Source: an uncultured Spirochaetota bacterium (GTDB lineage: Bacteria; Spirochaetota; Spirochaetia; JAFGXN01). From it: DNA of 64,000 nucleotides. Within the stretch, counting starts at the first letter, position 1. Each line of letters starts with the position of its first letter. Location: the NCBI GenBank assembly GCA_944388995.1, contig CALXKN010000003.1, forward strand, positions 62,001 to 126,000, read 5' to 3'. This document shows positions 1 through 64,000 of this stretch, one piece after another. The position numbers were made by a program, and so were the translations under genes. The notes beneath the pieces are model-generated. The model saw only the letters and a list, made by a program, of their open reading frames with translations, searched no databases and was not told the DNA's origin.

Positions 1-1
1 G

Positions 2-859
2 CGCCGGATGATGAGGGGAAGAGCCGGCGGAAATACCGAAGCCGCGCCGCTTCGGAACCGAACCCGGATTATTGCCGTTTCCAGCGGAAAAGGCGGAGTC
101 GGAAAGACAAATATTTCGACGGCATTGGCGATTGCCTACGCCAAAATCGGGAAAAAGGTTATTTTACTCGACGCCGATTTGGGACTGGCCAATGTCAACG
201 TAGTGATGGGAATCATTCCGAAGTACAATCTGTATCATTTGATGGAGCGGCAGAGATCCATCAAGGATATTATCCTTGATACGGAGTACGGTGTGAAGAT
301 TGTCGCCGGAGCTTCCGGATTCTCCAAAATCGCCAATTTGGGGGATGAAGAGCGCGAATATTTTATAGAGGAGATGTCGCAGCTTTCGAGCGCCGACATC
401 GTGATTGTCGATACGGGCGCCGGCGTTTCCGACAACGTCATTTCGTTTATTTCAGCCGCAGACGACGCCGTCATTGTTACAACCCCCGAGCCGACGGCGA
501 TTACCGATGCTTACAGCATCATTAAAATCATTGCCGGCGAAGTCGATAATTCCCGGCTGTCCATTAAACTTTTGGTCAACCGGGTTCAGTCCGTCAAGCA
601 GGGAAAGGACGTCGCCGGGAAGATCATCGGTATTGCGGGGCAGTTTTTGAATTTAAAAGTCGATTATCTCGGTTATGTCATGGAAGATCCTGCCGTTTTA
701 AACGCGGTGCTGAGGCAGCGTCCTTTTTTCGATCTCAGTCCGGGGTGCAAGGCTTCTGAGTGCATCCGCCACATTGTCGGCCGTTTGGAAAACATCGAAT
801 ACAAGGAAGGCAGCGGCGTTCCGTCTTTTCTTAAGCGAATGTTTTCCAAAAACAATTAA
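2..859 (+). CDS. flhG: Flagellar number/placement ATPase FlhG (MinD/ParA family), probably 5'-truncated by window
   Basis: MinD-like ATPase that, with the SRP-like GTPase FlhF, sets the number and position of flagella at the inner membrane. The deviant Walker A motif SGKGGVGKTN follows about 30 residues into the visible reading frame, then come LLDADLGLANVN and the switch stretch VIVDTGAGVSD, all typical of FlhG/YlxH. The frame is open to the window edge. The visible N-terminus (MMRGRAGG...) resembles the part of FlhG that follows the DQAxxLR activator helix, so I think the true start lies upstream and two internal ATGs (8 and 11) are not the start. It is followed at short distance by a membrane protein, fliA and fapA, the order known from spirochaete motility operons. 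Family assignment is secure; the start is not. Confidence 0.93.
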   Translation, partial: RRMMRGRAGGNTEAAPLRNRTRIIAVSSGKGGVGKTNISTALAIAYAKIGKKVILLDADLGLANVNVVMGIIPKYNLYHLMERQRSIKDIILDTEYGVKIVAGASGFSKIANLGDEEREYFIEEMSQLSSADIVIVDTGAGVSDNVISFISAADDAVIVTTPEPTAITDAYSIIKIIAGEVDNSRLSIKLLVNRVQSVKQGKDVAGKIIGIAGQFLNLKVDYLGYVMEDPAVLNAVLRQRPFFDLSPGCKASECIRHIVGRLENIEYKEGSGVPSFLKRMFSKNN

Positions 860-877
860 GAGGCATAAGGAGTTTTT

Positions 878-1411
878 ATGAAACCGGGATTTTTCGGTAA
901 ACCGGTAATGATTGTCTGGGGCGGCGGATTTTTTGTGTCCTTGATCTTAACAATAGCGGCGGGAGGCTCTTTCGGAAGCTGTATGATCCGTTTACTGCTC
1001 AATGCCCTGTTGCTCTCTGTTTTTACGGCCGCCGTGATTTTGATTTGGAATCGCTTCCTGAAAGAAGGCGCTCCGGGAATTTCAAATAGTACTCAAAATG
1101 ATGAAGAAGATGAAATTGTTCTTGAATCCGATTCAAATCGGGATTATACTGAAAAGGGCGATAATGTTTTGTCCGGAACGGATTCGGTAAAAGATCCGGG
1201 CGCGTTATTTTCGGATTATCAGTACCGCGATGAGACAAAAGAGGCCGATTTACGACATATGGATAACAAAAATCCTTATCAGATGTCCGATGCCTTACTG
1301 AGAAAATTCAAGGAAGAGGAAGAAGATTCGATAGCGAAATTTAAGGCGGCTTTTCAGTCTCCCGAGGAAATTGCGAAAGCCGTCAGAACGGAAATGCACA
1401 AAGACGGCTGA
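878..1411 (+). CDS. Small membrane protein of the flhG-fliA operon, unknown function
   Basis: A 177-residue protein with two hydrophobic segments near the N-terminus (about residues 8-30 and 36-58), so a membrane hairpin. A long, very acidic, hydrophilic cytoplasmic tail follows. The tail ends in a charged region (KFKEEEEDSIAKFKAAF) that could form a helix. An AAGGAG ribosome site lies 9 bases before ATG. It sits 18 bases after flhG and 11 bases before fliA, so it is co-transcribed with them. Spirochaete flhG-fliA operons often carry an uncharacterised protein at this place, so a motility role is plausible but inferred from position only. I recognise no domain. Confidence 0.8.
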   Translation: MKPGFFGKPVMIVWGGGFFVSLILTIAAGGSFGSCMIRLLLNALLLSVFTAAVILIWNRFLKEGAPGISNSTQNDEEDEIVLESDSNRDYTEKGDNVLSGTDSVKDPGALFSDYQYRDETKEADLRHMDNKNPYQMSDALLRKFKEEEEDSIAKFKAAFQSPEEIAKAVRTEMHKDG

Positions 1412-1422
1412 ATGGGGGGCAG

Positions 1423-2211
1423 ATGACGAAAGAGGAATGGCTGGAGATGGATGAAGACGAATTGTGGACTCTTTACATAAAAACCAAAGAGCCGCATATC
1501 CGCGATGTCCTGATAGAAAAATACTCGCCGTTGGTCAAATATGTTGCCGGAAAAATCGCCATGAATATGCCGAGAGAGGTCGAGTACGACGATCTGGTCG
1601 GATGGGGAGTGTTCGGGCTGTTTGACGCCATTGATAAATTTTTACCGGAACGCGATGTCAAGTTTAAAACTTATGCCGTGCGCCGCATTCAGGGAGCCAT
1701 TTACGATGCGTTGCGCGCCGACGATTGGGTTCCCCGTTCCGTCAGGAAAAAAGCGAAAGAGGTTGAGCGCGCCATCCACCATTTGGAAGGATTGCACGGG
1801 CGTTCGTGCACCAGCAAAGAAATTGCCGACGAACTGCAGATTTCGGAAGAAGAATACGAAGACATGCTGCTTTCCATCAGCGGAACCAACATTCTTTCTT
1901 TGAATGAAGTTCACTTTTCGGGAGATGATAACGACAAAGTCTCTCTGGATGAAAATTTAAAATCTCCCGTCAGCATGAATCCCGACGTCCAAATCGAAAA
2001 AGAAGAGGTCAAGCGGGTGATTATTGACGCCATTAATGAACTTCCCGAAAACTCCAAGCAGGTTTTGGTTGCTTATTATTACTATGATTTGACGCTTAAA
2101 GAAATCGGTAAAATTCTTAATGTTACGGAATCGCGGGTTTCGCAGCTGCATACAAAGGCTCTGCTGAAATTAAGGGTAAAATTAACGGGAATCCGGAAAG
2201 GTTTGTTTTAA
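1423..2211 (+). CDS. fliA: Flagellar RNA polymerase sigma factor FliA/WhiG (sigma-28)
   Basis: Sigma-70 family factor of the FliA/SigD/WhiG class, 262 residues. It contains region 2 (YSPLVKYVAGKIA, then EYDDLVGWGVFGLFDAI and FKTYAVRRIQGAIYDALRADDWVPRSVR, characteristic of this class), region 3 (about 110-160) and a region 4 helix-turn-helix near the C-terminus (LTLKEIGKILNVTESRVSQLHTKAL). It directs polymerase to late flagellar and chemotaxis promoters of the form TAAA-N15-GCCGATAA. Two close matches occur in this window, before the LysM/M23 peptidase (8811-8837) and before flgF (43042-43068). The stop codon overlaps the next start (TAATG), so fapA is translationally coupled. No anti-sigma FlgM gene is visible nearby. 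Confidence 0.96.
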   Translation: MTKEEWLEMDEDELWTLYIKTKEPHIRDVLIEKYSPLVKYVAGKIAMNMPREVEYDDLVGWGVFGLFDAIDKFLPERDVKFKTYAVRRIQGAIYDALRADDWVPRSVRKKAKEVERAIHHLEGLHGRSCTSKEIADELQISEEEYEDMLLSISGTNILSLNEVHFSGDDNDKVSLDENLKSPVSMNPDVQIEKEEVKRVIIDAINELPENSKQVLVAYYYYDLTLKEIGKILNVTESRVSQLHTKALLKLRVKLTGIRKGLF

Positions 2212-4145
2212 TGGATTTAAATGAGTTTAAAGAAGAGATCAGAGCTTCGCTGCTTCACGATTTGGCTGTCAGCGAAGTCAGAACAACAGGGGCGACGTTA
2301 AAAGAAGCCTTGCGGCTGGCTTCCGGGGAATTGGATTTGCCTTTAAAACGCATTCAGTTCGATGTCATTCAGAAAGGCAGCAAAGGAGTTTTGGGCATCG
2401 GTAAAAAGGAATGGGTGATTGTCGCTTATCCCGGAGGTGAGGAAGCGAAGCAGTCCGAAGGGGAAGGAAATGTCGCTGCCGACGGACTGATTGACGCGGA
2501 AACCGGATTGCCTGTGGATCAGGACGGCATTGCCATTGTCAAATGCATTAACGAAAATGTTACGCTTTGCGTGCGTCCTCCGAAAGGGAGCGGGGCTCCG
2601 GCGACTTACGAGCAGGTTGTGGAAAAACTGGCAAAGAGAGGCGTCGGCGCTTTTGATGAGGCCGCTGTCAAACGCGCTCTCAAACTGAAAGAAAACAAGG
2701 AAATCAAAATCGGGACATTTGTCTACAATCCGCTGTCGGACGGGACGCTTTGGATGGAAATTTCAACGGATGAAATGGAGGCTTCCGTCGGAATCCGCCA
2801 TCCGAAAGCCGGAGGACGGGATTTTATCTACACTGAAATTTACCAGTTTATTTTGTCTTATGATATCAAATTCGGCATTCAAAAAGAGGTTATCAGGGAG
2901 TTGGCGGAAAACCCCGTTTACGACAAACTTTTTGTGATTGCGCGCGGCGAAAAGGCCAAACACGGCGCCAACGGTTACGTTGAGTATAAGTTCGATACCA
3001 ACAAGGACAAGGCGGTTTTTAACGAAGACGATATCCGGATCAATTTCAAGGCGGCGTTTAATATCGCCAACGTGAAAGAAGGGGATGTGCTTGCCGTTTA
3101 CCATGAACCGACCAAAGGAATTGAAGGTCATACCGTGCACAACCGCATTCTGAAGGCCTATGACGGAAAGGAGACGCAGATTCAGGTCGGCGAAAATGTC
3201 CGGCTGTCGGAAGATAAAAAACAGGCTGTCAGTTTGATTGACGGACAGGCGCTGCTGCAGGACGGAGCTGTCTCCGTACTGCCTGTTTACTACGTAAACG
3301 GATCGCTCTCCATCAAAACCGGCGGAAATATCGACTTCATCGGCAGTGTGGTGATTAACGGCGACGTCGAAGACGGCTACGTGGTCAAAGCGTCGAAAGG
3401 AATTCAAATTCATGGCAGTATCGGTAAATCGGAAGTGGTCAGCGGCGGCGATATTGTCGTTTTAAACGGGATTCAGACCAAAGGCGAAGGCGTTGTCAGA
3501 GCCGGCGGCAGCGTCATTTCAAAATTTATCGGTAATTCCATTGTTTTTGCGGAAGACCGGGTTGTAGTCAGCGACGGAATCGTCAATTCCCAGGTTAATT
3601 GCGGCGGGAAAATCATCTGTTACGGGAAGAGGGCGCGGATTCACGGCGGGCAGCTGAGAGCCGCCAATTCCATTATCGCCAAAGAAATCGGAACGGCGGC
3701 CGGAACGGAAACGGTTTTGGAAGTCGGCGTGAATCCCGAATCCCGCGAGCGGTTCAATTTCCTCGATAATAAGATTAAGGAGAATTCCAAGCAGATTGAA
3801 AATTACGATTTGAACATTGCCGCTTTTGAAAAAATGATCAAAACAAAGGGATCGCTGACGGAAGAACGGGAAGCTGCTTACGAGGATATGAAAACGCAGC
3901 GGGATGCGCTTCTTGAAGAGAACAGGGTGATGACGGATGAGTTCATCGCCTTGCGGGAGGAAATTCAGTCCGCAAAAGGGAGCGGCGAGATATCCGTCGA
4001 AAATATCGTTTATCCGAATGTCAAAATCAATATCAATACGGCCGAGTACACTGTCCGAAATGAACTGAAATGGGTCACTTTTTTCCGCGAAGGACCGATG
4101 ATCAAAATGCGGGAATATTCCGTTAATAAAGAGGATTTGAAATAG
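2211..4145 (+). CDS. FapA family protein (DUF342) with N-terminal Jag_N-like domain
   Basis: 644 residues. The first 75 residues (pattern ATLKEALRLASGELDLPLKR...VLGIGKKEWVIVAYPGG) look like the Jag_N domain usually found at the front of the RNA-binding protein KhpB/Jag. After a short linker comes the DUF342/FapA region: a flexible alpha/beta part, then a long right-handed beta-helix rich in glycine and valine (about residues 360-500). A coiled coil (about 510-590) and a short beta tail follow. DUF342 proteins are cytoplasmic and polymerase- or flagella-associated in several phyla, but their biochemical role is not settled. The gene overlaps fliA by one base and the following GTG-start gene by one base, so the three are tightly coupled. 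Confidence 0.88.
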   Translation: MDLNEFKEEIRASLLHDLAVSEVRTTGATLKEALRLASGELDLPLKRIQFDVIQKGSKGVLGIGKKEWVIVAYPGGEEAKQSEGEGNVAADGLIDAETGLPVDQDGIAIVKCINENVTLCVRPPKGSGAPATYEQVVEKLAKRGVGAFDEAAVKRALKLKENKEIKIGTFVYNPLSDGTLWMEISTDEMEASVGIRHPKAGGRDFIYTEIYQFILSYDIKFGIQKEVIRELAENPVYDKLFVIARGEKAKHGANGYVEYKFDTNKDKAVFNEDDIRINFKAAFNIANVKEGDVLAVYHEPTKGIEGHTVHNRILKAYDGKETQIQVGENVRLSEDKKQAVSLIDGQALLQDGAVSVLPVYYVNGSLSIKTGGNIDFIGSVVINGDVEDGYVVKASKGIQIHGSIGKSEVVSGGDIVVLNGIQTKGEGVVRAGGSVISKFIGNSIVFAEDRVVVSDGIVNSQVNCGGKIICYGKRARIHGGQLRAANSIIAKEIGTAAGTETVLEVGVNPESRERFNFLDNKIKENSKQIENYDLNIAAFEKMIKTKGSLTEEREAAYEDMKTQRDALLEENRVMTDEFIALREEIQSAKGSGEISVENIVYPNVKININTAEYTVRNELKWVTFFREGPMIKMREYSVNKEDLK

Positions 4146-4480
4146 TGGCGGTTCAACCAATCGATATTCAGGTGAATTTTTCTCAGCTTAACGCGGTCAG
4201 CGCCGAGCAGACGATGACCAAACAGGCGGCTTTGGCGGCGGACGCCGATTCGACCCGCCGGATGATAAGCGAATCGCTGATCCGTTCGGAGCGCGTCAAA
4301 AAAATCGAGAATGATATGAACGGGGTCTCCGCCATCCGCGACGATGAGGAGGAGGCGGAGGGAAAAAAATTCAATGAAAATTCTTCGCCCTCAAAAGGGG
4401 AACCGTCGGCTGCCGCGAAGAAAAAAGTCGTTTTCATCGACGATCCCGACAAAGGACGGGAAGTCGATCTTATGTGCTGA
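4145..4480 (+). CDS. Small hypothetical protein of the motility operon
   Basis: 111 residues, hydrophilic, no signal peptide or membrane segment. The GTG start overlaps the TAG stop of the FapA gene (TAGTG), which favours coupled translation. The N-terminal half is helical and charged (residues about 20-60). The middle is acidic and probably disordered. The C-terminus ends in DDPDKGREVDLMC, a DPxxG..[IV]D-type tail that I recall from other small spirochaete and Firmicute motility-operon proteins. Function unknown; position between fapA and the SwrB-like gene points to motility. Low recognisability, but operon packing makes it a real gene. Confidence 0.72.
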   Translation: MAVQPIDIQVNFSQLNAVSAEQTMTKQAALAADADSTRRMISESLIRSERVKKIENDMNGVSAIRDDEEEAEGKKFNENSSPSKGEPSAAAKKKVVFIDDPDKGREVDLMC

Positions 4481-4492
4481 GCAGAGGCGGAA

Positions 4493-4966
4493 ATGTTGTG
4501 GCTGCTTCTTTTGGATATTATCGGCCTTGTCTGTATCTATTTTCTTCTGAGGCGGAAACTGCGCGGCGATATCGGCGTCGAAAATCAAATCAACCGCATT
4601 CGGACTCATTTTAATGACTTGACCGTCGATATGAACGGGGCGACTTCCCGGAATATCGAATTGCTGGAAAGCCGCATCAAGGAAGCAAAAAAACTGCTCC
4701 GCCGGCTTGAAACGGCAATCGGTGAAGCGCAGACGGTAAAAACGGTCCCTCATGAGGAGCCGGAGTCCGGGGCGCCGCCTGCGGAGGAAGGCTCTGCGGA
4801 GGCGGCCTCCGTCAGACCGCCGGTTTCGGAAGCCGAACGGGAGTCAATTTTAAAGTGGCATCGGAAAGGAATTCCAGCCGGGGAAATTGCCGAAATTTCC
4901 GGGCGTCAGCTGCAGGAAGTGGAATTAATTGTTTCGTTTTCAAAAGCGGAAAACGATAAAAGATAA
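4493..4966 (+). CDS. SwrB-like membrane protein (DUF6115-type C-terminus)
   Basis: 157 residues: one membrane helix at residues 1-18 (LWLLLLDIIGLVCIYFLL), a coiled-coil stretch (about 35-80), an acidic/proline-rich linker, and a C-terminal helix-turn-helix-like motif (ILKWHRKGIPAGEIAEISG then LQEVELIVSF). That layout matches Bacillus subtilis SwrB (YlxL), which lies directly after sigD in the fla/che operon and activates flagellar export-gate assembly. Here too the gene follows the FliA sigma gene in the same operon. Start at ATG 4493, 12 bases after the previous stop. SwrB similarity rests on the motif and the context, not on an alignment, so it is an inference. Confidence 0.7.
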   Translation: MLWLLLLDIIGLVCIYFLLRRKLRGDIGVENQINRIRTHFNDLTVDMNGATSRNIELLESRIKEAKKLLRRLETAIGEAQTVKTVPHEEPESGAPPAEEGSAEAASVRPPVSEAERESILKWHRKGIPAGEIAEISGRQLQEVELIVSFSKAENDKR

Positions 4967-5006
4967 AAAAAGCGGCATACATCCGGATTTTGATTATGTA
5001 CGCCGC
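4965..5006 (-). terminator. Rho-independent terminator of the lepB-PBP-DUF115 operon
   Basis: On the minus strand an 11-bp stem (GCGGCGTACAT / ATGTATGCCGC, one G-U pair, 13-base loop) is followed by seven Ts. On the plus strand the same stem has an A-C mismatch and no clean T run, so it mainly serves the minus-strand operon ending at 5056. It abuts the stop codon of the SwrB-like gene. Confidence 0.85.
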
Positions 5007-5055
5007 CCTGCTGTACTTTTATTATCGGACAGCGTAAAAAATACTTGACAGTTTT

Positions 5056-6348
5056 TTATTCAAAGAGACGGTTTTTTACGGTCATGCCGTCAATCCGGCT
5101 GCCGCGCAAATCGATGCGGATGCAGTCTTTGGCGTATTCGGCAAACCAACGGCGGTAGAGATCCATCCGCCGATCGGAAGCCATCGCCATTCCGTTGCCG
5201 TCTTCCGTTTCGCTTTTCAAAGGCGAACGCAGCAGGGCGTCAGAGCGGGTTTCGGCCGGATTCAGGCGACTGCCGGAAAACAGAGTCCTTTCTTCGAAAA
5301 ATGAGCCCTTTGCGTGCGTTTTGCCGTCCGGATATCCGAGGTCGATTCCGATCAGAAAAACAGCTTTCGGATTCATCAGGCGCGCCGCTTCAACCGCGGT
5401 TGCGGCCACCGTTCCTCCCGAGCCGAGAAACGGAATGCGGTATTTTTCGGCGGCGCCTGCTTCTTCCGGAAAGCGCGACGCGTAGAAAAGAATTTCCTTC
5501 CACGGTTTTCTGATGTTCAGAAAATAAGTCGACAGCGGCGCGATCAGCGTTATTCCTTTTGCGCTGAAAAAGAAGAGGTGCATTGCGTTGCAGAACTGAG
5601 GATCGCCTGTGACGACAAAATCCGGAGTTATGCCGTATCTTTGCAAAACCGGAGCCGCCGTGTCGACGGCAAGCAGAATCAGATCAGAGCGGCGGCTTTT
5701 GATTTCACCGATGTGACCGTCCAGCGTCGGCCCGGCGCCGACAACCGCTATCAGCCGCCCGTTTGCGCGGTCTTTTAATTCCGATACCGTGCGCCGCGTT
5801 GCGCTGAAAAGCGGCAGCGAGCGTTTTATGTTCCGGGAAAAACGTTTTCCGTATTTTTTCAGAGTCGCGGAGTTGGTATTTTCGATCTGTTTCCGGTAGC
5901 TGACCAACGAACGGATACGGGAGCAAACGTCCGGGAACAGTTTTTCAACCGGAGGAGGAATCAGCAGCGCGGTCTTTGCGGCGGAGTGTCCGGACAGGAA
6001 AAGGGAGAGTGCCGATTCGCTGAAAGGCGTCAGAATGCGGATATTTTCCGGAAAATCCGGCATCAGTTCCGGATATTGCCGCCGCAAAACGGCGAAGACG
6101 GAGGCGTCGGGGACAATCATTAAAATGTCGGCCGCCGGAAACCGTCCGGCGGCTTGCAGAGGCAGGTAACCGAGACCGTTTTCGGCGACGATAACGGCTT
6201 CGGTCTGCGGATCGAGGGCGGCCGCGGTCTTTGCGGCTTCCCGGATCGGGTCGTAGGTGGAGTGCAGTGCGGTTCCGTCAAGCGAAAGAAAAAAAGCGCC
6301 CTGTTTTGAGGGAAGGAGGCGTATATCCCGTTTATTCGAGTTCGACAT
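5056..6348 (-). CDS. DUF115 / MptE-like motility-associated factor (Maf-type) protein
   Basis: 430 residues from ATG 6348; a longer frame to 6402 would only extend into the PBP gene. The core (about 195-390) carries IAVVGAGPTLD, ILLAVDTAAPVL, DFVVTGDPQ and VFLIGIDLGYPDGKTHAKGS, the Rossmann-like motifs of the DUF115 / 6-hydroxymethylpterin pyrophosphokinase MptE-like family. Several members are called motility accessory factors and are linked to flagellin glycosylation with nonulosonic acids. The N-terminal 190 residues are a second Rossmann-like region. The start overlaps the end of the PBP gene by 17 bases, so it is the last gene of the lepB-PBP operon. No strong Shine-Dalgarno, so it may depend on coupling. 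A sugar-transferase role is inferred from the family. Confidence 0.82.
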   Translation of the reverse strand: MSNSNKRDIRLLPSKQGAFFLSLDGTALHSTYDPIREAAKTAAALDPQTEAVIVAENGLGYLPLQAAGRFPAADILMIVPDASVFAVLRRQYPELMPDFPENIRILTPFSESALSLFLSGHSAAKTALLIPPPVEKLFPDVCSRIRSLVSYRKQIENTNSATLKKYGKRFSRNIKRSLPLFSATRRTVSELKDRANGRLIAVVGAGPTLDGHIGEIKSRRSDLILLAVDTAAPVLQRYGITPDFVVTGDPQFCNAMHLFFFSAKGITLIAPLSTYFLNIRKPWKEILFYASRFPEEAGAAEKYRIPFLGSGGTVAATAVEAARLMNPKAVFLIGIDLGYPDGKTHAKGSFFEERTLFSGSRLNPAETRSDALLRSPLKSETEDGNGMAMASDRRMDLYRRWFAEYAKDCIRIDLRGSRIDGMTVKNRLFE

Positions 6349-8314
6349 AAATGACAGCGTCTTTCTGCAATGCGGAACCCGGTTCGGGACTTTGAGAGAC
6401 AACTTTTCCCTCGCCTGTGATACGGAATTTGAAATTTTTGGAGTAAAGTCCGATTAAATCCCGTTTTGACAGTCCGGTTAAGTCGGGGACAGCTCCCGGC
6501 GATAAAGCCGGAGCCGGTTGTCTTGCCGGCGTTATCAGATTTCCTGAAATTTCATAAAGAGAATCGGTTTCCTTATAAACATTAAGGTAAAGAATCAGTT
6601 CTTCCGCCAAATCTTTGACCAGGGGCGCCGTTACGTTGCTGCCGTAAATACTGCCGGCTTTTGGGGAAAAAACCGCTCCGTAAACGATGAACCGCGGTTT
6701 TTCGGCCGGGAAAAGGGTCAGCGCGGAGGCAACGTACTTATCGTCAAAATAACGTTTGTTTTTTTCATCAAAAATTTGAGCGGTTCCCGTTTTTGAAGCC
6801 AGCCGGATTCCGTTGACGGCGGTTTTTTGAGCCAATCCGTGCTCGGTTCCCTCTGTCATCATCGATAAGATATTTTGCACCGTTTGATAGGAAAGCACTT
6901 CTTCCGAAATTGCAACTGTCGATTCGGAGAGGACATTGCCTTCCGAGTCCCGGATTGATTGGATGATGTGAGGCCGCAGAAGGCGTCCTTCATTGGCAAA
7001 AACAGTTGCAGCCGTCACAATTTGCAGCGCCGTTGCGGAAATTTCCTGTCCCATGGTAATCGTCGCCAGACTGCGTCCGGACCACGCGGAAGGCCGGCGC
7101 AGAACGCCTTTATTTTCATTGCTGAGGCCCAGTCCGATTCGTTGTCCGAAGCCGAAATGGCGGAGTTTTGTATACAACTCATTTTTAGAGAGGTATTCCG
7201 TTGATGTGCATGCCGCCGTATTGCAGGAAAGAACAATGGCATCTTTCGGATAAACGCGCCCGTGAGGAGTCACGCATTTAATAACGGATGGCGGATTTCC
7301 CGAATCCGGAATTTCGTAAGATGCGTGGCAAAAAAGCTCGTGGCTGACGGGAACTCTTCCCGTATCAAAAGCGCAGGCGACGGTGAATATTTTCAGTACC
7401 GAGCCCGGTTCGAAGGCATAGGCGACGGCCCGGTTCATCCGTGCTTCAGGTGTCGACTTATTGTAAAAATTCGGATTAAAAGTCGGAGCATTTTCCATTG
7501 CCAGAATCTCGCCCGTCTGCGCGTCCATTACGATAAAGATAGCCGCTTCGGCTTTTTCTTTTGACAGTGCCGTTTGTGCCTGTTTTGCAGCCATATACTG
7601 AATTTGCGTATCAATAGTCAGATAAACATCGCGGGTGATGACAGCGCCGTCAACGACTTTATTGGCCGTCAAATCTTCGTCGTAGATTTTTTCGACTCCT
7701 TCCCGCGCCGTTCCGTTAAAATCAACAAATCCCAGAATATGAGCCGCCAACTCTCCTTTCGGATAACTGCGTCCCTGATTTTCTTCCAGAAACTGATGGA
7801 TTTTCAAAGACGGATAATAACCGGAATCGTCGCCGGCGGAGTTTTTTATAACTTCATTCCGCTTTTCGGCAGCCGTATTGATTTCATTAAGTTTGACGGA
7901 TAGTGCTTCGATCTCCTCTTGTGATGCCCGTCTCTTGTAAAAACGGTATTTACCGCCCTTGCTTAAGTCCGTAAAAATTTCTTTTGCGGGGCGATTCAAT
8001 GTAGCGGAAAGAATTTCGGCGGCCATCTGATATTCTTTTAAGTCGTGTTCTGTCTGCACCTTGTAAACAATGTCGGTGAAGGTTGTCTGTGTAGCCAACA
8101 GCGAACCGTTACGATCTCTGATATTTCCGCGGTGTTCGGAAGCGTAATCCGATATCTGAAGCGAGCGGGCTTCTGCCGAACGGCTCCCGACCATAACGGA
8201 TGCGTACCGATAGAGAATAACAGCGGCGGACAGGCAGATCACCCCGGCCATCAGCAGAATTCCGTTTCGGCCGATTCTAACGCTCTTGTTATTTCTGCTT
8301 TGATTGACTTTCAT
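6332..8314 (-). CDS. Class B penicillin-binding protein (FtsI/PBP2-type transpeptidase) with PASTA domain
   Basis: 660 residues from ATG 8314, preceded by AGAGGG; an upstream start at 8545 would lie inside lepB. One membrane anchor at about residues 17-38, a dimerisation domain (EHRGNIRDRNGSLLA onward), then a transpeptidase domain with all three active-site motifs: SxxK in EPGSVLKIF, SxN in LSCNTA, and KTG in ASKTGTAQ. A single PASTA domain closes the protein (VPDLTGLSKRDL ... VSQSPEPGSAL). It cross-links septal or elongation peptidoglycan from the periplasm. The gene overlaps lepB by 26 bases and the DUF115 gene by 17. FtsI or SpoVD-like is the best guess; sequence alone does not separate division from elongation roles. 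Confidence 0.92.
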   Translation of the reverse strand: MKVNQSRNNKSVRIGRNGILLMAGVICLSAAVILYRYASVMVGSRSAEARSLQISDYASEHRGNIRDRNGSLLATQTTFTDIVYKVQTEHDLKEYQMAAEILSATLNRPAKEIFTDLSKGGKYRFYKRRASQEEIEALSVKLNEINTAAEKRNEVIKNSAGDDSGYYPSLKIHQFLEENQGRSYPKGELAAHILGFVDFNGTAREGVEKIYDEDLTANKVVDGAVITRDVYLTIDTQIQYMAAKQAQTALSKEKAEAAIFIVMDAQTGEILAMENAPTFNPNFYNKSTPEARMNRAVAYAFEPGSVLKIFTVACAFDTGRVPVSHELFCHASYEIPDSGNPPSVIKCVTPHGRVYPKDAIVLSCNTAACTSTEYLSKNELYTKLRHFGFGQRIGLGLSNENKGVLRRPSAWSGRSLATITMGQEISATALQIVTAATVFANEGRLLRPHIIQSIRDSEGNVLSESTVAISEEVLSYQTVQNILSMMTEGTEHGLAQKTAVNGIRLASKTGTAQIFDEKNKRYFDDKYVASALTLFPAEKPRFIVYGAVFSPKAGSIYGSNVTAPLVKDLAEELILYLNVYKETDSLYEISGNLITPARQPAPALSPGAVPDLTGLSKRDLIGLYSKNFKFRITGEGKVVSQSPEPGSALQKDAVIYVELE

Positions 8315-8804
8315 TATTCCCTCTGAACATGACTTTCCCTTCGATTCGGACAAGCGGCAGAAATCCGAAATCGCGCGAATCGGTTGAATGAGCGATGTTG
8401 TCTCCCAATAAAAATATAGCACGTTTGGGAACTTTTGTAAAATCCTCGAATAAATAAATTTTCTCCCGTCCGACGCGTACCGTCCGTCCGTTGATTTCCC
8501 ATGTCGTTTCGTCGATTCTTTGAACAGGATCTCCTTCTGTCGCAATTACCCGTTTAATCAGAAGTTCGTTTGTCAGAGGACTTTTAAAAACAACAATATC
8601 GCCGGTGAAAATTTTTTTTCGGCTTGTCAAAAGCTTGTTTCCGTTATATAATAAAGAGATGATGACGCAATCGCCTTTTTTAAAAGTCGGCTCCATTGAA
8701 TTCCCTTCAATGCGTTTGATGTCAAACGCATTGAAGACGAATCCGGATGTAAAAACGGCAAGAAGCGTTAAAAGTATGGGTAAGATTTTTTTTAAACGCA
8801 GCAT
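8289..8804 (-). CDS. lepB: Signal peptidase I
   Basis: Membrane serine protease that removes signal peptides from exported proteins. 171 residues, the short Gram-positive/spirochaete size. One N-terminal membrane helix (about 7-25) is followed by box B with the nucleophile Ser36 (EGNSMEPT), box D with the general base Lys84 (LLIKRVIA), and box E (FLLGDNIAHSTDSRDFG). First gene of a minus-strand operon with the PBP and DUF115 genes. A TTGTTA-17-TATAAT promoter lies 50-75 bases upstream, back to back with the sigma-28 promoter of the M23 gene. Confidence 0.94.
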   Translation of the reverse strand: MLRLKKILPILLTLLAVFTSGFVFNAFDIKRIEGNSMEPTFKKGDCVIISLLYNGNKLLTSRKKIFTGDIVVFKSPLTNELLIKRVIATEGDPVQRIDETTWEINGRTVRVGREKIYLFEDFTKVPKRAIFLLGDNIAHSTDSRDFGFLPLVRIEGKVMFRGNNESQSKQK

Positions 8805-8810
8805 AAATGT

Positions 8811-8837
8811 TAAACCCGAAAATAAAACAGCCGATAT
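8811..8837 (+). promoter_or_regulatory. Sigma-28 (FliA) promoter of the LysM/M23 peptidase gene
   Basis: TAAA (8811-8814), 15 bases, then GCCGATAT (8830-8837). The FliA consensus is TAAA-N15-GCCGATAA, so only the last base differs. The predicted transcript starts near 8843, about 45 bases before the gene. An almost identical element precedes flgF at 43042, which supports both. Confidence 0.82.
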
Positions 8838-8851
8838 AAAAGATATAGAAT

Positions 8852-8880
8852 ATTATACCGCGAACCATCCGGGCTAACAA
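8852..8880 (-). promoter_or_regulatory. Sigma-70-type promoter of lepB
   Basis: On the minus strand, TTGTTA (8880-8875), 17 bases, TATAAT (8857-8852). The expected transcript starts near 8845 with a leader of about 40 bases before lepB. It overlaps the divergent sigma-28 transcription start region, so the two promoters may compete. Confidence 0.7.
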
Positions 8881-8890
8881 GGGAATGGCA

Positions 8891-9940
8891 ATGAAAAGAG
8901 TAAAAAAATATTACTATAGAAACGGAAGTATGAATGGTGTTCGGTTTCAGGAAAAAGCAGCCGGTTTTTGCAGGCGCCTGAAAGACCGTTCATCGAAAAC
9001 GGTGGCGGTGACTGCCGGATCTTCGTTGGCGTTCGTTTTACTGTTGTCTGCTTTTGCGTTTATGCCGCTCTCGGCAGAACGTTTTGTCGATATCGATTTC
9101 CATGAGCAAGAGTTTTCATCGCGCTTTATTGCCGAATACTATCAAATGGATTACTCCGGAGTCGGAAGCGGCGGCGATATGGAACAGGAAATCGAAATGT
9201 TCAAGGAATTCGCCTACACGACGTACACGATTCAGCCCGGCGATACGCTGGAAGGAATCGGCCGCGACAACAAGGTTTCTTTGGATACATTGATCAGCTA
9301 CAACAACATCAAGGACTGCCGCCGCCTGATTCCGGGAACCGATTTGCGTATCCCCAATTTGGACGGAGTTTTGCATAAAATCAAAAAAGGCGATACGCTG
9401 GAGTCGATTGCCAGACAGTACGACGTCAATATGAACAGCATTATTGACAGCAATAATTTGGAATCGGAAGTTTTGGCTGTCGGCAATCAGATTTTTGTTC
9501 CCGGCGGAAAACTGAGCGAATACGAACTGAAAAAGGCCATCGGCAATCTGGTCATTTGGCCGTGTACAGGACGGCTGACTTCATATTTCGGATACCGGGC
9601 CGATCCTTTCACCGGAAAGCGTTCGTTTCATACCGGAATCGATATTGCCAACTACCGCGGCGCGCCGATCCGGGCGGCTATGAGCGGAAAAGTGGTTCTC
9701 AACGATTACCGTCCGCGCGGTTACGGCCGTTATGTGGTGATTCAGCATTCAAACGGTCTGAAAACGCTTTACGGGCATTTAAACAAATCCTTTGTCCGTT
9801 CGGGGCAGTGGGTGGAACAGGGACAGTTGATCGGCGAAATGGGAACGACGGGGTACAGCACAGGCAATCACCTCCATTTTACAATTTACGAACACGGACG
9901 TCTGGTCAACCCGTTCAATTATTTGTCGGGTAACAGATGA
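8891..9940 (+). CDS. LysM-LysM-M23 peptidoglycan endopeptidase
   Basis: Membrane-anchored wall hydrolase. One hydrophobic segment at about residues 36-60, then two LysM repeats (YTIQPGDTLEGIG... and HKIKKGDTLESIA...). A C-terminal M23 zinc peptidase domain follows with the ligand motifs HTGIDIA (HxxxD) and HLHF (HxH). It should act on periplasmic peptidoglycan. AAGGGA abuts the upstream ATG at 8885, so the in-frame ATG at 8891 (six bases further) is the likelier start. The sigma-28 promoter at 8811 places it in the flagellar regulon, for example for passage of the rod through the wall or cell separation of motile cells. The last four bases overlap glgA. Confidence 0.93.
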   Translation: MKRVKKYYYRNGSMNGVRFQEKAAGFCRRLKDRSSKTVAVTAGSSLAFVLLLSAFAFMPLSAERFVDIDFHEQEFSSRFIAEYYQMDYSGVGSGGDMEQEIEMFKEFAYTTYTIQPGDTLEGIGRDNKVSLDTLISYNNIKDCRRLIPGTDLRIPNLDGVLHKIKKGDTLESIARQYDVNMNSIIDSNNLESEVLAVGNQIFVPGGKLSEYELKKAIGNLVIWPCTGRLTSYFGYRADPFTGKRSFHTGIDIANYRGAPIRAAMSGKVVLNDYRPRGYGRYVVIQHSNGLKTLYGHLNKSFVRSGQWVEQGQLIGEMGTTGYSTGNHLHFTIYEHGRLVNPFNYLSGNR

Positions 9941-11367
9941 AAAAAAAGGCTGCCGTTGCGTTTGTATCGGCGGAAGCGGCGCCGTTTTCCCAGACGGGCG
10001 GATTGGGCGACGTCATTCCCGCATTGGCGGAAGCGTTTGTCAGGGAAGGCGTTCCCGTTACGGTCTTCCTGCCGTTTTACCGGAAAAATGCCGGATTAAA
10101 AGCCGGGCGTCTGCCGGGTGCGTTTTGCGCCGACGAATCAGTCTCTGCCGAAAAAACATTTTTTTATTCGCTCAGCCGCAACGGAGTTGAGTATATCTTT
10201 GTCAAAAGTCCGGGAATTTTCACCGACGGCGAATACGGTGACGGAAACGGCGCTTATGCCGATAACTGCCGCCGGTTTTCCCTTTTCTGCCGATCGGTTG
10301 CCGGTTATTTAACCGAATGCGGACGTCCGTTTGACATTGTTCACTGCCACGACTGGCAAACCGGTTTGATTCCCGCTTTGCTGAAACGGCGGCGCTTTCC
10401 TGTAAAAACAGTCTTTACGATTCATAATCTGGCGTATCAGGGAGAATTTGACGATAATTTTATCGCGTACACGGGGTTGCGGAAAGAGGATTTTTCGTTT
10501 AAAAACCGCTGCGGCGTCAATTTCATGAGGGCGGCGCTGAAAGCGGCCGATAAAATTACAACAGTCTCGCCGACATATGCAAAAGAAATTCTTGAGGCCG
10601 GAAACGGTTGCGGAATGGAGGACTTGCTCCGTTCGCGCGGAGATTGTTTTTGCGGGATTCTGAACGGAATCGACGTCAGTGAATGGAATCCGGAACGCGA
10701 TGATTTTCTTCCGTATCCGTATTCTCCTTCCGATTTTTCCGGGAAAAGTCAGAACAAAGCTTTTTTTATGGAAGAGAACGGATTAAAAAATCCTCAGCGG
10801 CCTTTGTTTGTGATGATTTCCCGGCTGGCGCGGCAAAAGGGGATTGAAGCCCTGTACGGAGAAAACGGCGCCGTCGAACGGATTTTGAACCAGTTTGATC
10901 TGAATTTAGCGGTCATCGGTACCGGGGAGCCCGATGCGGAGAAAAAAATCAGAGAGCTTTCCGAACGGTATGAAAACTTTTCCGGTACGGTGGCGTTCTC
11001 TTCAAGGCTTTCCCACTTGGCCGAAGCCGCCGGCGACTTTTTTTTGATGCCGTCGCTGTATGAACCGTGCGGGCTGAATCAGCTTTATTCACTGCGTTAC
11101 GGAACCATTCCTTTGGTGACGGCGACCGGCGGATTGGCCGATACGGTCTGCACCGATACCGATCTCTCGGTTCGGACCGGCATCCGTATCCCCGGAAATT
11201 CGGCGGATGATATCGTTGCCGCTGTTGCTGAGGCCATGCGGCTTTATGCCGACGGACCGGGTGCGGTTGACGCCGTCCGCAGGAACGGTATGGGGCGCGA
11301 TTTTTCATGGCGTTCTTCGTGTCTGAAATATTTGACATTCTATCACAGCCGCCATTCCGAAGAATGA
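9937..11367 (+). CDS. glgA: Glycogen synthase (ADP-glucose, GT5)
   Basis: 476 residues, normal length. Transfers glucose from ADP-glucose to a growing alpha-1,4-glucan in the cytoplasm. The N-terminal start (AFVSAEAAPFSQTGGLGDV), VHCHDWQTGLIPALL, TIHNLAYQG, the nucleotide-site ISRLARQKG, and the C-terminal SLYEPCGLNQLYSLRYGTIP with TGGLADTV are diagnostic. The conserved KTGGL lysine that contacts ADP-glucose is glutamine here (Gln19); the other catalytic residues look intact. ATGA overlap with the M23 peptidase gene links it to a sigma-28-driven transcript; glgC follows 270 bases later with its own promoter. Confidence 0.94.
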   Translation: MKKKAAVAFVSAEAAPFSQTGGLGDVIPALAEAFVREGVPVTVFLPFYRKNAGLKAGRLPGAFCADESVSAEKTFFYSLSRNGVEYIFVKSPGIFTDGEYGDGNGAYADNCRRFSLFCRSVAGYLTECGRPFDIVHCHDWQTGLIPALLKRRRFPVKTVFTIHNLAYQGEFDDNFIAYTGLRKEDFSFKNRCGVNFMRAALKAADKITTVSPTYAKEILEAGNGCGMEDLLRSRGDCFCGILNGIDVSEWNPERDDFLPYPYSPSDFSGKSQNKAFFMEENGLKNPQRPLFVMISRLARQKGIEALYGENGAVERILNQFDLNLAVIGTGEPDAEKKIRELSERYENFSGTVAFSSRLSHLAEAAGDFFLMPSLYEPCGLNQLYSLRYGTIPLVTATGGLADTVCTDTDLSVRTGIRIPGNSADDIVAAVAEAMRLYADGPGAVDAVRRNGMGRDFSWRSSCLKYLTFYHSRHSEE

Positions 11368-11636
11368 TCTTTTTGCGGCCCGTGTCCGCGCAATCGAAAG
11401 GTCTCGTGAAACGAGTTAAACCGGAATTTGTTTCCGCCGGTGCATTGCTTTTTCCGGTATTTTCCCGACTGCGCTTTCTTGGCGAAGGTTTTGTGAGAAA
11501 CCGGGTGTCGGAATTTTGAGCGGAAGAGGAACCTCTTTCGGGGACTGAGGATCAGGACGGGAAAATCCTCTCAGTTAAAGAAAAAAATTGTTGCATTTTC
11601 AGTCTCGCGGATTAAAATAAAGGTGAGAGGTAAACG
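11368..11636 (+). other. Gap between glgA and glgC with imperfect stem-loop and glgC promoter
   Basis: No convincing gene; the short frames here lack a ribosome site and any recognisable motif. An imperfect inverted repeat (ACTGAGGAT ... ATCCTCTCAGT, about 11543-11575) could fold in the RNA, but it lies upstream of the predicted glgC promoter and is not followed by Ts. A possible glgC promoter is TTGCAT (11591-11596), 16 bases, TAAAAT (11613-11618). GAGAGG precedes the glgC ATG. Confidence 0.5.
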
Positions 11637-12923
11637 ATGGACAGTAATCATGTGATCGCAATTGTTTTAGGCGGCGGCAAAGGGACTCGGCTTTATCCGT
11701 TGACGAAGGTCAGATCAAAACCGGCTGTTCCGTTCGGAGGCAAATATCGGCTGGTCGATATTCCGATTTCTAACTGTATCAATGCGGGGTTTAAACAAAT
11801 TTTCATTTTGACTCAGTTCAACTCTGTGTCTTTGCATCAGCATTTATCCAATACGTATATTTTCGATGTTTTCAGCAATGGATTTGTCGAAATTTTGGCG
11901 GCCGAACAGAATTTCAACAACAACAGCGGCTGGTACGAAGGGACGGCCGATGCGGTGCGCAAGAATTTTTCCCACCTGCACGACCGCAAACCGTCCCATT
12001 ACATTATTCTTTCCGGCGACCAGCTTTACAGCATGGATTTGCGGGATATGTTCAACAAGCACATTGAAAGCAAGGCCAAAATCACGATCGCCTGCCACCC
12101 CGTCAGCCGGACGGAAGCGGCGGAATTGGGAATTCTTTCGACGGATGACAAGGGACGTATTCAGAAATTTTTAGAAAAACCGGGATTGGAAGCTAATATT
12201 GATGAATATCGAATTCCTGAGAAGATGCGCAGTCGGCTGCCGAAATTGGCAGACAAAGAGTATCTCGGATCTATGGGAATGTACATTTTTGACGCCGAAA
12301 CGCTGGATCAGGCGCTGGATAACGAGTTCACCGATTTCGGAAAAGAGATCATTCCTTATATGATTCAGAAAAGTAAAGTCAATTCATATGTTTATGAAGG
12401 ATATTGGGAAGACATTGGAACTATCCGGTCGTTTTATGACGCAAACATTAATTTGGCGACTGTCAACCCCGAATTCAACTTTTACGATGAAAAACTTCCG
12501 ATTTACACTCACCGCCGTCATTTGCCGGCGACAAAAATCAACTTTTGCACCATTTCGCAGTCGCTGGCGGCCGAAGGCAGTATCATTACAAACGCCAATA
12601 TTATGAACAGCGTTATCGGAATCCGCAGTATCATTGAATCCGGAACAACATTAAGCGGGGTTATTACTCTTGGCGCCAAATATTACGAAACAGAGCCGGA
12701 GAAACAGCGAAACCGAGAAAAGGGAATTCCGAATATTGGAATCGGACGCAACTGCTCCATTAAAAACACGATTATTGATCAGAATGCCCGTATCGGTGAA
12801 AATTGCAGTATCGGTTATCAGGATATTCCGAGAGCTGACGGCGATTACGGCTCTTACTGTATTAAAGACGGAATCATTGTAATTGTTAAAGAAGCGATCA
12901 TTCCCAACGGAACGGTTATTTGA
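11637..12923 (+). CDS. glgC: Glucose-1-phosphate adenylyltransferase (ADP-glucose pyrophosphorylase)
   Basis: Makes ADP-glucose from ATP and glucose-1-phosphate, the committed step of glycogen synthesis. 428 residues: nucleotidyltransferase domain with VLGGGKGTRLYPLT, SKPAVPFGGKYRLVDIPISN, GTADAVR, LSGDQLYSMD and FLEKP. A C-terminal left-handed beta-helix starts at about residue 300 (hexapeptide-like repeats, NCSIKNTIIDQNARIGENCSI). It supplies the substrate for GlgA next door. Own promoter likely, own terminator clear. Confidence 0.96.
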   Translation: MDSNHVIAIVLGGGKGTRLYPLTKVRSKPAVPFGGKYRLVDIPISNCINAGFKQIFILTQFNSVSLHQHLSNTYIFDVFSNGFVEILAAEQNFNNNSGWYEGTADAVRKNFSHLHDRKPSHYIILSGDQLYSMDLRDMFNKHIESKAKITIACHPVSRTEAAELGILSTDDKGRIQKFLEKPGLEANIDEYRIPEKMRSRLPKLADKEYLGSMGMYIFDAETLDQALDNEFTDFGKEIIPYMIQKSKVNSYVYEGYWEDIGTIRSFYDANINLATVNPEFNFYDEKLPIYTHRRHLPATKINFCTISQSLAAEGSIITNANIMNSVIGIRSIIESGTTLSGVITLGAKYYETEPEKQRNREKGIPNIGIGRNCSIKNTIIDQNARIGENCSIGYQDIPRADGDYGSYCIKDGIIVIVKEAIIPNGTVI

Positions 12924-12937
12924 TCAGCCGTTACACA

Positions 12938-12966
12938 AAACGCCGTCCGAAAGGGCGGCGTTTCTT
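12938..12966 (+). terminator. Terminator after glgC
   Basis: Stem AAACGCCGTCC / GGGCGGCGTTT with one mismatch and a GAAA loop, starting 15 bases after the glgC stop and running into TTTCTTATT. The stem is near-symmetric, so it may also act on the convergent minus-strand gene ending at 12980. Confidence 0.8.
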
Positions 12967-12979
12967 ATTGCAAATTGTT

Positions 12980-13453
12980 TCAGAAGAAAAGAATTTGCGG
13001 GACAAAAAGGTGAACAATGGCGATGGCAATCAGAATTAAGCCGATGATGCCGCGATAGGCGAGGGCATAATTTTCGATTTTTTTGAATTTATTTTGTTCG
13101 TCTTCCTCGTCTTCGCTTTTTGATTCAATTTCAATTGATTCGGCAATTTCCAAACCGTTTTTGTTGCGGAAATAAAAGAGAATCAGTAAAACGCCTCCGA
13201 TTAAACCGCCGACAGCGGGAAAAAAATCTCCGACAACGGGAATGCTGTGTCCGTCGTCGCTGACGGTGATGGCCAATTTAAACGCGCCGATGAGAAAAAC
13301 CGTAATTCCCAAGATCAAAGGAAACAGAGGATAACTTTTTGTCAATTTCGAAAAGTCAAAGAAAAAATTGATCTTTTTGCCTAAAAGTTCGCAGGAAAGA
13401 ACCAAACCGGCGGCGGCCAGCGACGCTACCGATAAAAAGTAAAAAATATACAT
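12980..13453 (-). CDS. Four-helix membrane protein, unknown
   Basis: 157 residues with about four hydrophobic segments (residues 2-22, 43-62, 72-92, 133-155) and a charged acidic loop (SEDEEDEQNKFKK) before the last. AAGGAGG sits eight bases before the ATG. A promoter TTGACA-17-TACATT lies directly upstream, so it is a single transcription unit, convergent with glgC. No motif that I recognise. It is a real gene by promoter, ribosome site and composition; function is open. Confidence 0.75.
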   Translation of the reverse strand: MYIFYFLSVASLAAAGLVLSCELLGKKINFFFDFSKLTKSYPLFPLILGITVFLIGAFKLAITVSDDGHSIPVVGDFFPAVGGLIGGVLLILFYFRNKNGLEIAESIEIESKSEDEEDEQNKFKKIENYALAYRGIIGLILIAIAIVHLFVPQILFF

Positions 13454-13470
13454 AATCGCCTCCTTATTTT

Positions 13471-13499
13471 AATGTAGCACAAAAAAAGAGCGCTGTCAA
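13471..13499 (-). promoter_or_regulatory. Promoter of the 157-residue membrane protein gene
   Basis: Minus strand TTGACA (13499-13494), 17 bases, TACATT (13476-13471). The leader to the ATG at 13453 would be about 11 bases and holds the AAGGAGG ribosome site. Confidence 0.7.
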
Positions 13500-13523
13500 A
13501 CTCTTTTCTTTGTTTTGAATCCG

Positions 13524-14030
13524 TTACTCTCCGACAGTGATGATGAACTCCGTCGATTCGTCTTCGTCTGAAACCGTCAGGGAAATTTTTGAGGTTCCGG
13601 ATTTCGGGAAGGGCAGCAGCGTCCATTGAAAGCCTTTTTCCGTTGGAACGGCGGAGAGGTTGTCGATTGAGGCGGTCCACTCGATTCCTTCATAAAAAAG
13701 CGTTACGGAAAAAGGCGGGACGGTTTTCGGTTTTTCGGCGGCAACCGGTTCTGCTGTCAGAATGACGCGGACGAATCCGTTTCCGCTGACATCGGCAGAG
13801 GCGGAGAATTTAAAATCTCCGACGCGGTTGGGCGAAATCAAATATGGGCGAAAAAGAAAAATCAGCATGCCGAAGAAAGCGATCATTGCCAAATCAAGAA
13901 GAAGAATTTTGTTGCCCCGCGAAAGCCGCTCTTTTTTCTTTCCGGGGAATTTTCCGGATCGGTATGCGCGGTAATCGGCGCGCAGATGGAGCGGGCTGCG
14001 GTTTTCCGAAGGATCAAAGGTTTCTTTCAT
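13524..14030 (-). CDS. Single-pass membrane protein, unknown
   Basis: 168 residues. A basic N-terminal tail (residues 20-40) precedes one membrane helix (about 44-64). The rest is a beta-rich outer-face domain of about 100 residues (FKFSASADVSGNGFVRVILTAEP ... KISLTVSDEDESTEFIITVGE) that reads like a small immunoglobulin-like fold. The start overlaps the end of the NAD(P)HX repair gene (ATGA), so the two are co-translated. No known family recognised. Confidence 0.7.
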   Translation of the reverse strand: MKETFDPSENRSPLHLRADYRAYRSGKFPGKKKERLSRGNKILLLDLAMIAFFGMLIFLFRPYLISPNRVGDFKFSASADVSGNGFVRVILTAEPVAAEKPKTVPPFSVTLFYEGIEWTASIDNLSAVPTEKGFQWTLLPFPKSGTSKISLTVSDEDESTEFIITVGE

Positions 14031-15463
14031 AGCGAGCGTTCTCCTTGCGCAGTGACAAATGCGGCGGCGGCTTCAATCAAATCAGCGGCGGTAAACGGAC
14101 CGCTGGCAGCTGCTTTTTTCCCGGCTTTGTTGTGAATGGCAACGGCTTCGACAGCCGCCGAATAGGGATCCTGTCGGCGCAGCAATGCGGCCGCTGTAAT
14201 ACCAGTCAGCACATCGCCGCTGCCGGCTGTTCCCAATTCGGGAACCGGCGAATCGAAAACAGTTAAATCTCCCTGCGGCGAAGCGATGGCAGTGAAGGAA
14301 GATTTGTAGACAATAACCGCATTTTTTTCGGCAGAGAATCTGAGTAAATCGTCGTAAAATCGGGCAGAACCGGGGCAAAGACGTCTCCATTCCCCCGGAT
14401 GCGGCGTCAGAATGGCTCCGTCGGCGAAACGGGCGTCAGGAAAATATTCGGCTGCCAGATTCAGTCCGTCGGCGTCGAGGACGCGCGGCATAGGAGTCTC
14501 GATAAATGTTTTTAAAATCGGAAGTCGTTTTTCTGAACAGCCCCATCCGCAGCCGCATGCCCAAACCGAAAACGTTTGCGGGGAGGGTAAAGCCGTATCG
14601 TCAGCAAGAATCACCGACGGTTCTTCGGAAAGGACAGAGCGTGCCGTTTCGGAATCCGTAAAAAGCGAGACGAGCCCGGCGCCGGTTTTAAAAGCGGCGC
14701 GGGCGGCCAGAACCGCTGCTCCCGGATAGGCGGCGCAGCCGGCGTGCAAAGCGATGTGCCCCTTCGAATTTTTGAAATCAAACAAAGAAAACGGATGCGG
14801 CGACGGCATTGCTCCGAGCGCGGCGGCCGGCGGCGGGAAAGCGTTCGCCGGAAACGCGGCAGAGACTGTTTCGATAAAACCGCAGGCGTTTCGGTTGACG
14901 GGTGTGTAAAAATCGGTTTTGCGCCGTTCAACGGTGAGTGTGAAATCAGCTGTCAGAATCGGATCTGACGGCTGACGTTCGTCAAAAATACCGGAGGGCG
15001 CATCAACGGCGATGACGAACGGTGAAGCTTGTCGGATGCGTTCAAACAGCGGCTGCCACGTTTCGGCAAGCGGATGATTCAATCCGATACCGAAGAGAGC
15101 GTCGACGACGGCGGTTTGAGAGGCGGGTTCAAAATCGGAGAGGGTTTCGACGTACAATCCCTGTCGTTCGCAGCGGCGGCGATTCAATGCCGTTAGAGGC
15201 TTCGCTTCTCCCTCTGCAGCAAATAATCGTACATCCAATCCTTTGGAAAGCAATGCCCGTGCGATGACAAAACCGTCTCCGCCGTTGTGTCCGCGGCCGC
15301 ATAAAACGGCAACAGAGGAGAGCGAACGGTCTTTACACAGCGTTTCGATTCGCTGTGCCATCGCGAAACCGGCGTGTTCCATCAGGATTTCGGGTGATAA
15401 TTCGTATTCGGAGAAGATCTTCTCCTCAATTTGAAACATTTGTTTAAAAGTGTAAAGCTCCAT
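14027..15463 (-). CDS. nnr: Bifunctional NAD(P)H-hydrate epimerase / ADP-dependent dehydratase
   Basis: Metabolite-repair enzyme that restores NAD(P)H from its hydrated, inactive form. 478 residues in two parts: the N-terminal YjeF_N epimerase (LCGRGHNGGDGFVIARAL, DALFGIGL, AVDAPSGI) and the C-terminal carbohydrate-kinase-like dehydratase (ILTPHPGEWRRL, VYKSSFTAI, GTAGSGDVLTGITAAL). TATAAT on the coding strand ends seven bases before the ATG and no Shine-Dalgarno is present, so the mRNA may be leaderless. The downstream membrane protein overlaps by four bases. Confidence 0.93.
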   Translation of the reverse strand: MELYTFKQMFQIEEKIFSEYELSPEILMEHAGFAMAQRIETLCKDRSLSSVAVLCGRGHNGGDGFVIARALLSKGLDVRLFAAEGEAKPLTALNRRRCERQGLYVETLSDFEPASQTAVVDALFGIGLNHPLAETWQPLFERIRQASPFVIAVDAPSGIFDERQPSDPILTADFTLTVERRKTDFYTPVNRNACGFIETVSAAFPANAFPPPAAALGAMPSPHPFSLFDFKNSKGHIALHAGCAAYPGAAVLAARAAFKTGAGLVSLFTDSETARSVLSEEPSVILADDTALPSPQTFSVWACGCGWGCSEKRLPILKTFIETPMPRVLDADGLNLAAEYFPDARFADGAILTPHPGEWRRLCPGSARFYDDLLRFSAEKNAVIVYKSSFTAIASPQGDLTVFDSPVPELGTAGSGDVLTGITAAALLRRQDPYSAAVEAVAIHNKAGKKAAASGPFTAADLIEAAAAFVTAQGERSL

Positions 15464-15470
15464 CGTTTCG

Positions 15471-15499
15471 ATTATATCACGTGAACGGAAATCGGGGAA
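15471..15499 (-). promoter_or_regulatory. Candidate promoter of nnr, leaderless spacing
   Basis: Minus strand TATAAT (15476-15471) seven bases before the ATG at 15463. The hexamer 17 bases upstream is TTCCCC, a poor -35. Transcription would start at or one base before the initiation codon. Confidence 0.5.
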
Positions 15500-15506
15500 G
15501 CGGTTT

Positions 15507-16694
15507 TTATAAATCGGTTCGCCACCAGTAAATTTCAGCCTTCTCTTCGGTAAAGACGATGCCGACCGTAATTCCTTCCGGAGAAACGCAGCGGCGCATC
15601 AGGAGAATCTTTTCGAATCCGGTGAAAATTCTCTTTGTGACGATATCCTGTGAAAATTGATTGAGAATCAAAAGGCGTTCGATTCCAGGTTCTTCAATAG
15701 AAGAGAAAAAGAGATTTCCGTGTAAATCAAATCCATCGGCGGAGAGCATGACGGGATAAACCGCCTCTTCGGAAAGTGCGCTGCCGACAGTTTTGGTTTC
15801 GGTATTCGGCAGATTGAAGTATCCTTCAAATTTGTTTTTTTCGAGATTTCGAACCCAGACGACGGTTTTAAGAAAATCAAAATCGGCTGAGTTGGTTTTA
15901 TCGGAATGTTCGGTGTAAACATCGGTGCGGATGAAAATGCGGGAAGGGGTCTGCGCGGGGAGAATTTCGCCTTGACGGGAGACGGTTTCTTTTTGGACAG
16001 AAGGAACACTTCGATCTGGAAAATCGGCTTTGTACAGCAGTGTGCCGTTGTCGTCGTATTTAAAAAAAACGCTTCCGTTTTTTGTTCGGCAGGTAATGTT
16101 GAGGCAGTCGCGGTTGTCGACGGAGATGTCGGTGATAAATGGGAACGGATTTCCAGAGATGCCTTCCTGTCCGAGTGTGTATTCCGCTTCGCCCGTTTTG
16201 CCGAAACAGATTACCGTGCAGACGAGCGGCACGCCGTATTCGGTTGAAACAACAGCGTTTTCAAACGGTCTTCGGTCGACAATGTAAATACGCTTTTGTG
16301 AATTGACTGCAAATTCGGTGATTCTGTGAAACGGAAAGGCAAACGCTTTCTTTGTCACCTCTTTTCCCGGTTCCGCATTCTCTTTTAAAAGCGTCGGCGG
16401 CGGGTTGAGCTCGGGATCGAACCACAGCGTGAGGATTTCACCGTAAGAGTTGAACTCCATCAGTTTGTTGACGCCGGGATCCATGACATAAATCAAGCCG
16501 TCGCGCATTTTAATGCGAACATTTTGCAGTGACGGAGATCGGTTGTCGGTAAAAAAAGCCAAGTCGGTCTCCGTTTTTCCGATCGGCAGTTCAAAAAGTT
16601 TTTCCGGCATAATGAGCCGGGTTTCTCCCGAACGGCAGCCGATTGCCGCCGCTGCGCCCGTCAGAACAAACAGCAGAGTCCGAAATATCTTCAT
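15507..16694 (-). CDS. Lipoprotein with beta-propeller-like repeats, unknown
   Basis: 395 residues with a lipoprotein signal peptide (hydrophobic 4-19, lipobox AAIGC). The mature part has repeated blade-like strands with short acidic turns (DGLIYVMDPGVNKLMEFNSYG, KRIYIVDR, NRDCLNITC, NLFFSSI, RLLILNQFS), like an NHL or SMP30-type beta-propeller. Similar conserved spirochaete lipoproteins exist, but I cannot name a function. The gene stands alone, downstream of secA's divergent promoter. The -10 box TAATAT ends six bases before the ATG with only As between, so the transcript is probably leaderless. Confidence 0.78.
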   Translation of the reverse strand: MKIFRTLLFVLTGAAAAIGCRSGETRLIMPEKLFELPIGKTETDLAFFTDNRSPSLQNVRIKMRDGLIYVMDPGVNKLMEFNSYGEILTLWFDPELNPPPTLLKENAEPGKEVTKKAFAFPFHRITEFAVNSQKRIYIVDRRPFENAVVSTEYGVPLVCTVICFGKTGEAEYTLGQEGISGNPFPFITDISVDNRDCLNITCRTKNGSVFFKYDDNGTLLYKADFPDRSVPSVQKETVSRQGEILPAQTPSRIFIRTDVYTEHSDKTNSADFDFLKTVVWVRNLEKNKFEGYFNLPNTETKTVGSALSEEAVYPVMLSADGFDLHGNLFFSSIEEPGIERLLILNQFSQDIVTKRIFTGFEKILLMRRCVSPEGITVGIVFTEEKAEIYWWRTDL

Positions 16695-16700
16695 TTTTTT

Positions 16701-16729
16701 ATATTAGCGAAAGCGAGTTAAAAATTCAA
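16701..16729 (-). promoter_or_regulatory. Promoter of the beta-propeller lipoprotein gene, leaderless
   Basis: Minus strand TTGAAT (16729-16724), 17 bases, TAATAT (16706-16701), then six As and the ATG at 16694. Start of transcription falls on the ATG; no ribosome site is possible. Confidence 0.62.
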
Positions 16730-16758
16730 CCTGTCAAATAAATAAAAGATTTTTCTTC

Positions 16759-16787
16759 TTGCCGAAGCGCGGTTTTTTTATTATTAT
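16759..16787 (+). promoter_or_regulatory. Promoter of secA
   Basis: TTGCCG (16759-16764), 17 bases, TATTAT (16782-16787). Leader of about 35 bases to the secA ATG, containing AGAGGTGAT as ribosome site. Confidence 0.6.
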
Positions 16788-16827
16788 ATTCTTATTATTT
16801 GCGCATTGTTTGCAGCAGAGGTGATCC

Positions 16828-19569
16828 ATGTCTCTTTTCAGTCGAATCAGTAAAAAAATTTATGGAACGAAAAACGAAAAAGATATCAAACGGTTATTGC
16901 CGTTTGTGGCGGCTATTAATGCCTTAGAATCGGAAATGATGGCGCTTCCCGAACCGGCTTTTGCCGAACGGACAGAGGCTTTAAGGAAACGGTGCCGGGA
17001 GAAGGGAGAATCTTTGGATTCCCTGCTGCCGGAAGCGTTTGCCTTGGTTAGGGAAGCGGCGCGGCGCAAACTCGGCGAACGCCATTACGACGTTCAGCTG
17101 ATGGGCGGAATCGTCCTGCACGACGGAAAGATCACCGAAATGAAGACCGGTGAAGGAAAGACGCTGTCGTGCGTAACGGCGGCGTACCTCAATTCGTTGA
17201 GCGGTGAAGGCGTTCATGTCGTTACTGTCAACGATTATCTGGCACAGCGCGACGCTGATTGGATGCGACCGGTGTATAATCTGCTGGGAGTCACCGTCGG
17301 AACAGTGCTTCCCAACATGGATTACGATGCCAAGCGGAAGGCGTACCGCTGCGACATCACTTACGGAACCAACAACGAGTTCGGTTTTGATTATTTGCGC
17401 GATAACATGGCGCGGTCGATTGAGCAGAAAGTTCAACGCGGTCACCATTACTGCATTATCGATGAAATCGACTCGATTTTGATTGATGAAGCGAGAACGC
17501 CGTTGATCATTTCCGGTCAGGCGGATGATGATACGCCGAAATTCGCGCAGGTCAACAATCTGGTTCGATATTTTGAAGAGGTGAAGAAAGATCCGGCGAC
17601 CGATGAGTATCCGCAGGAGGACGCCGATTGTGTCGGCGATTATAAAGCAGACGAAAAGAGCAAACGCATCACTTTTACCAATCAAGGTATGCTGAAGCTC
17701 GAATCGCTGCTGCAAACGCACAAGATCATCAGCGGATCGCTTTTTGATCCCGAGAATTTCGAATATACGCACTACATGACACAGGCTATGCGGGCGCATA
17801 AAATGTTTAAGCGCGATGTTGATTACGTGGTTCAGGACGGAAAGGTGGAAATTGTTGACGAGTTTACCGGACGCGTTTTGGTCGGCCGACGTTATTCCGA
17901 AGGACTGCACCAGGCCATTGAAGCGAAAGAACACATCACCATCGCTAAACGCAATCGGACGCTGGCGACCATTACCTTTCAAAATTACTTCCGTCTTTAC
18001 AAAAAAATCTCCGGTATGACGGGAACCGCCGAAACGGAAGCCAAAGAGTTTGCCAAAATTTACGGCGTTGACGTCGTTGTCATTCCGACAAACCGTCCCG
18101 TTGCCCGCGTTGACAGCAACGATTTGATTTATTTCAATGCCGACTATAAATACAATGCGATTGCCAAAGAGGTCAAAGCGTGCCAGCAAAAAGGCCAGCC
18201 GGTATTGGTCGGAACCGTTTCGATTGAAAAATCGGAGCTGTTGTCAAAGTATTTTTTGAAATACGGCATCCGGCATGAAGTTCTGAATGCCAAAAATCAT
18301 CAGAGGGAGGCGATGATTGTCGCCGAAGCGGGAGCCAAAGGAGCGGTTACCATTGCTACCAACATGGCTGGCCGCGGTACCGACATCAAACTCGGCGGCA
18401 ACCCCGATTTCCGGGCCCGCCGCCGCGTTGGCAGCGAAGCTTCACCGGAAGAGTACTTGCAGGCTTACGAAGAAGAGTATGCAAAATGGAAGAAAGATTA
18501 CGACGAAGTTTGCGCTCTCGGCGGATTGTATATTCTCGGCACCGAGCGGCACGAATCGCGGCGCATCGACAACCAGCTGCGCGGCCGTTCGGGACGTCAG
18601 GGAGACCCGGGGTTTTCCCGCTTCTATCTTTCACTCGACGATGATCTGATGAGACTTTTCGGCGGAGAGAGTCTGAAATCGCTTATTTCCCGGCTGGGCA
18701 TGGCGGACGAAGAGCCGATCGAACACCGGCTCATCTCCCGCTCCATCGAACGGGCTCAAAACAAGGTGGAAGACCGTAACTACGAAATCCGCAAACATCT
18801 GCTTGAATACGACGATGTTCTCAATGAACAGAGGAAGGTCATTTACGGACAGCGCGACGAAATCCTGACAGACGATAACCTCTCCGCGCGGATTATTGCA
18901 TCGGCACGAGAGTTGGTTGAAGAGTGCGCCGCCGAAATGTTCGCTTCTACCGACACTAAAGCCGCCGCTTTTGCCCGCTTTTGCAACGATATGATGACCC
19001 GATTCCATCTCGATGTGGAGAGCCGAAACCTCGATTACGGAAAAATGAAAGAGTCTCAAATTGTCGGCGCCGTCATGGAAATGATTGAGGAGGATATCCG
19101 CGGCAAAGAGACACTTGTCGGCAAAGCGCCTCTGAACAGCTTTATCCGCGCCGTTTACCTCAATAAAATCGATCAAGCGTGGCAGAACCACCTCGAAGAA
19201 CTTGAAGCGCTGCGCGATGCCGTCAACCTCCGCGCTTACGCTCAAAAAAATCCGCTGCTTGAGTATAAACTCGAAGGATTTGACATCTTCGACAAACTGA
19301 TTTTCCGCATCAAAGACGACATGGCGCAGAGCATCGTTAAAATACGCATCAGCACCGAAAACGCTCAAACTTCCGCCAAAAAACCGATCTCCGACTTCCG
19401 CGCTTCCCACAGCGATCTTTCGCAATTCGGCGGCCGGCAGCCGGTTTCCTCGGCTCAGCCCGGCAACCGTTCGGTAACCGTGGTTCGCAGCGGCGCGAAA
19501 GTCGGCCGCAACGATCCGTGCCCGTGCGGCAGCGGGAAAAAGTACAAAAACTGCTGTGGCAATAAATAA
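16828..19569 (+). CDS. secA: Preprotein translocase ATPase SecA
   Basis: Motor that pushes unfolded proteins through SecYEG. 913 residues, full length. Walker A is MKTGEGKTLS, the DEAD-like box is IIDEIDSILIDEARTPLI, and the second nucleotide domain has TNMAGRGTDIKLGG and QLRGRSGRQGD. The preprotein cross-linking, scaffold and wing regions follow. The C-terminal zinc motif CPCGSGKKYKNCC, which binds SecB or ribosomes, is intact and ends at the last residues. Own promoter; a CmpB-like membrane gene follows after nine bases. Confidence 0.98.
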   Translation: MSLFSRISKKIYGTKNEKDIKRLLPFVAAINALESEMMALPEPAFAERTEALRKRCREKGESLDSLLPEAFALVREAARRKLGERHYDVQLMGGIVLHDGKITEMKTGEGKTLSCVTAAYLNSLSGEGVHVVTVNDYLAQRDADWMRPVYNLLGVTVGTVLPNMDYDAKRKAYRCDITYGTNNEFGFDYLRDNMARSIEQKVQRGHHYCIIDEIDSILIDEARTPLIISGQADDDTPKFAQVNNLVRYFEEVKKDPATDEYPQEDADCVGDYKADEKSKRITFTNQGMLKLESLLQTHKIISGSLFDPENFEYTHYMTQAMRAHKMFKRDVDYVVQDGKVEIVDEFTGRVLVGRRYSEGLHQAIEAKEHITIAKRNRTLATITFQNYFRLYKKISGMTGTAETEAKEFAKIYGVDVVVIPTNRPVARVDSNDLIYFNADYKYNAIAKEVKACQQKGQPVLVGTVSIEKSELLSKYFLKYGIRHEVLNAKNHQREAMIVAEAGAKGAVTIATNMAGRGTDIKLGGNPDFRARRRVGSEASPEEYLQAYEEEYAKWKKDYDEVCALGGLYILGTERHESRRIDNQLRGRSGRQGDPGFSRFYLSLDDDLMRLFGGESLKSLISRLGMADEEPIEHRLISRSIERAQNKVEDRNYEIRKHLLEYDDVLNEQRKVIYGQRDEILTDDNLSARIIASARELVEECAAEMFASTDTKAAAFARFCNDMMTRFHLDVESRNLDYGKMKESQIVGAVMEMIEEDIRGKETLVGKAPLNSFIRAVYLNKIDQAWQNHLEELEALRDAVNLRAYAQKNPLLEYKLEGFDIFDKLIFRIKDDMAQSIVKIRISTENAQTSAKKPISDFRASHSDLSQFGGRQPVSSAQPGNRSVTVVRSGAKVGRNDPCPCGSGKKYKNCCGNK

Positions 19570-19578
19570 GGAGAGACT

Positions 19579-20355
19579 ATGACGGTTTTTCAAACGGCGG
19601 CGCCTTGGGTCTTTTGGCTGGCGCTTTACGGTTTTATCGGCTGGGTTTACGAATCGATTCTCTGCTCCGTCAAAGCGCGTAAATGGATCAACCGAGGCTT
19701 TCTGCATGGACCGTACTGTCCTATCTACGGATTCGGCGCTGTCACCGTCATTCTCGTTCTCGGCCGCATCTCAAATCCCGTTGCCCTCTTTTTTCTCGGA
19801 GCGCTCCTCACCTGCACACTCGAATACATCACCTCGTGGGGAATGGAGAAACTTTTTCACGCCCGGTGGTGGGACTATCGATACATGAAATTTCAAATTA
19901 ACGGACGCGTTTGTCTGGCGGGCGCTGTCATTTTTGGAGCGATGACCGTAATTGTCATCAAAGCGGTTCATCCCTTTGTTTCTGAAATGACAGCCCGCAT
20001 TCCGTTTCCGTGGCTGGCGGCGATTGACGCTGTATTAATTGTCGGAGGGGCTGCCGATACCGTTGTGACCGTTGTTCGTCTGAAAAGTTTCAACCGCAGA
20101 CTTAAAGAAATCGACGCCAAAGTGCGGGAAATCCTCGATGAAGGACGCAAAGAGTGGCATCGTCGAGTGGAGCAGGCAGCCGAAGAGAGCCGTGGAACCG
20201 TTGACCGCATCCGCGAGGCGTACAATGCTCGCCGGAGTGAATGGCAAAAGGTTCTCGATTATCAGCAGAATTTGAAAAAGAAATTCCCCGCCTATCGTTC
20301 CGTTTTGTGGCACGACGCCTTCGAGCAGCTGCGCCGCTCTGTCAAAGAAAAATAA
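19579..20355 (+). CDS. CmpB-type putative ABC transporter permease (PF06541 family)
   Basis: 258 residues with four to five membrane segments in the first 160 (WVFWLALYGFIGWVYESILCS, FGAVTVILVLG, LFFLGALLTCTLEYITSWGME, VCLAGAVIFGAMTVIVI, AIDAVLIVGGAADTVV). A cytoplasmic coiled-coil tail follows. The GWVYES, NRGFLHGPYCPIYGFG and EYITSWGME motifs mark the ABC_trans_CmpB family, common in Firmicutes and spirochaetes but without a proven substrate or ATPase partner. GGAGA precedes ATG. Nine bases after secA, so same transcript. Confidence 0.86.
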   Translation: MTVFQTAAPWVFWLALYGFIGWVYESILCSVKARKWINRGFLHGPYCPIYGFGAVTVILVLGRISNPVALFFLGALLTCTLEYITSWGMEKLFHARWWDYRYMKFQINGRVCLAGAVIFGAMTVIVIKAVHPFVSEMTARIPFPWLAAIDAVLIVGGAADTVVTVVRLKSFNRRLKEIDAKVREILDEGRKEWHRRVEQAAEESRGTVDRIREAYNARRSEWQKVLDYQQNLKKKFPAYRSVLWHDAFEQLRRSVKEK

Positions 20356-20656
20356 ACTTCTGCCGCCGTCCGGCTTCCGCAAATCGCTCCGCACGGTTTT
20401 TTCAGAGCTTCGGGCGCATGTGCGCTTTCCGCGCACACCGGGCTTTCCGCTGCAATTCGCGGCATCCCGGGCTTTTCACCGCGGCAAAGCTGCCGCTTTG
20501 CCCTGCGCCTTTTTTCCGTCTGCCGCTCATTTCCGCTTCAATCCCTTGCGCCTTCGGCGAAAATAGTGCTTTATTTGCGAATCGGAGGCTCTTCAATGCC
20601 GGCGTTAACAAGAGATTGATCTTCAAAACCGCAAGCGGTCGGGAAAGATGTTCTTT
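20356..20656 (+). other. Gene-free convergent gap carrying interspersed repeat copy 1
   Basis: No gene supported. The middle holds the repeat described at 20401-20566. The rest (20567-20656) is unremarkable sequence up to the end of the acetyltransferase gene. A 74-codon minus-strand frame here is only the translation of the repeat. Confidence 0.7.
20401..20566. repeat. Interspersed structured repeat, copy 1
   Basis: About 160 bases closely similar to 61274-61435. Shared blocks include TCAGAGCTT, CGGGCTTTCCGCTGCAATTC, the hairpin GGCAAAGC-TGCC-GCTTTGCC (20483-20502), and CGCTCATTTCCGCTTCAATC. A second stem, GTGCGC-TTTCC-GCGCAC (20420-20436), occupies the place where copy 2 has a different stem, GCCCC-TGC-GGGGC. 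The 8-bp hairpin is followed on the plus strand by TTTTTT (20510-20515), so it may end transcription. Both copies sit between convergent genes in the same orientation. Confidence 0.88.
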
Positions 20657-21226
20657 TTATTCATCTTCAATGCGTTTGAGAATGCGTGCGGGAACGCCGC
20701 CGACAACGGTATTCGGCGGCACATCCTTGGTCACGACGGCGCCGGCAGCGATGACCGCACCGTCGCCGATCTTAATTCCCGGCAGAAGAGTGGCGTGAGC
20801 GCCCACCCAAACGTTTTGCCCCAATACAATCGGTGCGGCCGACAAATCGGCGCGTTTTCCCGGATTGAGGGAGTGATTCAGCGTTGCGAAGACAACCTGA
20901 TGGCCGATAAGGCATCCGTCGCCGATAACGACTCCTCCCTGATCTTGAAAACAGCACCCGGAATTAATGAAAACGTTTTTCCCGACGCTGATATTCTTTC
21001 CGAAGTCGGTGTAAATCGGCGGAAACAGAGAGAAGCTCTCATCAACCGGCTTGCCGATTAATTGCGAAAAAAGCAGACGCAGTTCTTCGTCTTCCGTCGC
21101 GGAATTGATTTGCGCCGTCAGACGGCGGGCTTCGGCCGCCGCTTCGTGCATAAACTCATGAACAGAAGAGCCGGCGCGGATGTACGGCTCCTTTTGAATC
21201 ATCTCAACATACTCGTTTGCGTTCAT
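20657..21226 (-). CDS. Sugar O-acetyltransferase (maltose/galactoside acetyltransferase family)
   Basis: 189 residues from ATG 21226, which has AGGGAG upstream; the longer frame to 21322 runs into repeat-like sequence. An N-terminal Mac domain ([12 protein letters not shown]...) is followed by a left-handed beta-helix of hexapeptide repeats ([66 protein letters not shown]). The catalytic histidine lies in LNHSL. It transfers acetyl from acetyl-CoA to a sugar hydroxyl in the cytoplasm; the true acceptor cannot be told. Flanked on both sides by repeat-like non-coding DNA. Confidence 0.92.
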
Positions 21227-21319
21227 AAATCTCCCTGAACGCCGCTGCGGGCGTTTGCTGACAGTATGCGTCGATTTCCTGTTTAAGTCAAATACTTTAA
21301 AGCGATGAAGCGCTATGTC

Positions 21320-21492
21320 CAAAAAGCATTGCCGTTTCGTTATTTTGCGGGCGTCCCGGCTTCGCCGTCGGCGCCCTCCGAGCTCGGTCTGCCCGTCTGT
21401 CGACGGGCAGACGGGCTTGCGCCCCTCTCCGGGCGCCTGACGCCTTCGGCAGCGCTTTGGGAACTTTTGCGAATCGGCTGCCTGAACGCGGT
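21320..21492. repeat. Palindromic intergenic element downstream of the LysR gene
   Basis: A gene-free block containing a perfect 9-bp inverted repeat, GCCCGTCTG (21391-21399) with CAGACGGGC (21408-21416), 8-base loop. Around it are GC-rich direct pieces (GGGCGTCCCGGCTTCGCCG, CTCTCCGGGCGCCTGACGCC). Its composition resembles the 20401 and 61274 repeats (many small palindromes, TTCGCC and CTTCGGC pieces), but I cannot align it to them, so it is probably a second repeat type. No gene between 21227 and 21492. Confidence 0.5.
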
Positions 21493-22377
21493 TTAAGGCT
21501 CGGCTGTCAACGGCTTGAGTTCATCGAGAAAAGCGCGGGCGGCAGGTGAGAGAACAGCAAATTTTTTCCAAACAAGATAGAGAGGAGAGAGCAGCTGCGG
21601 CTCCAGCGGACGGAAACGAAGCTCACTTTCGCTTCCGACGTAGACAAGATTTTCAAGTGTCAGCGCGCATCCGACCCCTTCTTCCGTCAGCAGGGCGGCG
21701 TTGTAAATAAGGTTGTAAACCGCTTTGATGTTCAGTTGCGAAAGCGGCCGCTGAAAAAACTTTTCAATCAGTTTTTCTTCCATAGATTGTTTCGAACAAA
21801 TCAGCGGACGGCTGAGAAGATCTTCTTTTGTAACGCGCTCCAATTCAGTCAGAGGATCGTCTTTGCGGACAATTACGCCCCAGCGGTCGCTGCGGTTGAG
21901 CGGCAGGTTGTCATAGGCGGAGAGGTCGGCCGATTCAATGAGGACGGCAAAATCCAGTAATCCTTTGTCAAGCTTTTCGATGGTGTCAGGAGCGTCGCCG
22001 CTGGTGATAAGAATTCGGATGCGCGGATGTTTTTCCTGCATCGCTTTAACGGCTCGGGAGATGATTTTAAGTGAATACGATTCGGCACTGCCGATGGCAA
22101 CCTCTCCTTCGATGTCGGAGGGAGTGGAGCGCAGCTCTTTCTCTGTCCGACGGTAAAGTCCAAGGATTTCCTCCGCCCGCTTCTGAAGCAGCTGTCCGGC
22201 GTCGGTCAGTGTCAGCTGCCGTTTTCCGCGAATAAATAGAGGCTTCCCGATTTCCCATTCGAGATTTTTTATTTGCCGCGTCAGGTTTGGCTGCGTGGTG
22301 TTGAGCAGTTCGGCAGCTTTTGTGATGTTTCTCTCTTTTGCTACGCCGAGAAAGTAGCGCAGTTCCCTGAATTCCAT
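21493..22377 (-). CDS. LysR-family transcriptional regulator
   Basis: 294 residues: an N-terminal winged helix ([36 protein letters not shown], residues 1-60) and a periplasmic-binding-like effector domain (about 88-290). It lies eight bases downstream of murB on the same strand with AGGAG before its ATG, so it is co-transcribed with murB and not divergent from a target as is usual. Target genes and ligand cannot be inferred. The next gene on this strand is the acetyltransferase 266 bases away. Confidence 0.92.
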
Positions 22378-22385
22378 AGGATCTC

Positions 22386-23324
22386 CTAACGCGTTCGTTT
22401 GTTTTCTTCGGCGTTTTCAAAGTCGCCGACGAAGACTGTCTCCGGTTCGGGGCGGAGGCCGCAGTTTCGTTCGACGGTCTCTTCAACCGTTTCAATAAGG
22501 ACGCAAATGTCGGCCGCCGTTGCGCCGCCGGTATTGATGATGATGTTGCCGTGATACGGGGCTATCTGAGCGCCGCCGCAGGTGAGACCGCGCAGACCGG
22601 CTTCGTCAATCAGCTGTCCGGTCGGTTTCCCGAAACGGCGGTCATTTTTAAAGATACTGCCGGCGCTTGGAAAGCGAAAGTGCCCCTTTTGAATGCGGTC
22701 GCTTTCGGCGGCATTCATGGCGGCTTCTATTTGAATGCGGTCGCCCGGTTCAAGACGGAAAACCGCCGAAAGAACGACGGTTCCGTTGTTTTGAAACGGC
22801 GAACGCTTGTATCCGAAGTCGCCGTCAGTCGGCAAAAGCGTGTGCGCGCTGCCGTCGGTTTTCAGATAACGGACGGATTCCAGCACCTCCGCCGTCGACC
22901 GCTCATAGCAGCGGGCATTCATCCGCACGGCGCCGCCGACGCTTCCCGGCAATTTGTACAGGAATTCGAGACCGCTCAAGCCGGCGTTCAAGGCGGCAAG
23001 GCATACATCTTCAACCCTTGCGCCCGCTTCGGCCGTTATTCGGCAGCCGTCAACGGCGATGCGCTTCAGCTTTTCCGTCGCAATAACCGGCTCCCGGATG
23101 CCTTTGTCGGCGACAATGAGGTTGGTTCCTCCGCCAAGGACGAAGTACGGCGTCCGTTCGGCTGACAGAAGCCGCAGCACCCTCTGAAGTTCCATCTCTG
23201 ACGCCGGAAAAATCACCAGATCGGCATTTCCTCCGACGTGAAACGAAGTCCGCTGCGCCATCGGCACATTCCGCCGCGTTTCAATGCCGTTGATTTTTTT
23301 TTCGAATTCCCGTAAATTGAACAT
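22386..23324 (-). CDS. murB: UDP-N-acetylmuramate dehydrogenase
   Basis: FAD enzyme that reduces UDP-GlcNAc-enolpyruvate to UDP-MurNAc in peptidoglycan precursor synthesis. 312 residues from ATG 23324; a frame to 23492 would enter cysS. It has the FAD-binding VLGGGTNLIVADKG and LPGSVGGAVRMNA, then GYKRSPFQ, the catalytic serine in SAGSIFKN, and a glutamate in RPEPETVFVG. A TATACT box ends six bases before the ATG and no Shine-Dalgarno is seen, so it may be leaderless. It is transcribed divergently from cysS and followed by a LysR gene. Confidence 0.94.
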   Translation of the reverse strand: MFNLREFEKKINGIETRRNVPMAQRTSFHVGGNADLVIFPASEMELQRVLRLLSAERTPYFVLGGGTNLIVADKGIREPVIATEKLKRIAVDGCRITAEAGARVEDVCLAALNAGLSGLEFLYKLPGSVGGAVRMNARCYERSTAEVLESVRYLKTDGSAHTLLPTDGDFGYKRSPFQNNGTVVLSAVFRLEPGDRIQIEAAMNAAESDRIQKGHFRFPSAGSIFKNDRRFGKPTGQLIDEAGLRGLTCGGAQIAPYHGNIIINTGGATAADICVLIETVEETVERNCGLRPEPETVFVGDFENAEENKRTR

Positions 23325-23330
23325 GGAGTC

Positions 23331-23359
23331 AGTATAACCGATTCTGCGGTTTTTTTCTA
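23331..23359 (-). promoter_or_regulatory. Candidate promoter of murB, leaderless spacing
   Basis: Minus strand TAGAAA (23359-23354, weak -35), 17 bases, TATACT (23336-23331), then GACTCC and the ATG at 23324. Confidence 0.5.
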
Positions 23360-23378
23360 TTCTTTTGCGGAGAATGAG

Positions 23379-24809
23379 ATGGAGATTCGATTTTACAATA
23401 CAATGTCGAGAAAAACGGAGATATTTGAGCCGATTGAGCCGATGAAGGTGAAGATGTATGCCTGCGGGCCGACGGTTTATAATTACGCCCATATCGGTAA
23501 TCTGCGCACCTATATTTTCGAAGATTTACTGAAACGGCTTTTCCTTCACGCCGGATATGAAGTCAATCACGTGATGAACATCACCGATGTCGGACACTTA
23601 ACCGGCGACAACGACGACGGTGAAGATAAAATGGTTAAAAGCTCGCGTGAAAGCAGTCGGACGGTTCGGGAAATTGCTGATTTTTACACAAACGCCTTTT
23701 TTAACGACACCGACCGTCTTCACATTCTGCGGCCGACAACCGCCTGTAAAGCAACCGATCATATCGACGATATGATCGCGCTGATTCAAACATTGGAAAA
23801 GAAAGGCTTTACTTACGAAGCCGGCGGCAACATTTATTTCAGCATCGATCGCTTTCCCGAATACGGTCGGTTGGCGCGGCTGGATTCTCAGCAGCTGCAG
23901 GCCGGAGCAAGGGTGGCTGTCGACGGGAACAAGCGCAACCCCCACGACTTCGTTTTGTGGTTCACCCGTTCCAAGTACGAGAATCACGTTCTGCTGTGGG
24001 ATTCGCCGTGGGGAAAAGGGTATCCCGGCTGGCATATCGAATGCTCGGCAATGAGCATGAAGTATCTCGGTCCGCACTTTGACATCCATTGCGGCGGCAT
24101 CGACCACATTCCTGTGCACCATACCAACGAAATTGCCCAATCCGAAGCCGCTTCCGGTGAAAAGTGGGTCGATTATTGGCTCCACGGTGAATTTTTGATT
24201 CTCGATAAAGGAAAAATGTCGAAGTCTTCAGGTTCGTTTCTGACGCTGCAGTCGCTGATTGACGCCGGATACGATCCGCTCGATTACCGTTGGTTTTGTC
24301 TCGGAGCGCACTACCGCAGTCAGCTGACCTTTTCTTTTGACGGCTTGAAAGCCGCCGCTTCCGCCCGCCGGAAACTTTTTACGCGCACTGCCGCCTTAAA
24401 AGCGGAATGCGCAGGCGCTGCCGTCGAAACTCCCGAAGGAAAGGCGCACAGTGACCGTTTTTGGCGTGCAGCCGCCGACGATTTAAACCTGCCGAAAGCG
24501 TTGGCTTCCGTCTGGGCGCTGCTGAAAGATGAAACCGTTTCTCCTTCCGGCAAACTGGCCGCTCTTTACTCGATGGATGAAATTCTCGGACTCGGATTGA
24601 GAGAGGCGGCCGAAGCCGCCGATCCTCCGTCCGTTTCCGCCGAAGAGAAAGCCCGCATCGAGGAACTTTTAGCGCAGCGCCGCGAAGCGAAGGCTGCCCG
24701 CGACTTTGCCCGAGCCGATGAAATACGCGATCGTCTGGCTGCTGAAGGAATCCGCATTCGGGACACCGCCGAAACCACATTGTGGGAAAAAATCGGCGGC
24801 GGAATGTAA
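23379..24809 (+). CDS. cysS: Cysteinyl-tRNA synthetase
   Basis: 476 residues, class I synthetase that charges tRNA-Cys. The HIGH-type motif is YNYAHIGNLRTYIFED, and zinc ligands include Cys in MYACGPTVYN and in WHIECSAMS plus HCGGIDH. KMSKS is intact (GKMSKSSGSFLT). A helical anticodon domain ends the protein. GGAGAATGAG precedes ATG. The next gene is an ECF sigma factor; a cysS-ECF sigma order is also what I recall for Treponema pallidum. Confidence 0.97.
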   Translation: MEIRFYNTMSRKTEIFEPIEPMKVKMYACGPTVYNYAHIGNLRTYIFEDLLKRLFLHAGYEVNHVMNITDVGHLTGDNDDGEDKMVKSSRESSRTVREIADFYTNAFFNDTDRLHILRPTTACKATDHIDDMIALIQTLEKKGFTYEAGGNIYFSIDRFPEYGRLARLDSQQLQAGARVAVDGNKRNPHDFVLWFTRSKYENHVLLWDSPWGKGYPGWHIECSAMSMKYLGPHFDIHCGGIDHIPVHHTNEIAQSEAASGEKWVDYWLHGEFLILDKGKMSKSSGSFLTLQSLIDAGYDPLDYRWFCLGAHYRSQLTFSFDGLKAAASARRKLFTRTAALKAECAGAAVETPEGKAHSDRFWRAAADDLNLPKALASVWALLKDETVSPSGKLAALYSMDEILGLGLREAAEAADPPSVSAEEKARIEELLAQRREAKAARDFARADEIRDRLAAEGIRIRDTAETTLWEKIGGGM

Positions 24810-24846
24810 CCTTTCCTCTGTTCAGGTATTTTAGAAAGGAAGCAGA

Positions 24847-25344
24847 ATGGGAATTCGAATCGATTATGATGCGCTTTACTCCGGTTTTTTGCCGATTTTG
24901 CTGAAAGTGGCGCTCAATGTTGTGCACGACATGGAGACGGCAGAAGAGATTTGTCAGGAAGCGTTTATCCGCCTTTTTGAGCGGAAAATTCCGTTTTCCA
25001 AAGAGGAAGAGGTGCGTTTCTGGCTGATTCGGGTGGTCAAAAACCTCAGTCTGAACGTTTTCAGGAAGCGGAAGAACGAGGCGGCGGCCGTCGAAAAGCT
25101 GCAGCAGATTCACCGTTCGGCAGAGCCGTCGGCGGAAGATCTTTTTTCCGCGGAGGAGGAGAAGCGGCGTCTCCGTAAGGCTGTCGACTCTCTTCCCGAC
25201 AAACTGAAAGAGGTGTTGGTTCTGAAGGAGTTCGGTGAAATGAACTACAAGGAAATTGCCCGGGCGCTGCGCATTTCGGAGTCCAATGTAAAGGTCAGGG
25301 TTTTTCGGGCAAAAGAAAAACTTGCCGAGATTTTAAACGGTTAG
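24847..25344 (+). CDS. ECF-type (extracytoplasmic function) RNA polymerase sigma factor
   Basis: 165 residues with only sigma regions 2 and 4: region 2 (ALNVVHDMETAEEICQEAFIRLF, residues 20-45, and FWLIRVVKNLSLNVFRKRK) and region 4 (LPDKLKEVLVLKEFGEMNYKEIARALRISESNVKVRVFRAKEKL). AGGAAG precedes ATG. Directly followed by an anti-sigma with a zinc-finger-type N-terminus and an overlapping TIG/transglutaminase-like membrane protein, so it likely answers an envelope signal. Target promoters unknown. Confidence 0.94.
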   Translation: MGIRIDYDALYSGFLPILLKVALNVVHDMETAEEICQEAFIRLFERKIPFSKEEEVRFWLIRVVKNLSLNVFRKRKNEAAAVEKLQQIHRSAEPSAEDLFSAEEEKRRLRKAVDSLPDKLKEVLVLKEFGEMNYKEIARALRISESNVKVRVFRAKEKLAEILNG

Positions 25345-25353
25345 GGGGCGGAT

Positions 25354-25821
25354 ATGTGTTTGGATAAGGACATGATTTCGGCTTATTGTGACGGAGAGAC
25401 GTCGGGAAAGGTGAAGGCGCTGATTGAAACGCATTTGAGCGGATGCGCCGAATGCCGCCGCACTGCGGAGACTTACCGCCGCATTTCGGCTGCCGTCCGC
25501 GGTTGCGCCGAAGAACCGGCCGCGGCGCAAGTGCGCGCTCTTGCTGTCCGTCTCCGTTCGCTGAACCGGAAGCCGGCTCCCGTCCGCCTGTCATTTCATG
25601 CGCCTGCCTTACGGGCGGCGGTTTTTCTGTTTGCCGCCCTTTTGGCGTTTACATTTATTTTGTTTTCCGTTATAATTTTTGCCGGAGGAAGCCGCAACGG
25701 AGAGGCGGTGATGGCTTCGGCTCCGGCTGAAAGAGCCGTCGCCGAACCGGCGGAACGGGAAACGGCTCCGTATCCGACGTTCCGCCCGGATAACCGCAAC
25801 CTGAGAACGGTTGATTACTGA
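25354..25821 (+). CDS. Membrane anti-sigma factor with ZAS (zf-HC2) domain
   Basis: 155 residues. The N-terminal ZAS signature HxxxCxxC is present (THLSGCAECR, residues about 29-38), with an extra Cys in AYCDGE. One membrane helix follows (about 90-112, VFLFAALLAFTFILFSVIIFAG), then a short outer tail rich in Glu, Ala and Pro. It should hold the ECF sigma at the membrane until a signal arrives. The gene starts nine bases after the sigma gene and its last 11 bases overlap the TIG protein's reading frame. Confidence 0.87.
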   Translation: MCLDKDMISAYCDGETSGKVKALIETHLSGCAECRRTAETYRRISAAVRGCAEEPAAAQVRALAVRLRSLNRKPAPVRLSFHAPALRAAVFLFAALLAFTFILFSVIIFAGGSRNGEAVMASAPAERAVAEPAERETAPYPTFRPDNRNLRTVDY

Positions 25822-27463
25822 GTTGAAGGACAGACAAAGCCGGAAAACAAAATATCCGGTTGTTCATTTGAAGCGAACCAAATATCTTTTTTCTCTTTTA
25901 AAAAAACGCAACGTCATCGTGTCGCTGGCGGTTTTTTTTGTTTCGCTGTGTGTCTTTTCGGCTGTCGGTATTTTCAGCCGCAATACGCCTTATATTTTTT
26001 CAATTTCTCCCGAAGTGGCGATGCCGGACGAGCTTCTGACGGTGAGAGGGCTTTTTTTCGGAAAGGAGCGGGGCACAACTTCCGTTTATTTTTCCGACCT
26101 CAAAGTTCCCGGTTCCGCTTATGAAAAGTGGAGCAGCCGCGAAATTGTGCTGCGGGTGCCGGAAGGCGTTGACGTCGGACAGGTGCGGGTCCGCAACAGT
26201 TACGGATTCAGCAACGGCATTCTCTTTACGGGGCAGGACGCGATTCCCGTGATTGCGGAGGAAGCGCGCGTTCCGGCAGAGCCGCCGCTTACGGTTTCTT
26301 TGACTCCGGCCGAGCCGGTTGCCGGCGAAGAGGCGACGCTTACCGGACGCGGTTTCGGAGAGGCAGGCGCCGTCGAACGGGTGAATTTTTTTTCCGATGA
26401 TGGCAGAAGGGCGGAGGTCTTATCTGCCGATGCGCTGCTGTGGTCGACTGAAACGATTCGGATTGTCATGCCGGACGGTTTCCCGGACGGGGGATTTTTG
26501 ACGGTCTCGACGCGTTACGGAGAATCGGAGCCGTTTGAGTTCCGTTCTGATATTTCTGCCGTAAAGATGATTTTCGGGGAGAGCCGGAAAGTTCAGGCCG
26601 AGCTGTCCGTTTCGGCGGTCAATAACGCTCCGCAGCGGGAAAAGGCGGTGTTTGTCCTGCCGACGACTCCGGCCGGGTTCCGGCAGCAGCCGGCGGCGCA
26701 GAAGGGCGGCCGGCCGCTGTTTGCCGGGGGGCGGGAATTCCGGCTTTTTGAAGATGAAATCAAGGCCGGCGGCCGCGGCGGCGCGCGGCTGCCGGTCAAA
26801 GTTCTTTTGAAGTCGGTCGCATTCGAACCGATTAAAGATGCTTTTTTTGCCGATTGCGGCGGGCAAGCTGATTTGCAGCAGGTAATGCCGCTGATTCAAC
26901 CGATTGCGCAAGAGTTTATCGGAGGGCGGATGACATTAGCTGTCTTTGTTGCAGAATTGCGGCGGCTCTTTGACGAAAACTTCCGCTTTGAGAGAATTTC
27001 ATCTGCTGAAAACGAAGGCGCGGAACGGCCGCCGTTTGCCGAAAGCCGCGTTGGAGATGCGTTTGAGTTTGCTGATCTTTTTGCCGAAACATTGAGGCAC
27101 GTTGGGGTTGAGGCCTCGAGCGTTTTTGGTTATTATTTAACGGAATCGGGAGAGGCTGTCGAACACGCATGGGTGCGTTACCGTTATCCGCACTTCGGTT
27201 TTATTGATACAGATCCGACGGCGGCGCAAAACGGGTTTAACGATCGGTTTGTGTCAGAACACGACGGGGCGGGGGCTGTCAGCTGCCGTTATTGGGAATT
27301 TTTCGATGACAGTTGCCGGCTGCCGCGGCAGTTTTATCGCGGATTTCCCGTTGCGGCGGAAGAGGGGGTTTTTTCACGGCAGCAGTTCTATGCCGAAACG
27401 GAAGATGATCTTCGAAATTTTGAATTTTCGCCGCCGACGCTGACCGACATAAAATTCCGATGA
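25811..27463 (+). CDS. TIG/transglutaminase-like membrane protein of the ECF sigma locus
   Basis: 550 residues from a TTG start at 25811 (no ATG is available before the membrane helix; TTG 25823 is an alternative). Basic N-terminus, one membrane helix (about 36-58), then two IPT/TIG beta domains (about 62-140, SISPEVAMPDELLTVRG..., and 158-245, SLTPAEPVAGEEATLTG...). A linker follows, then a transglutaminase-like domain (about 380-470). In the last, the expected catalytic Cys of the GDC motif is Ala417 (VGDAFEFADLF), while His452 (VEHAWV) and Asp466 (FIDTDPT) remain. It is therefore probably a binding module, not an enzyme. It overlaps the anti-sigma gene by 11 bases, which argues for a shared role. 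Start uncertain. Confidence 0.78.
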   Translation: MITELKDRQSRKTKYPVVHLKRTKYLFSLLKKRNVIVSLAVFFVSLCVFSAVGIFSRNTPYIFSISPEVAMPDELLTVRGLFFGKERGTTSVYFSDLKVPGSAYEKWSSREIVLRVPEGVDVGQVRVRNSYGFSNGILFTGQDAIPVIAEEARVPAEPPLTVSLTPAEPVAGEEATLTGRGFGEAGAVERVNFFSDDGRRAEVLSADALLWSTETIRIVMPDGFPDGGFLTVSTRYGESEPFEFRSDISAVKMIFGESRKVQAELSVSAVNNAPQREKAVFVLPTTPAGFRQQPAAQKGGRPLFAGGREFRLFEDEIKAGGRGGARLPVKVLLKSVAFEPIKDAFFADCGGQADLQQVMPLIQPIAQEFIGGRMTLAVFVAELRRLFDENFRFERISSAENEGAERPPFAESRVGDAFEFADLFAETLRHVGVEASSVFGYYLTESGEAVEHAWVRYRYPHFGFIDTDPTAAQNGFNDRFVSEHDGAGAVSCRYWEFFDDSCRLPRQFYRGFPVAAEEGVFSRQQFYAETEDDLRNFEFSPPTLTDIKFR

Positions 27464-27538
27464 GAATCGACTGTCAATAAAGAAAGCGGTTTTTGAACAT
27501 CCGCAAAATAAGCAACATTGCCATGGGGGAATGAATCA

Positions 27539-30172
27539 ATGATTGAAATGGAAAAAACGTACAATCCGAGGGATTTTGAGGAGAAAATTTATCGGCTGTG
27601 GGAAGAGAGAGGGAAATTCCGTCCGTCGGATTCTTCAAAAAAACCGTTTGTCGTTGTCATTCCTCCTCCGAATGTCACCGGAATCCTTCACATGGGCCAC
27701 GGTCTGAACAATTCACTGCAAGACATTTTGGTCCGTTATCATCGCATGCTTGGCGAACCGACGCTGTGGGTTCCGGGAACCGATCACGCCGGAATTGCCA
27801 CTCAAAACGTTGTTGAGCGGCAGCTGAAAAAAGAGGGGCTGACGAAAGACGATCTTGGTCGGGATGCGTTTTTGGAACGGACATGGAAGGTCAAGGAAAA
27901 GCATCATGAAGTGATTGTTCGACAGCTGAAAAAAATCGGCTGTTCCTGTGATTGGTCGCGTGAACGGTTTACGATGGACGACGGTCTTTCCCGCGCCGTC
28001 CGCGAGGTTTTTGTCTCCTTGTATGAACGGGGATTGATTTACCGCGGAGAATATTTGGTTAATTACTGTACATCCTGCGGGACGGCGCTGGCCGATGACG
28101 AAGTGGAACATGAAGAAGAACCGGGTAAGCTCTACCGGATCCGTTACCCTTACAGCGAAGGTGGCGGCGAATTGGTTGTGGCGACAACCCGTCCCGAAAC
28201 GCTTTACGGAGATACGGCGGTGGCCGTTCACCCGGAAGATCCGCGTTACGCCGCTTTGGTCGGAAAAACCGTCGAATTACCGCTGACCGGCCGCTCGATT
28301 CCCGTGATTGCCGACGCTTACGTTGATCGGGAGTTCGGTTCCGGTGCGGTTAAAATTACGCCTGCACACGATCCGAACGACTGGGAAATCGGCTGCCGCC
28401 ACGGTTTGCCGCGTATCAATTTGCTGACGCCCGACGGAAGACTGAACGAAAACGCGCCGGCCTTCGTTCAGGGAAAAACCGTCGCAGAAGCCCGTGAATT
28501 GACCGTTGAAGCTCTGAAGCAAAAAGGGTTTTTTATCGATGCGGTTGACCTTCCTCATCAAGTCGGACACTGTTATCGCTGCCATACGATTGTCGAACCG
28601 TATATGTCGAATCAATGGTTCGTGAAAATGAAACCGTTGGCGCAAAAGGCACTTGCGGCATGGGAAAACGGCGATATTCGGTTTTTCCCAAAAAAATGGG
28701 AGAATACATACCGCCACTGGTTGGAGAACATCCGTGATTGGTGTATTTCCCGTCAATTGTGGTGGGGGCATCGGATTCCCGTGTGGTATTGCCGAGAGTG
28801 CGGCAAGATGATTGTCTCTCGGACGGATATCGAAAGTTGTCCCGAATGCGGTTCCGGTGAAGTAAAACAGGATGAAGATGTTCTGGATACTTGGTTTTCA
28901 TCGTGGTTGTGGCCGTTTTCGACTCTCGGTTGGCCGGAAAAGACGGCTGATTTGCAGAGATTTTATCCGACTTCGGTGCTGGTCACGGCTTACGATATTA
29001 TCTTTTTCTGGGTCTCTCGTATGATTATGGCGGGATTGGAGTTCATGGGAGAAGTTCCGTTTAAAGATATTTACATCCATCAGTTGGTTCGGGATAAACA
29101 GGGACGGAAAATGAGTAAATCCCTGGGAAACGGAATCGATCCGCTTGAAATCGTCGAAGAATACGGCGCTGATGCGCTTAAATTTACGCTGGCTTACATG
29201 TCTTCTCAAGGACAGGATATTCTGATCGATAAAGATTCGTTTAAAATCGGCGCTAAGTTTGCCAATAAGATTTGGAACGCTTCCCGTTATATCCTTTCAT
29301 CTGTCGATGATGATGACTGTGGCGATGTTCCGGAATTCGGCGTTTACGACAACTGGATTGAAACTCGCCTCCATACGGCAGCCGAAGCCGTCGCAGCGGC
29401 CATGCACGACTACAAATTCAATGAGGCGGCGCACGCGGTTTATGAATATTTTTGGAACGATTTTTGCGATTGGTATATCGAAATTTCCAAATTGGAGTTT
29501 TACGACGCCGACGAAGCGAAAGCCCGTCGTGCGAAGCGCAAATTGCTGTATTTTATGGAAAAATCGCTGCGTTTGATGCACCCGTTTTTGCCGTTTATTA
29601 CCGAGGAAATTTATGCCAAACTGCCGGATTCGGTTCGTTATCCGATGCTGATTGATGCTCCGTTTCCGTCGGAGTGCGAAGCAGCCGTCGGAGCTGCGGC
29701 TCCGGTAACGGCTCTTCAGGAAGCGATCCGCGCTGTGAGAACAGCCCGCAGCGAGTTTACAATTCCTCCCGATACAAAAATCCGTGTTGCCGTCAGATGC
29801 GATGCTGCGTCCGGGTTAACGGAGTTTTTCAAAAACGAACAGCCGCTTTTTTCTCATTTCGTAAAAGCTTCCGATTTAACAGTTACCGAAGGAGCGGTTG
29901 ATTCAAAGGGCGCCGTTTCGATCATCGGAAACGGGTTTGAAGTGTTTGTCTACATCCGTGATGCCGTTGACGCGGTTAAAGAGGCGGAGAAGATGCGGAA
30001 GGAAATTGAAAAAACCGAAGCGTTTATCGAAAGAACAAAGGTTCGTCATTCCAACGAAAACTATCTTTCAAAAGCGCCCCGTCAGGTCATTGAAAAAGAG
30101 AAAGCGTCGTTAGAGGAAGCCGAGATTCGATTAAGAAAACTGAAAAAAAATCTTGAATTATTCGGCGAATAG
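27539..30172 (+). CDS. valS: Valyl-tRNA synthetase
   Basis: 877 residues from ATG 27539 (GGGGGA upstream at the right distance); an ATG at 27518 gives seven more residues but no ribosome site. Class I synthetase with HIGH motif GILHMGHGLNNSLQD, the editing domain with TTRPETLYGDTAVAVHPED, zinc-like Cys pairs (YCRECGKM, CPECGSG), and KMSKS in RKMSKSLGNGIDP. An anticodon domain and the C-terminal coiled-coil arm characteristic of ValS complete it. Stands between the ECF locus and the Hpt-like gene, with a promoter for the latter inside its last codons. Confidence 0.97.
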   Translation: MIEMEKTYNPRDFEEKIYRLWEERGKFRPSDSSKKPFVVVIPPPNVTGILHMGHGLNNSLQDILVRYHRMLGEPTLWVPGTDHAGIATQNVVERQLKKEGLTKDDLGRDAFLERTWKVKEKHHEVIVRQLKKIGCSCDWSRERFTMDDGLSRAVREVFVSLYERGLIYRGEYLVNYCTSCGTALADDEVEHEEEPGKLYRIRYPYSEGGGELVVATTRPETLYGDTAVAVHPEDPRYAALVGKTVELPLTGRSIPVIADAYVDREFGSGAVKITPAHDPNDWEIGCRHGLPRINLLTPDGRLNENAPAFVQGKTVAEARELTVEALKQKGFFIDAVDLPHQVGHCYRCHTIVEPYMSNQWFVKMKPLAQKALAAWENGDIRFFPKKWENTYRHWLENIRDWCISRQLWWGHRIPVWYCRECGKMIVSRTDIESCPECGSGEVKQDEDVLDTWFSSWLWPFSTLGWPEKTADLQRFYPTSVLVTAYDIIFFWVSRMIMAGLEFMGEVPFKDIYIHQLVRDKQGRKMSKSLGNGIDPLEIVEEYGADALKFTLAYMSSQGQDILIDKDSFKIGAKFANKIWNASRYILSSVDDDDCGDVPEFGVYDNWIETRLHTAAEAVAAAMHDYKFNEAAHAVYEYFWNDFCDWYIEISKLEFYDADEAKARRAKRKLLYFMEKSLRLMHPFLPFITEEIYAKLPDSVRYPMLIDAPFPSECEAAVGAAAPVTALQEAIRAVRTARSEFTIPPDTKIRVAVRCDAASGLTEFFKNEQPLFSHFVKASDLTVTEGAVDSKGAVSIIGNGFEVFVYIRDAVDAVKEAEKMRKEIEKTEAFIERTKVRHSNENYLSKAPRQVIEKEKASLEEAEIRLRKLKKNLELFGE

Positions 30173-30181
30173 ATTTATAAT
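30153..30181 (+). promoter_or_regulatory. Promoter of the Hpt-like gene
   Basis: TTGAAT (30153-30158), 17 bases, TATAAT (30176-30181), lying over the 3' end of valS. Start of transcription near 30188 leaves a leader of about 10 bases that holds GAGGA before the ATG at 30198. Confidence 0.68.
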
Positions 30182-30197
30182 AAGATTTGAGGATAAG

Positions 30198-30590
30198 ATG
30201 AGTTTTCTTAACGAAGAGATTTATAAAAAATATGTCAATACCAGCATTGAGGTATTTGATACCAAGAAATTCGCTCAAGTCAGCGGCAGTAATAAATATA
30301 AAATGGACACCATCACCAGAACTTTTGAAGGGCATGCGTTCCGTGTTTTGATGGATATGGAGCGGATGTACGCGAAAGGCGAATATTCGGAAATTCTGGG
30401 GAAATGCAACGAATTGATTCAAGTTGTCACTGAAGTCGGCGGCATTCGTTTGAATACGGTTCTTCATAATATGATTAAAGCGATTCGCAACGCTGATTAC
30501 GACCGAATTCCCACCAGTTTTATTATTATGCAGGCTGAGATCGAGAAATTGGTCAATGAAATGAAAAACTTTGTAGACGAAACGGGTTGA
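30198..30590 (+). CDS. Hpt-like four-helix protein lacking the phospho-acceptor histidine
   Basis: 131 residues from ATG 30198. The C-terminal 75 residues follow the pattern of a histidine phosphotransfer (Hpt) domain: EILGKCNELIQVVTEVGG, where Hpt has xxAHxLKGxSxxxG, then RLNTVLHNMIKAIRNADYD and a last helix. The histidine position is Asn, so phosphotransfer is not expected. The N-terminal 50 residues (YVNTSIEVFDTKKFAQVSG) recall a partner-binding extension. Own promoter in the end of valS. It could be an adaptor or inhibitor of a phosphorelay; this is inference from pattern, and no partner is encoded nearby. Confidence 0.62.
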   Translation: MSFLNEEIYKKYVNTSIEVFDTKKFAQVSGSNKYKMDTITRTFEGHAFRVLMDMERMYAKGEYSEILGKCNELIQVVTEVGGIRLNTVLHNMIKAIRNADYDRIPTSFIIMQAEIEKLVNEMKNFVDETG

Positions 30591-30674
30591 CCCGACTCTT
30601 TTCGTATGAGTTCATAACAATCCGACCGTCCGCTTTTATCTTAAATGAAATAATGCATCACAGCAGGAGGTTTT

Positions 30675-31241
30675 ATGGCTCAGTCTTTGGGTGAAAAAAT
30701 CAGAAAGGTCAGAGAATTTAGAAAAATTTCATTGGAGGATCTCTCCAAAAAAACCGGTTATTCAAAAGAGTTTTTAGGCGGTTTGGAAGACGGAAGCCGG
30801 ATGACGACATTGGGAACGCTGATGGTCATTGCCAAGGGAATGGGGCTGCGTGTCGGAACCTTTTTGGATGATAATGAAAAGTTGGGACCGGCGGTAATGC
30901 GGAAATCCGAAAGAGGCAGCGGTGTGCGTTTTGCGGCGCGGACAGAGAGCGTTCACGGCGATCTGTCATTTTTACCGCTGGCACATGATCAAGCCGGTCG
31001 GCATATGGAACCCTTTATCATCGACATTGCGGCATCAACAGCCGAAAATTATCAGCTTTCACAACATGAAGGAGAAGAATTTATTTACGTTCTCTCCGGA
31101 CGGGTGGAAATCTGCTACGGCAAGGATAAATTCGTTCTGGAAGAGGGCGATTCGATTTATTACGATTCGATTGTTCCTCATTCGGTTCACAGCGCCGGCG
31201 ATTCGGATTCCCGTATTTTAGCCGTTGTTTATACAGCTTAA
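30675..31241 (+). CDS. XRE-type HTH regulator with C-terminal cupin (first of two)
   Basis: 188 residues: helix-turn-helix at about 8-60 ([36 protein letters not shown]), linker, then a cupin beta-barrel (about 110-188) with metal-type residues in [13 protein letters not shown] and PHSVHS. Such proteins sense small molecules, often the product or substrate of a neighbouring enzyme. AGGAGG precedes ATG. It begins a four-gene run alternating with two acyl-CoA ligases: 12 bases separate it from the first ligase. A role in regulating the ligases is inferred from context. Confidence 0.9.
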
Positions 31242-31252
31242 GAGGCGGCGTT

Positions 31253-32902
31253 ATGAATTATATCGAAAAGACGCTGTTTCAGGTGCTGAAGGAGAATGCC
31301 GAACGATTTCCGGATAAGGAGTTTGTCATTTATGCCGATCGCAATTTACGTTTTACCTATGCTGGCTTTCTCGAACGGGTGGATCACTTGGCGCGCGGTT
31401 TATATTCCATCGGTGTGCGCCGCGGCGATCATGTCGGCGTTTGGGCAACCAATGTTCCCGATTGGCTGACATTGCTTTTTGCTTCCGCTCGTATCGGAGC
31501 GATTTTGGTCACCGTTAATACAAATTATAAAACGCATGAGGCGGAATATCTGATTAAAGACGCCGACATTCATACGCTGTGTCTGATTGACGGCTACCGC
31601 GACTGCGATTACGTTGAAATGACTTACGAATTGGTTCCGGAACTGAAGGAGGCGGCGCGCGGTGCTCTTATCAGCGAACGTTTTCCTCAACTGCGGAATG
31701 TGGTGTTTATGGGGCCGGAAAAAAAATCGGGAATGTATAATATTCCAGAACTGCTTCTTTTAGGCTCGTATCAAGAGATCGATTTGGATGCGATTACGGC
31801 TTCCTTGGATCCCAACGATGTTGTTAATATGCAGTACACCTCCGGAACAACCGGATTCCCGAAAGGAGTGCAGCTGACACATCGCAATATTCTTAATAAC
31901 GGATTTAACATCGGTGAATGTCAGAAATTTACGGAAAAGACGATTCTCTGTCTGCCGGTGCCTCTGTTTCACTGTTTCGGTTTGGTTTTAGGAATCATGG
32001 CGCTTTATACGCATGCAGGAACCGTCGTCGTCATCGAAAACTTCGACCCGCTGTTGGTACTGGCATCGGTAGAAAAAGAACGGTGTACCGCGTTGTATGG
32101 GGTTCCGACTATGTTCATTGCCGAGCTGAACCACCCGATGTTTTCGTTGTTTGATTTGTCGTCGCTGAGGACGGGAATTATGGCGGGTTCGCTCTGTCCT
32201 GTCGAAGTCATGCAGCAGGTTATCGACAAAATGAACATGAAAGACATTACCATTGCTTACGGATTGACGGAAGCTTCGCCGGTGATGACGCAGACGAGGA
32301 CAAGCGACAGTTTGGAGGTGAAGGTTCACACTGTTGGACGGGAACTTCCGGGAATTGAAGTGACGGTACGGAATCCCGAAACGGGAGAGGAGTGTCCTGT
32401 CGGTGTCCAGGGGGAAATGTGCTGCCGCGGCTATAATGTCATGAAAGGATACTACAAGCGGCCCCAAGAGACGGCAGAGTGTATCGACGCCGATGGTTGG
32501 CTGCACTCCGGAGATTTGGGCATCAAAGACGAAAACGGAAACTACCGCATTACCGGCCGGATCAAAGACATGATTATTCGCGGAGGAGAGAATATTTATC
32601 CGCGTGAAATCGAAGAGTTCATTTATCAGATGCCGGAGGTTCGCGACGTTCAGGTCGCCGGAATCCCCAGTAAAAAATACGGAGAAGAGGTTGGCGCTTT
32701 CATTATTTTAAACGAAGGAGCGTCGCTTGATGAACAGGACGTTAAGTCGTTTTGTAAAGGGAAAATTTCCAGACATAAAATTCCCAAATATGTCTTTTTT
32801 GTCAGCGAATTTCCTTTGACCGGAAGCGGGAAAATTCAGAAATTCAAGCTAGGCGGCATCGGATTGAAGCTTTTGGAAGAAGCGGGAACGGAGGTCATTT
32901 GA
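31253..32902 (+). CDS. AMP-dependent acyl-CoA ligase (fatty-acid-CoA ligase-like)
   Basis: 549 residues of the ANL superfamily: P-loop [12 protein letters not shown], core [14 protein letters not shown], hinge GWLHSGDLG...[20 protein letters not shown], and the catalytic lysine in [10 protein letters not shown]. It activates a carboxylic acid with ATP and passes it to CoA. The sequence style is FadD/FadK-like, but the acyl chain is not predictable. It lies between two HTH-cupin genes, 12 bases after one and 2 bases before the other. Confidence 0.93.
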
Positions 32903-32903
32903 A

Positions 32904-33452
32904 ATGGATCACAAAAAGCTAATCGGTGAGCGAATTAAGGCGCTGAGGGAAGACTGCGAGCTCTCTCTTGAGACATTGGCTGAAAAGCTCTGCGTTTCAG
33001 CTGAATTTCTGAATCGTGTGGAAGAGGGAGCGGCAGAGGTTTCGGTCAGCGTCTTACATCAAATCGGACGGATTTGCGGCGTCGATTTAACGACGCTTTT
33101 GACCGGAGAAAGCCCCCGGCTGCATTCGTTTACCGTTACGCCGGCGGGAAAAGGCGTCGACGTACATCGCCGCGCGGAATATGCGTATCAATCGCTCGCC
33201 GCCAATTTTGCCGGGCGTAAGGCTGAACCGTTTTTGGTCACCGTTCCTCCCGGTAAGAATAAAGAGGTGAAAAAATATCATCACGACGGTCAGGAATTCA
33301 ATTATGTTCTGAAAGGGGAAATTCGGTTTTTCATTGGCGAACACGAAGCGCTTTTGAAAGAGGGCGATTCCATTTATTTTGATTCCGCGCAGGATCACGC
33401 TATGCAGGTAGTCGGCGACGAACCGGCGCTTTTTTTAGCTGTTATTTTATAG
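32904..33452 (+). CDS. XRE-type HTH regulator with C-terminal cupin (second of two)
   Basis: 182 residues built as the protein at 30675: helix-turn-helix (IGERIKALREDCELSLETLAEKLCVSAEFLNRVEEG) plus a cupin with KKYHHDGQEFNYVLKG and DHAMQ. Clearly diverged from its neighbour, so not a recent copy. Two bases after the first ligase and nine before the second. The two regulators probably each pair with one ligase or sense two related acids. Confidence 0.9.
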   Translation: MDHKKLIGERIKALREDCELSLETLAEKLCVSAEFLNRVEEGAAEVSVSVLHQIGRICGVDLTTLLTGESPRLHSFTVTPAGKGVDVHRRAEYAYQSLAANFAGRKAEPFLVTVPPGKNKEVKKYHHDGQEFNYVLKGEIRFFIGEHEALLKEGDSIYFDSAQDHAMQVVGDEPALFLAVIL

Positions 33453-33461
33453 GAGACGCAG

Positions 33462-35117
33462 ATGAATTTGTACAACCGATTTGCGACCGGACCTTTCGAT
33501 CGATTGGAAGATTATCTGACAAAATTGAAAATCACTGTTCCTGAAGATTTTAATTTCGGATACGACGTCGTTGATGTGTACGCGCGGGAGGCTCCCGATA
33601 AAAAAGCGTTGGTTTGGTGCAACGATGAAACCGAGAGAACCTTTACGTTTGCCGAAATGAGTGAATTGAGCAACCGGGCGGCCGGTTTTTTTCGGCGTCA
33701 CGGTATCGGGAAAGGCGACGCTGTTATGTTGATTTTGAAGCGGCGTTATCAGTATTGGTATGCGTTGACGGCATTGCATAAATTAGGTGCAGTCGCTATT
33801 CCCGCTACTCATTTGCTGACCAAAAAAGATTTGATTTACCGCAATAATGCGGCGTCGGTGAAGATGATCTTGACTGTCAATGAGGAAGAAATCCGCACTC
33901 ACGTTGAAGCGGCACTGCCGCAGTCGCCGACGGTTCAGGCGGTTGCTTCGGTTGGCGGTGCGGCGGACGGCTGGCTGGATTTCGATGCGGAAATTCAAAA
34001 CGAGAGCGGCCGCTTGGAAAGGGTAGCGACACGAAAAAACGAACCGATATTGATTTACTTCACCTCGGGAACAAGCGGCCATCCGAAAATGGTGCTCCAT
34101 AATCACGCTTATCCGCTCGGTCACATTGTGACGGCAAAATATTGGCAGAATGTTGAGGACGACGGTCTTCATCTGACAGTTTCCGAAACCGGTTGGGCTA
34201 AGGCTGCTTGGGGGAAAATTTACGGTCAGTGGATTTGCGGCGCTGTCGTGTTTGTTTACGATATGGAGCACTTTCACGCAGCGGCTCTGCTCGAAAAAAT
34301 TCAGAAATACCGTGTTTCAACTTTTTGTGCTCCGCCGACGATTTATCGTTTCATGATGCTGGAAGATCTTTCTCATTACGATTTTTCATCGGTGAAATAC
34401 AGCGTCGTTGCCGGAGAGCCGCTGAGTCCCGAGATTTTCAAGTCGTTTTATGAGAAAACGGGGCTTTCGTTAAAAGAAGGTTACGGTCAAACCGAATTGG
34501 CAATCACTGTAATGACGCCGGCACAGCTTCCTTCCAAACCCGGCTCCATGGGAATTCCTGTTCCTCTTTACGACGTTAAATTGGTTGATGAAAACGGAAA
34601 TCCAGTGGCGGCGGGAGAAAATGGGCAGATTGCCATCGATATTTCAAAGGAATATCCCGTTTCGCTGTTTGACGGTTATTATCGCGACAAAGAGCGGACC
34701 GATTCGGTAATGCATGACGGTTTATACTACACCGGCGACATTGCGTGGAAAGACGAAGAGGGGTATCTTTGGTTTGTCGGCCGCGCCGACGATGTTATTA
34801 AAAGTTCGGGATATCGAATCGGTCCGTTTGAGGTTGAAAGCGCTCTTCTGGAACATGAGGCTGTCTTTGAATGCGCCGTTACGCCCGCTCCCGATCCGAT
34901 TCGCGGACAGGTTGTCAAAGCGACTATCCGCCTTCACGAAGGATTCTCTCCTTCCGAAGAACTGAAAAAAGAGCTGCAGAGACACGTTAAAGAGACAACG
35001 GCTCCGTATAAATATCCGAGAATTATCGAATTTGTGGACGAAATGCCGAAAACCATCAGCGGAAAAATCCGCCGCGCTGTCATCAAAGGCACCGTAAAAG
35101 ACAACGACGACGTTTAA
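33462..35117 (+). CDS. AMP-dependent acyl-CoA synthetase (medium-chain/ACSM-like)
   Basis: 551 residues, ANL superfamily: IYFTSGTSGHPKMVLHN, VSETGWAKAAWGK and GYGQTELAITVMT, the hinge YYTGDIAWKDEEGYLWFVGRADDVIKSSGYRIGPFEVES, and lysine in TISGKIRRAVIKG. The core is closer to the acetyl-CoA/medium-chain acyl-CoA synthetase branch than the ligase at 31253. SD AGGAG before ATG. Ends the four-gene unit; a probable terminator follows. Confidence 0.92.
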   Translation: MNLYNRFATGPFDRLEDYLTKLKITVPEDFNFGYDVVDVYAREAPDKKALVWCNDETERTFTFAEMSELSNRAAGFFRRHGIGKGDAVMLILKRRYQYWYALTALHKLGAVAIPATHLLTKKDLIYRNNAASVKMILTVNEEEIRTHVEAALPQSPTVQAVASVGGAADGWLDFDAEIQNESGRLERVATRKNEPILIYFTSGTSGHPKMVLHNHAYPLGHIVTAKYWQNVEDDGLHLTVSETGWAKAAWGKIYGQWICGAVVFVYDMEHFHAAALLEKIQKYRVSTFCAPPTIYRFMMLEDLSHYDFSSVKYSVVAGEPLSPEIFKSFYEKTGLSLKEGYGQTELAITVMTPAQLPSKPGSMGIPVPLYDVKLVDENGNPVAAGENGQIAIDISKEYPVSLFDGYYRDKERTDSVMHDGLYYTGDIAWKDEEGYLWFVGRADDVIKSSGYRIGPFEVESALLEHEAVFECAVTPAPDPIRGQVVKATIRLHEGFSPSEELKKELQRHVKETTAPYKYPRIIEFVDEMPKTISGKIRRAVIKGTVKDNDDV

Positions 35118-35152
35118 CCGTTGCCGCAGCAGTCGTGCGGTACGGCCGTTTT
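35118..35152 (+). terminator. Probable terminator of the cupin/ligase operon
   Basis: Right after the stop: a stem with inner CCGCA/TGCGG and outer CCG/CGG parts separated by a small bulge, then CCGTTTT. The T run is short, so moderate support. Confidence 0.42.
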
Positions 35153-35186
35153 CATCTGTGAATTTCCGTCAGGATGCCTCTTCCCT

Positions 35187-35244
35187 ATTGAAATTTTACT
35201 CTGTTTGCCGTATTATTTACGAGTATAATAGGGTAAATTTCAAT
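35187..35244. promoter_or_regulatory. Inverted repeat around the -10 region upstream of ileS
   Basis: A perfect 10-bp inverted repeat, ATTGAAATTT (35187-35196) and AAATTTCAAT (35235-35244), spaced by 38 bases. TATAAT (35224-35229) lies between the arms; its -35 is poor (CTGTTT). The 3' arm would be in the ileS leader, about 15 bases before the TTG start. It could be an operator or a long hairpin; AT-rich chance occurrence is possible. Confidence 0.45.
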
Positions 35245-35258
35245 CCCGGGGAGGAATT

Positions 35259-38200
35259 TTGTATCAACCGGTCGATCCGAAAGTCAGTTTTCCGAAGATG
35301 GAGGAAGCTGTCTTAAAATTTTGGGAAGAGAATTCGATTTTTGAAGCGTCATTAAAAAACCGTGCGGACGCCGAAAAATTTATTTTTTACGACGGTCCTC
35401 CGTTTGCGACCGGAAAGCCGCACTACGGCCATTTGCTGGCGGGAACCATTAAAGACGTCGTTCCCCGTTTTCAAACCATGCGGGGAAAGTATGTGGAACG
35501 GGTTTTCGGATGGGATTGTCACGGACTGCCGATTGAGGCGTTGGCTCAAGAGGCGCTGAATTTAAAAGGAACGGCTGCCGTTTTCGAAGCGGGGGTTGAC
35601 CGTTTCAATGATCAGTGCCGTTCAATGGTTTCGACTTACGTTGACGAATGGGAGAAGACCGTCACTCGTATGGGGCGATGGGTTGATTTCAAAAACGGCT
35701 ACAAAACCATGGACAAAGATTTCATGGAGTCGGTTTGGTGGGTCTTCAAGCAGCTTTACGATCAAGGGCGGATTTACAAATCTTACCGCATTATGCCGTA
35801 CAGCTGGAAACTGACGACGCCGCTTTCCAATTTCGAAGCCGGAAGCAACTACAAAATGGTTCAGGATCCCTCCGTGACGGTAAAGGTCAGAATTTTAGAC
35901 GCTGTTCCCGGATTGAACGCTTCAACACCGGTGTACGCGCTTCTGTGGACCACCACGCCGTGGACGCTGCCGTCCAACTTGGCGTTGTGCGTCGGACCGG
36001 AAATTGATTACGTCGCGGCGGAAGATACCGAAAGCGGAGAAATTTACCTGATGGCGAAGGCGCGGTTGAATGCCTACTACCGCAGCGAATCGGAGTACCG
36101 CATTGCGGCTGAATACAAAGGCGGCGATTTGACCGGTTTGCACTATGAACCGCTGTTTCCGTACTTTGCCGATACTCCGAATGCGTTTGTGATTTTACAG
36201 GACGGTTATGTTTCGACTGAAGACGGAACCGGCATTGTTCATATTGCTCCCGCTTACGGTGAAGACGATTTTCGCGTTTGCAAAGCCGCCGGAATCGGTA
36301 TTGTCGATCCGTTGGACGACTCCTGCCGTTTTACGGATCGGGTTCCCGAGTATTCCGGACAGTTCTGCAAAGACGCCGATTCGGCAATTATCCGCCGCCT
36401 GAAAGATGAACGCAAACTGATTCGCCGCGAAACTGTGACGCACAGTTATCCGTTTTGCGACCGCACCGATACGCCTCTCATTTACCGTGCCATCGAGGCG
36501 TGGTATGTGCGTATTGAAGATGTTCGCGACCGTTTTTGCGCTTGCAACGACACGGTCAAGTGGATCCCTGAATACGTCGGCGCAAAGCGGTTCGGCAACT
36601 GGCTGAAAGAGGCGAAAGACTGGAACATCTCCCGAAACCGTTTTTGGGGCTCCTGTATTCCGATTTGGATTAATGAAGCCGATTCGGAAGATCGTATCTG
36701 TATCGGTTCGGTGGCCGAATTGGAGAATCTGTCGGGGCAAAAGGTTGAAGATTTGCACAAACACGTCATCGATCGAATTGTGATTCAAAAAGACGGCAAA
36801 ACGTACCGCCGAACGCCGGAAGTTCTCGACTGTTGGTTCGAATCCGGATCGATGCCTTACGCTCAGCACCATTATCCGTTCGAAAAAAAGGGGCGGGAAG
36901 CGGAGTTTTTCCCTGCCGATTTTATCGCCGAAGGACTGGATCAGACTCGCGGCTGGTTTTACACGCTGATGGTGTTGGGAACGCTGCTTTTCAATCAAAG
37001 TCCTTACCGAAATGTCGTTGTCAATGGTCTGATTTTGGCTGAAGACGGCATGAAAATGTCGAAACGTAAAAAAAATTATCCCGACCCCTCTGAAATCATT
37101 GACGGATACGGCGCCGACGCACTTCGTTTTTATCTGATGAGTTCGCCGGTGGTTCGGGCTGAAAATCTCAAATTTTCCAAAGACGGTGTCTGCGAAGTTT
37201 TACGCAACGTCATTCTGCCGCTCTGGAACGCGTACAGTTTTTTTGTTACTTACGCTAATATTGACAGTGCCGAAGCGAAACTCATTGAAGAGTCCCCTCG
37301 CAATCCGCTGGACCGTTGGATTCTCTCCGAGGCGGAGCGTATGAATGCATCCGTCATTGACAATATGGAAAAGTACGAATTGAGCAAAGCGTGCGAACCG
37401 ATTCTCAAATTCCTCGATCTGCTCAATAACTGGTACATCCGCCGGAGCCGCCGCCGTTTTTGGAAGAGTGAAAACGATCGGGACAAGGAACAGGCCTACG
37501 ATACGCTTTATACGGTGCTGATGAAGCTGATTAAGACGGCGGCGCCGTTTATTCCGTTTGTGACCGAAGCGATTTACCGAAATCTGCGGACAGACAGCAT
37601 GCCGGAAAGCGTTCATTTGTGTGATTATCCCGAACCGGATAAAAATCGCCGAGATCCGGCGCTTGAACAAAAAATGGAAGTGACTCGCCACGCCGTTGTC
37701 ATGGGGCGGGCGCTGAGGGCGGCGCATTCACTGAAAACCCGATTGCCGCTGAAAGAGATGCACATCGTAACCCGCGATCGAGAGGAGCGCAATATTCTCC
37801 GGCAAATGGAAGATTTCATTAAAGAAGAGCTCAACGTCAAATCGATTGTTTTTAAAGATAACGAAGACGCGCTGGTCGAATATTCCGCTAAAGCCGATTT
37901 CAAAAAACTCGGTTCGCGGCTGGGTAAATCAATGAAGGCGGCCGCCGATCAAATTTCCCGCTTGACAGGTTCCGAGATTCAGTCGCTGATTGACGGAGCG
38001 GTTCTTTCCATCGATGTTGACGGCTTCGGTCCGCTCGATTTGAATCTCGATTCAATCATCGTTCAGCGTCGCGAGAAGGACAATCTCAAAATTCTGAATG
38101 AAGATTCTCTGACAGTCGCTTTTGACACGCAAATCACCGAAGATCTGAAAAACGAAGGTTTGGCTCGGGATTTTATCCGAGCGGTGCAAAATTTGCGAAA

Positions 38201-38399
38201 AGAGAGCGGTTTTGAGGTTTCCGACCGCATTCGAACGGGATGGAGCGGTCCTTCCGAAATAAGAGCAGCTGTCGAGGCGTTTGAAGATCGAATTGCGGAA
38301 GAGACGCTGTCGGTTGCACTGTTTTTCGAAGAGCGCTTACAGGGGACCTCGGTGAAAATCGGAGACTCTGATTGTGTTTTGAGGTTGGAAAAGGTTTAA
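35259..38399 (+). CDS. ileS: Isoleucyl-tRNA synthetase, eukaryote-like (IleS2) type
   Basis: 1046 residues from a TTG start at 35259 preceded by GGGGAGG. HIGH motif FATGKPHYGHLLAGTIKD and the KMSKR-type motif MKMSKRKKNYPDPSEII are those of the long eukaryotic-type enzyme, which in bacteria is often insensitive to mupirocin. Editing domain (LLWTTTPWTLPSNLAL), a Trp-rich stretch, and an extended C-terminal domain typical of IleS2. No second ileS is in this window. Upstream inverted repeat may regulate it. Confidence 0.96.
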   Translation: MYQPVDPKVSFPKMEEAVLKFWEENSIFEASLKNRADAEKFIFYDGPPFATGKPHYGHLLAGTIKDVVPRFQTMRGKYVERVFGWDCHGLPIEALAQEALNLKGTAAVFEAGVDRFNDQCRSMVSTYVDEWEKTVTRMGRWVDFKNGYKTMDKDFMESVWWVFKQLYDQGRIYKSYRIMPYSWKLTTPLSNFEAGSNYKMVQDPSVTVKVRILDAVPGLNASTPVYALLWTTTPWTLPSNLALCVGPEIDYVAAEDTESGEIYLMAKARLNAYYRSESEYRIAAEYKGGDLTGLHYEPLFPYFADTPNAFVILQDGYVSTEDGTGIVHIAPAYGEDDFRVCKAAGIGIVDPLDDSCRFTDRVPEYSGQFCKDADSAIIRRLKDERKLIRRETVTHSYPFCDRTDTPLIYRAIEAWYVRIEDVRDRFCACNDTVKWIPEYVGAKRFGNWLKEAKDWNISRNRFWGSCIPIWINEADSEDRICIGSVAELENLSGQKVEDLHKHVIDRIVIQKDGKTYRRTPEVLDCWFESGSMPYAQHHYPFEKKGREAEFFPADFIAEGLDQTRGWFYTLMVLGTLLFNQSPYRNVVVNGLILAEDGMKMSKRKKNYPDPSEIIDGYGADALRFYLMSSPVVRAENLKFSKDGVCEVLRNVILPLWNAYSFFVTYANIDSAEAKLIEESPRNPLDRWILSEAERMNASVIDNMEKYELSKACEPILKFLDLLNNWYIRRSRRRFWKSENDRDKEQAYDTLYTVLMKLIKTAAPFIPFVTEAIYRNLRTDSMPESVHLCDYPEPDKNRRDPALEQKMEVTRHAVVMGRALRAAHSLKTRLPLKEMHIVTRDREERNILRQMEDFIKEELNVKSIVFKDNEDALVEYSAKADFKKLGSRLGKSMKAAADQISRLTGSEIQSLIDGAVLSIDVDGFGPLDLNLDSIIVQRREKDNLKILNEDSLTVAFDTQITEDLKNEGLARDFIRAVQNLRKESGFEVSDRIRTGWSGPSEIRAAVEAFEDRIAEETLSVALFFEERLQGTSVKIGDSDCVLRLEKV

Positions 38400-38405
38400 C
38401 CGCGA

Positions 38406-39254
38406 ATGAAAAGACGTTTGGTCGGTTTATTGCTGATTTTTCTCTTTGCCGGATGCGCTACGGTGCCTCCCGGCAGTGAAAACGAGCTGATCGAGTACAT
38501 TCCGGCCGACGCCCACATCTTGTTTTCCTTCAAAGCGAAGAATAACCGGCCTCTGATTAAACAGGTTATCGAGCAGATTAATTTGACCGACAAACGGATT
38601 TCCCTGCTGGTCGGTATGGTGGAACACGTTCTTCTCGGAGTTTCCGACAGCGGCGGCGGCATGACGGGCGTCACGATTGCCCTGTCGGGCGCCTTTCCCG
38701 CGTCGATTCTCCAAAAAAGCCTGTCGAAACAAAAGCAGCTGACACAAGTCGAAGAGGGACATTTTACCGCAAACGACGGGGCCGTTTCTCTGCGGATCGT
38801 CAAACCGTATCTGCTGGTGGCAACGATTTCCGGTCAGTCCGGGCGGCCGACCGGGATTACGCTTGATTCCGCCGCGTTGAATGACGATTTTTTTGCGCTG
38901 ATTTCCGATTTCAATAAAATCGCCGGTTTGGGCGCTTCGTCGGGAAACGCGATGAAGCTGCCGATTCAGTCTCTGACGCTGAGCGGCAATAAAATCGAAG
39001 AGGATCTCTACGGAATTCAGTGCTCCATCGATTTTTCCGATCCCCGTTCCGCCCGTCTTTTCCGCGGTCTGCTGAAAGGCGTTGTCTCCAATTATTTGAT
39101 TTCGTATGCGGGGGACGCTGGACGGACGGCTTCCCGGGAAATGAAATTCACCAATACCGAAAATAAAGTGCAGATTTCATCGCTCAATCTGACTTCCGGT
39201 ACGCTGTCAACGGTTTTGATTTCGATTATTGTTCAGTTTAAAGGCCAAATGTAG
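38406..39254 (+). CDS. Lipoprotein, unknown function
   Basis: 282 residues with a lipoprotein signal (MKRRLVGLLLIFLFAGC, lipobox FAGC). The mature part alternates beta strands and helices (EYIPADAHILFSFKA, LLVGMVEHVLLGVSD, VTIALSGAFPASIL, YLLVATISG), recalling proteins with an IPADA-type start followed by repeated domains, but no family is recognised. It starts six bases after the ileS stop without a Shine-Dalgarno, so translation may depend on ileS read-through of ribosomes. hisH follows after about 50 bases. Confidence 0.76.
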   Translation: MKRRLVGLLLIFLFAGCATVPPGSENELIEYIPADAHILFSFKAKNNRPLIKQVIEQINLTDKRISLLVGMVEHVLLGVSDSGGGMTGVTIALSGAFPASILQKSLSKQKQLTQVEEGHFTANDGAVSLRIVKPYLLVATISGQSGRPTGITLDSAALNDDFFALISDFNKIAGLGASSGNAMKLPIQSLTLSGNKIEEDLYGIQCSIDFSDPRSARLFRGLLKGVVSNYLISYAGDAGRTASREMKFTNTENKVQISSLNLTSGTLSTVLISIIVQFKGQM

Positions 39255-39305
39255 CGCCGCGTTGCTTTTTCTTGTGTTTTATGCTAAGAAAAGACGGAGG
39301 CTTTC

Positions 39306-39911
39306 ATGCTTGTCGGAATTGTGGATTACCGCGCCGGAAATTTAACCAGCGTCTGTTCGGCGCTTTCGTATCTCCGTGTCGGTTTTGTCGCGGAACGCTC
39401 GCCGGAGTTGCTGCGGAAGTGCGATAAACTGATCTTCCCTGGCGTCGGAGAGGCTGCCGACGCAATGAAGACGCTCCGCTCCCTCGGATGGGATGATTTT
39501 CTGAAAGAGCGGCTCCGAAGCGGCGTGCCGATGTTGGGAATTTGTTTGGGTCATCAAATCATCTTTGAAAAGAGCGAAGAGGGAAATACCGACTGTCTCG
39601 GTCTGATTCCCGGAGAAGTGCGCCGTTTTGCTGCCCGCCGCGGGCTGAAAGTGCCGCAAATCGGATGGAACACTGTCGAACGCGACAGGGAATCGCCTCT
39701 GTTTGCCGGCATACCGCAGGACGCCGGTTTTTATTTTGTTCACTCGTACTATGCGGCGCCGTCGGATCAAAACGTTGTCATCGGAACGACCGATTACGGA
39801 GTCCGGTTCGCGTCGGCGGTCAATTCCGGTCCGCTTTTTTCGGTTCAGTTTCATCCGGAAAAATCAGGACGTTTCGGTCTGCGCGTTCTTGAAAATTTCT
39901 TGAAATTGTAG
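39306..39911 (+). CDS. hisH: Imidazole glycerol phosphate synthase, glutaminase subunit HisH
   Basis: 201 residues, class I glutamine amidotransferase that feeds ammonia to HisF. Nucleophile Cys in GICLGHQIIFE; His and Glu in QFHPEKSG near the C-terminus; the N-terminal IVDYRAGNLTSVCSAL is typical. GGAGG precedes ATG. Forms a pair with hisF ten bases downstream. No other histidine genes lie in the window, so this pair is detached from any his operon here. Confidence 0.95.
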   Translation: MLVGIVDYRAGNLTSVCSALSYLRVGFVAERSPELLRKCDKLIFPGVGEAADAMKTLRSLGWDDFLKERLRSGVPMLGICLGHQIIFEKSEEGNTDCLGLIPGEVRRFAARRGLKVPQIGWNTVERDRESPLFAGIPQDAGFYFVHSYYAAPSDQNVVIGTTDYGVRFASAVNSGPLFSVQFHPEKSGRFGLRVLENFLKL

Positions 39912-39920
39912 GAGGCCGTT

Positions 39921-40691
39921 GTGTTTCAAAAACGGATTGTGGTTTGTCTCGATGTGAGGGACGGAAAAACGACAAAGGGAATCCGCTTCAGGGAGAATAA
40001 AGATATCGGCGATCCGGTGGAAATGGCCGAAGAGTATTACCGGCAGGGCGCTGACGAATTGGTTTTTTATGATATCACCGCGTCGGCGGAAAAACGTTCG
40101 ATTATGATTGATGTCGTCAGAAAAACGGCGCAAAAAATCTTTATTCCGTTTTGTGTCGGCGGCGGGCTCGCTTCTTTGGACGATATTTGCCGCGTTATCG
40201 ACGCCGGGGCCGAAAAAGTCAGTCTGAATTCGCAGGCCGTTAAAAATCCGAAGCTGATAGAAGAAGGCGCTGCGCGCTTCGGTCGTCAGTGCATGGTTTT
40301 GGGTGTCGATGCGCTGAAAGACGGGCGGATGCCCAGCGGGTACCGCGTTGTCATCAACGGCGGGCGCACGCAAACCGATAAAGACGTTTTGGAGTGGGTC
40401 AGGGAAGCGGAAGAGCGCGGCGCAGGAGAGGTGGTTCTGAACTCCATCGACGCCGACGGAACCCGCGACGGATACGAAATTCAGCTGACGAAAACGGTTT
40501 CGCAGAACGTCTCCGTTCCCGTCGTCGCTTCGGGAGGCGCCGGCGTTCCGGGGCACTTAACCGAAGTTCTGACGGAGGGAAAGGCCGACGCCGCCTTGAT
40601 CGCGTCAATGGTTCATTACGGCGCCTACACGACGGCTCAAATCAAGGCGGAACTGGCGGCTGCCGGCGTTCCCGTGCGGCTGCGCTGGTAA
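39921..40691 (+). CDS. hisF: Imidazole glycerol phosphate synthase, cyclase subunit HisF
   Basis: 256 residues, (beta/alpha)8 barrel starting at GTG 39921 with AGGAGG upstream. Catalytic Asp in VVCLDVRDG and in VLGVDALKDG; phosphate-binding DITASAEK, GGGLASLDD and VASGGAGVPGHL. With HisH it converts PRFAR and glutamine to imidazole glycerol phosphate and AICAR, joining histidine and purine metabolism. The C-terminus lies six bases from the convergent GGDEF-like gene. Confidence 0.95.
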   Translation: MFQKRIVVCLDVRDGKTTKGIRFRENKDIGDPVEMAEEYYRQGADELVFYDITASAEKRSIMIDVVRKTAQKIFIPFCVGGGLASLDDICRVIDAGAEKVSLNSQAVKNPKLIEEGAARFGRQCMVLGVDALKDGRMPSGYRVVINGGRTQTDKDVLEWVREAEERGAGEVVLNSIDADGTRDGYEIQLTKTVSQNVSVPVVASGGAGVPGHLTEVLTEGKADAALIASMVHYGAYTTAQIKAELAAAGVPVRLRW

Positions 40692-40697
40692 ACGCCG

Positions 40698-41900
40698 TCA
40701 GTCGATTTTATTGTAACGGTTGTATTTTTCGGCGTCGGCATTGAAGCAGACGACGGTATTGTCGTTATCCAGCTGAGACTTGATCAGCGCGCGGTCGGCT
40801 TCATTGATCATCTCTTCGTAACGCATTTTCCGTCCGTTCAGGGCGGTTATTCCGGCATTCCACACGTAGTCGCCTTCGTTTTCCCCGGATTCGCGGAAAT
40901 CCTGGATCAGCTTGATGCCGTCGGTCAGTGTGTAACGCGGAAAAACGGCAACCGTCTTTTTGCGTTCGGTTTTAAACACCCCTCCGTGCTCCGATAAATA
41001 CGTTTCCCACCGCGCCTGAAACTCTTCATCCTTTTCGCCTCCGCCTGCGGATTTGAATCCGGTCGCCATCACGACGCAGTTTTCTTTGTTTTCGGCGGCG
41101 CGGCAAATGATCTCGTCGGCCGAGACTTCAAATGAAGCGTCTTTGAAATCCAGATCAATGATTTCGTCTCTCTCTTCGGCTTCCTGCTCAGTGCTTTCGT
41201 CTTCCGAAGCTTCTCCGTCTTCTTCGCTGCCTTCACCGTCCGGCAAATCGCTCCAAACGAAAGGTTCGTCCTCGTTTTCTTCCGCAGTTTCGCCGCAACC
41301 GCCGTCTCCGCCGTCCGCGGCGCTTTCCGGAACGGCTTCCGGATGTCTGCTGATTTCAATTTCGTCAAAAAGAGGACCGGCCGGCGATTTTTTCCGTTTC
41401 AGGGCGATGACGGTCAGCGAGGTCAGAACAACCGCCAGCAGCAAAAACAGAATCAGCGTTTGAAAAAAAAACGCGCTGATATCGGCTTCCGAAAGAATAC
41501 GGAAGGCGACGGTCAAAGAATAGCGTTCGGCGTCTTCGAGATCGTAATTGCGCGAGGTTTTCGCCAGCAGCAGGTTTTTGTTTTCGGAGTAAACCGCTTC
41601 GCCGGAAGGCGTCGATTTGACGGCTGAGTAAATTTTTTCTCCGTTCTTGAATACGGCAATGGAAGCGATATCCGTATCGGTACGGGCTTTTTCTCTCAGA
41701 AGCGATTTTAACTCTTCGGAAACAGCGTCGTTGATTTTCAGTTGATTCATAAAGACGGAATCAAGTTGTTCGAATTTAAGGGCGATATCATCTTTGCAAC
41801 GAAACGCTTCGGAAGTCAGTTGAAAACCTCCGACAACAAAAAACAAAACGCAACATACGGCAGCCGCAACGGAAATGCCTTTGAAAAATTTTCGAGACAT
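40698..41900 (-). CDS. Two-pass membrane protein with degenerate GGDEF-like domain
   Basis: 400 residues: membrane helix 1 (about 8-28), a periplasmic domain of about 110 residues (sensor-like, with IAVFKNGEKIYSA), helix 2 (about 145-165), and a very acidic low-complexity linker (about 185-250). The cytoplasmic C-terminal domain ends like a diguanylate cyclase (YVWNAGITALNG, then YEEMINEADRALIKSQLDNDNTVVCFN). The GGDEF signature itself is missing, replaced by TERKKTVAVFP, so no cyclase activity is expected. A sigma-28-like site (TAAC-N15-GTCGATAT) lies upstream. It might bind c-di-GMP or nucleotides, or only relay a signal; function inferred. Confidence 0.72.
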   Translation of the reverse strand: MSRKFFKGISVAAAVCCVLFFVVGGFQLTSEAFRCKDDIALKFEQLDSVFMNQLKINDAVSEELKSLLREKARTDTDIASIAVFKNGEKIYSAVKSTPSGEAVYSENKNLLLAKTSRNYDLEDAERYSLTVAFRILSEADISAFFFQTLILFLLLAVVLTSLTVIALKRKKSPAGPLFDEIEISRHPEAVPESAADGGDGGCGETAEENEDEPFVWSDLPDGEGSEEDGEASEDESTEQEAEERDEIIDLDFKDASFEVSADEIICRAAENKENCVVMATGFKSAGGGEKDEEFQARWETYLSEHGGVFKTERKKTVAVFPRYTLTDGIKLIQDFRESGENEGDYVWNAGITALNGRKMRYEEMINEADRALIKSQLDNDNTVVCFNADAEKYNRYNKID

Positions 41901-41933
41901 GGTAACCTCTGACTAAAAAGTTTTCTTATTTTT

Positions 41934-41960
41934 ATATCGACCTTTTTCCGCTCCCTGTTA
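41934..41960 (-). promoter_or_regulatory. Sigma-28-like promoter of the degenerate GGDEF gene
   Basis: Minus strand TAAC (41960-41957), 15 bases, GTCGATAT (41941-41934), about 34 bases upstream of the ATG at 41900. Three mismatches to TAAA-N15-GCCGATAA but exact spacing. Confidence 0.45.
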
Positions 41961-41978
41961 ATTTTTTTTGGGAAAGAC

Positions 41979-42007
41979 TTGACAGATTTTGCCGATTTAT
42001 GTATCAT
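41979..42007 (+). promoter_or_regulatory. Promoter of tRNA-Asn
   Basis: TTGACA (41979-41984), 17 bases, TATCAT (42002-42007), ten bases before the tRNA 5' end. Confidence 0.85.
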
Positions 42008-42017
42008 AAAAAAGTAA

Positions 42018-42090
42018 TCCCTTGTAGCTCAGTCGGTAGAGCAAATGGCTGTTAACCATTGGGTCGGCGGTTCAAGTCCGTCCGGGGGAG
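42018..42090 (+). tRNA. tRNA-Asn (GTT)
   Basis: 73 bases folding as a cloverleaf: acceptor TCCCTTG/CGGGGGA (two T-G wobbles), D stem GCTC/GAGC, anticodon stem AATGG/CCATT with loop CTGTTAA (anticodon GTT), T stem GGCGG/CCGTC with loop TTCAAGT. Discriminator G, as usual for Asn. No encoded CCA. Own promoter and terminator. Confidence 0.93.
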
Positions 42091-42093
42091 GAG

Positions 42094-42124
42094 GGTTGTT
42101 CCGGTAGCGGGACAACCTTTTTTG
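42094..42124 (+). terminator. Terminator of tRNA-Asn
   Basis: Stem GGTTGTTCC/GGGACAACC (one T-G pair), 6-base loop, then seven Ts, four bases after the tRNA. Confidence 0.9.
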
Positions 42125-42150
42125 TTTCTGTCCGGTAAGGGGAGGTTGTT

Positions 42151-43011
42151 GTGAAAAAAGTTTTGGTTTTTGGCGTTGCGATCCTTTTGGGTTTTTCTTC
42201 CTGTTTAACGGCTGCACGGCGCGATTATGATCGTTTTGTCGAAGCATTGCCGGAGGTCTCGGGAACGGTTTTTCAGAATGTTCATTACAGCGACAAAGGA
42301 AAACAGTGCGTGCTTGACATTTTTTGGCCGGAGGGAGAACCGTCGGAGTGGGAAAGCGATCCCGCCCCCGTTTATGTCTTTGTTCACGGCGGGGCATGGC
42401 TTATGGGATCGAAAGAATTTATCCGGATGTATGATGAAACCGTCGTCAAACCGTTGCGCAGTCAAGGGGTTATTGTGGTGTCGGTCGGCTACCGGTTTTT
42501 CGGGCAGACGTCGTTTAAAAATATTTCGAAAGACGTTCATGACGCTATGGAATTTTTACGTGCCAACCAAAAACTGTACCGCCTCGACATGAGCCGTGTT
42601 GTGATTCACGGACAGTCAGCCGGAGCGCATTTGGCAATGTTGGAAGCGTTTCGCCACCCTGAAGGCATTCAATTAATCGTCAACGAATACGGTCCTGCTG
42701 ATTTGATTACCATGCAAAAAGATCAGCCGGCTGTCGGAATCGTTTCCCGTAAAATCCGCCGCGCGGAATCTCCCGTCGAATGGGTTCGGTCGGGGCTTCC
42801 CCGTATGGTGATTTATCACGGCGATGCGGATGAACTGGTTCCGCTTTCTCAAACCGAAGAATTGATTGCCGAGTTGGAAGCGGCAGAAGTTCCTGTTGAA
42901 TTAAATGTTATTGAAGGCGCCGACCACGGATTTATGAATCAGACGCAAGAGGTGCGCGATGAAATTGCCGGGCGTATTTGTAACGAAATTACAGCGGCTC
43001 TCGGTATTTGA
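42151..43011 (+). CDS. Alpha/beta-hydrolase lipoprotein (carboxylesterase-like)
   Basis: 286 residues from GTG 42151 with AAGGGGAGG upstream. Lipoprotein signal with lipobox GFSSC. The hydrolase fold shows the oxyanion motif VFVHGGAWLMG, nucleophile elbow HGQSAGAHL, acid in YHGDADELVP and His in GADHGF, so all catalytic residues are in place. BD-FAE/esterase-lipase type that likely deacylates a carbohydrate or small ester at the cell surface or periplasm. Follows the tRNA-Asn terminator and precedes the sigma-28 promoter of flgF. Confidence 0.88.
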   Translation: MKKVLVFGVAILLGFSSCLTAARRDYDRFVEALPEVSGTVFQNVHYSDKGKQCVLDIFWPEGEPSEWESDPAPVYVFVHGGAWLMGSKEFIRMYDETVVKPLRSQGVIVVSVGYRFFGQTSFKNISKDVHDAMEFLRANQKLYRLDMSRVVIHGQSAGAHLAMLEAFRHPEGIQLIVNEYGPADLITMQKDQPAVGIVSRKIRRAESPVEWVRSGLPRMVIYHGDADELVPLSQTEELIAELEAAEVPVELNVIEGADHGFMNQTQEVRDEIAGRICNEITAALGI

Positions 43012-43041
43012 ATCTGCTTGACAAATCAAATGAAGAAAAAG

Positions 43042-43068
43042 TAAAGAATTTTTTCGTTGCGCCGATAT
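43042..43068 (+). promoter_or_regulatory. Sigma-28 (FliA) promoter of flgF-flgG-rod-binding genes
   Basis: TAAA (43042-43045), 15 bases, GCCGATAT (43061-43068); 11 of 12 bases match TAAA-N15-GCCGATAA. Expected start near 43074, 12 bases before flgF, with AGAGG as ribosome site. Confidence 0.85.
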
Positions 43069-43085
43069 AAAAACAGAGGTTTACG

Positions 43086-43934
43086 ATGTTACGAGGAATT
43101 TATACCGGCGCCAGCGGCATGATTGTTCAAATGCATAAAATGGACGCCGTTGCCAACAACATGGCCAACGTCGATTTGATCGGTTACAAACGGGATTATA
43201 CGGCAAACAAAGCCTTTCCCGAACTGATGATGCGCCGGCTGAATACTGACATTGTCGAACGGTTTCCCGTCGGTTCGATTGACAAAGCTCCGTATTTGGG
43301 AAAATTGGGAACCGGCGTCGAATTAAATGAAGTTTATACCGATTTTCAACAAGGTTCGTTGAGGGAAACGGAGAATCCGTTTGATGTGGCGCTCAGCGGT
43401 ACCGGCTTTTTCTGCGTGCAGACGCCTCAAGGCGAGCGTTATACCAGAAACGGCAGCTTTACTCTTGACGATAACGGTCTTCTTGTCAATAAAGACGGTC
43501 TTCCTGTTATGGGCGAAAACGGTTACATCTACCTCAAACTCAATAATTTCCGCATCGATGCCGACGGGACGATTTATCACAATCCCCGTTATGCCGACGA
43601 TCCCAATCGGTTGGTGACAATGAGAGAAAACGATTGGGAAGAGGAAGAAGTTGTCGATCGGCTCCGCGTTGTTGATTTTGAAGAACCTCGGTACCTCCGC
43701 AAACAGGGAAATTCGCTGTGGATTGATACCGAATACTCCGGTGCGGCGCAGACGGTGGAATTGGGAGTTGAGAGAAAGGTTCATTCCGGTTTTTTGGAAA
43801 CATCCAATGTCAATTCGGTTGAAGAGATGGTAAAAATGATCGAATTGAACCGCGCTTATGAGGCTAATCAAAAATCGCTGCAGGCGCACGACTCTTTAGC
43901 CGATAAAATGATTAACGACGTGATGCGTCGATAG
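43086..43934 (+). CDS. flgF: Flagellar basal-body rod protein FlgF (FlhO type)
   Basis: 282 residues. The N-terminal rod signature (MLRGIYTGASGMIVQMHKMDAVANNMANVDLIGYKRD) and the C-terminal signature (NVNSVEEMVKMIELNRAYEANQKSLQAHDSL) mark the FlgF/FlgG/FlgE family, exported by the flagellar type III system. The middle insert is longer than in FlgG. In spirochaetes the rod and hook are in the periplasm. First gene of a three-gene unit under a sigma-28 promoter, 12 bases before flgG. Confidence 0.94.
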   Translation: MLRGIYTGASGMIVQMHKMDAVANNMANVDLIGYKRDYTANKAFPELMMRRLNTDIVERFPVGSIDKAPYLGKLGTGVELNEVYTDFQQGSLRETENPFDVALSGTGFFCVQTPQGERYTRNGSFTLDDNGLLVNKDGLPVMGENGYIYLKLNNFRIDADGTIYHNPRYADDPNRLVTMRENDWEEEEVVDRLRVVDFEEPRYLRKQGNSLWIDTEYSGAAQTVELGVERKVHSGFLETSNVNSVEEMVKMIELNRAYEANQKSLQAHDSLADKMINDVMRR

Positions 43935-43946
43935 GAGTGATGCGTT

Positions 43947-44741
43947 ATGATGAGAGCGTTGTGGACTTCAGCAAGCGGAATGACCGCTCAGCAGTACAAT
44001 GTAGATACCATTTCCAATAACTTATCAAACGTCAATACGACCGGCTATAAAAAAATGAGGGCCGAGTTTGAAGATTTGATTTATCAAACACAGCGGACGG
44101 CGGGAACGCCGGCGACGGAACTGACAGTGGTTCCGCTTCCGATGCAGGTTGGACACGGAACAAAAGTTTCGGCAACACAGCGGCTGTTTGAGCAGGGGAG
44201 TCTGCGGGAAACCGGCGTTTTCTCCGATATGGCGATTGACGGCGAGGGCTTTTTCCGCGTTCTGCAGCCGGACGGCACATTCGCCTATACCCGAAACGGT
44301 GAGTTTAAAGTCGATCGCGACCGGCAGTTGGTGACCAACAAAGGATTGTACGCGTTTCCGCAGGTCACTTTTCCGGAAAATTTCATTCCCGATTCGGTTG
44401 CTATCTCACCTCAAGGCGAAGTTTCGTGCAAAATTCCCGGTCAGGAAGAGGCGGCTGTTATCGGACAAATTCAGCTTTATCGCTTTGTTAATCCGGCCGG
44501 TTTGAATGCATTGGGTGACAATTTGTTCAAACAGTCGGCGGCATCCGGTGAAGCGATCGCCGGATTACCCGGTTCGGAAGGAATGGGGCAGATTCACCAT
44601 AAATTTATTGAAGCGAGCAATGTCTCTGTCGCAAACGAAATGGTCAATATGATTGTGGCGCAGCGTGCCTACGAATTAAATTCGAAGGCGATTCAAACCA
44701 GCGATGCAATGCTGGGGATTGCCAACAACTTAAGACGGTAG
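43947..44741 (+). CDS. flgG: Flagellar distal rod protein FlgG (FlhP type)
   Basis: 264 residues, standard length. MMRALWTSASGMTAQQYNVDTISNNLSNVNTTGYKK at the start and EASNVSVANEMVNMIVAQRAYELNSKAIQTSD at the end are near-consensus FlgG. Builds the distal rod between the proximal rod and the hook. TAGGAGTGATG precedes the ATG. Ten bases before the rod-binding gene. Confidence 0.97.
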   Translation: MMRALWTSASGMTAQQYNVDTISNNLSNVNTTGYKKMRAEFEDLIYQTQRTAGTPATELTVVPLPMQVGHGTKVSATQRLFEQGSLRETGVFSDMAIDGEGFFRVLQPDGTFAYTRNGEFKVDRDRQLVTNKGLYAFPQVTFPENFIPDSVAISPQGEVSCKIPGQEEAAVIGQIQLYRFVNPAGLNALGDNLFKQSAASGEAIAGLPGSEGMGQIHHKFIEASNVSVANEMVNMIVAQRAYELNSKAIQTSDAMLGIANNLRR

Positions 44742-44750
44742 GGGTAGGCG

Positions 44751-45062
44751 ATGATCGGTTCTGTTCAAAGTTATGGGCAGCAGATTTTGGCGGCAAACCG
44801 CCCGGAGCTTCAAAGTCCGGAACATTTTTCCGGTGATGAAAAACGGTTGTATCGGGCGTGCGTCGAATTCGAGGCGATTTTTGTCAAACAAATGCTTGAT
44901 TCCATGAGAAACACTGTTCCGAAGGGCGGACTTTTCGACGGCGGTATGAGCCGGGAAATTTTCGAGGATCGTCTTTACGGTTCTTACGCCGAAAAAATTT
45001 CAGAAACAGCCGGATTGGGATTGGCTCGGCAGATGTTCGAACAAATCAAAGAGACACTGTAA
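44751..45062 (+). CDS. Flagellar rod-binding protein (FlgJ N-terminal domain)
   Basis: 103 residues, matching only the rod-capping half of FlgJ (CVEFEAIFVKQMLDSMRNTVPKGGLFDGGMSREIFEDRLYGSYAEKISE). It lacks the C-terminal muramidase domain, as is common outside enterics. It caps the growing rod. The LysM/M23 peptidase at 8891, under the same sigma, may supply the missing wall-opening activity; that is inference. Confidence 0.9.
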   Translation: MIGSVQSYGQQILAANRPELQSPEHFSGDEKRLYRACVEFEAIFVKQMLDSMRNTVPKGGLFDGGMSREIFEDRLYGSYAEKISETAGLGLARQMFEQIKETL

Positions 45063-45143
45063 ACGCATTCGCTCGTCTCTCTTCTCCATGTAGGTTTTTA
45101 ACGCAATTTTTCCTCTTTTTTTTTCTTTAAAACTCATTTATGC

Positions 45144-45172
45144 TTGACTTGTTGTTTTCGTCGGTTCATAAT
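45144..45172 (+). promoter_or_regulatory. Promoter of the V-ATPase operon
   Basis: TTGACT (45144-45149), 17 bases, CATAAT (45167-45172), about 30 bases before atpE; leader with AGTGAGGTG as weak ribosome site. Confidence 0.65.
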
Positions 45173-45202
45173 GAAATATGCTGTAAAGTGAGGTGTCAGT
45201 GA

Positions 45203-45799
45203 ATGGAATTGCAACTTGACGAATTGATTCAATCGATTAAAAAAGACGGGTTGGAAGCGGCCGAACAACAAAAAAAAGATATTATTGCTGAAGCCGAAAG
45301 CGAAGCCCGGCGCATTATTGAGCGGGCTCAAAAAGAAGCGGATGAAAAAACAGCCGCGGCGGAAGCTAAAATTCGGAAATTTGAAGAGTCGGGGAAGGCT
45401 TCGCTGCAACAGGCCGGTCGCGATTTGATTTTGAATCTGAAAAAGAAAATCGAAGAAATTTTTTCGCGGATTTTGATTTCTGCCGTTGATGAAAATTTAA
45501 CCGCCGAAACGGTCGGAGCGTTGATTCCTTCCGTTATTGCGGCTTCCGGCGAAAATCCGGATCGTTTGAAAGCCGTTGTTTCGGGAAAAGATGCGGAAGC
45601 TGTGACGGCGTTTTTGAAAAAATCGCTTGCCAAAGAGATTTCCGCAGGACTGGAAATTGCCGTTTCTCCCGGAAGTGCTGCCGGTTTTCGGGTTGAAATA
45701 AAAGACGGGTCTGCTTATTATGATTTCAGCGACGAAAAAATCGCTCAAATGCTTTCGGTTTATCTGAATCCGAAAATCGCAGAATTGCTTGATGCGTAA
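45203..45799 (+). CDS. atpE: V/A-type ATPase peripheral stalk subunit E
   Basis: 198 residues. The first 85 form a long charged helix (LDELIQSIKKDGLEAAEQQKKDIIAEAESEARRIIERAQKEADEK...), typical of subunit E, and a globular C-terminal head follows. It links the catalytic head to the membrane part. First gene of the operon and 11 bases before the DUF2764 gene. No separate G/H-type stalk gene is seen. Confidence 0.9.
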   Translation: MELQLDELIQSIKKDGLEAAEQQKKDIIAEAESEARRIIERAQKEADEKTAAAEAKIRKFEESGKASLQQAGRDLILNLKKKIEEIFSRILISAVDENLTAETVGALIPSVIAASGENPDRLKAVVSGKDAEAVTAFLKKSLAKEISAGLEIAVSPGSAAGFRVEIKDGSAYYDFSDEKIAQMLSVYLNPKIAELLDA

Positions 45800-45810
45800 C
45801 GGAGTCGGTT

Positions 45811-46344
45811 TTGGGAAGTTATTACTATCTGATGTCGTCATTTCCCTCGCTTGATTTAAAAACGGCGCCGACCGTTTCGTTGAGGGACTTTATTCAAGCT
45901 GTAACCGCCCAACTTTCTGAAAAGGAGGCGTCCGCCTTACTTGAAATTTTATCGGATGAACCCAGCTGCGTTAAAGGCGCTGCGGCGGATTATTTGCGGT
46001 GGGATAAAGCGGTTCGAAATGCGTTGGTCAAACTTCGTGCCGGCGGCGAATCGGCAGCTGATTGCAGGGAAGGCGAATCGATTCCGTCAGCTACGGCAAC
46101 GGCGGCGGCTTTGATGAAAATCGATTCTCCGTTGAAAGCGGAGCAATTTTGGGATTCCGAACGGTGGAATTATTTGGAAAATTTAAAGACGGGACACTGT
46201 TTTGATTTCGATGCAGCGGCATTGTATGCGCTGCAGCTTCGAATTGCCGAACGAAACGCCCGGTTTCGAGTCGATACGGGTGAACGGAATTATGCGGAGC
46301 TTTATAAAACGGTGATTGATCAGGCGTCAAAAAGCGGAGTGTAA
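45811..46344 (+). CDS. DUF2764-family protein of the V-ATPase operon
   Basis: 177 residues from TTG 45811. The N-terminus GSYYYLMSSFPSLDLKTAP is the DUF2764 signature; the rest is helical (AFWDSERWNYLEN, LYALQLRIAERNARF). DUF2764 genes occur in spirochaete and Bacteroidetes V-ATPase operons at this place, where archaeal operons have subunit C or F. A stalk role is therefore inferred. Tight spacing (four bases to atpA). Confidence 0.82.
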   Translation: MGSYYYLMSSFPSLDLKTAPTVSLRDFIQAVTAQLSEKEASALLEILSDEPSCVKGAAADYLRWDKAVRNALVKLRAGGESAADCREGESIPSATATAAALMKIDSPLKAEQFWDSERWNYLENLKTGHCFDFDAAALYALQLRIAERNARFRVDTGERNYAELYKTVIDQASKSGV

Positions 46345-46347
46345 ACG

Positions 46348-48120
46348 ATGAGTGCAAAAGGAAAAGTATCGGGTGTCAACGGCAACATGATTACCGTTGA
46401 TGTTTCGGATAAAATCGCAATGAATGAGGTCGGTTATGTGCTTTCCGGCGGAAAGCGCTTAAAATCCGAGGTGATTCGCATCAACGGAACGACAGCGCAA
46501 ATGCAGATTTACGAAATTTCCGGCGGTATTAAAGTCGGAGATAACGTTGAGTTTTCGGGAGAAATGTTGGCGGCCGAGTTGGGACCGGGGCTTCTCGGAC
46601 AGATTTACGACGGACTGCAGAATCCGCTTCCCGAACTGGCGGAAAAAACCGGTTTCTTTTTGGCGCCGGGCGTCTATTTGGATGCATTGGATCGAAGTAA
46701 AAAGTGGGCTTTTACCCCCGCTGTTCAGACAGGAGAGACAGTCGAGGCCGGCGATACGCTGGGAACGGTTCCCGAAGGGGCGTTCACCCACCGCATCATG
46801 GTGCCGTTTTCAATGCGGGGCCGTTATACCGTTGAATCGGTTGCCGACGAAGGTGAATATACGGTAACGGATAAGATCGCCCGCATCAAAGATTCAAAAG
46901 GCAACGGATTCGATTTGACCATGATGTTTGAATGGCCGGTTAAAAGGGCGATTAAATGCTACAGTGAGCGTTTGAAGCCGGTCAATCCGATGATTTCACA
47001 GGTGCGTTTGATTGATACGTTTCTGCCGGTTGCGTTGGGCGGAACGTTCTGTATTCCCGGGCCTTTCGGTGCCGGAAAGACGGTTTTGCAGCAGACGTTG
47101 AGCCGTCACGCTGCCGTTGACATCGTCATTATTGCGGCTTGCGGTGAGCGCGCCGGTGAGGTTGTGGAAACTCTGAAAGAGTTTCCCGAATTGACAGATC
47201 CCAAAACGGGGCGGTCGCTGATGGAACGCACCATTATCATTGCCAACACCTCGTCGATGCCTGTTGCTTCCCGCGAAGCGTCGGTTTATACGGCAGTAAC
47301 ATTGGCTGAATATTATCGGCAGATGGGACTGAACGTTCTTTTGATCGCCGATTCGACTTCCCGCTGGGCTCAGGCGATGCGCGAAATGAGCGGACGTTTG
47401 GAAGAAATTCCGGGCGAAGAAGCGTTCCCCGCTTATTTGGAGTCAACCATTGCCGCTTTTTACGAAAGAGCCGGGTTGGTTAAGCTGAAGGACGGATCGA
47501 TCGGTTCTGTCACCATTGGAGGAACGGTTTCGCCTGCCGGCGGAAATTTCGATGAACCGGTGACACAGGCAACACTGAAAGTCGTCGGCGCCTTTCTCGG
47601 TCTTTCCCGCGAACGTTCCGACGCACGCAAATATCCCGCCATTCACCCGTTGGAGTCGTGGAGTAAATATAAGAGCCTGATTCCTTCGGAAGTGACCGGT
47701 TATGTTTATGATGTAATGAGAAAAAGCGCCGAAATCGATCAAATGATGAAGGTTGTCGGCGAAGAGGGCACCAGCCTTGACGATTTTCTGGTGTATCTGA
47801 AAGGTGAATATGTTGACGCGGTTTATTTTCAGCAGAACTCGTTTGATCCCGTTGACGCTGCGGTTCCGACCGAACGCCAGCACCGCTACTTCAAACTGAT
47901 TGTCAAAATCGCAGCGGCTGACTTGAAATTCGAAAGCAAAGACGAGGCTCGGCGGTGGTTTGCTGAACTGCGTTTGAAAACTCTTGATTTTAACGGAACT
48001 CAATACCTTTCCGAAGATTTTCTGCGCATCGAAAAGGAAATTGAAGCGTTTGTTGATGAAAGAAAAACGGGGTATTTACCGTACAGCGAAGGTGTTTTGA
48101 AAACGGCGGAGGAAATCTGA
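46348..48120 (+). CDS. atpA: V/A-type ATPase catalytic subunit A
   Basis: 590 residues, full length. P-loop [11 protein letters not shown], catalytic Glu region [10 protein letters not shown], the A-type bulge insertion between about 110 and 190, and [21 protein letters not shown] with FPAYLES. Hydrolyses or makes ATP in the soluble head. Two bases before subunit B. Confidence 0.97.
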
Positions 48121-48122
48121 AA

Positions 48123-49421
48123 ATGGAAAAAATTTACAGTAAAATCGAATCGATTTCAGGCAACGTGATTACCGTAAAAGCCGAAAACGTGGCTTACGGC
48201 GAATTGGCGGAAATTTCCACTTCGTTCGGAAAGTCGTTGGCGGAAGTGATTAAATTAGATCGCGATTTGGTGTCCCTGCAGGTTTTTGCCGGCGGCCGTG
48301 GAATTTCGACCGGAGATTCTGTGCGGTTTTTGGGAAATCCGATGCGTGTTTCCTTTTCTCCCGATTTGTTGGGGAGGGTATTTACCGGCTCCGGCGAGCC
48401 GCGTGACAACGGTCCGGCGCTGACTGATAACCTCATTACCATTGCCGGACCGTCGTTTAACCCTGCAAAGAGAATTGTCCCGAGTAAGATTGTCCGTACC
48501 GGTATTCCGATGATCGATTTGTTTAACACGTTGGTCGAATCTCAAAAGCTGCCGATTTTTTCCATTTCCGGGGAACCGTATAACGAACTGTTGGCGAGAA
48601 TTGCGCTTCAGGCTGAGGTCGATATGATTATTCTCGGCGGAATGGGCTTGAAATACGACGATTACCTTTATTTTAAAGAGACGCTGGAAGAAGGCGGCGC
48701 GCTCTCCCGAACCGTTATGTACATTCACACCGCCTCCGATCCGACTGTCGAATGTCTGATGGTTCCCGATATTTCGCTTGCTGTCGCTGAAAAGTTTGCG
48801 CTGCAGGGAAAACGCGTTTTAGTGCTTCTGACCGATATGACCAACTTTGCTGACGCCAAAAAGGAAATTTCGATTACACAGGAACAGGTTCCCTCTAACC
48901 GCGGTTATCCGGGGGACCTCTATTCGCAGTTGGCGTCCCGTTACGAAAAGGCGGTCGACATCGACGGAGCCGGTTCCATCACCATTTTGGCGGTGACAAC
49001 CATGCCCGGTGACGATGTCACGCATCCGGTTCCCGATAACACCGGTTACATTACGGAGGGGCAGTATTACCTAAAAGGCGGCCGTATCGAACCGTTTGGG
49101 TCTCTGTCGCGGTTGAAACAGCAGGTGAATTCGAAGACGCGCGAAGATCATCGGACCATTATGGATGCCATGATTAAGCTTTATGCTTCCTACAAAGATA
49201 CTCTGGAGAAAAAATCGATGGGATTTTCTCTCTCCGAGTGGGACGATAAGCTGCTGAAATACGGCTACCTGTTTGAAACCAAGATGATGAATCTTTCGGT
49301 GAATATTCCGCTTGAAGAGGCGTTGGATGAAGGCTGGAAGATGTTGGCTGAGTGTTTCGAGAAACAGGAGACCGGAATCAAAACGGAGTTAATCGAAAAA
49401 TTCTGGCCGAAAGAGGTTTAG
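48123..49421 (+). CDS. atpB: V/A-type ATPase regulatory subunit B
   Basis: 432 residues. No P-loop (expected). Signature near the nucleotide site ([38 protein letters not shown]) and [20 protein letters not shown]. Forms A3B3 with subunit A. Three bases before subunit D. Confidence 0.96.
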
Positions 49422-49424
49422 ACG

Positions 49425-50030
49425 ATGGCTAAGTTTAAACTGACAAAAAACGAGCAGAAGAAGCAGAAAGACCGACTGAAAATGTTTACCCGCTATCTGC
49501 CTACTTTGCAGTTAAAAAAGCAGCAGCTGCAGACGGAAATTCGTTCGATAGAAGCGCGTGCGACAGCTGTGTTCGAACGGAAACGGCAGCTGGAGGCTGA
49601 CTTTAGAGACTGGATTGCTGTTTTCGGCGATTCGTTCGAATTGAAACCGGAGTGGATTGAAATTCGAGCCATCCGCCGCGGAGAAGGCAATATTGCCGGT
49701 ATCCGAATTCCTGTTTTCGAGAGCGTTGATTTTGTCGAAACTCGCTACGATTTGTATTTAACGCCGCTGTGGATCGATAAGGCGATTGTCAAAATGAAAG
49801 AGGTCATCGCTTTGGATATGGAGATTAAGGTTCTTAATGAACAGATTGCTGTGCTCAGCCGCGAATTGAGGACAGCAACGCAGCGGGTCAATCTCTTTGA
49901 AAAGGTCAAAATTCCGGAAACTCGCGAAATCATTAAAAAGATTTCTATTTATCTGGGTGATCAACAAACTTCCGAAGTGGTGCGCGGGAAGATTGCCAAG
50001 AAAAAATTGACAAGGACGGCCGAATCATGA
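49425..50030 (+). CDS. atpD: V/A-type ATPase rotor shaft subunit D
   Basis: 201 residues, N- and C-terminal long helices forming an antiparallel coiled coil (LTKNEQKKQKDRLKMFTRYLPTLQLKKQQLQTEI and RELRTATQRVNLFEKVKIPETREIIKKI). This is the central shaft that turns in A3B3. ATGA overlap with atpI. Confidence 0.93.
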   Translation: MAKFKLTKNEQKKQKDRLKMFTRYLPTLQLKKQQLQTEIRSIEARATAVFERKRQLEADFRDWIAVFGDSFELKPEWIEIRAIRRGEGNIAGIRIPVFESVDFVETRYDLYLTPLWIDKAIVKMKEVIALDMEIKVLNEQIAVLSRELRTATQRVNLFEKVKIPETREIIKKISIYLGDQQTSEVVRGKIAKKKLTRTAES

Positions 50031-51847
50031 TTGTGAAGATGAAAAAAGCGGTCGTTTTTATGAAAACATCGCAAAAAACAAGGACGTTGGAAATTTTGCG
50101 TGACGTCGGCGTGCTTCACCTCTCTTCCGTAACTCCGAAAGAGGGCTCGTCTCTTGAAGAGCTGAAACGGGCGAAAGAGCAGACGTTGCTGGCGGTCGCC
50201 CTGCTTTCGGATTTGAAAAAGAAAAAAAACGGCGGAGCGGCTGAATTCAATGCGGCTGAGGTTGCCGCTTCGGTTGCGGAGCTGCACGGGGAAATTGCCC
50301 GTTTAAACGAAGATTCGGCCCGTTGCCGGGCGCAAATTACGGCGTTGGAGCCGTGGGGCAACTTCTCTCCCGAAGATTTGAAAACGCTCTCTGCCGCCGG
50401 ATTGAAAATTCGACTTTTTTCGCTGTCGGAAAAGCAGCTGAAAGCGCTGCCTGAAACGGTTTCCTATGTCGTTTTACGAAAAACAAAAAAAATGACGGCG
50501 GTTGCTGTTTTGAATGAAGATGGGGAAATTGACGGAACCGAACAGCCTCTTCCTGAACATTCTTTGCAGCATTGGTATGATCAAATCGAAGAGAATAACC
50601 GTTTGACGGCGGCTGCGCGGACAAAAATCGAGTCGTATGCGGGTGCTCTTTCTGCGCTGCACAGCCGGATTAAGACGTTGGATGCCGAGATTGAATTCGA
50701 AACGGTGCGCAGCGGAGCCGACGGAGATGAAGAGGTCTCTTGGGTCAGCGGATTTGTTCCCGTAGATACTTTGGATACGCTGAAAAAAAGGTGCGCTGAA
50801 AATGCAATCGGATTGGTTTTGGCTGAACCGGACGATGATGATCCCGTGCCGACGAAAATTAAAAACGGAAGAATCGTTTCGTTGATTCAGCCGCTCTTTG
50901 ATTTTTTGGGAACGGTGCCCGGTTACAAAGAGGCTGACGTCAACGGTTTTGTGCTGTTCTTCTTTTCAATTTTCTTCGCGATGATTTTGGGAGACGCCGG
51001 CTACGGACTGATTTTTCTGACCGCTTCGGTTGCGGGAATGTTTCTTACCAAAAAGAAGTCGGGAAAAGTTGCACCGGTGACGGTGTTGCTGACGTGGCTC
51101 AGTTTTTGTGTCGTGGTTTGGGGCGCTCTGTCGGGAAACTGGTTTGCTTCCCAGACGCTGGCGCAGTGGGCTCCGCTGAAAGCGATTACCGTTCCGGCTC
51201 TCGACGCATTCGGAGCTCAGTCGTCGGATTCGGTTAAATTCCTCAGTTTTTTTATCGGAACCGTTCAGATTTCCATCGCTCATATTTGGAGTTTTATCCG
51301 CGGTTTGAGGGAAAAGCCCCGCGTCAAAGCGCTGACTGACATCGGCTGGCTGATGGCGTGCTGGGGATTGTTTAACTTGATGCTGAATTTGATTCTGAAA
51401 AAACCGATGCTGCCGGTTTCCTACGGATTGATCGGCGGCGGCGTGCTCTTTTTGATTCTCTTCGGCAAACAGGATGATAATCACTTCTTTAAAAATATCG
51501 GGAAAGGTTTGCTCGGCATCGTGTCAACTTTCCTGAATACCGTGAATATGTTCTCGGATATCATGAGTTATATTCGGCTTTTTGCCGTCGGATTGGCGTC
51601 GTTTCAGATTGAACTGGCGTTTTCTTCGATTGCGGGAAGTTTGTCGGAATCGCTCGGCGTTCCCGGAATGATTTTCGGTGCGGTTGTCCTTCTTTTCGGA
51701 CATGCGCTGAACATGATGCTGGGCGTTTTGGCGATTCTGGTTCACGCTGTCCGGCTGAATTTGTTGGAATTTGCGGGACATTTGGGGCAGCAATGGGTGG
51801 GAATCAAGTACCGTCCGTTTGAAAATACGAAAACCAATCAGGAGTAA
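50027..51847 (+). CDS. atpI: V/A-type ATPase membrane subunit I (a-subunit homologue)
   Basis: 606 residues: a soluble N-terminal half with coiled coils (about 1-280) and a membrane half with about seven helices (FVLFFFSIFFAMILGDAGYGLIFL, VTVLLTWLSFCVVVWG, YIRLFAVGLASFQIELAF, MIFGAVVLLFGHALNMMLGVLAILVHAVRLNLLEF). The second half provides the half-channels for H+ or Na+ beside the rotor. Overlaps atpD by four bases. Confidence 0.95.
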   Translation: MIVKMKKAVVFMKTSQKTRTLEILRDVGVLHLSSVTPKEGSSLEELKRAKEQTLLAVALLSDLKKKKNGGAAEFNAAEVAASVAELHGEIARLNEDSARCRAQITALEPWGNFSPEDLKTLSAAGLKIRLFSLSEKQLKALPETVSYVVLRKTKKMTAVAVLNEDGEIDGTEQPLPEHSLQHWYDQIEENNRLTAAARTKIESYAGALSALHSRIKTLDAEIEFETVRSGADGDEEVSWVSGFVPVDTLDTLKKRCAENAIGLVLAEPDDDDPVPTKIKNGRIVSLIQPLFDFLGTVPGYKEADVNGFVLFFFSIFFAMILGDAGYGLIFLTASVAGMFLTKKKSGKVAPVTVLLTWLSFCVVVWGALSGNWFASQTLAQWAPLKAITVPALDAFGAQSSDSVKFLSFFIGTVQISIAHIWSFIRGLREKPRVKALTDIGWLMACWGLFNLMLNLILKKPMLPVSYGLIGGGVLFLILFGKQDDNHFFKNIGKGLLGIVSTFLNTVNMFSDIMSYIRLFAVGLASFQIELAFSSIAGSLSESLGVPGMIFGAVVLLFGHALNMMLGVLAILVHAVRLNLLEFAGHLGQQWVGIKYRPFENTKTNQE

Positions 51848-51856
51848 GGAGATTTT

Positions 51857-52369
51857 ATGTTTAATTTCGGTTATTTGGGTGTGGCAGCTTCGTTGGCGTT
51901 GGCTGCGTTCGGATCGGCGATGGGAATCGGTGTTGCAGGGCAGGCCGCTATCGGGGCATGGAAGAAAAGTTATCAGCAGAACAAAGCGGCTCCGTTTATG
52001 TTGGTCGTTTACTGCGGTTTTCCGCTGTCTCAGACGCTGTACGGCTTCGTGTTGATTCTCGCTTCACTGCTGCCGAACATTTCGGTTGTGGATCCGTGGT
52101 TGATTACCGCAGCGGGTATTTTCGGCGGAATCGGTATGGGAGCTTCGGCTTACGCTCAGGGAAAGGCGGCGGCGTGTGCCTGTGACGCTTATGCGGAAAC
52201 CGGAAAAGGCGGCGCGAACTATATTATCGTTCTCGGTATGATTGAAACCGTCGCGATTTTCATTATGGCTCTGATGCTGACGGTTGTTGCTCAAGCTCCG
52301 CGTTTGGATGCGGCCGCTGTTGAAGCAGTCGAAACGGCAGCGCTGACGGTTTCCTCGTTTTTGTCGTAA
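51857..52369 (+). CDS. atpK: V/A-type ATPase rotor ring subunit K (NtpK type)
   Basis: 170 residues with four membrane helices, i.e. a duplicated c-type subunit. The ion-binding Glu is in helix 4 (MIETVAIF, Glu130); the first hairpin has Gln59 (PLSQTLYG) in place of a second carboxylate. Ser58, Gln59, Gln101 (AYAQGK) and Glu130 match Thr64, Gln65, Gln110 and Glu139, the Na+ ligands of Enterococcus hirae NtpK. The ring may use Na+. Last gene of the operon, followed by a terminator. Confidence 0.94.
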   Translation: MFNFGYLGVAASLALAAFGSAMGIGVAGQAAIGAWKKSYQQNKAAPFMLVVYCGFPLSQTLYGFVLILASLLPNISVVDPWLITAAGIFGGIGMGASAYAQGKAAACACDAYAETGKGGANYIIVLGMIETVAIFIMALMLTVVAQAPRLDAAAVEAVETAALTVSSFLS

Positions 52370-52394
52370 ATTTCGGCAGCTGTTTGCGTTTGAA

Positions 52395-52421
52395 GGTCTC
52401 CGTCTAACGGAGGCCTTTTTT
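52395..52421 (+). terminator. Terminator of the V-ATPase operon
   Basis: Stem GGTCTCCG/CGGAGGCC (one T-G pair), 5-base loop, then six Ts; 25 bases after the atpK stop. Confidence 0.88.
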
Positions 52422-52615
52422 GTGGCAGAAGAATTTTTGATAGTTCTTGATGACAATAACGATATGTCAAATTTCTTTGTTGCTCCGATGCAAAACCGAA
52501 TGGAAACCCATTTGTTAATTTGATTTTGATCATTACTCCGAAAATTGATTGAATGTCATATGTGATAAAAAACCGGTGATTCTTTTGGCCGCCGTTTAAA
52601 ATCATTGCAATCCGG
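52422..52615. other. Gap with no recognised feature
   Basis: About 190 AT-rich bases after the ATPase terminator. No frame with start, ribosome site and motif. I see no RNA fold that stands out. Confidence 0.4.
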
Positions 52616-52643
52616 TTGACTTTTTTCGGCGGGTGTGCATAAT
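52616..52643 (+). promoter_or_regulatory. Promoter of the 29-residue basic protein gene
   Basis: TTGACT (52616-52621), 16 bases, CATAAT (52638-52643). Leader of about 20 bases with AAGGAGA before the GTG. Confidence 0.6.
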
Positions 52644-52670
52644 AAAAGAAAATGCAGAAGGAGAACGATC

Positions 52671-52760
52671 GTGCCTTGCGGAAGAAAACGAAAAAAGCAC
52701 AAAATTGCAACTCATAAACGGAAAAAGAAACTGAGAAAGAACAGACACAAGAAAAAATAA
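52671..52760 (+). CDS. 29-residue very basic protein, AURKAIP1/COX24-like ribosomal protein
   Basis: GTG start at 52671 with AAGGAGA eight bases before it; stop TAA at 52758. The product begins MPCGRKRKKHKIATHKRKKK and is mostly Lys, Arg and His, with no acidic residue. Short proteins of this kind carry the AURKAIP1/COX24 motif (RKRKKHKxxxHKRKK) and resemble bS22/mS38, a small-subunit ribosomal protein seen in actinobacteria and mitochondria. A ribosome-bound role is inferred. It lies 17 bases upstream of dxs and may share its transcript. Confidence 0.82.
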   Translation: MPCGRKRKKHKIATHKRKKKLRKNRHKKK

Positions 52761-52777
52761 TTGCATCGGGTCGGCAC

Positions 52778-54676
52778 ATGAAAGAGAAGGATGTTTTATC
52801 GCTCATCAAGACTCCTTCCGATGTCAAGAAGTTGAACCGGCGGCAGTTGAAGGCGTTAGCCGAAGAACTCCGCGCTTTGATTATCGGCGTGACGACCCGA
52901 AACGGCGGACATCTTGCTTCCGGATTGGGAGTGGTGGAGCTGACTTTGGCACTGCATCGCGTGTTTTCATTGCCGTCGGACTCCATTGTTTGGGATGTCG
53001 GTCATCAGACTTATGTACATAAAATTTTAACTCACGGAAAAGAGGCGTTTCTGTCACTGCGGCGGAAAGGCGGGCTTTCCGGGTTTTCTCGTCCCGATGA
53101 AAGCCGTTACGATGCGTTTGTTTCAGGTCACGCTTCCAATTCGATTTCGGCGGCTCTCGGTCTGCTGGAAGCGGATCGGTTGGCGGGACGGAAAAACAAA
53201 ACGGTCGCGGTTATCGGCGACGGCGCGCTGACCGGCGGTATGACTTTCGAAGGATTCAATCATGCCGGATTTCTAAAGCGGGATTTGATTGTCGTTTTAA
53301 ACGACAATGCAATGTCCATCGGTAAAAACGTCGGTGCGCTTTCCAGTCACACAAGAAAAAGTTTTATCTCTTCGATTATCACCGGATTCGGCGTTTGTGC
53401 GCCGGTTTTTCATATTCGTTATGCAGCCGACCGCTTTTTACCGCGAATTCCGATTATCGGCCGCTTTCTGTTTCATTTGCGTAAGCGTATTCTGAATGCG
53501 TTGAAGGCGTTATTTTTAAAAGAAAATCTCTTTTCGAATTTCGGATTTGTTTATGTCGGTCCCATCGACGGTCATAACGAAGCGCGGTTGGAAAAAATTC
53601 TAAAACGGGTGAAGCGTCTGCCGGTGCCGACGGTCGTTCACGTTTTGACGAAAAAGGGAAAGGGGCTTCCGGAGGCGGAAGCTGATCCGGCGCGTTATCA
53701 TGGAGTTGCCGGCAGCGGAGCGGAGACGCCTTCCGTTTCGGGGAAAAGTTATACGACGTGTTTTTCGGAGTGGATGGTTCAGGCTGCGGAACGGTGCGGT
53801 GATTTGGTCGGAATTTCGGCGGCAATGACGGAGGGGTGCGGCTTGGCTCCGTTTGCGGCCCGTTTTCCGGAGCGGTTTTACGACACCGGCATTACGGAAG
53901 AGCATGCAGTGACTTTTGCGGCCGGCTTAGCAAAAGGAGGCCGGCGCCCGGTTGTCGCGATTTATTCGACTTTTATGCAGAGAGCCGTCGATCAGGTGAT
54001 TCACGACACCGCGATTCAAGATTTGCCCGTTATTTTTGTGGCAGACCGTGCCGGATTGGTCGGCGGAGACGGTGAAACACATCAAGGAATTTTTGATGTT
54101 TCAATTTACCGAAGCGTTCCCTGTCTCGAAATTTTTATGCCGTCGACAGAGGGTGTTCTCCGTTCCGTATTGGATTACGCACTCGCTTCGGCTCACCCTG
54201 TTCTGATTCGGTTGGCGAAAGACGTTTGCCCGCCGTCTGCACCGGATGAAGAGCCGTTTGTTCCCGGAAGGGGGGCATTTGCCGTACTGCGAAAAAATTC
54301 CGAGCAGCTGGTCATTTCCTGCGGAGCGTTGCTTCCGCACTGTTTGCGTGCAGCGGAAGAGGCGACTCGGAAAGGGTTTGCGACGGATGTTTACGATTTT
54401 CGATCGCTGAAACCGTTTGACGCGGATTTTTTTCTTGATGCGGTCAAAAATTACGATCGGGTTTTTCTGTTTGAAGAGAATATGAGTTTTGGCGGCGTTG
54501 GAGAGGCGTTGGCTCCGCTGTTTGACGGTCGTTTGAAACCGAGGTTTGAAGCACACGGTCTCCCGCAGTGTTTTCCTCAGCACGCTTCCCGTCGTGAGCT
54601 TCTGGATGAGTTTGGATTATCGGCGGAGGCAATGGAAGCGCGGCTGACGGCTTCAGTCGGCGAAGCGGTGCGTTAA
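52778..54676 (+). CDS. dxs: 1-deoxy-D-xylulose-5-phosphate synthase
   Basis: Thiamine-diphosphate enzyme that condenses pyruvate and glyceraldehyde-3-phosphate, the first step of the MEP isoprenoid route. 632 residues: GGHLASGLGVVELT, VWDVGHQTYVHKILTHG, the ThDP motif VIGDGALTGGMTFEGFNHAG...NDNAMSIG, YDTGITEEHAVTFAAGLA, and FVADRAGLVGGDGETHQG. No clear Shine-Dalgarno before ATG. The last four bases overlap the end of the convergent LysR gene. Confidence 0.97.
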   Translation: MKEKDVLSLIKTPSDVKKLNRRQLKALAEELRALIIGVTTRNGGHLASGLGVVELTLALHRVFSLPSDSIVWDVGHQTYVHKILTHGKEAFLSLRRKGGLSGFSRPDESRYDAFVSGHASNSISAALGLLEADRLAGRKNKTVAVIGDGALTGGMTFEGFNHAGFLKRDLIVVLNDNAMSIGKNVGALSSHTRKSFISSIITGFGVCAPVFHIRYAADRFLPRIPIIGRFLFHLRKRILNALKALFLKENLFSNFGFVYVGPIDGHNEARLEKILKRVKRLPVPTVVHVLTKKGKGLPEAEADPARYHGVAGSGAETPSVSGKSYTTCFSEWMVQAAERCGDLVGISAAMTEGCGLAPFAARFPERFYDTGITEEHAVTFAAGLAKGGRRPVVAIYSTFMQRAVDQVIHDTAIQDLPVIFVADRAGLVGGDGETHQGIFDVSIYRSVPCLEIFMPSTEGVLRSVLDYALASAHPVLIRLAKDVCPPSAPDEEPFVPGRGAFAVLRKNSEQLVISCGALLPHCLRAAEEATRKGFATDVYDFRSLKPFDADFFLDAVKNYDRVFLFEENMSFGGVGEALAPLFDGRLKPRFEAHGLPQCFPQHASRRELLDEFGLSAEAMEARLTASVGEAVR

Positions 54677-55578
54677 ACGGCTGCGGAAAACCTTTTTTGA
54701 AGAAAATCGAAGAAGGAGGCGGCCGCCGGCGTTGAGGGCATCTCTTTGCAGGTTGCCAGAGCTAAATCACGGCGAGGCATCGTTTCTTTGACAGGAAGAG
54801 CAATCAGAGAACCGTTTTCCAGTTCTTCGCCGACATAATCTTCCAAAAGCATCGAAATTCCGAATCCCGATTTCAGAAAATCTTTCACCAAACCGACAGA
54901 ACTCAGTTCAATACGAACATTGACGGCGATATTGTGAGCTGTGAAAAATTTATCGGCTGCCTTGCGGGTTTCCGTCCGTTTGTCAAGCATCAGGAACGGA
55001 CAGGCGGCATAATCTTTCAACGGCCGCGGCTGTTCGGGAATGTCGGTGAAGATCTCCGACGAATACAGACCAAAACGGCAGCTTTTCAGCGTTGTGAGGC
55101 GGATTGATGCGTTCAGGCGGTTAAGCGGCGTCATGATCAGCGCGCAGTCGATTTCTCCCCGTGTCAGTGCTTCCAAGGATTGCGCCGTGTTTCCTTCTTT
55201 GATTTTCAGTTTTAAATCGGGGAAGCGTTGACGCATCTCTTTTATGTGCGGCAGGATGAAAAAACGGCAGGCGGATTCGCTGACGCCGACGGTGACTTCG
55301 CCGGCATTCGGATCCGAAAGACGTCCCAGAAAGTTTTCACCAGAGGCAAACCACTCGACGCCCCGCTCGATAAACGAAAAAAGCCGTCTGCCGGCTTCCG
55401 TCGGAATCGGCTGCCCCGAGCGGCGGACGAAGAGTTTGACGCCGGCGCACTCCTCTAAACGGCGGATAGCTTGGCTGACTGCCGGCTGCGTCACACATAG
55501 TTTGTCGGCAGCCTTTGAAAATCCGCCTTCTTTGACAACGGTATAAAAGGTTCGGTACCATTCGTAATTCAGGTTCAT
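54673..55578 (-). CDS. LysR-family regulator divergent from cimA-leuCDB
   Basis: 301 residues: winged helix (LNYEWYRTFYTVVKEGGFSKAADKLCVTQPAVSQAIRRLEE, 1-60) and effector domain (about 90-295, VTVGVSESACRFFILPHI). Divergent from cimA with a 94-base spacer that holds a 15-bp palindrome of LysR type (55588-55602). It very likely controls the citramalate/leucine operon, perhaps sensing a pathway intermediate, and represses itself, since the box is only 10 bases from its own start. Ends overlap dxs by four bases. Confidence 0.92.
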   Translation of the reverse strand: MNLNYEWYRTFYTVVKEGGFSKAADKLCVTQPAVSQAIRRLEECAGVKLFVRRSGQPIPTEAGRRLFSFIERGVEWFASGENFLGRLSDPNAGEVTVGVSESACRFFILPHIKEMRQRFPDLKLKIKEGNTAQSLEALTRGEIDCALIMTPLNRLNASIRLTTLKSCRFGLYSSEIFTDIPEQPRPLKDYAACPFLMLDKRTETRKAADKFFTAHNIAVNVRIELSSVGLVKDFLKSGFGISMLLEDYVGEELENGSLIALPVKETMPRRDLALATCKEMPSTPAAASFFDFLQKRFSAAV

Positions 55579-55587
55579 AACATTTTC

Positions 55588-55602
55588 TTATATCATATAT
55601 AA
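55588..55602. promoter_or_regulatory. Palindromic LysR-type operator between the regulator and cimA
   Basis: TTATAT-CAT-ATATAA, a perfect 6-bp inverted repeat with the T-N11-A core of LysR-type boxes. Its centre lies about 64 bases upstream of the predicted cimA transcription start, the usual place of a LysR recognition site. AT-rich palindromes can arise by chance. Confidence 0.6.
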
Positions 55603-55623
55603 TAAAAAATGTCTTTGCTTATA

Positions 55624-55652
55624 TTTACACCCTGTGAAAAAAATCTTATACT
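55624..55652 (+). promoter_or_regulatory. Promoter of cimA-leuCDB
   Basis: TTTACA (55624-55629), 17 bases, TATACT (55647-55652). Start near 55659, with GGAGAG as ribosome site before ATG 55673. Confidence 0.72.
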
Positions 55653-55672
55653 GGATCCATCGGAGAGATGAA

Positions 55673-57250
55673 ATGAAAGTGACTGTTCTCGATTCGACGC
55701 TGCGCGACGGTGCGCAGGGAGGAGGAATCGCTTTTACGGTAGAAGATAAAATTCGCATTGTCAGGCAGCTGGATCGTTTTGGACTCGATTACGTTGAGGC
55801 CGGCAATCCCGGATCCAATCAAAAAGATCTCGAATTTTTTCGACAGGCGGCGAAACTCCATCCGGCTCGGGTGAAGTTGACGGCGTTTGGAAGCACATGT
55901 AAAAAGGGTGCGAAAGCGGCTGATGATCCCCGGTTGCGGACGCTGCTTGACGCAGATACGCCGGCTGTGTGCATTTTCGGAAAAGCGTCGGCGGTGCACG
56001 TGGAAAAGGTGCTGCAGACAACGGCGGAGGAGAATCTGCGAATGGTAGAGGAGACCGTCGCTTTTTTGAAGGCGGCCGGCCGCGAGGTGATTTTTGATGC
56101 CGAACACTTTTTTGATGGGTACAAAGCTGACGCCGCTTACGCGTTGAAGGTGTGCGCCTGTGCGGCGGCCGCGGGCGCCGATATTGTGACGCTCTGCGAC
56201 ACAAACGGCGGTGCGCTGCCGGAAGAGGTAACGCAAGCGGTGCGGGCGGCGAAAGAAGCGGTCGAAAAAGCCGGACGGGCTCAAATCGGGATTCATGCTC
56301 ATAACGACTGCGGATTGGCAGTGGCCAATTCGCTGGCGGCGGTTGACGCCGGCGCTTCTCACATTCAGGGCACGTTTAACGGTTTCGGCGAGCGGTGCGG
56401 GAATGCGGATTTGGTGGCGGTCATTGCGAATCTGCAGCTGAAAAAGGGAATCATGTGCGTTCCGTCGGAAAACATGGCATTACTGACCGAAACTTCCCGA
56501 GCTGTTGATGAAATCGCCAACCTTCTGCCCGACGCTAACCGCCCGTTTGTCGGAAAATCAGCGTTTGCTCACAAAGCCGGAATGCACATTGACGGAGTGA
56601 CAAAGTTTTCGGAATCGTTCGAACACATCGACCCCGCCGCAGTCGGAAACGTCCGCCGTTTTTTGATGAGCGATCAGGCCGGCCGATCCCTTTTGCTGAC
56701 ACGGTTGAGGAAGATCGATCCGTCGCTGCAGAAAGAGTCTCCCGTTGTCGGTGAGGTTTTAGAGCGGCTGAAACGACTGGAGGCCGACGGGTACGTTTTT
56801 GAGGATGCCGAAGCATCGTTTGAAATCATGGCGAGGAAGGTCATGGGGCTTTACCGGCCGTTTTTTCACTTGAAACACTTCAAGGTTTCGATTGACGAGC
56901 CGCGATTGGAAGAAAAGTTTTCGGCGGCTGCAATGGTAAAAATTGAAGTGGACGGCGCTGACGAAATCGGAGCGGCGGAGGGCGACGGTCCGGTTAACGC
57001 ACTCGACAAGGCGCTGCGCCGGGTTTTGACGGTCTTTTATCCTGAAATTCGTTCTATTTTTCTTAGCGACTACAAGGTTCGGGTGATTGACGACCGAGAG
57101 GCGACGGCCGCCCGCGTGCGGGTTTTGATCCGTACTTCCGACGGAAAGCACACGTGGACGACGGTCGGCGTGTCTCAGGACATCATCGAAGCCAGTTGGC
57201 TGGCTTTGGTTGATTCGGTTGAATATAAATTGATGAAAGCACAAATTTGA
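55673..57250 (+). CDS. cimA: (R)-citramalate synthase
   Basis: 525 residues from ATG 55673 (GGAGAG upstream); a GTG at 55634 lies upstream of the predicted transcript start. DRE-TIM metallolyase that joins acetyl-CoA and pyruvate, first step of the threonine-independent isoleucine route. [20 protein letters not shown] resembles the CimA/TIGR00977 group, not LeuA (DTTLRDGEQSPG). Metal-site [32 protein letters not shown], and a C-terminal allosteric domain (about 395-520). Together with leuC, leuD and leuB just downstream it makes 2-oxobutyrate. Confidence 0.92.
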
Positions 57251-57260
57251 GGAGGTCATG

Positions 57261-58526
57261 ATGGGAATGACAATGACGCAGAAAATTTTGGCGGCGCACG
57301 CCGGTTTGGAATCGGTTGTTCCCGGACAGCTGATCGAAGCCGAAACCGACATTGTTTTGGGAAACGATGTCACCTCGCCTGTCGCAATCAGGGTTTTCGA
57401 AGAAATCGGGAAGAAAGAGGTCTTCGACCGCTCGAAAGTGGTCATTGTACCTGATCACTTTGCACCAAACAAAGACATTCAATCGGCGGAACAGTGCCGC
57501 AAATGCCGCGTCTTCGCAAAAGAGAAGGGGATTGAGAACTATTTCGAACTCGGAGAAATGGGAATCGAACATGCTCTGCTGCCGGAGAAGGGTTTGGTAA
57601 CGGCAGGTGATTTGATCATCGGAGCCGATTCTCACACCTGTACTTACGGCGCATTGGGCGCATTTTCCACCGGCGTCGGCAGTACCGATATGGCCGCTGC
57701 TATGGCTCTCGGAAAGTGTTGGTTCAAAGTGCCCTCAGCCATCCTCTTTCGCCTTCACGGAAAACTGCAGCCGTATGTGACGGGAAAAGACTTGATTCTC
57801 CACATTATCGGAAAAATCGGCGTTGACGGCGCTTTGTATAAATCGATGGAGTTTTCCGGCGACGGCGTTGCCTCGTTGACAATAGACGATCGCTTTACCG
57901 TCGCGAACATGGCAATTGAGGCGGGCGCCAAAAACGGAATCTTTCCCGTCGACGAAGTTACGATGGAATACATTCAGGCGCATTCAAAGAAACCTTTTCG
58001 CGTTTTTGAAGCGGATGATGACGCCGTGTATGATCAGGTTTTCGACATCGACTTGGATTCAATTAAACAGACAGTCGCCTTTCCCCACTTGCCGGAGAAT
58101 ACGCACACTGTCGATGATATTCCAGAAATCCCGATTGACCAGGTAGTCATCGGTTCGTGCACCAACGGACGCATTCAGGATTTGCGTCAGGCAGCGGAAA
58201 TCCTGAAAGGGCGGCGCGTTAAAAAAGGCGTACGGCTGATTGTCTTTCCGGCAACCCAGGCGGTTTATCTGCAGGCGATTCGGGAAGGGCTGATTCAAAC
58301 CTTTGTGGAAGCCGGAGCGGCCGTCAGCACTCCGACGTGCGGACCGTGTCTGGGAGGACACATGGGAATTTTGGCCGCCGGCGAACGGGCGTTGGCGACA
58401 ACCAACCGCAATTTTGTCGGCCGTATGGGCCATCCCGAAAGTGAAGTGTATCTGGCGTCTCCTTATGTGGCGGCTGCCGGAGCGGTTCTCGGACGCATTG
58501 CCGGAACGGAGGAGGTATTGAAATGA
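57261..58526 (+). CDS. leuC: 3-isopropylmalate/citramalate dehydratase large subunit
   Basis: 421-422 residues, the short (type 2, HacA-like) LeuC. ATG 57261 is five bases after GGAGG; ATG 57258 is only two bases away and less likely. Fe-S ligands in [13 protein letters not shown] and [12 protein letters not shown] plus IGSCTNGR. Aconitase-type isomerase; with LeuD it handles both isopropylmalate and citramalate. Overlaps leuD by four bases. Confidence 0.95.
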
Positions 58527-59020
58527 ATGTCAAAGGAACGGTTTTCAAATACGGTGATAATGTCGATACGGATGTCATCATTCCCGCCCGCTATCTGAAC
58601 ACATCGGATCCGCGGGCGTTGGCGGCTCATTGCATGGAGGACATCGACACGGAGTTTGTGAAAAAAGTCCAAAAGGGTGATCTCATTGTCGGAGGAAAAA
58701 ACTTCGGCTGCGGTTCTTCGCGGGAACACGCTCCGATAGCGATTCAGGCTTCGGGCATCGGCTGCGTGATTGCCGAAAGTTTTGCCCGCATCTTTTACCG
58801 CAACGCCGTCAACATCGGTTTGCCGATTATCGAATCGCCGGAAGCGGCCGCTGACGCCGAATCCGGCGACACGGTGAGCGTTGACTTTGAAAGCGGCTCG
58901 ATTGTCAATGAAACAAAGGGAAAGCGTTATCGGGTGCCTCCCTTTCCTCCGTTCATGACGAAAATCATCGAAGCCGGCGGTTTGGTTGCCTCGCTGCGCG
59001 GAAGGGAGGAACGGCAATGA
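58523..59020 (+). CDS. leuD: 3-isopropylmalate/citramalate dehydratase small subunit
   Basis: 165 residues. Swivel domain with [34 protein letters not shown] and [20 protein letters not shown] overlaps with leuC before and leuB after, so equal, coupled synthesis. Confidence 0.96.
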
Positions 59021-60048
59021 AAATCGCCTTAATCCCGGGGGACGGCATCGGTCCCGAAATCATCGATGCGGCGGTGAAGGTTCTTAACGCGGTCGGCCGC
59101 TTTGAATACGAAACCTGTTGTGCCGGAGGCGCTGCGATTGACCGTTTCGGCGATCCGCTGCCCGAAAGCGAGCTCAGCCGCATGAAACGGTGCGACGCCG
59201 TATTGATGGGCGCTCTCGGCGGTCCAAAGTGGGACAGTCTGCCGGGAAACAAGCGCCCCGAAGCCGGACTGCTTCGTCTGCGCAAAGGGCTGGGAGTCTT
59301 CGCTAACCTACGTCCCGTTAAAATTTACGAAGCGCTGAAAGAGGCCTCTCCGCTGAAAACGGTTGACGGCGTCGATTTTATCATCGTGAGGGAATTAATC
59401 GGCGGCATTTACTTCGGCCGCCGCACGGAAGGGGATGAGAGCGCCTGCGATACCATGGAGTACAGCGCGCAGGAAGTGAAGCGAATCAACGAAGTCGCTT
59501 GCCGGCTGGCGCGGGCGCGCCGCAAAAGCGTCACCTCCGTCGACAAAGCCAACGTTTTGGCCTCTTCTCGACTGTGGCGCAAACAAACAGAAGCGTTTTA
59601 CGCCGCCCACCCCGACATTACCCTCAACCACCTCTATGTCGACAACGCCGCTATGCAGCTGATTCTCAATCCGAAGCAGTTTGACGTCATTGTTACAGAG
59701 AACATGTTCGGAGACATCCTCTCTGACGAAGCCTCCGTGCTCACCGGTTCTATCGGAATGCTGCCGTCGGCCTCCGTCGGACACCCGGGGGAGATCGCCC
59801 TTTACGAACCGATTCACGGCTCAGCTCCCGACATTGCGGGAAAAGGTATAGCCAATCCGATTGCGACCATCCTCTCCGCGGCGCTGATGCTGCGTTTCAG
59901 TTTTGAAATGGAAAAGGAAGCGGCCGCCGTCGAAGCTGCTGTGGAGGCGGTTCTGAACAAAGGCGTGCGGACAGTCGATTTGGGAGGCGGAGCAGACGCC
60001 CTCGGAACGGAGGCTGTTACCGAAGCGATTTTAAAGGAGATCGGCTGA
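59017..60048 (+). CDS. leuB: 3-isopropylmalate dehydrogenase
   Basis: 343 residues, NAD-dependent beta-decarboxylating dehydrogenase: [45 protein letters not shown] (usual RELTGGIYFG), [43 protein letters not shown]. Last step for both the leucine and citramalate branches here. Last gene of the operon; the promoter of the next gene begins 11 bases after it. Confidence 0.96.
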
Positions 60049-60058
60049 ATCCTTCCCC

Positions 60059-60087
60059 TTGCCGTTGCCGCCGTTTTGCGTTATAAT
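60059..60087 (+). promoter_or_regulatory. Promoter of the FN3 lipoprotein gene, leaderless
   Basis: TTGCCG (60059-60064), 17 bases, TATAAT (60082-60087), then AAAAGC and ATG 60094. Transcription would start on the ATG; no ribosome site is present. Confidence 0.68.
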
Positions 60088-60093
60088 AAAAGC

Positions 60094-61269
60094 ATGAAAC
60101 AAGAGTTCCTCCCACTTCTTTTGGCAGCTCTTTGGATGCTCTTTGGATGCAATCCGGCAACCGGACCGATTGTCGTCAACTCCTCCCTCTCCGTGCGCAG
60201 CAAATCGCTTGAGTCGATGACGCTGGCGTGGTCGCAGGCTCAGGACGTTAACGGCAACAACGAAACGCTGGAGTATCAGTTGGTTGTCTCCGAATCGCCC
60301 GAGATTGAGACACTTTCGGATATCAACCGCAACGCCCGGACCGTGCGCGCGTGGGGCGTCAACTACACTTCGACAGAAGTTGATCTGGACGGAAGCGAAC
60401 GGATTCTCTACTACAATGTCATGGTCCGCGACACCGTCGGAACCATCTCTTTTTATTCGCCGCTGGAAGTCGACTTTACCGACCGCACCGCGCCGACTGT
60501 CGGCGATCCGACGCTGACGGTCAACGAAATCACCTCAAAATCGCTGCGCCTCGCCTGGAACCCCGCGTCCGACAACAACACCGACGGGCAGGACATCGTC
60601 TACGTCGTCATGAGATCCGCTTCCGACAACCTTGGCGCCGCCGGCGACTACTACAATACCGCCGACGGACGCCATATCTGCTTCGAAAAGGCGGCCGTTA
60701 CCGACACTCTTATCGAAGCGCTTCCGGAAAGCGCCTCCCTTTACCTTAACGTCTTCGCCCGCGACAGCAACGGCAACGTGACGCCGTACACCCCCGTCGT
60801 GGTCACCCTTCTGCCTCCTGTCACCGTCAAAGAAGAGGATTCGCAAATCGTCTGCACCTATCCGCTGTCGGCTGACGAAACCGTCACCCTGACGCTCGCC
60901 GTCTCCGACGGCCTTGCTTCCGGCACGCTGCCACCCGATTCGCCGTTGTGGGCCGCCGTCTGCCAGTGGGCGGCCGCTTCCGACGGCAACATGGAAGGGC
61001 AGGGAGTTTACGGGTTTGAATCCGTTGATCCAGCGGCCGCGGACCTCTCCGGACTTACGGAGACCGACGCCCGCCTCCTTTCCAACGCCCTCACCGAATA
61101 CACCGCCGCTTATGCCGGTTCCGGCTCTCCCGCCTGCCGCTATACCTCAGGCGGCGCCCCGGCCCGCACACCGGAAGAAGCGCGGAGCGCCGACGACGAC
61201 CCCGGAGCCGCCGCCTTTACCGTCGAACCCGACGGGTTGCTGACCGTTACCCGTCCCGTTTCCCCTTAG
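60094..61269 (+). CDS. Lipoprotein with two fibronectin type III-like domains
   Basis: 391 residues. Lipoprotein signal with lipobox LFGC. Two FN3-like beta domains (about 25-130: SLESMTLAWSQAQD...YYNVMVRDTVGTISFYSPLE; and 140-245: SKSLRLAWNPASD...LYLNVFARDSNGNVTPYTP), then a region of about 140 residues without recognised fold (YPLSADETVTLTLAVSDG...), ending in a low-complexity Asp/Ala/Arg tail. It is likely a cell-surface or periplasmic binding protein. The interspersed repeat follows its stop. Confidence 0.76.
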   Translation: MKQEFLPLLLAALWMLFGCNPATGPIVVNSSLSVRSKSLESMTLAWSQAQDVNGNNETLEYQLVVSESPEIETLSDINRNARTVRAWGVNYTSTEVDLDGSERILYYNVMVRDTVGTISFYSPLEVDFTDRTAPTVGDPTLTVNEITSKSLRLAWNPASDNNTDGQDIVYVVMRSASDNLGAAGDYYNTADGRHICFEKAAVTDTLIEALPESASLYLNVFARDSNGNVTPYTPVVVTLLPPVTVKEEDSQIVCTYPLSADETVTLTLAVSDGLASGTLPPDSPLWAAVCQWAAASDGNMEGQGVYGFESVDPAAADLSGLTETDARLLSNALTEYTAAYAGSGSPACRYTSGGAPARTPEEARSADDDPGAAAFTVEPDGLLTVTRPVSP

Positions 61270-61273
61270 CCGG

Positions 61274-61435
61274 CATCAGAGCTTTCCTCCTTGCGCGCCC
61301 CTGCGGGGCCGGGCTTTCCGCTGCAATTCGCGGCCTCCCTCCGCCTGTTTCCGTGGCAAAGCTGCCGCTTTGCCCTGCGCCGTCTTTCCGTCGGCCGCTC
61401 ATTTCCGCTTCAATCCCTCGCGCCTTCGCAGAACA
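61274..61435. repeat. Interspersed structured repeat, copy 2
   Basis: About 160 bases similar to 20401-20566, in the same orientation. Contains hairpin GGCAAAGC-TGCC-GCTTTGCC (61355-61374), identical to copy 1, and stem GCCCC-TGC-GGGGC (61297-61309), which differs in sequence from copy 1 but keeps a stem. The copy ends about two bases before the last codon of the MFS gene on the other strand. Like copy 1 it separates convergent genes. Confidence 0.88.
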
Positions 61436-61436
61436 G

Positions 61437-62606
61437 TCAGGGAGAGCGCCGCGGACGGAAAACAAAGTAGACGGCGGTGACTGCCAGCGAGAAAAGACCG
61501 AGTCCGGTGTAGAGCAGCGCGTAGGAGTTGCCGGTTGCCGTGAGAATGAATCCCATGAGGACGGGACCGAGCCCGACGGCGACGTCAAGGAAGATGTAGA
61601 AGGTCGAGTTGACGACGGCCAGCCGCTGCGGAGGGGCTTCCTTAACTGCGGCGGCCAGTCCGGTTGATTGGGTGACGCCGACGCCGAAGCCGAGCAGCGC
61701 GGCGGAGACAAGCAGGACGGGGCTGTCCGGACACCACCCCAGCAGGAGCATTCCGGCGGCAAAGGCGAGGAAGGCCGGCAGAAGAACCGCGGCCTCTCCT
61801 TTTTTGTCGAAAAGCGGACCGGTAACGGGGCGGGAAACAAAAATGGAGAGCGCGTAGACGACGAAGAAGAAGCGTCCGGCGGCGGCCATTCCCTTTTCGT
61901 CCGCGTAGATTGCCAGGTAGGTCAGCAGCGCCGAGTAACCGATGTAAAAGGCCGCGGCAAAGCCGCTGACGCGGAACGCTTTCGGTTCGAGAAACGCCTT
62001 CCAACCGCGTTCGGCGGCCGTTTTCGGGGCGGCGACCGGCTGCGAAGGCGGCTGCCGGGTGATGAAGAGCGCCGCCAGCGTCGCGGCTCCCGTCAGGGCG
62101 CAGCAGACGGCAAACAGGAGGGAAAAGCTGCCGTTTCCGTGAAAGGTCATTCCCAGAAACGGACCGACGGCGGCCGCCAGCGTGGTGCTGAGCATATAAT
62201 AGCCGATTCCTTCGCCGGAACGGCTCTTCGGTATGACGGAGGCGGCGATGGTGCCGACGGCCGTTGAAACGGCTCCGTAGGAGACGCCGTGAACGGCGCG
62301 GACCGCCAGCAGCAGGACGATGTGGCGGACAAAAAAGTAAAGCCCCGACATAAAAAGGTTCAGCAGGAGGAAAATCATCAGCATCCGCGTCCTGCCGACC
62401 TTTTCCATAACGGCTCCGCAGATCAAGCGTGAGAGTGTCGCTCCGATGATGAAGATGACGGCTGTCAGTCCCGCCGTAGTGACGGAAACGTCGTAAAACT
62501 TCAATGCGTAATCGGTCATGATGACGACCAGCATATAATAGTTGACCATAACGAGAAAGTTGATCGAAATCCCGAGGATGTAGTCTTTTGTCCAAAGTCG
62601 CCGCAT
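61437..62606 (-). CDS. Major facilitator superfamily transporter
   Basis: 389 residues with 12 predicted membrane helices. Loop 2-3 motif GAVMEKVGRTRMLM and the mirrored PVTGPLFDKKGEAAVLL after helix 8 fit the MFS family. Closest in style to drug-efflux or sugar-efflux carriers, but no substrate can be given. No strong ribosome site. Its 3' end touches the repeat copy, and its last residues (RPRRSP) are basic. Single transcription unit, divergent from tRNA-Val. Confidence 0.88.
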   Translation of the reverse strand: MRRLWTKDYILGISINFLVMVNYYMLVVIMTDYALKFYDVSVTTAGLTAVIFIIGATLSRLICGAVMEKVGRTRMLMIFLLLNLFMSGLYFFVRHIVLLLAVRAVHGVSYGAVSTAVGTIAASVIPKSRSGEGIGYYMLSTTLAAAVGPFLGMTFHGNGSFSLLFAVCCALTGAATLAALFITRQPPSQPVAAPKTAAERGWKAFLEPKAFRVSGFAAAFYIGYSALLTYLAIYADEKGMAAAGRFFFVVYALSIFVSRPVTGPLFDKKGEAAVLLPAFLAFAAGMLLLGWCPDSPVLLVSAALLGFGVGVTQSTGLAAAVKEAPPQRLAVVNSTFYIFLDVAVGLGPVLMGFILTATGNSYALLYTGLGLFSLAVTAVYFVFRPRRSP

Positions 62607-62666
62607 GGTTCACTTTATCATGAATCGGGACGGCGGGAAAGGGCTTCCATTCCTTTTTTTTCCGGC

Positions 62667-62695
62667 TTGACAACTTTTTCCGCATTTGTTATGAT
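62667..62695 (+). promoter_or_regulatory. Promoter of tRNA-Val
   Basis: TTGACA (62667-62672), 17 bases, TATGAT (62690-62695), 11 bases before the tRNA. Confidence 0.85.
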
Positions 62696-62706
62696 GAATC
62701 CGTTCC

Positions 62707-62780
62707 GGGCGGTTAGCTCAGTCGGTTAGAGCGTCTGCCTTACAAGCAGAATGTCGGGGGTTCGAGTCCCTCATCGCCCA
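62707..62780 (+). tRNA. tRNA-Val (TAC)
   Basis: 74 bases: acceptor GGGCGGT/ATCGCCC (one G-T), D stem GCTC/GAGC, anticodon stem TCTGC/GCAGA with loop CTTACAA (anticodon TAC), T arm with GTTCGAGTCCC. Discriminator A. No encoded CCA and no clean terminator, so the next gene may be transcribed from the same promoter. Confidence 0.95.
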
Positions 62781-62829
62781 AAAAGGCGGTTTCCGCCATC
62801 CGGACAGGCTCCGGCGCGCAGGCAGGCGT

Positions 62830-63273
62830 ATGTTGAGATCGGTAAAAAAATATCTTCGCAATTCAAAGTCTTGGCAAAAGAAAATGACCCGCCGCAGCGC
62901 GCGTTTAATCCGGAAGCTGAAAAGGCGCGGGCTTTCGGAGCGGGAAATTCTGGATTTTTTTATTTACGACAACTTGGTCCGAAGCGAAAAACGGTTTTGC
63001 CCGCTTTTCGCTTCAGGTCAGAAGTGCCACATTCTTTCCGGCGACCGGCTCAACTGTCTCGGCTGTTACTGTCCTCATTTTGAGCTGACTGTCGAGGAGA
63101 AGGGGAATGAAACCGAGTGCGGCCGCTGTTCCGTCGGTTCGCCGGCGGCGCAGCGTTTCTCTTCTGACGGCAAAGTGAAAATTCTTGATTGTTCGATGTG
63201 TGTGATTCCGCATCAGGCGTCGTCGGCACTGAAGGCGCTCCGTTCGTATCGGGATTCGTCCGGCCGGGATTGA
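62830..63273 (+). CDS. Cysteine-rich small domain protein (PF04071-like)
   Basis: 147 residues. A basic helical N-terminus (about 1-40) precedes a metal-type domain: FCPLFASGQKCHI, LNCLGCYCPHF, TECGRC and ILDCSMCVIPHQ (nine Cys in about 80 residues). These match the pattern of the cysteine-rich small domain. ATG 62830 is used; ATG 62884 (MTRRSAR) is an alternative. Lies 50 bases after tRNA-Val. Its last 224 bases are antisense to the 3' tail of the histidine kinase. Function unknown; metal binding likely. Confidence 0.8.
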   Translation: MLRSVKKYLRNSKSWQKKMTRRSARLIRKLKRRGLSEREILDFFIYDNLVRSEKRFCPLFASGQKCHILSGDRLNCLGCYCPHFELTVEEKGNETECGRCSVGSPAAQRFSSDGKVKILDCSMCVIPHQASSALKALRSYRDSSGRD

Positions 63274-64000
63274 CGGGAAACCGGATTTCGGCGCACAGAC
63301 CGTGCGGTTCGCGGTTGGAGAGTAAAATCACCCCGCCGTGGAGATTCATGATGTCGGCGGCAATCGAAAGCCCCAAACCCGATCCGCCGGTTTCTTTGGA
63401 TCGCGACTTTTCGACGCGGTAAAAGCGGCCGAACACTTTCGGAATTTCCTCCTCCTCGATTCCTTCGCCGCTGTCACAGACGCGGATTACGCACTTTTTT
63501 GAATCGATGCGCACTTCCAGATCCAGAGGCGATCCGTCGGGGCTGTATTTCAGTCCGTTATCGACCAAAATCCGGATGACCTGCGCAATCAGTTTTTCAT
63601 CGCAGACGGCGGTCCGTTTCCTGTCGAGTCTGACTGAAACCTTGCGGTCGGGGCGGAGTGTTCTGACGGTTTGGGCTGTCTTTGAAATCAGTTCCGCAAT
63701 GTCAACCTCTTTGAAATCGGCGTTTATCCGCCGGTTCTGGAGGTTGTCCAGCAGCAGCAGATTGTTGATGAGGTCGGTGATGTCGGTGACGGAGGCGTCG
63801 ATGGCGGCGACCGATTCGTTGAAAACTTCCGGTTCGGAGTATCCCCACCGACGGATCATATTGACATAACCCTTGATGACGGCGACCGGCGTTTTGATTT
63901 CGTGCGATACGTCGGAGAGAAAACGGTTCTGCTTAGAGACCGCCTCTTCCAGCCGCTGCGTCATGTTGTTGAATGCCTGAACCAGCCGTCCGATTTCGTC
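63050..64000 (-). CDS. Sensor histidine kinase, C-terminal part (5' end outside window)
   Basis: The frame is open past 64000. Visible order: end of a HAMP domain (DEIGRLVQAFNNM), HisKA with the phospho-acceptor H in FLSDVSHEIKTPVAVIKG, then HATPase_c with N box (VDNGLKYSP), G1 (DSGEGIEEEEIPKVFGRF), F and G2 (GGSGLGLSIAADIMNLHGG). After the kinase ends near FPVN (about 63270) the frame runs a further 70 codons of low-complexity tail (Ser/Asn/Arg rich) lying antisense to the Cys-rich gene. That tail may be non-functional read-on. Membrane sensor part is not visible; partner regulator unknown. Confidence 0.9.
   Translation of the reverse strand, partial: DEIGRLVQAFNNMTQRLEEAVSKQNRFLSDVSHEIKTPVAVIKGYVNMIRRWGYSEPEVFNESVAAIDASVTDITDLINNLLLLDNLQNRRINADFKEVDIAELISKTAQTVRTLRPDRKVSVRLDRKRTAVCDEKLIAQVIRILVDNGLKYSPDGSPLDLEVRIDSKKCVIRVCDSGEGIEEEEIPKVFGRFYRVEKSRSKETGGSGLGLSIAADIMNLHGGVILLSNREPHGLCAEIRFPVNPGRTNPDTNGAPSVPTTPDAESHTSNNQEFSLCRQKRNAAPPANRRNSGRTRFHSPSPRQSAQNEDSNSRDS

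Follow-up and report, generated by a model that had tools for sequence, protein, structure and literature searches.

The window analysed here, a 64,000-nt stretch from an uncultured Spirochaetota bacterium, contains two related intergenic blocks, each in a gap between convergent genes. The first lies between genes that border it at 20355 (plus strand) and 20657 (minus strand), and the second between genes bordering it at 61269 (plus) and 61437 (minus). The shared block runs from 20400 to 20566 in the first gap and from 61285 to 61428 in the second, and alignment of the two copies extends across about 160 bp, including stretches of 92% (83 nt) and 97% (31 nt) identity. The folded unit proper is about 145 bp long and is read on the minus strand (Table 1). 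Similarity searches of the genome containing the window (G000; 1.93 Mb, a 27-contig draft, 98% complete) returned 25 near-full copies, query included, and three fragments, and the E-values of the other copies (5e-44 to 2e-30) are far beyond chance. There are 22 matches in a metagenome-assembled genome (MAG) of a sister species in the same genus (G001), and the core 18-mer is matched up to 579 times in the relative G080, a probable termite-gut inhabitant. The interspersed repeat reported in the first-pass annotation is thus real, both in the window and across the genome and its relatives; the assignment of the host to Treponema is only approximate, being correct for the Spirochaetota lineage and uncertain for the genus.

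Table 1. Coordinates of the element, its parts and a related element in the window; all sequences are given for the minus strand.
Feature	Position	Strand	Basis or remark
Flavo-1-type three-way-junction element, copy 1, whole unit	20411..20556	-	RNA and DNA folds, copy alignment, Flavo-1 match at 20432-20563 (27.4 bits)
P1 5' arm, GGCGCA	20547..20552	-	pairs with 20413-20418
P1 3' arm, TGCGCC	20413..20418	-	fold and pair counts
P2 arm 1, GGGATTGAAGCGGAAAT, core in common with Flavo-1	20529..20545	-	almost invariant in 44 copies; RF01705 alignment
P2 arm 2, ATTGCAGCGGAAAGCCC	20440..20456	-	paired to arm 1, with two 3x3 internal loops rich in G/A
P2 inner helix 5' arm, GCGGCA	20521..20526	-	pairs with 20459-20464; covarying pairs
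P2 inner helix 3' arm, TGCCGC	20459..20464	-	covariation counts (helix 4)
Inner hairpin, GGCAAAGC-GGCA-GCTTTGCC	20483..20502	-	same in both window copies; folds
P3 hairpin, TGTGCGC-GGAAA-GCGCACA	20419..20437	-	the stem first noted as swapped; 11 distinct P3 stems in the genus, first 6 bp fully paired
Flavo-1-type element, copy 2	61285..61428	-	alignment to copy 1, genome search, RNA fold
Copy 2 P1 arms	61419-61424 and 61293-61297	-	
Copy 2 P3, short, CCCC-GCA-GGGG	61298-61308	-	
Third-family element, P1 GGCGTC/GACGCC	21349..21447	-	same architecture, different P2 interior; flanks of other copies match it at 82-88% identity across about 117 bp

In the predicted fold, two hairpins, one long (P2) and the other short and highly variable (P3), lie within an outer stem (P1); minus-strand copies read CGAAGGCGCGA-GGGATTGRAGCGSAAAT-...-ATTGCAGCGGAAAGCCCGG-hairpin-CGCGCCC. 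The three-way junction emerges from unconstrained folds of copy 1 as both RNA and DNA and of copy 2 as RNA; copy 1 has z-scores of -2.6 (RNA) and -3.0 (DNA), but that of copy 2 is -0.4, and its fold, taken alone, would prove nothing. P1 consists of GGCGC(A/G) paired with (T/C)GCGCC, its last pair being A-T in copy 1 and its orthologue and G-C in most other copies. P2 is formed by two near-identical GATTGNAGCGGAAA arms that are mutually paired, with 3x3 loops of GNA/GGA and GGA/GNA, followed by an inner helix and the GGCAAAGC hairpin. On the plus strand this hairpin reads GGCAAAGC-TGCC-GCTTTGCC and is identical at 20483-20502 and 61355-61374, in agreement with the first-pass annotation, which had also described a neighbouring stem that differs in sequence between the copies while the fold is kept; that stem is P3, and the description is accurate.

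At the gathering thresholds, a search of the window against Rfam returned tRNAs only, and a link to the Flavo-1 family (RF01705) emerged only through the copies in relatives. The same core in spirochaete genomes G050 and G113 matches Flavo-1 at 50-61 bits, and at least 138 Flavo-1 matches occur in each of G050, G080 and G113, with scores of up to 73 bits. Once the threshold is opened, the window copy aligns to the whole model (E = 5.6e-4 in 271 nt, E = 0.13 in a 63-kb search) but its 27.4 bits fall short of the gathering score of 42, and we therefore refer to it as Flavo-1-related rather than as a strict member; the low score of the window copies is probably due to their 72-nt P2 interior. The two-arm feature of Flavo-1, ccGAUuGaAGcGGAAau and auUguAgCGgAaAGCgg with two internal 3x3 loops, is present in both the model alignment and de novo folds.

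The likeness to Flavo-1 lies in the same arms, paired through two 3x3 G/A-rich loops, whereas the Rfam model stops at P2 and lacks P1 and P3. In 139 of 158 spirochaete copies, P2 is followed by a P3 of at least 6 bp (8 when shuffled), and Bacteroidota and alphaproteobacterial copies have a shorter P3 and a covarying P1 (for example GTGT/ACAC, GCGTG/CACGC and GCAAG/CTTGC), as judged by inspection and with no statistic attached. Flavo-1-type matches occur in 19 genomes from 12 genera in a 296-genome sample of the phylum, and a scan for the arm motif finds it in Spirochaetales MAGs, Bacteroidota (Flavobacterium, Chryseobacterium, Kaistella and Tannerellaceae), Defluviicoccus and others. From these sequence comparisons the Flavo-1 motif is recognizable as one arm, P2, of a larger predicted three-armed fold. 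Flavo-1 was originally listed as a Bacteroidetes motif, rated as probably RNA and with no function assigned (Weinberg et al. 2010, PMC2864571). The window element, from a spirochaete lineage, extends this kind and is a new variant of it. The first reading had recognised neither the link to Flavo-1 nor stem P1 on the outside nor the sister families with a common frame described below.

On alignment A3, RNAalifold failed to form most of the pairs between the P2 arms, probably owing to the 3x3 loops, and we therefore counted the pairs of the named structure instead. The structure was named by hand and counted over 18 distinct copies, in which 96.9% of cells are paired and seven pairs have double (compensatory) changes, located in P1, the inner helix and P3; shuffling gave a mean of 1.9 such pairs, with none of 500 shuffles reaching seven, and slid structures gave 0-2. 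Covariation is therefore present, and the proposal that the fold is conserved while its stems change is upheld. P3 is especially diverse: genus-wide there are 11 distinct stems, with the first six pairs complete in 100% of copies having a P3 of at least 6 bp, versus 40% when partners are swapped, and outside the genus and G050 there are 56 distinct stems (95% versus 22%). In the latter set the junction-side pair of P1 occurs as A-T, C-G and G-C.

These compensatory changes argue for a functional structured RNA, either a small RNA or a 3'-UTR element, with an effect on adjacent transcripts such as their protection or termination. The rating of Flavo-1 as probably RNA (PMC2864571) and its filing in Rfam as an sRNA point the same way, as does the location of 11 of 25 copies in convergent gaps. 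We caution that compensatory changes alone need not imply selection on RNA. Among 129 P3 hairpins just 13 cells are non-Watson-Crick, a near-perfection that is suggestive only, as the hairpin finder favours perfect stems. Within the P3 mismatches G.T outnumbers A.C by 7 to 2, which is a weak hint of selection on RNA in numbers too small to decide between an RNA strand and DNA. Had the stems evolved stepwise as RNA, more G.U intermediates should remain, and for this reason we infer that P3 changes by wholesale replacement or fold-back copying.

Placement relative to genes bears on the same question. The 25 copies in G000 occupy 11 convergent, 11 tandem (six on the same strand as the genes, five on the opposite strand) and three divergent gaps, as classed by a small hexamer gene finder with three cases settled by eye; for background, the window has 54 gene pairs, of which 6 are convergent. 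Among 50 copies placed in other spirochaetes, 13 are convergent, versus 17 of the 108 gaps that measure 40 bp or more, and those in tandem gaps are divided 14:11 between same and opposite strands. The enrichment between convergent genes anticipated from the two window copies is thus modest, and it is confined to the genus of the window. Both of those copies do lie between convergent genes, but their common orientation is uninformative in a convergent gap, and across copies there is no orientation preference relative to genes. The suggestion that the hairpin marks transcript 3' ends fares poorly, since tandem copies are about equally on either strand and no intrinsic terminator (a G+C-rich hairpin followed by a T-run) was found on either strand between 20200 and 20760, nor any promoter pattern around copy 1. 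In the Flavobacterium psychrophilum transcriptome, Flavo-1 appears in sense or antisense indistinctly, with no consistent strand and with many copies outside transcribed regions (PMC9723704). These observations, and the presence of many copies at non-matching places in the sister species, count against the structured RNA, which we regard as unlikely.

We also considered a conserved short protein and rejected it. Core lengths are 0, 1 and 2 modulo 3 in 11, 16 and 17 copies respectively, so no frame is kept, and a Pfam search of the overlapping ORFs gave no match. The short minus-strand ORFs, the translation of which is present as reported, are repeat artefacts, as had been suspected.

Comparison with G001 reveals considerable turnover. 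Both flanks are common to the two genomes for five copies, including copy 1, and copy 2 has a counterpart in the same convergent gap in G001 in the opposite orientation. At least five other copies have flanks that occur in G001 without a full copy beside them, and at least six copies have flanks that are far apart in G001, while the window itself is collinear with contig C1 of that genome (30 of 33 probes). No exact empty site with contiguous flanks, from which a target duplication could be read, was found in G001. The flank comparisons indicate that copies come and go and that they lie at points of rearrangement, with the proviso that misassembly at repeats is possible in a MAG (G001) and in a draft assembly (G000). 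Two of the copies, L003 and L008, are in a 1.17-kb tandem duplication (contig C8 of G000, 72449-73739), the units of which are for the most part 100% identical and each contain one Flavo-1-type copy. Of 22 neighbouring copies on contigs of spirochaete MAGs, 19 are oppositely oriented; contig breaks frequently fall at copies, and the pattern may be an assembly effect.

The coincidence of at least six copies with synteny breaks while the window is collinear, and the local duplication of L003 and L008, would be accommodated if a few ancestral copies had multiplied passively, through duplication, rearrangement and homologous recombination alone and unaided by a mobilising enzyme. The hundreds of copies in relatives and the cross-phylum spread would be hard to reach passively, and we hold this explanation to be very improbable. 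At low copy number, the element could spread by recombination and local duplication of the kind seen at L003 and L008.

The element has sister families with a common frame. A second family, with 13 matches in G000 and 15 in G001 (counting fragments), agrees with the element in its CGAAGGCGCGAG start, P3 types and CGCGCCC end but has a wholly different P2 interior, and it folds into the same three-arm frame. A third family, which has its inner hairpin in common with the second, is represented in the window by an element between two minus-strand genes (Table 1). In G050 the Flavo-1 core forms the interior of at least three miniature inverted-repeat elements (MITEs) with different terminal inverted repeats (TIRs; AGAGCCTGTT, GGGTGCACCAATTTTTTCCGTGC and TGAGCYGGTTCCAAAAT). 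Such carriage does not apply to the genus of the window, and we rejected a TIR-bounded MITE there, the median TIR score in G000 and G001 being 7, the same as in shuffled flanks.

Other repeats and genes adjoin the element in places. Another repeat (about TTCTGCCGAAGTCAGAATGCCGCGTTAAAAGGCGGCGGATTCGCAAA) often lies on its 5' side, as at six of the loci. In G197 and G324, Flavo-1-type elements recur every 3-12 kb on one strand, and several border an RHS or orphan polymorphic-toxin-like ORF at its 5' edge, as though amplified together with these cassettes. We considered polymorphic-toxin arrays as a functional link and set this aside; they look like lineage-specific co-amplification in these two genomes and not a general function.

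The many copies, gain and loss between sister species, the flipped copy, the absence of strand bias, the exchangeable interiors and the diverse near-perfect hairpins fit mobile DNA better than an RNA gene. Copy numbers, patchy occurrence across phyla, differences between sister species, the second family built on this P1/P3 frame and the carriage of the core inside MITEs in G050 speak for mobility; the lack of TIRs in the genus, of a clean empty site with target duplication, and of a Y1 transposase or RAYT in G000, G001 and G113 speaks against it, and no gene associated with the element was found. We consider a life as mobile DNA likely but unproven. In its specific form, we lean towards a non-coding, non-autonomous Flavo-1-related repeat that multiplies as DNA and has a folded core mobilised in trans. 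The conserved arms and junction would be recognised by a putative mobilising enzyme acting in trans, and P3 and the P2 interior would be exchangeable stuffing kept palindromic, probably by the wholesale replacement or fold-back copying proposed above and not through step-by-step compensation; the element may be best tolerated in gaps close to gene 3' ends.

A broader proposal, which we advance tentatively and with more doubt than conviction, is that Flavo-1 is the P2 module of a modular, cross-phylum superfamily of mobile DNA and not primarily an RNA gene, with a common P1 and P3 frame, a swapped interior, and arms renewed by fold-back copying that mimics RNA covariation. Flavo-1 is a listed RNA family, and two further helices are present in the related spirochaete elements (in Bacteroidota and Alphaproteobacteria by inspection). 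With interspersed repeats of up to hundreds of copies and a sister family with the same frame, 'sRNA of unknown function' becomes a testable claim about mobile structured DNA.

Among known mobile repeats, the element resembles REP, BIME and REPIN sequences in its many short palindromic intergenic copies, its mosaics and its preference for gene 3' sides. REPs are palindromes of 20-40 bp with an unpaired GTAG or CGTC tag at one end (PMC3733652), whereas the element is 145 bp long and lacks such a tag, its ends being CGAAGGCGC... and ...GCGCCC. A RAYT-driven REP was rejected for the genus of the window, as the Y1 transposase (PF01797) was not found in G000, G001 or G113; RAYT fragments are present in G050 and G080. 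A REP- or BIME-like DNA site bound by a putative nucleoid or topology protein, and retained for its benefit to the chromosome, would suit the intergenic, hairpin-rich copies that form mosaics with other repeats and lie mostly near gene ends. Copies of the element turn over between sister species, the tag and RAYT of known REPs are missing, and we find such a site improbable. MITEs are likewise short, non-coding and present in many copies, and in G050 they contain the core; the difference is that terminal inverted repeats were not found in the genus of the window. Rickettsia palindromic elements are hairpin-forming sequences of about 100-150 bp that can be read through in frame. The element is like them in its similar size, its hairpins and its occurrence inside ORFs in four genomes of about 2.8 Mb.
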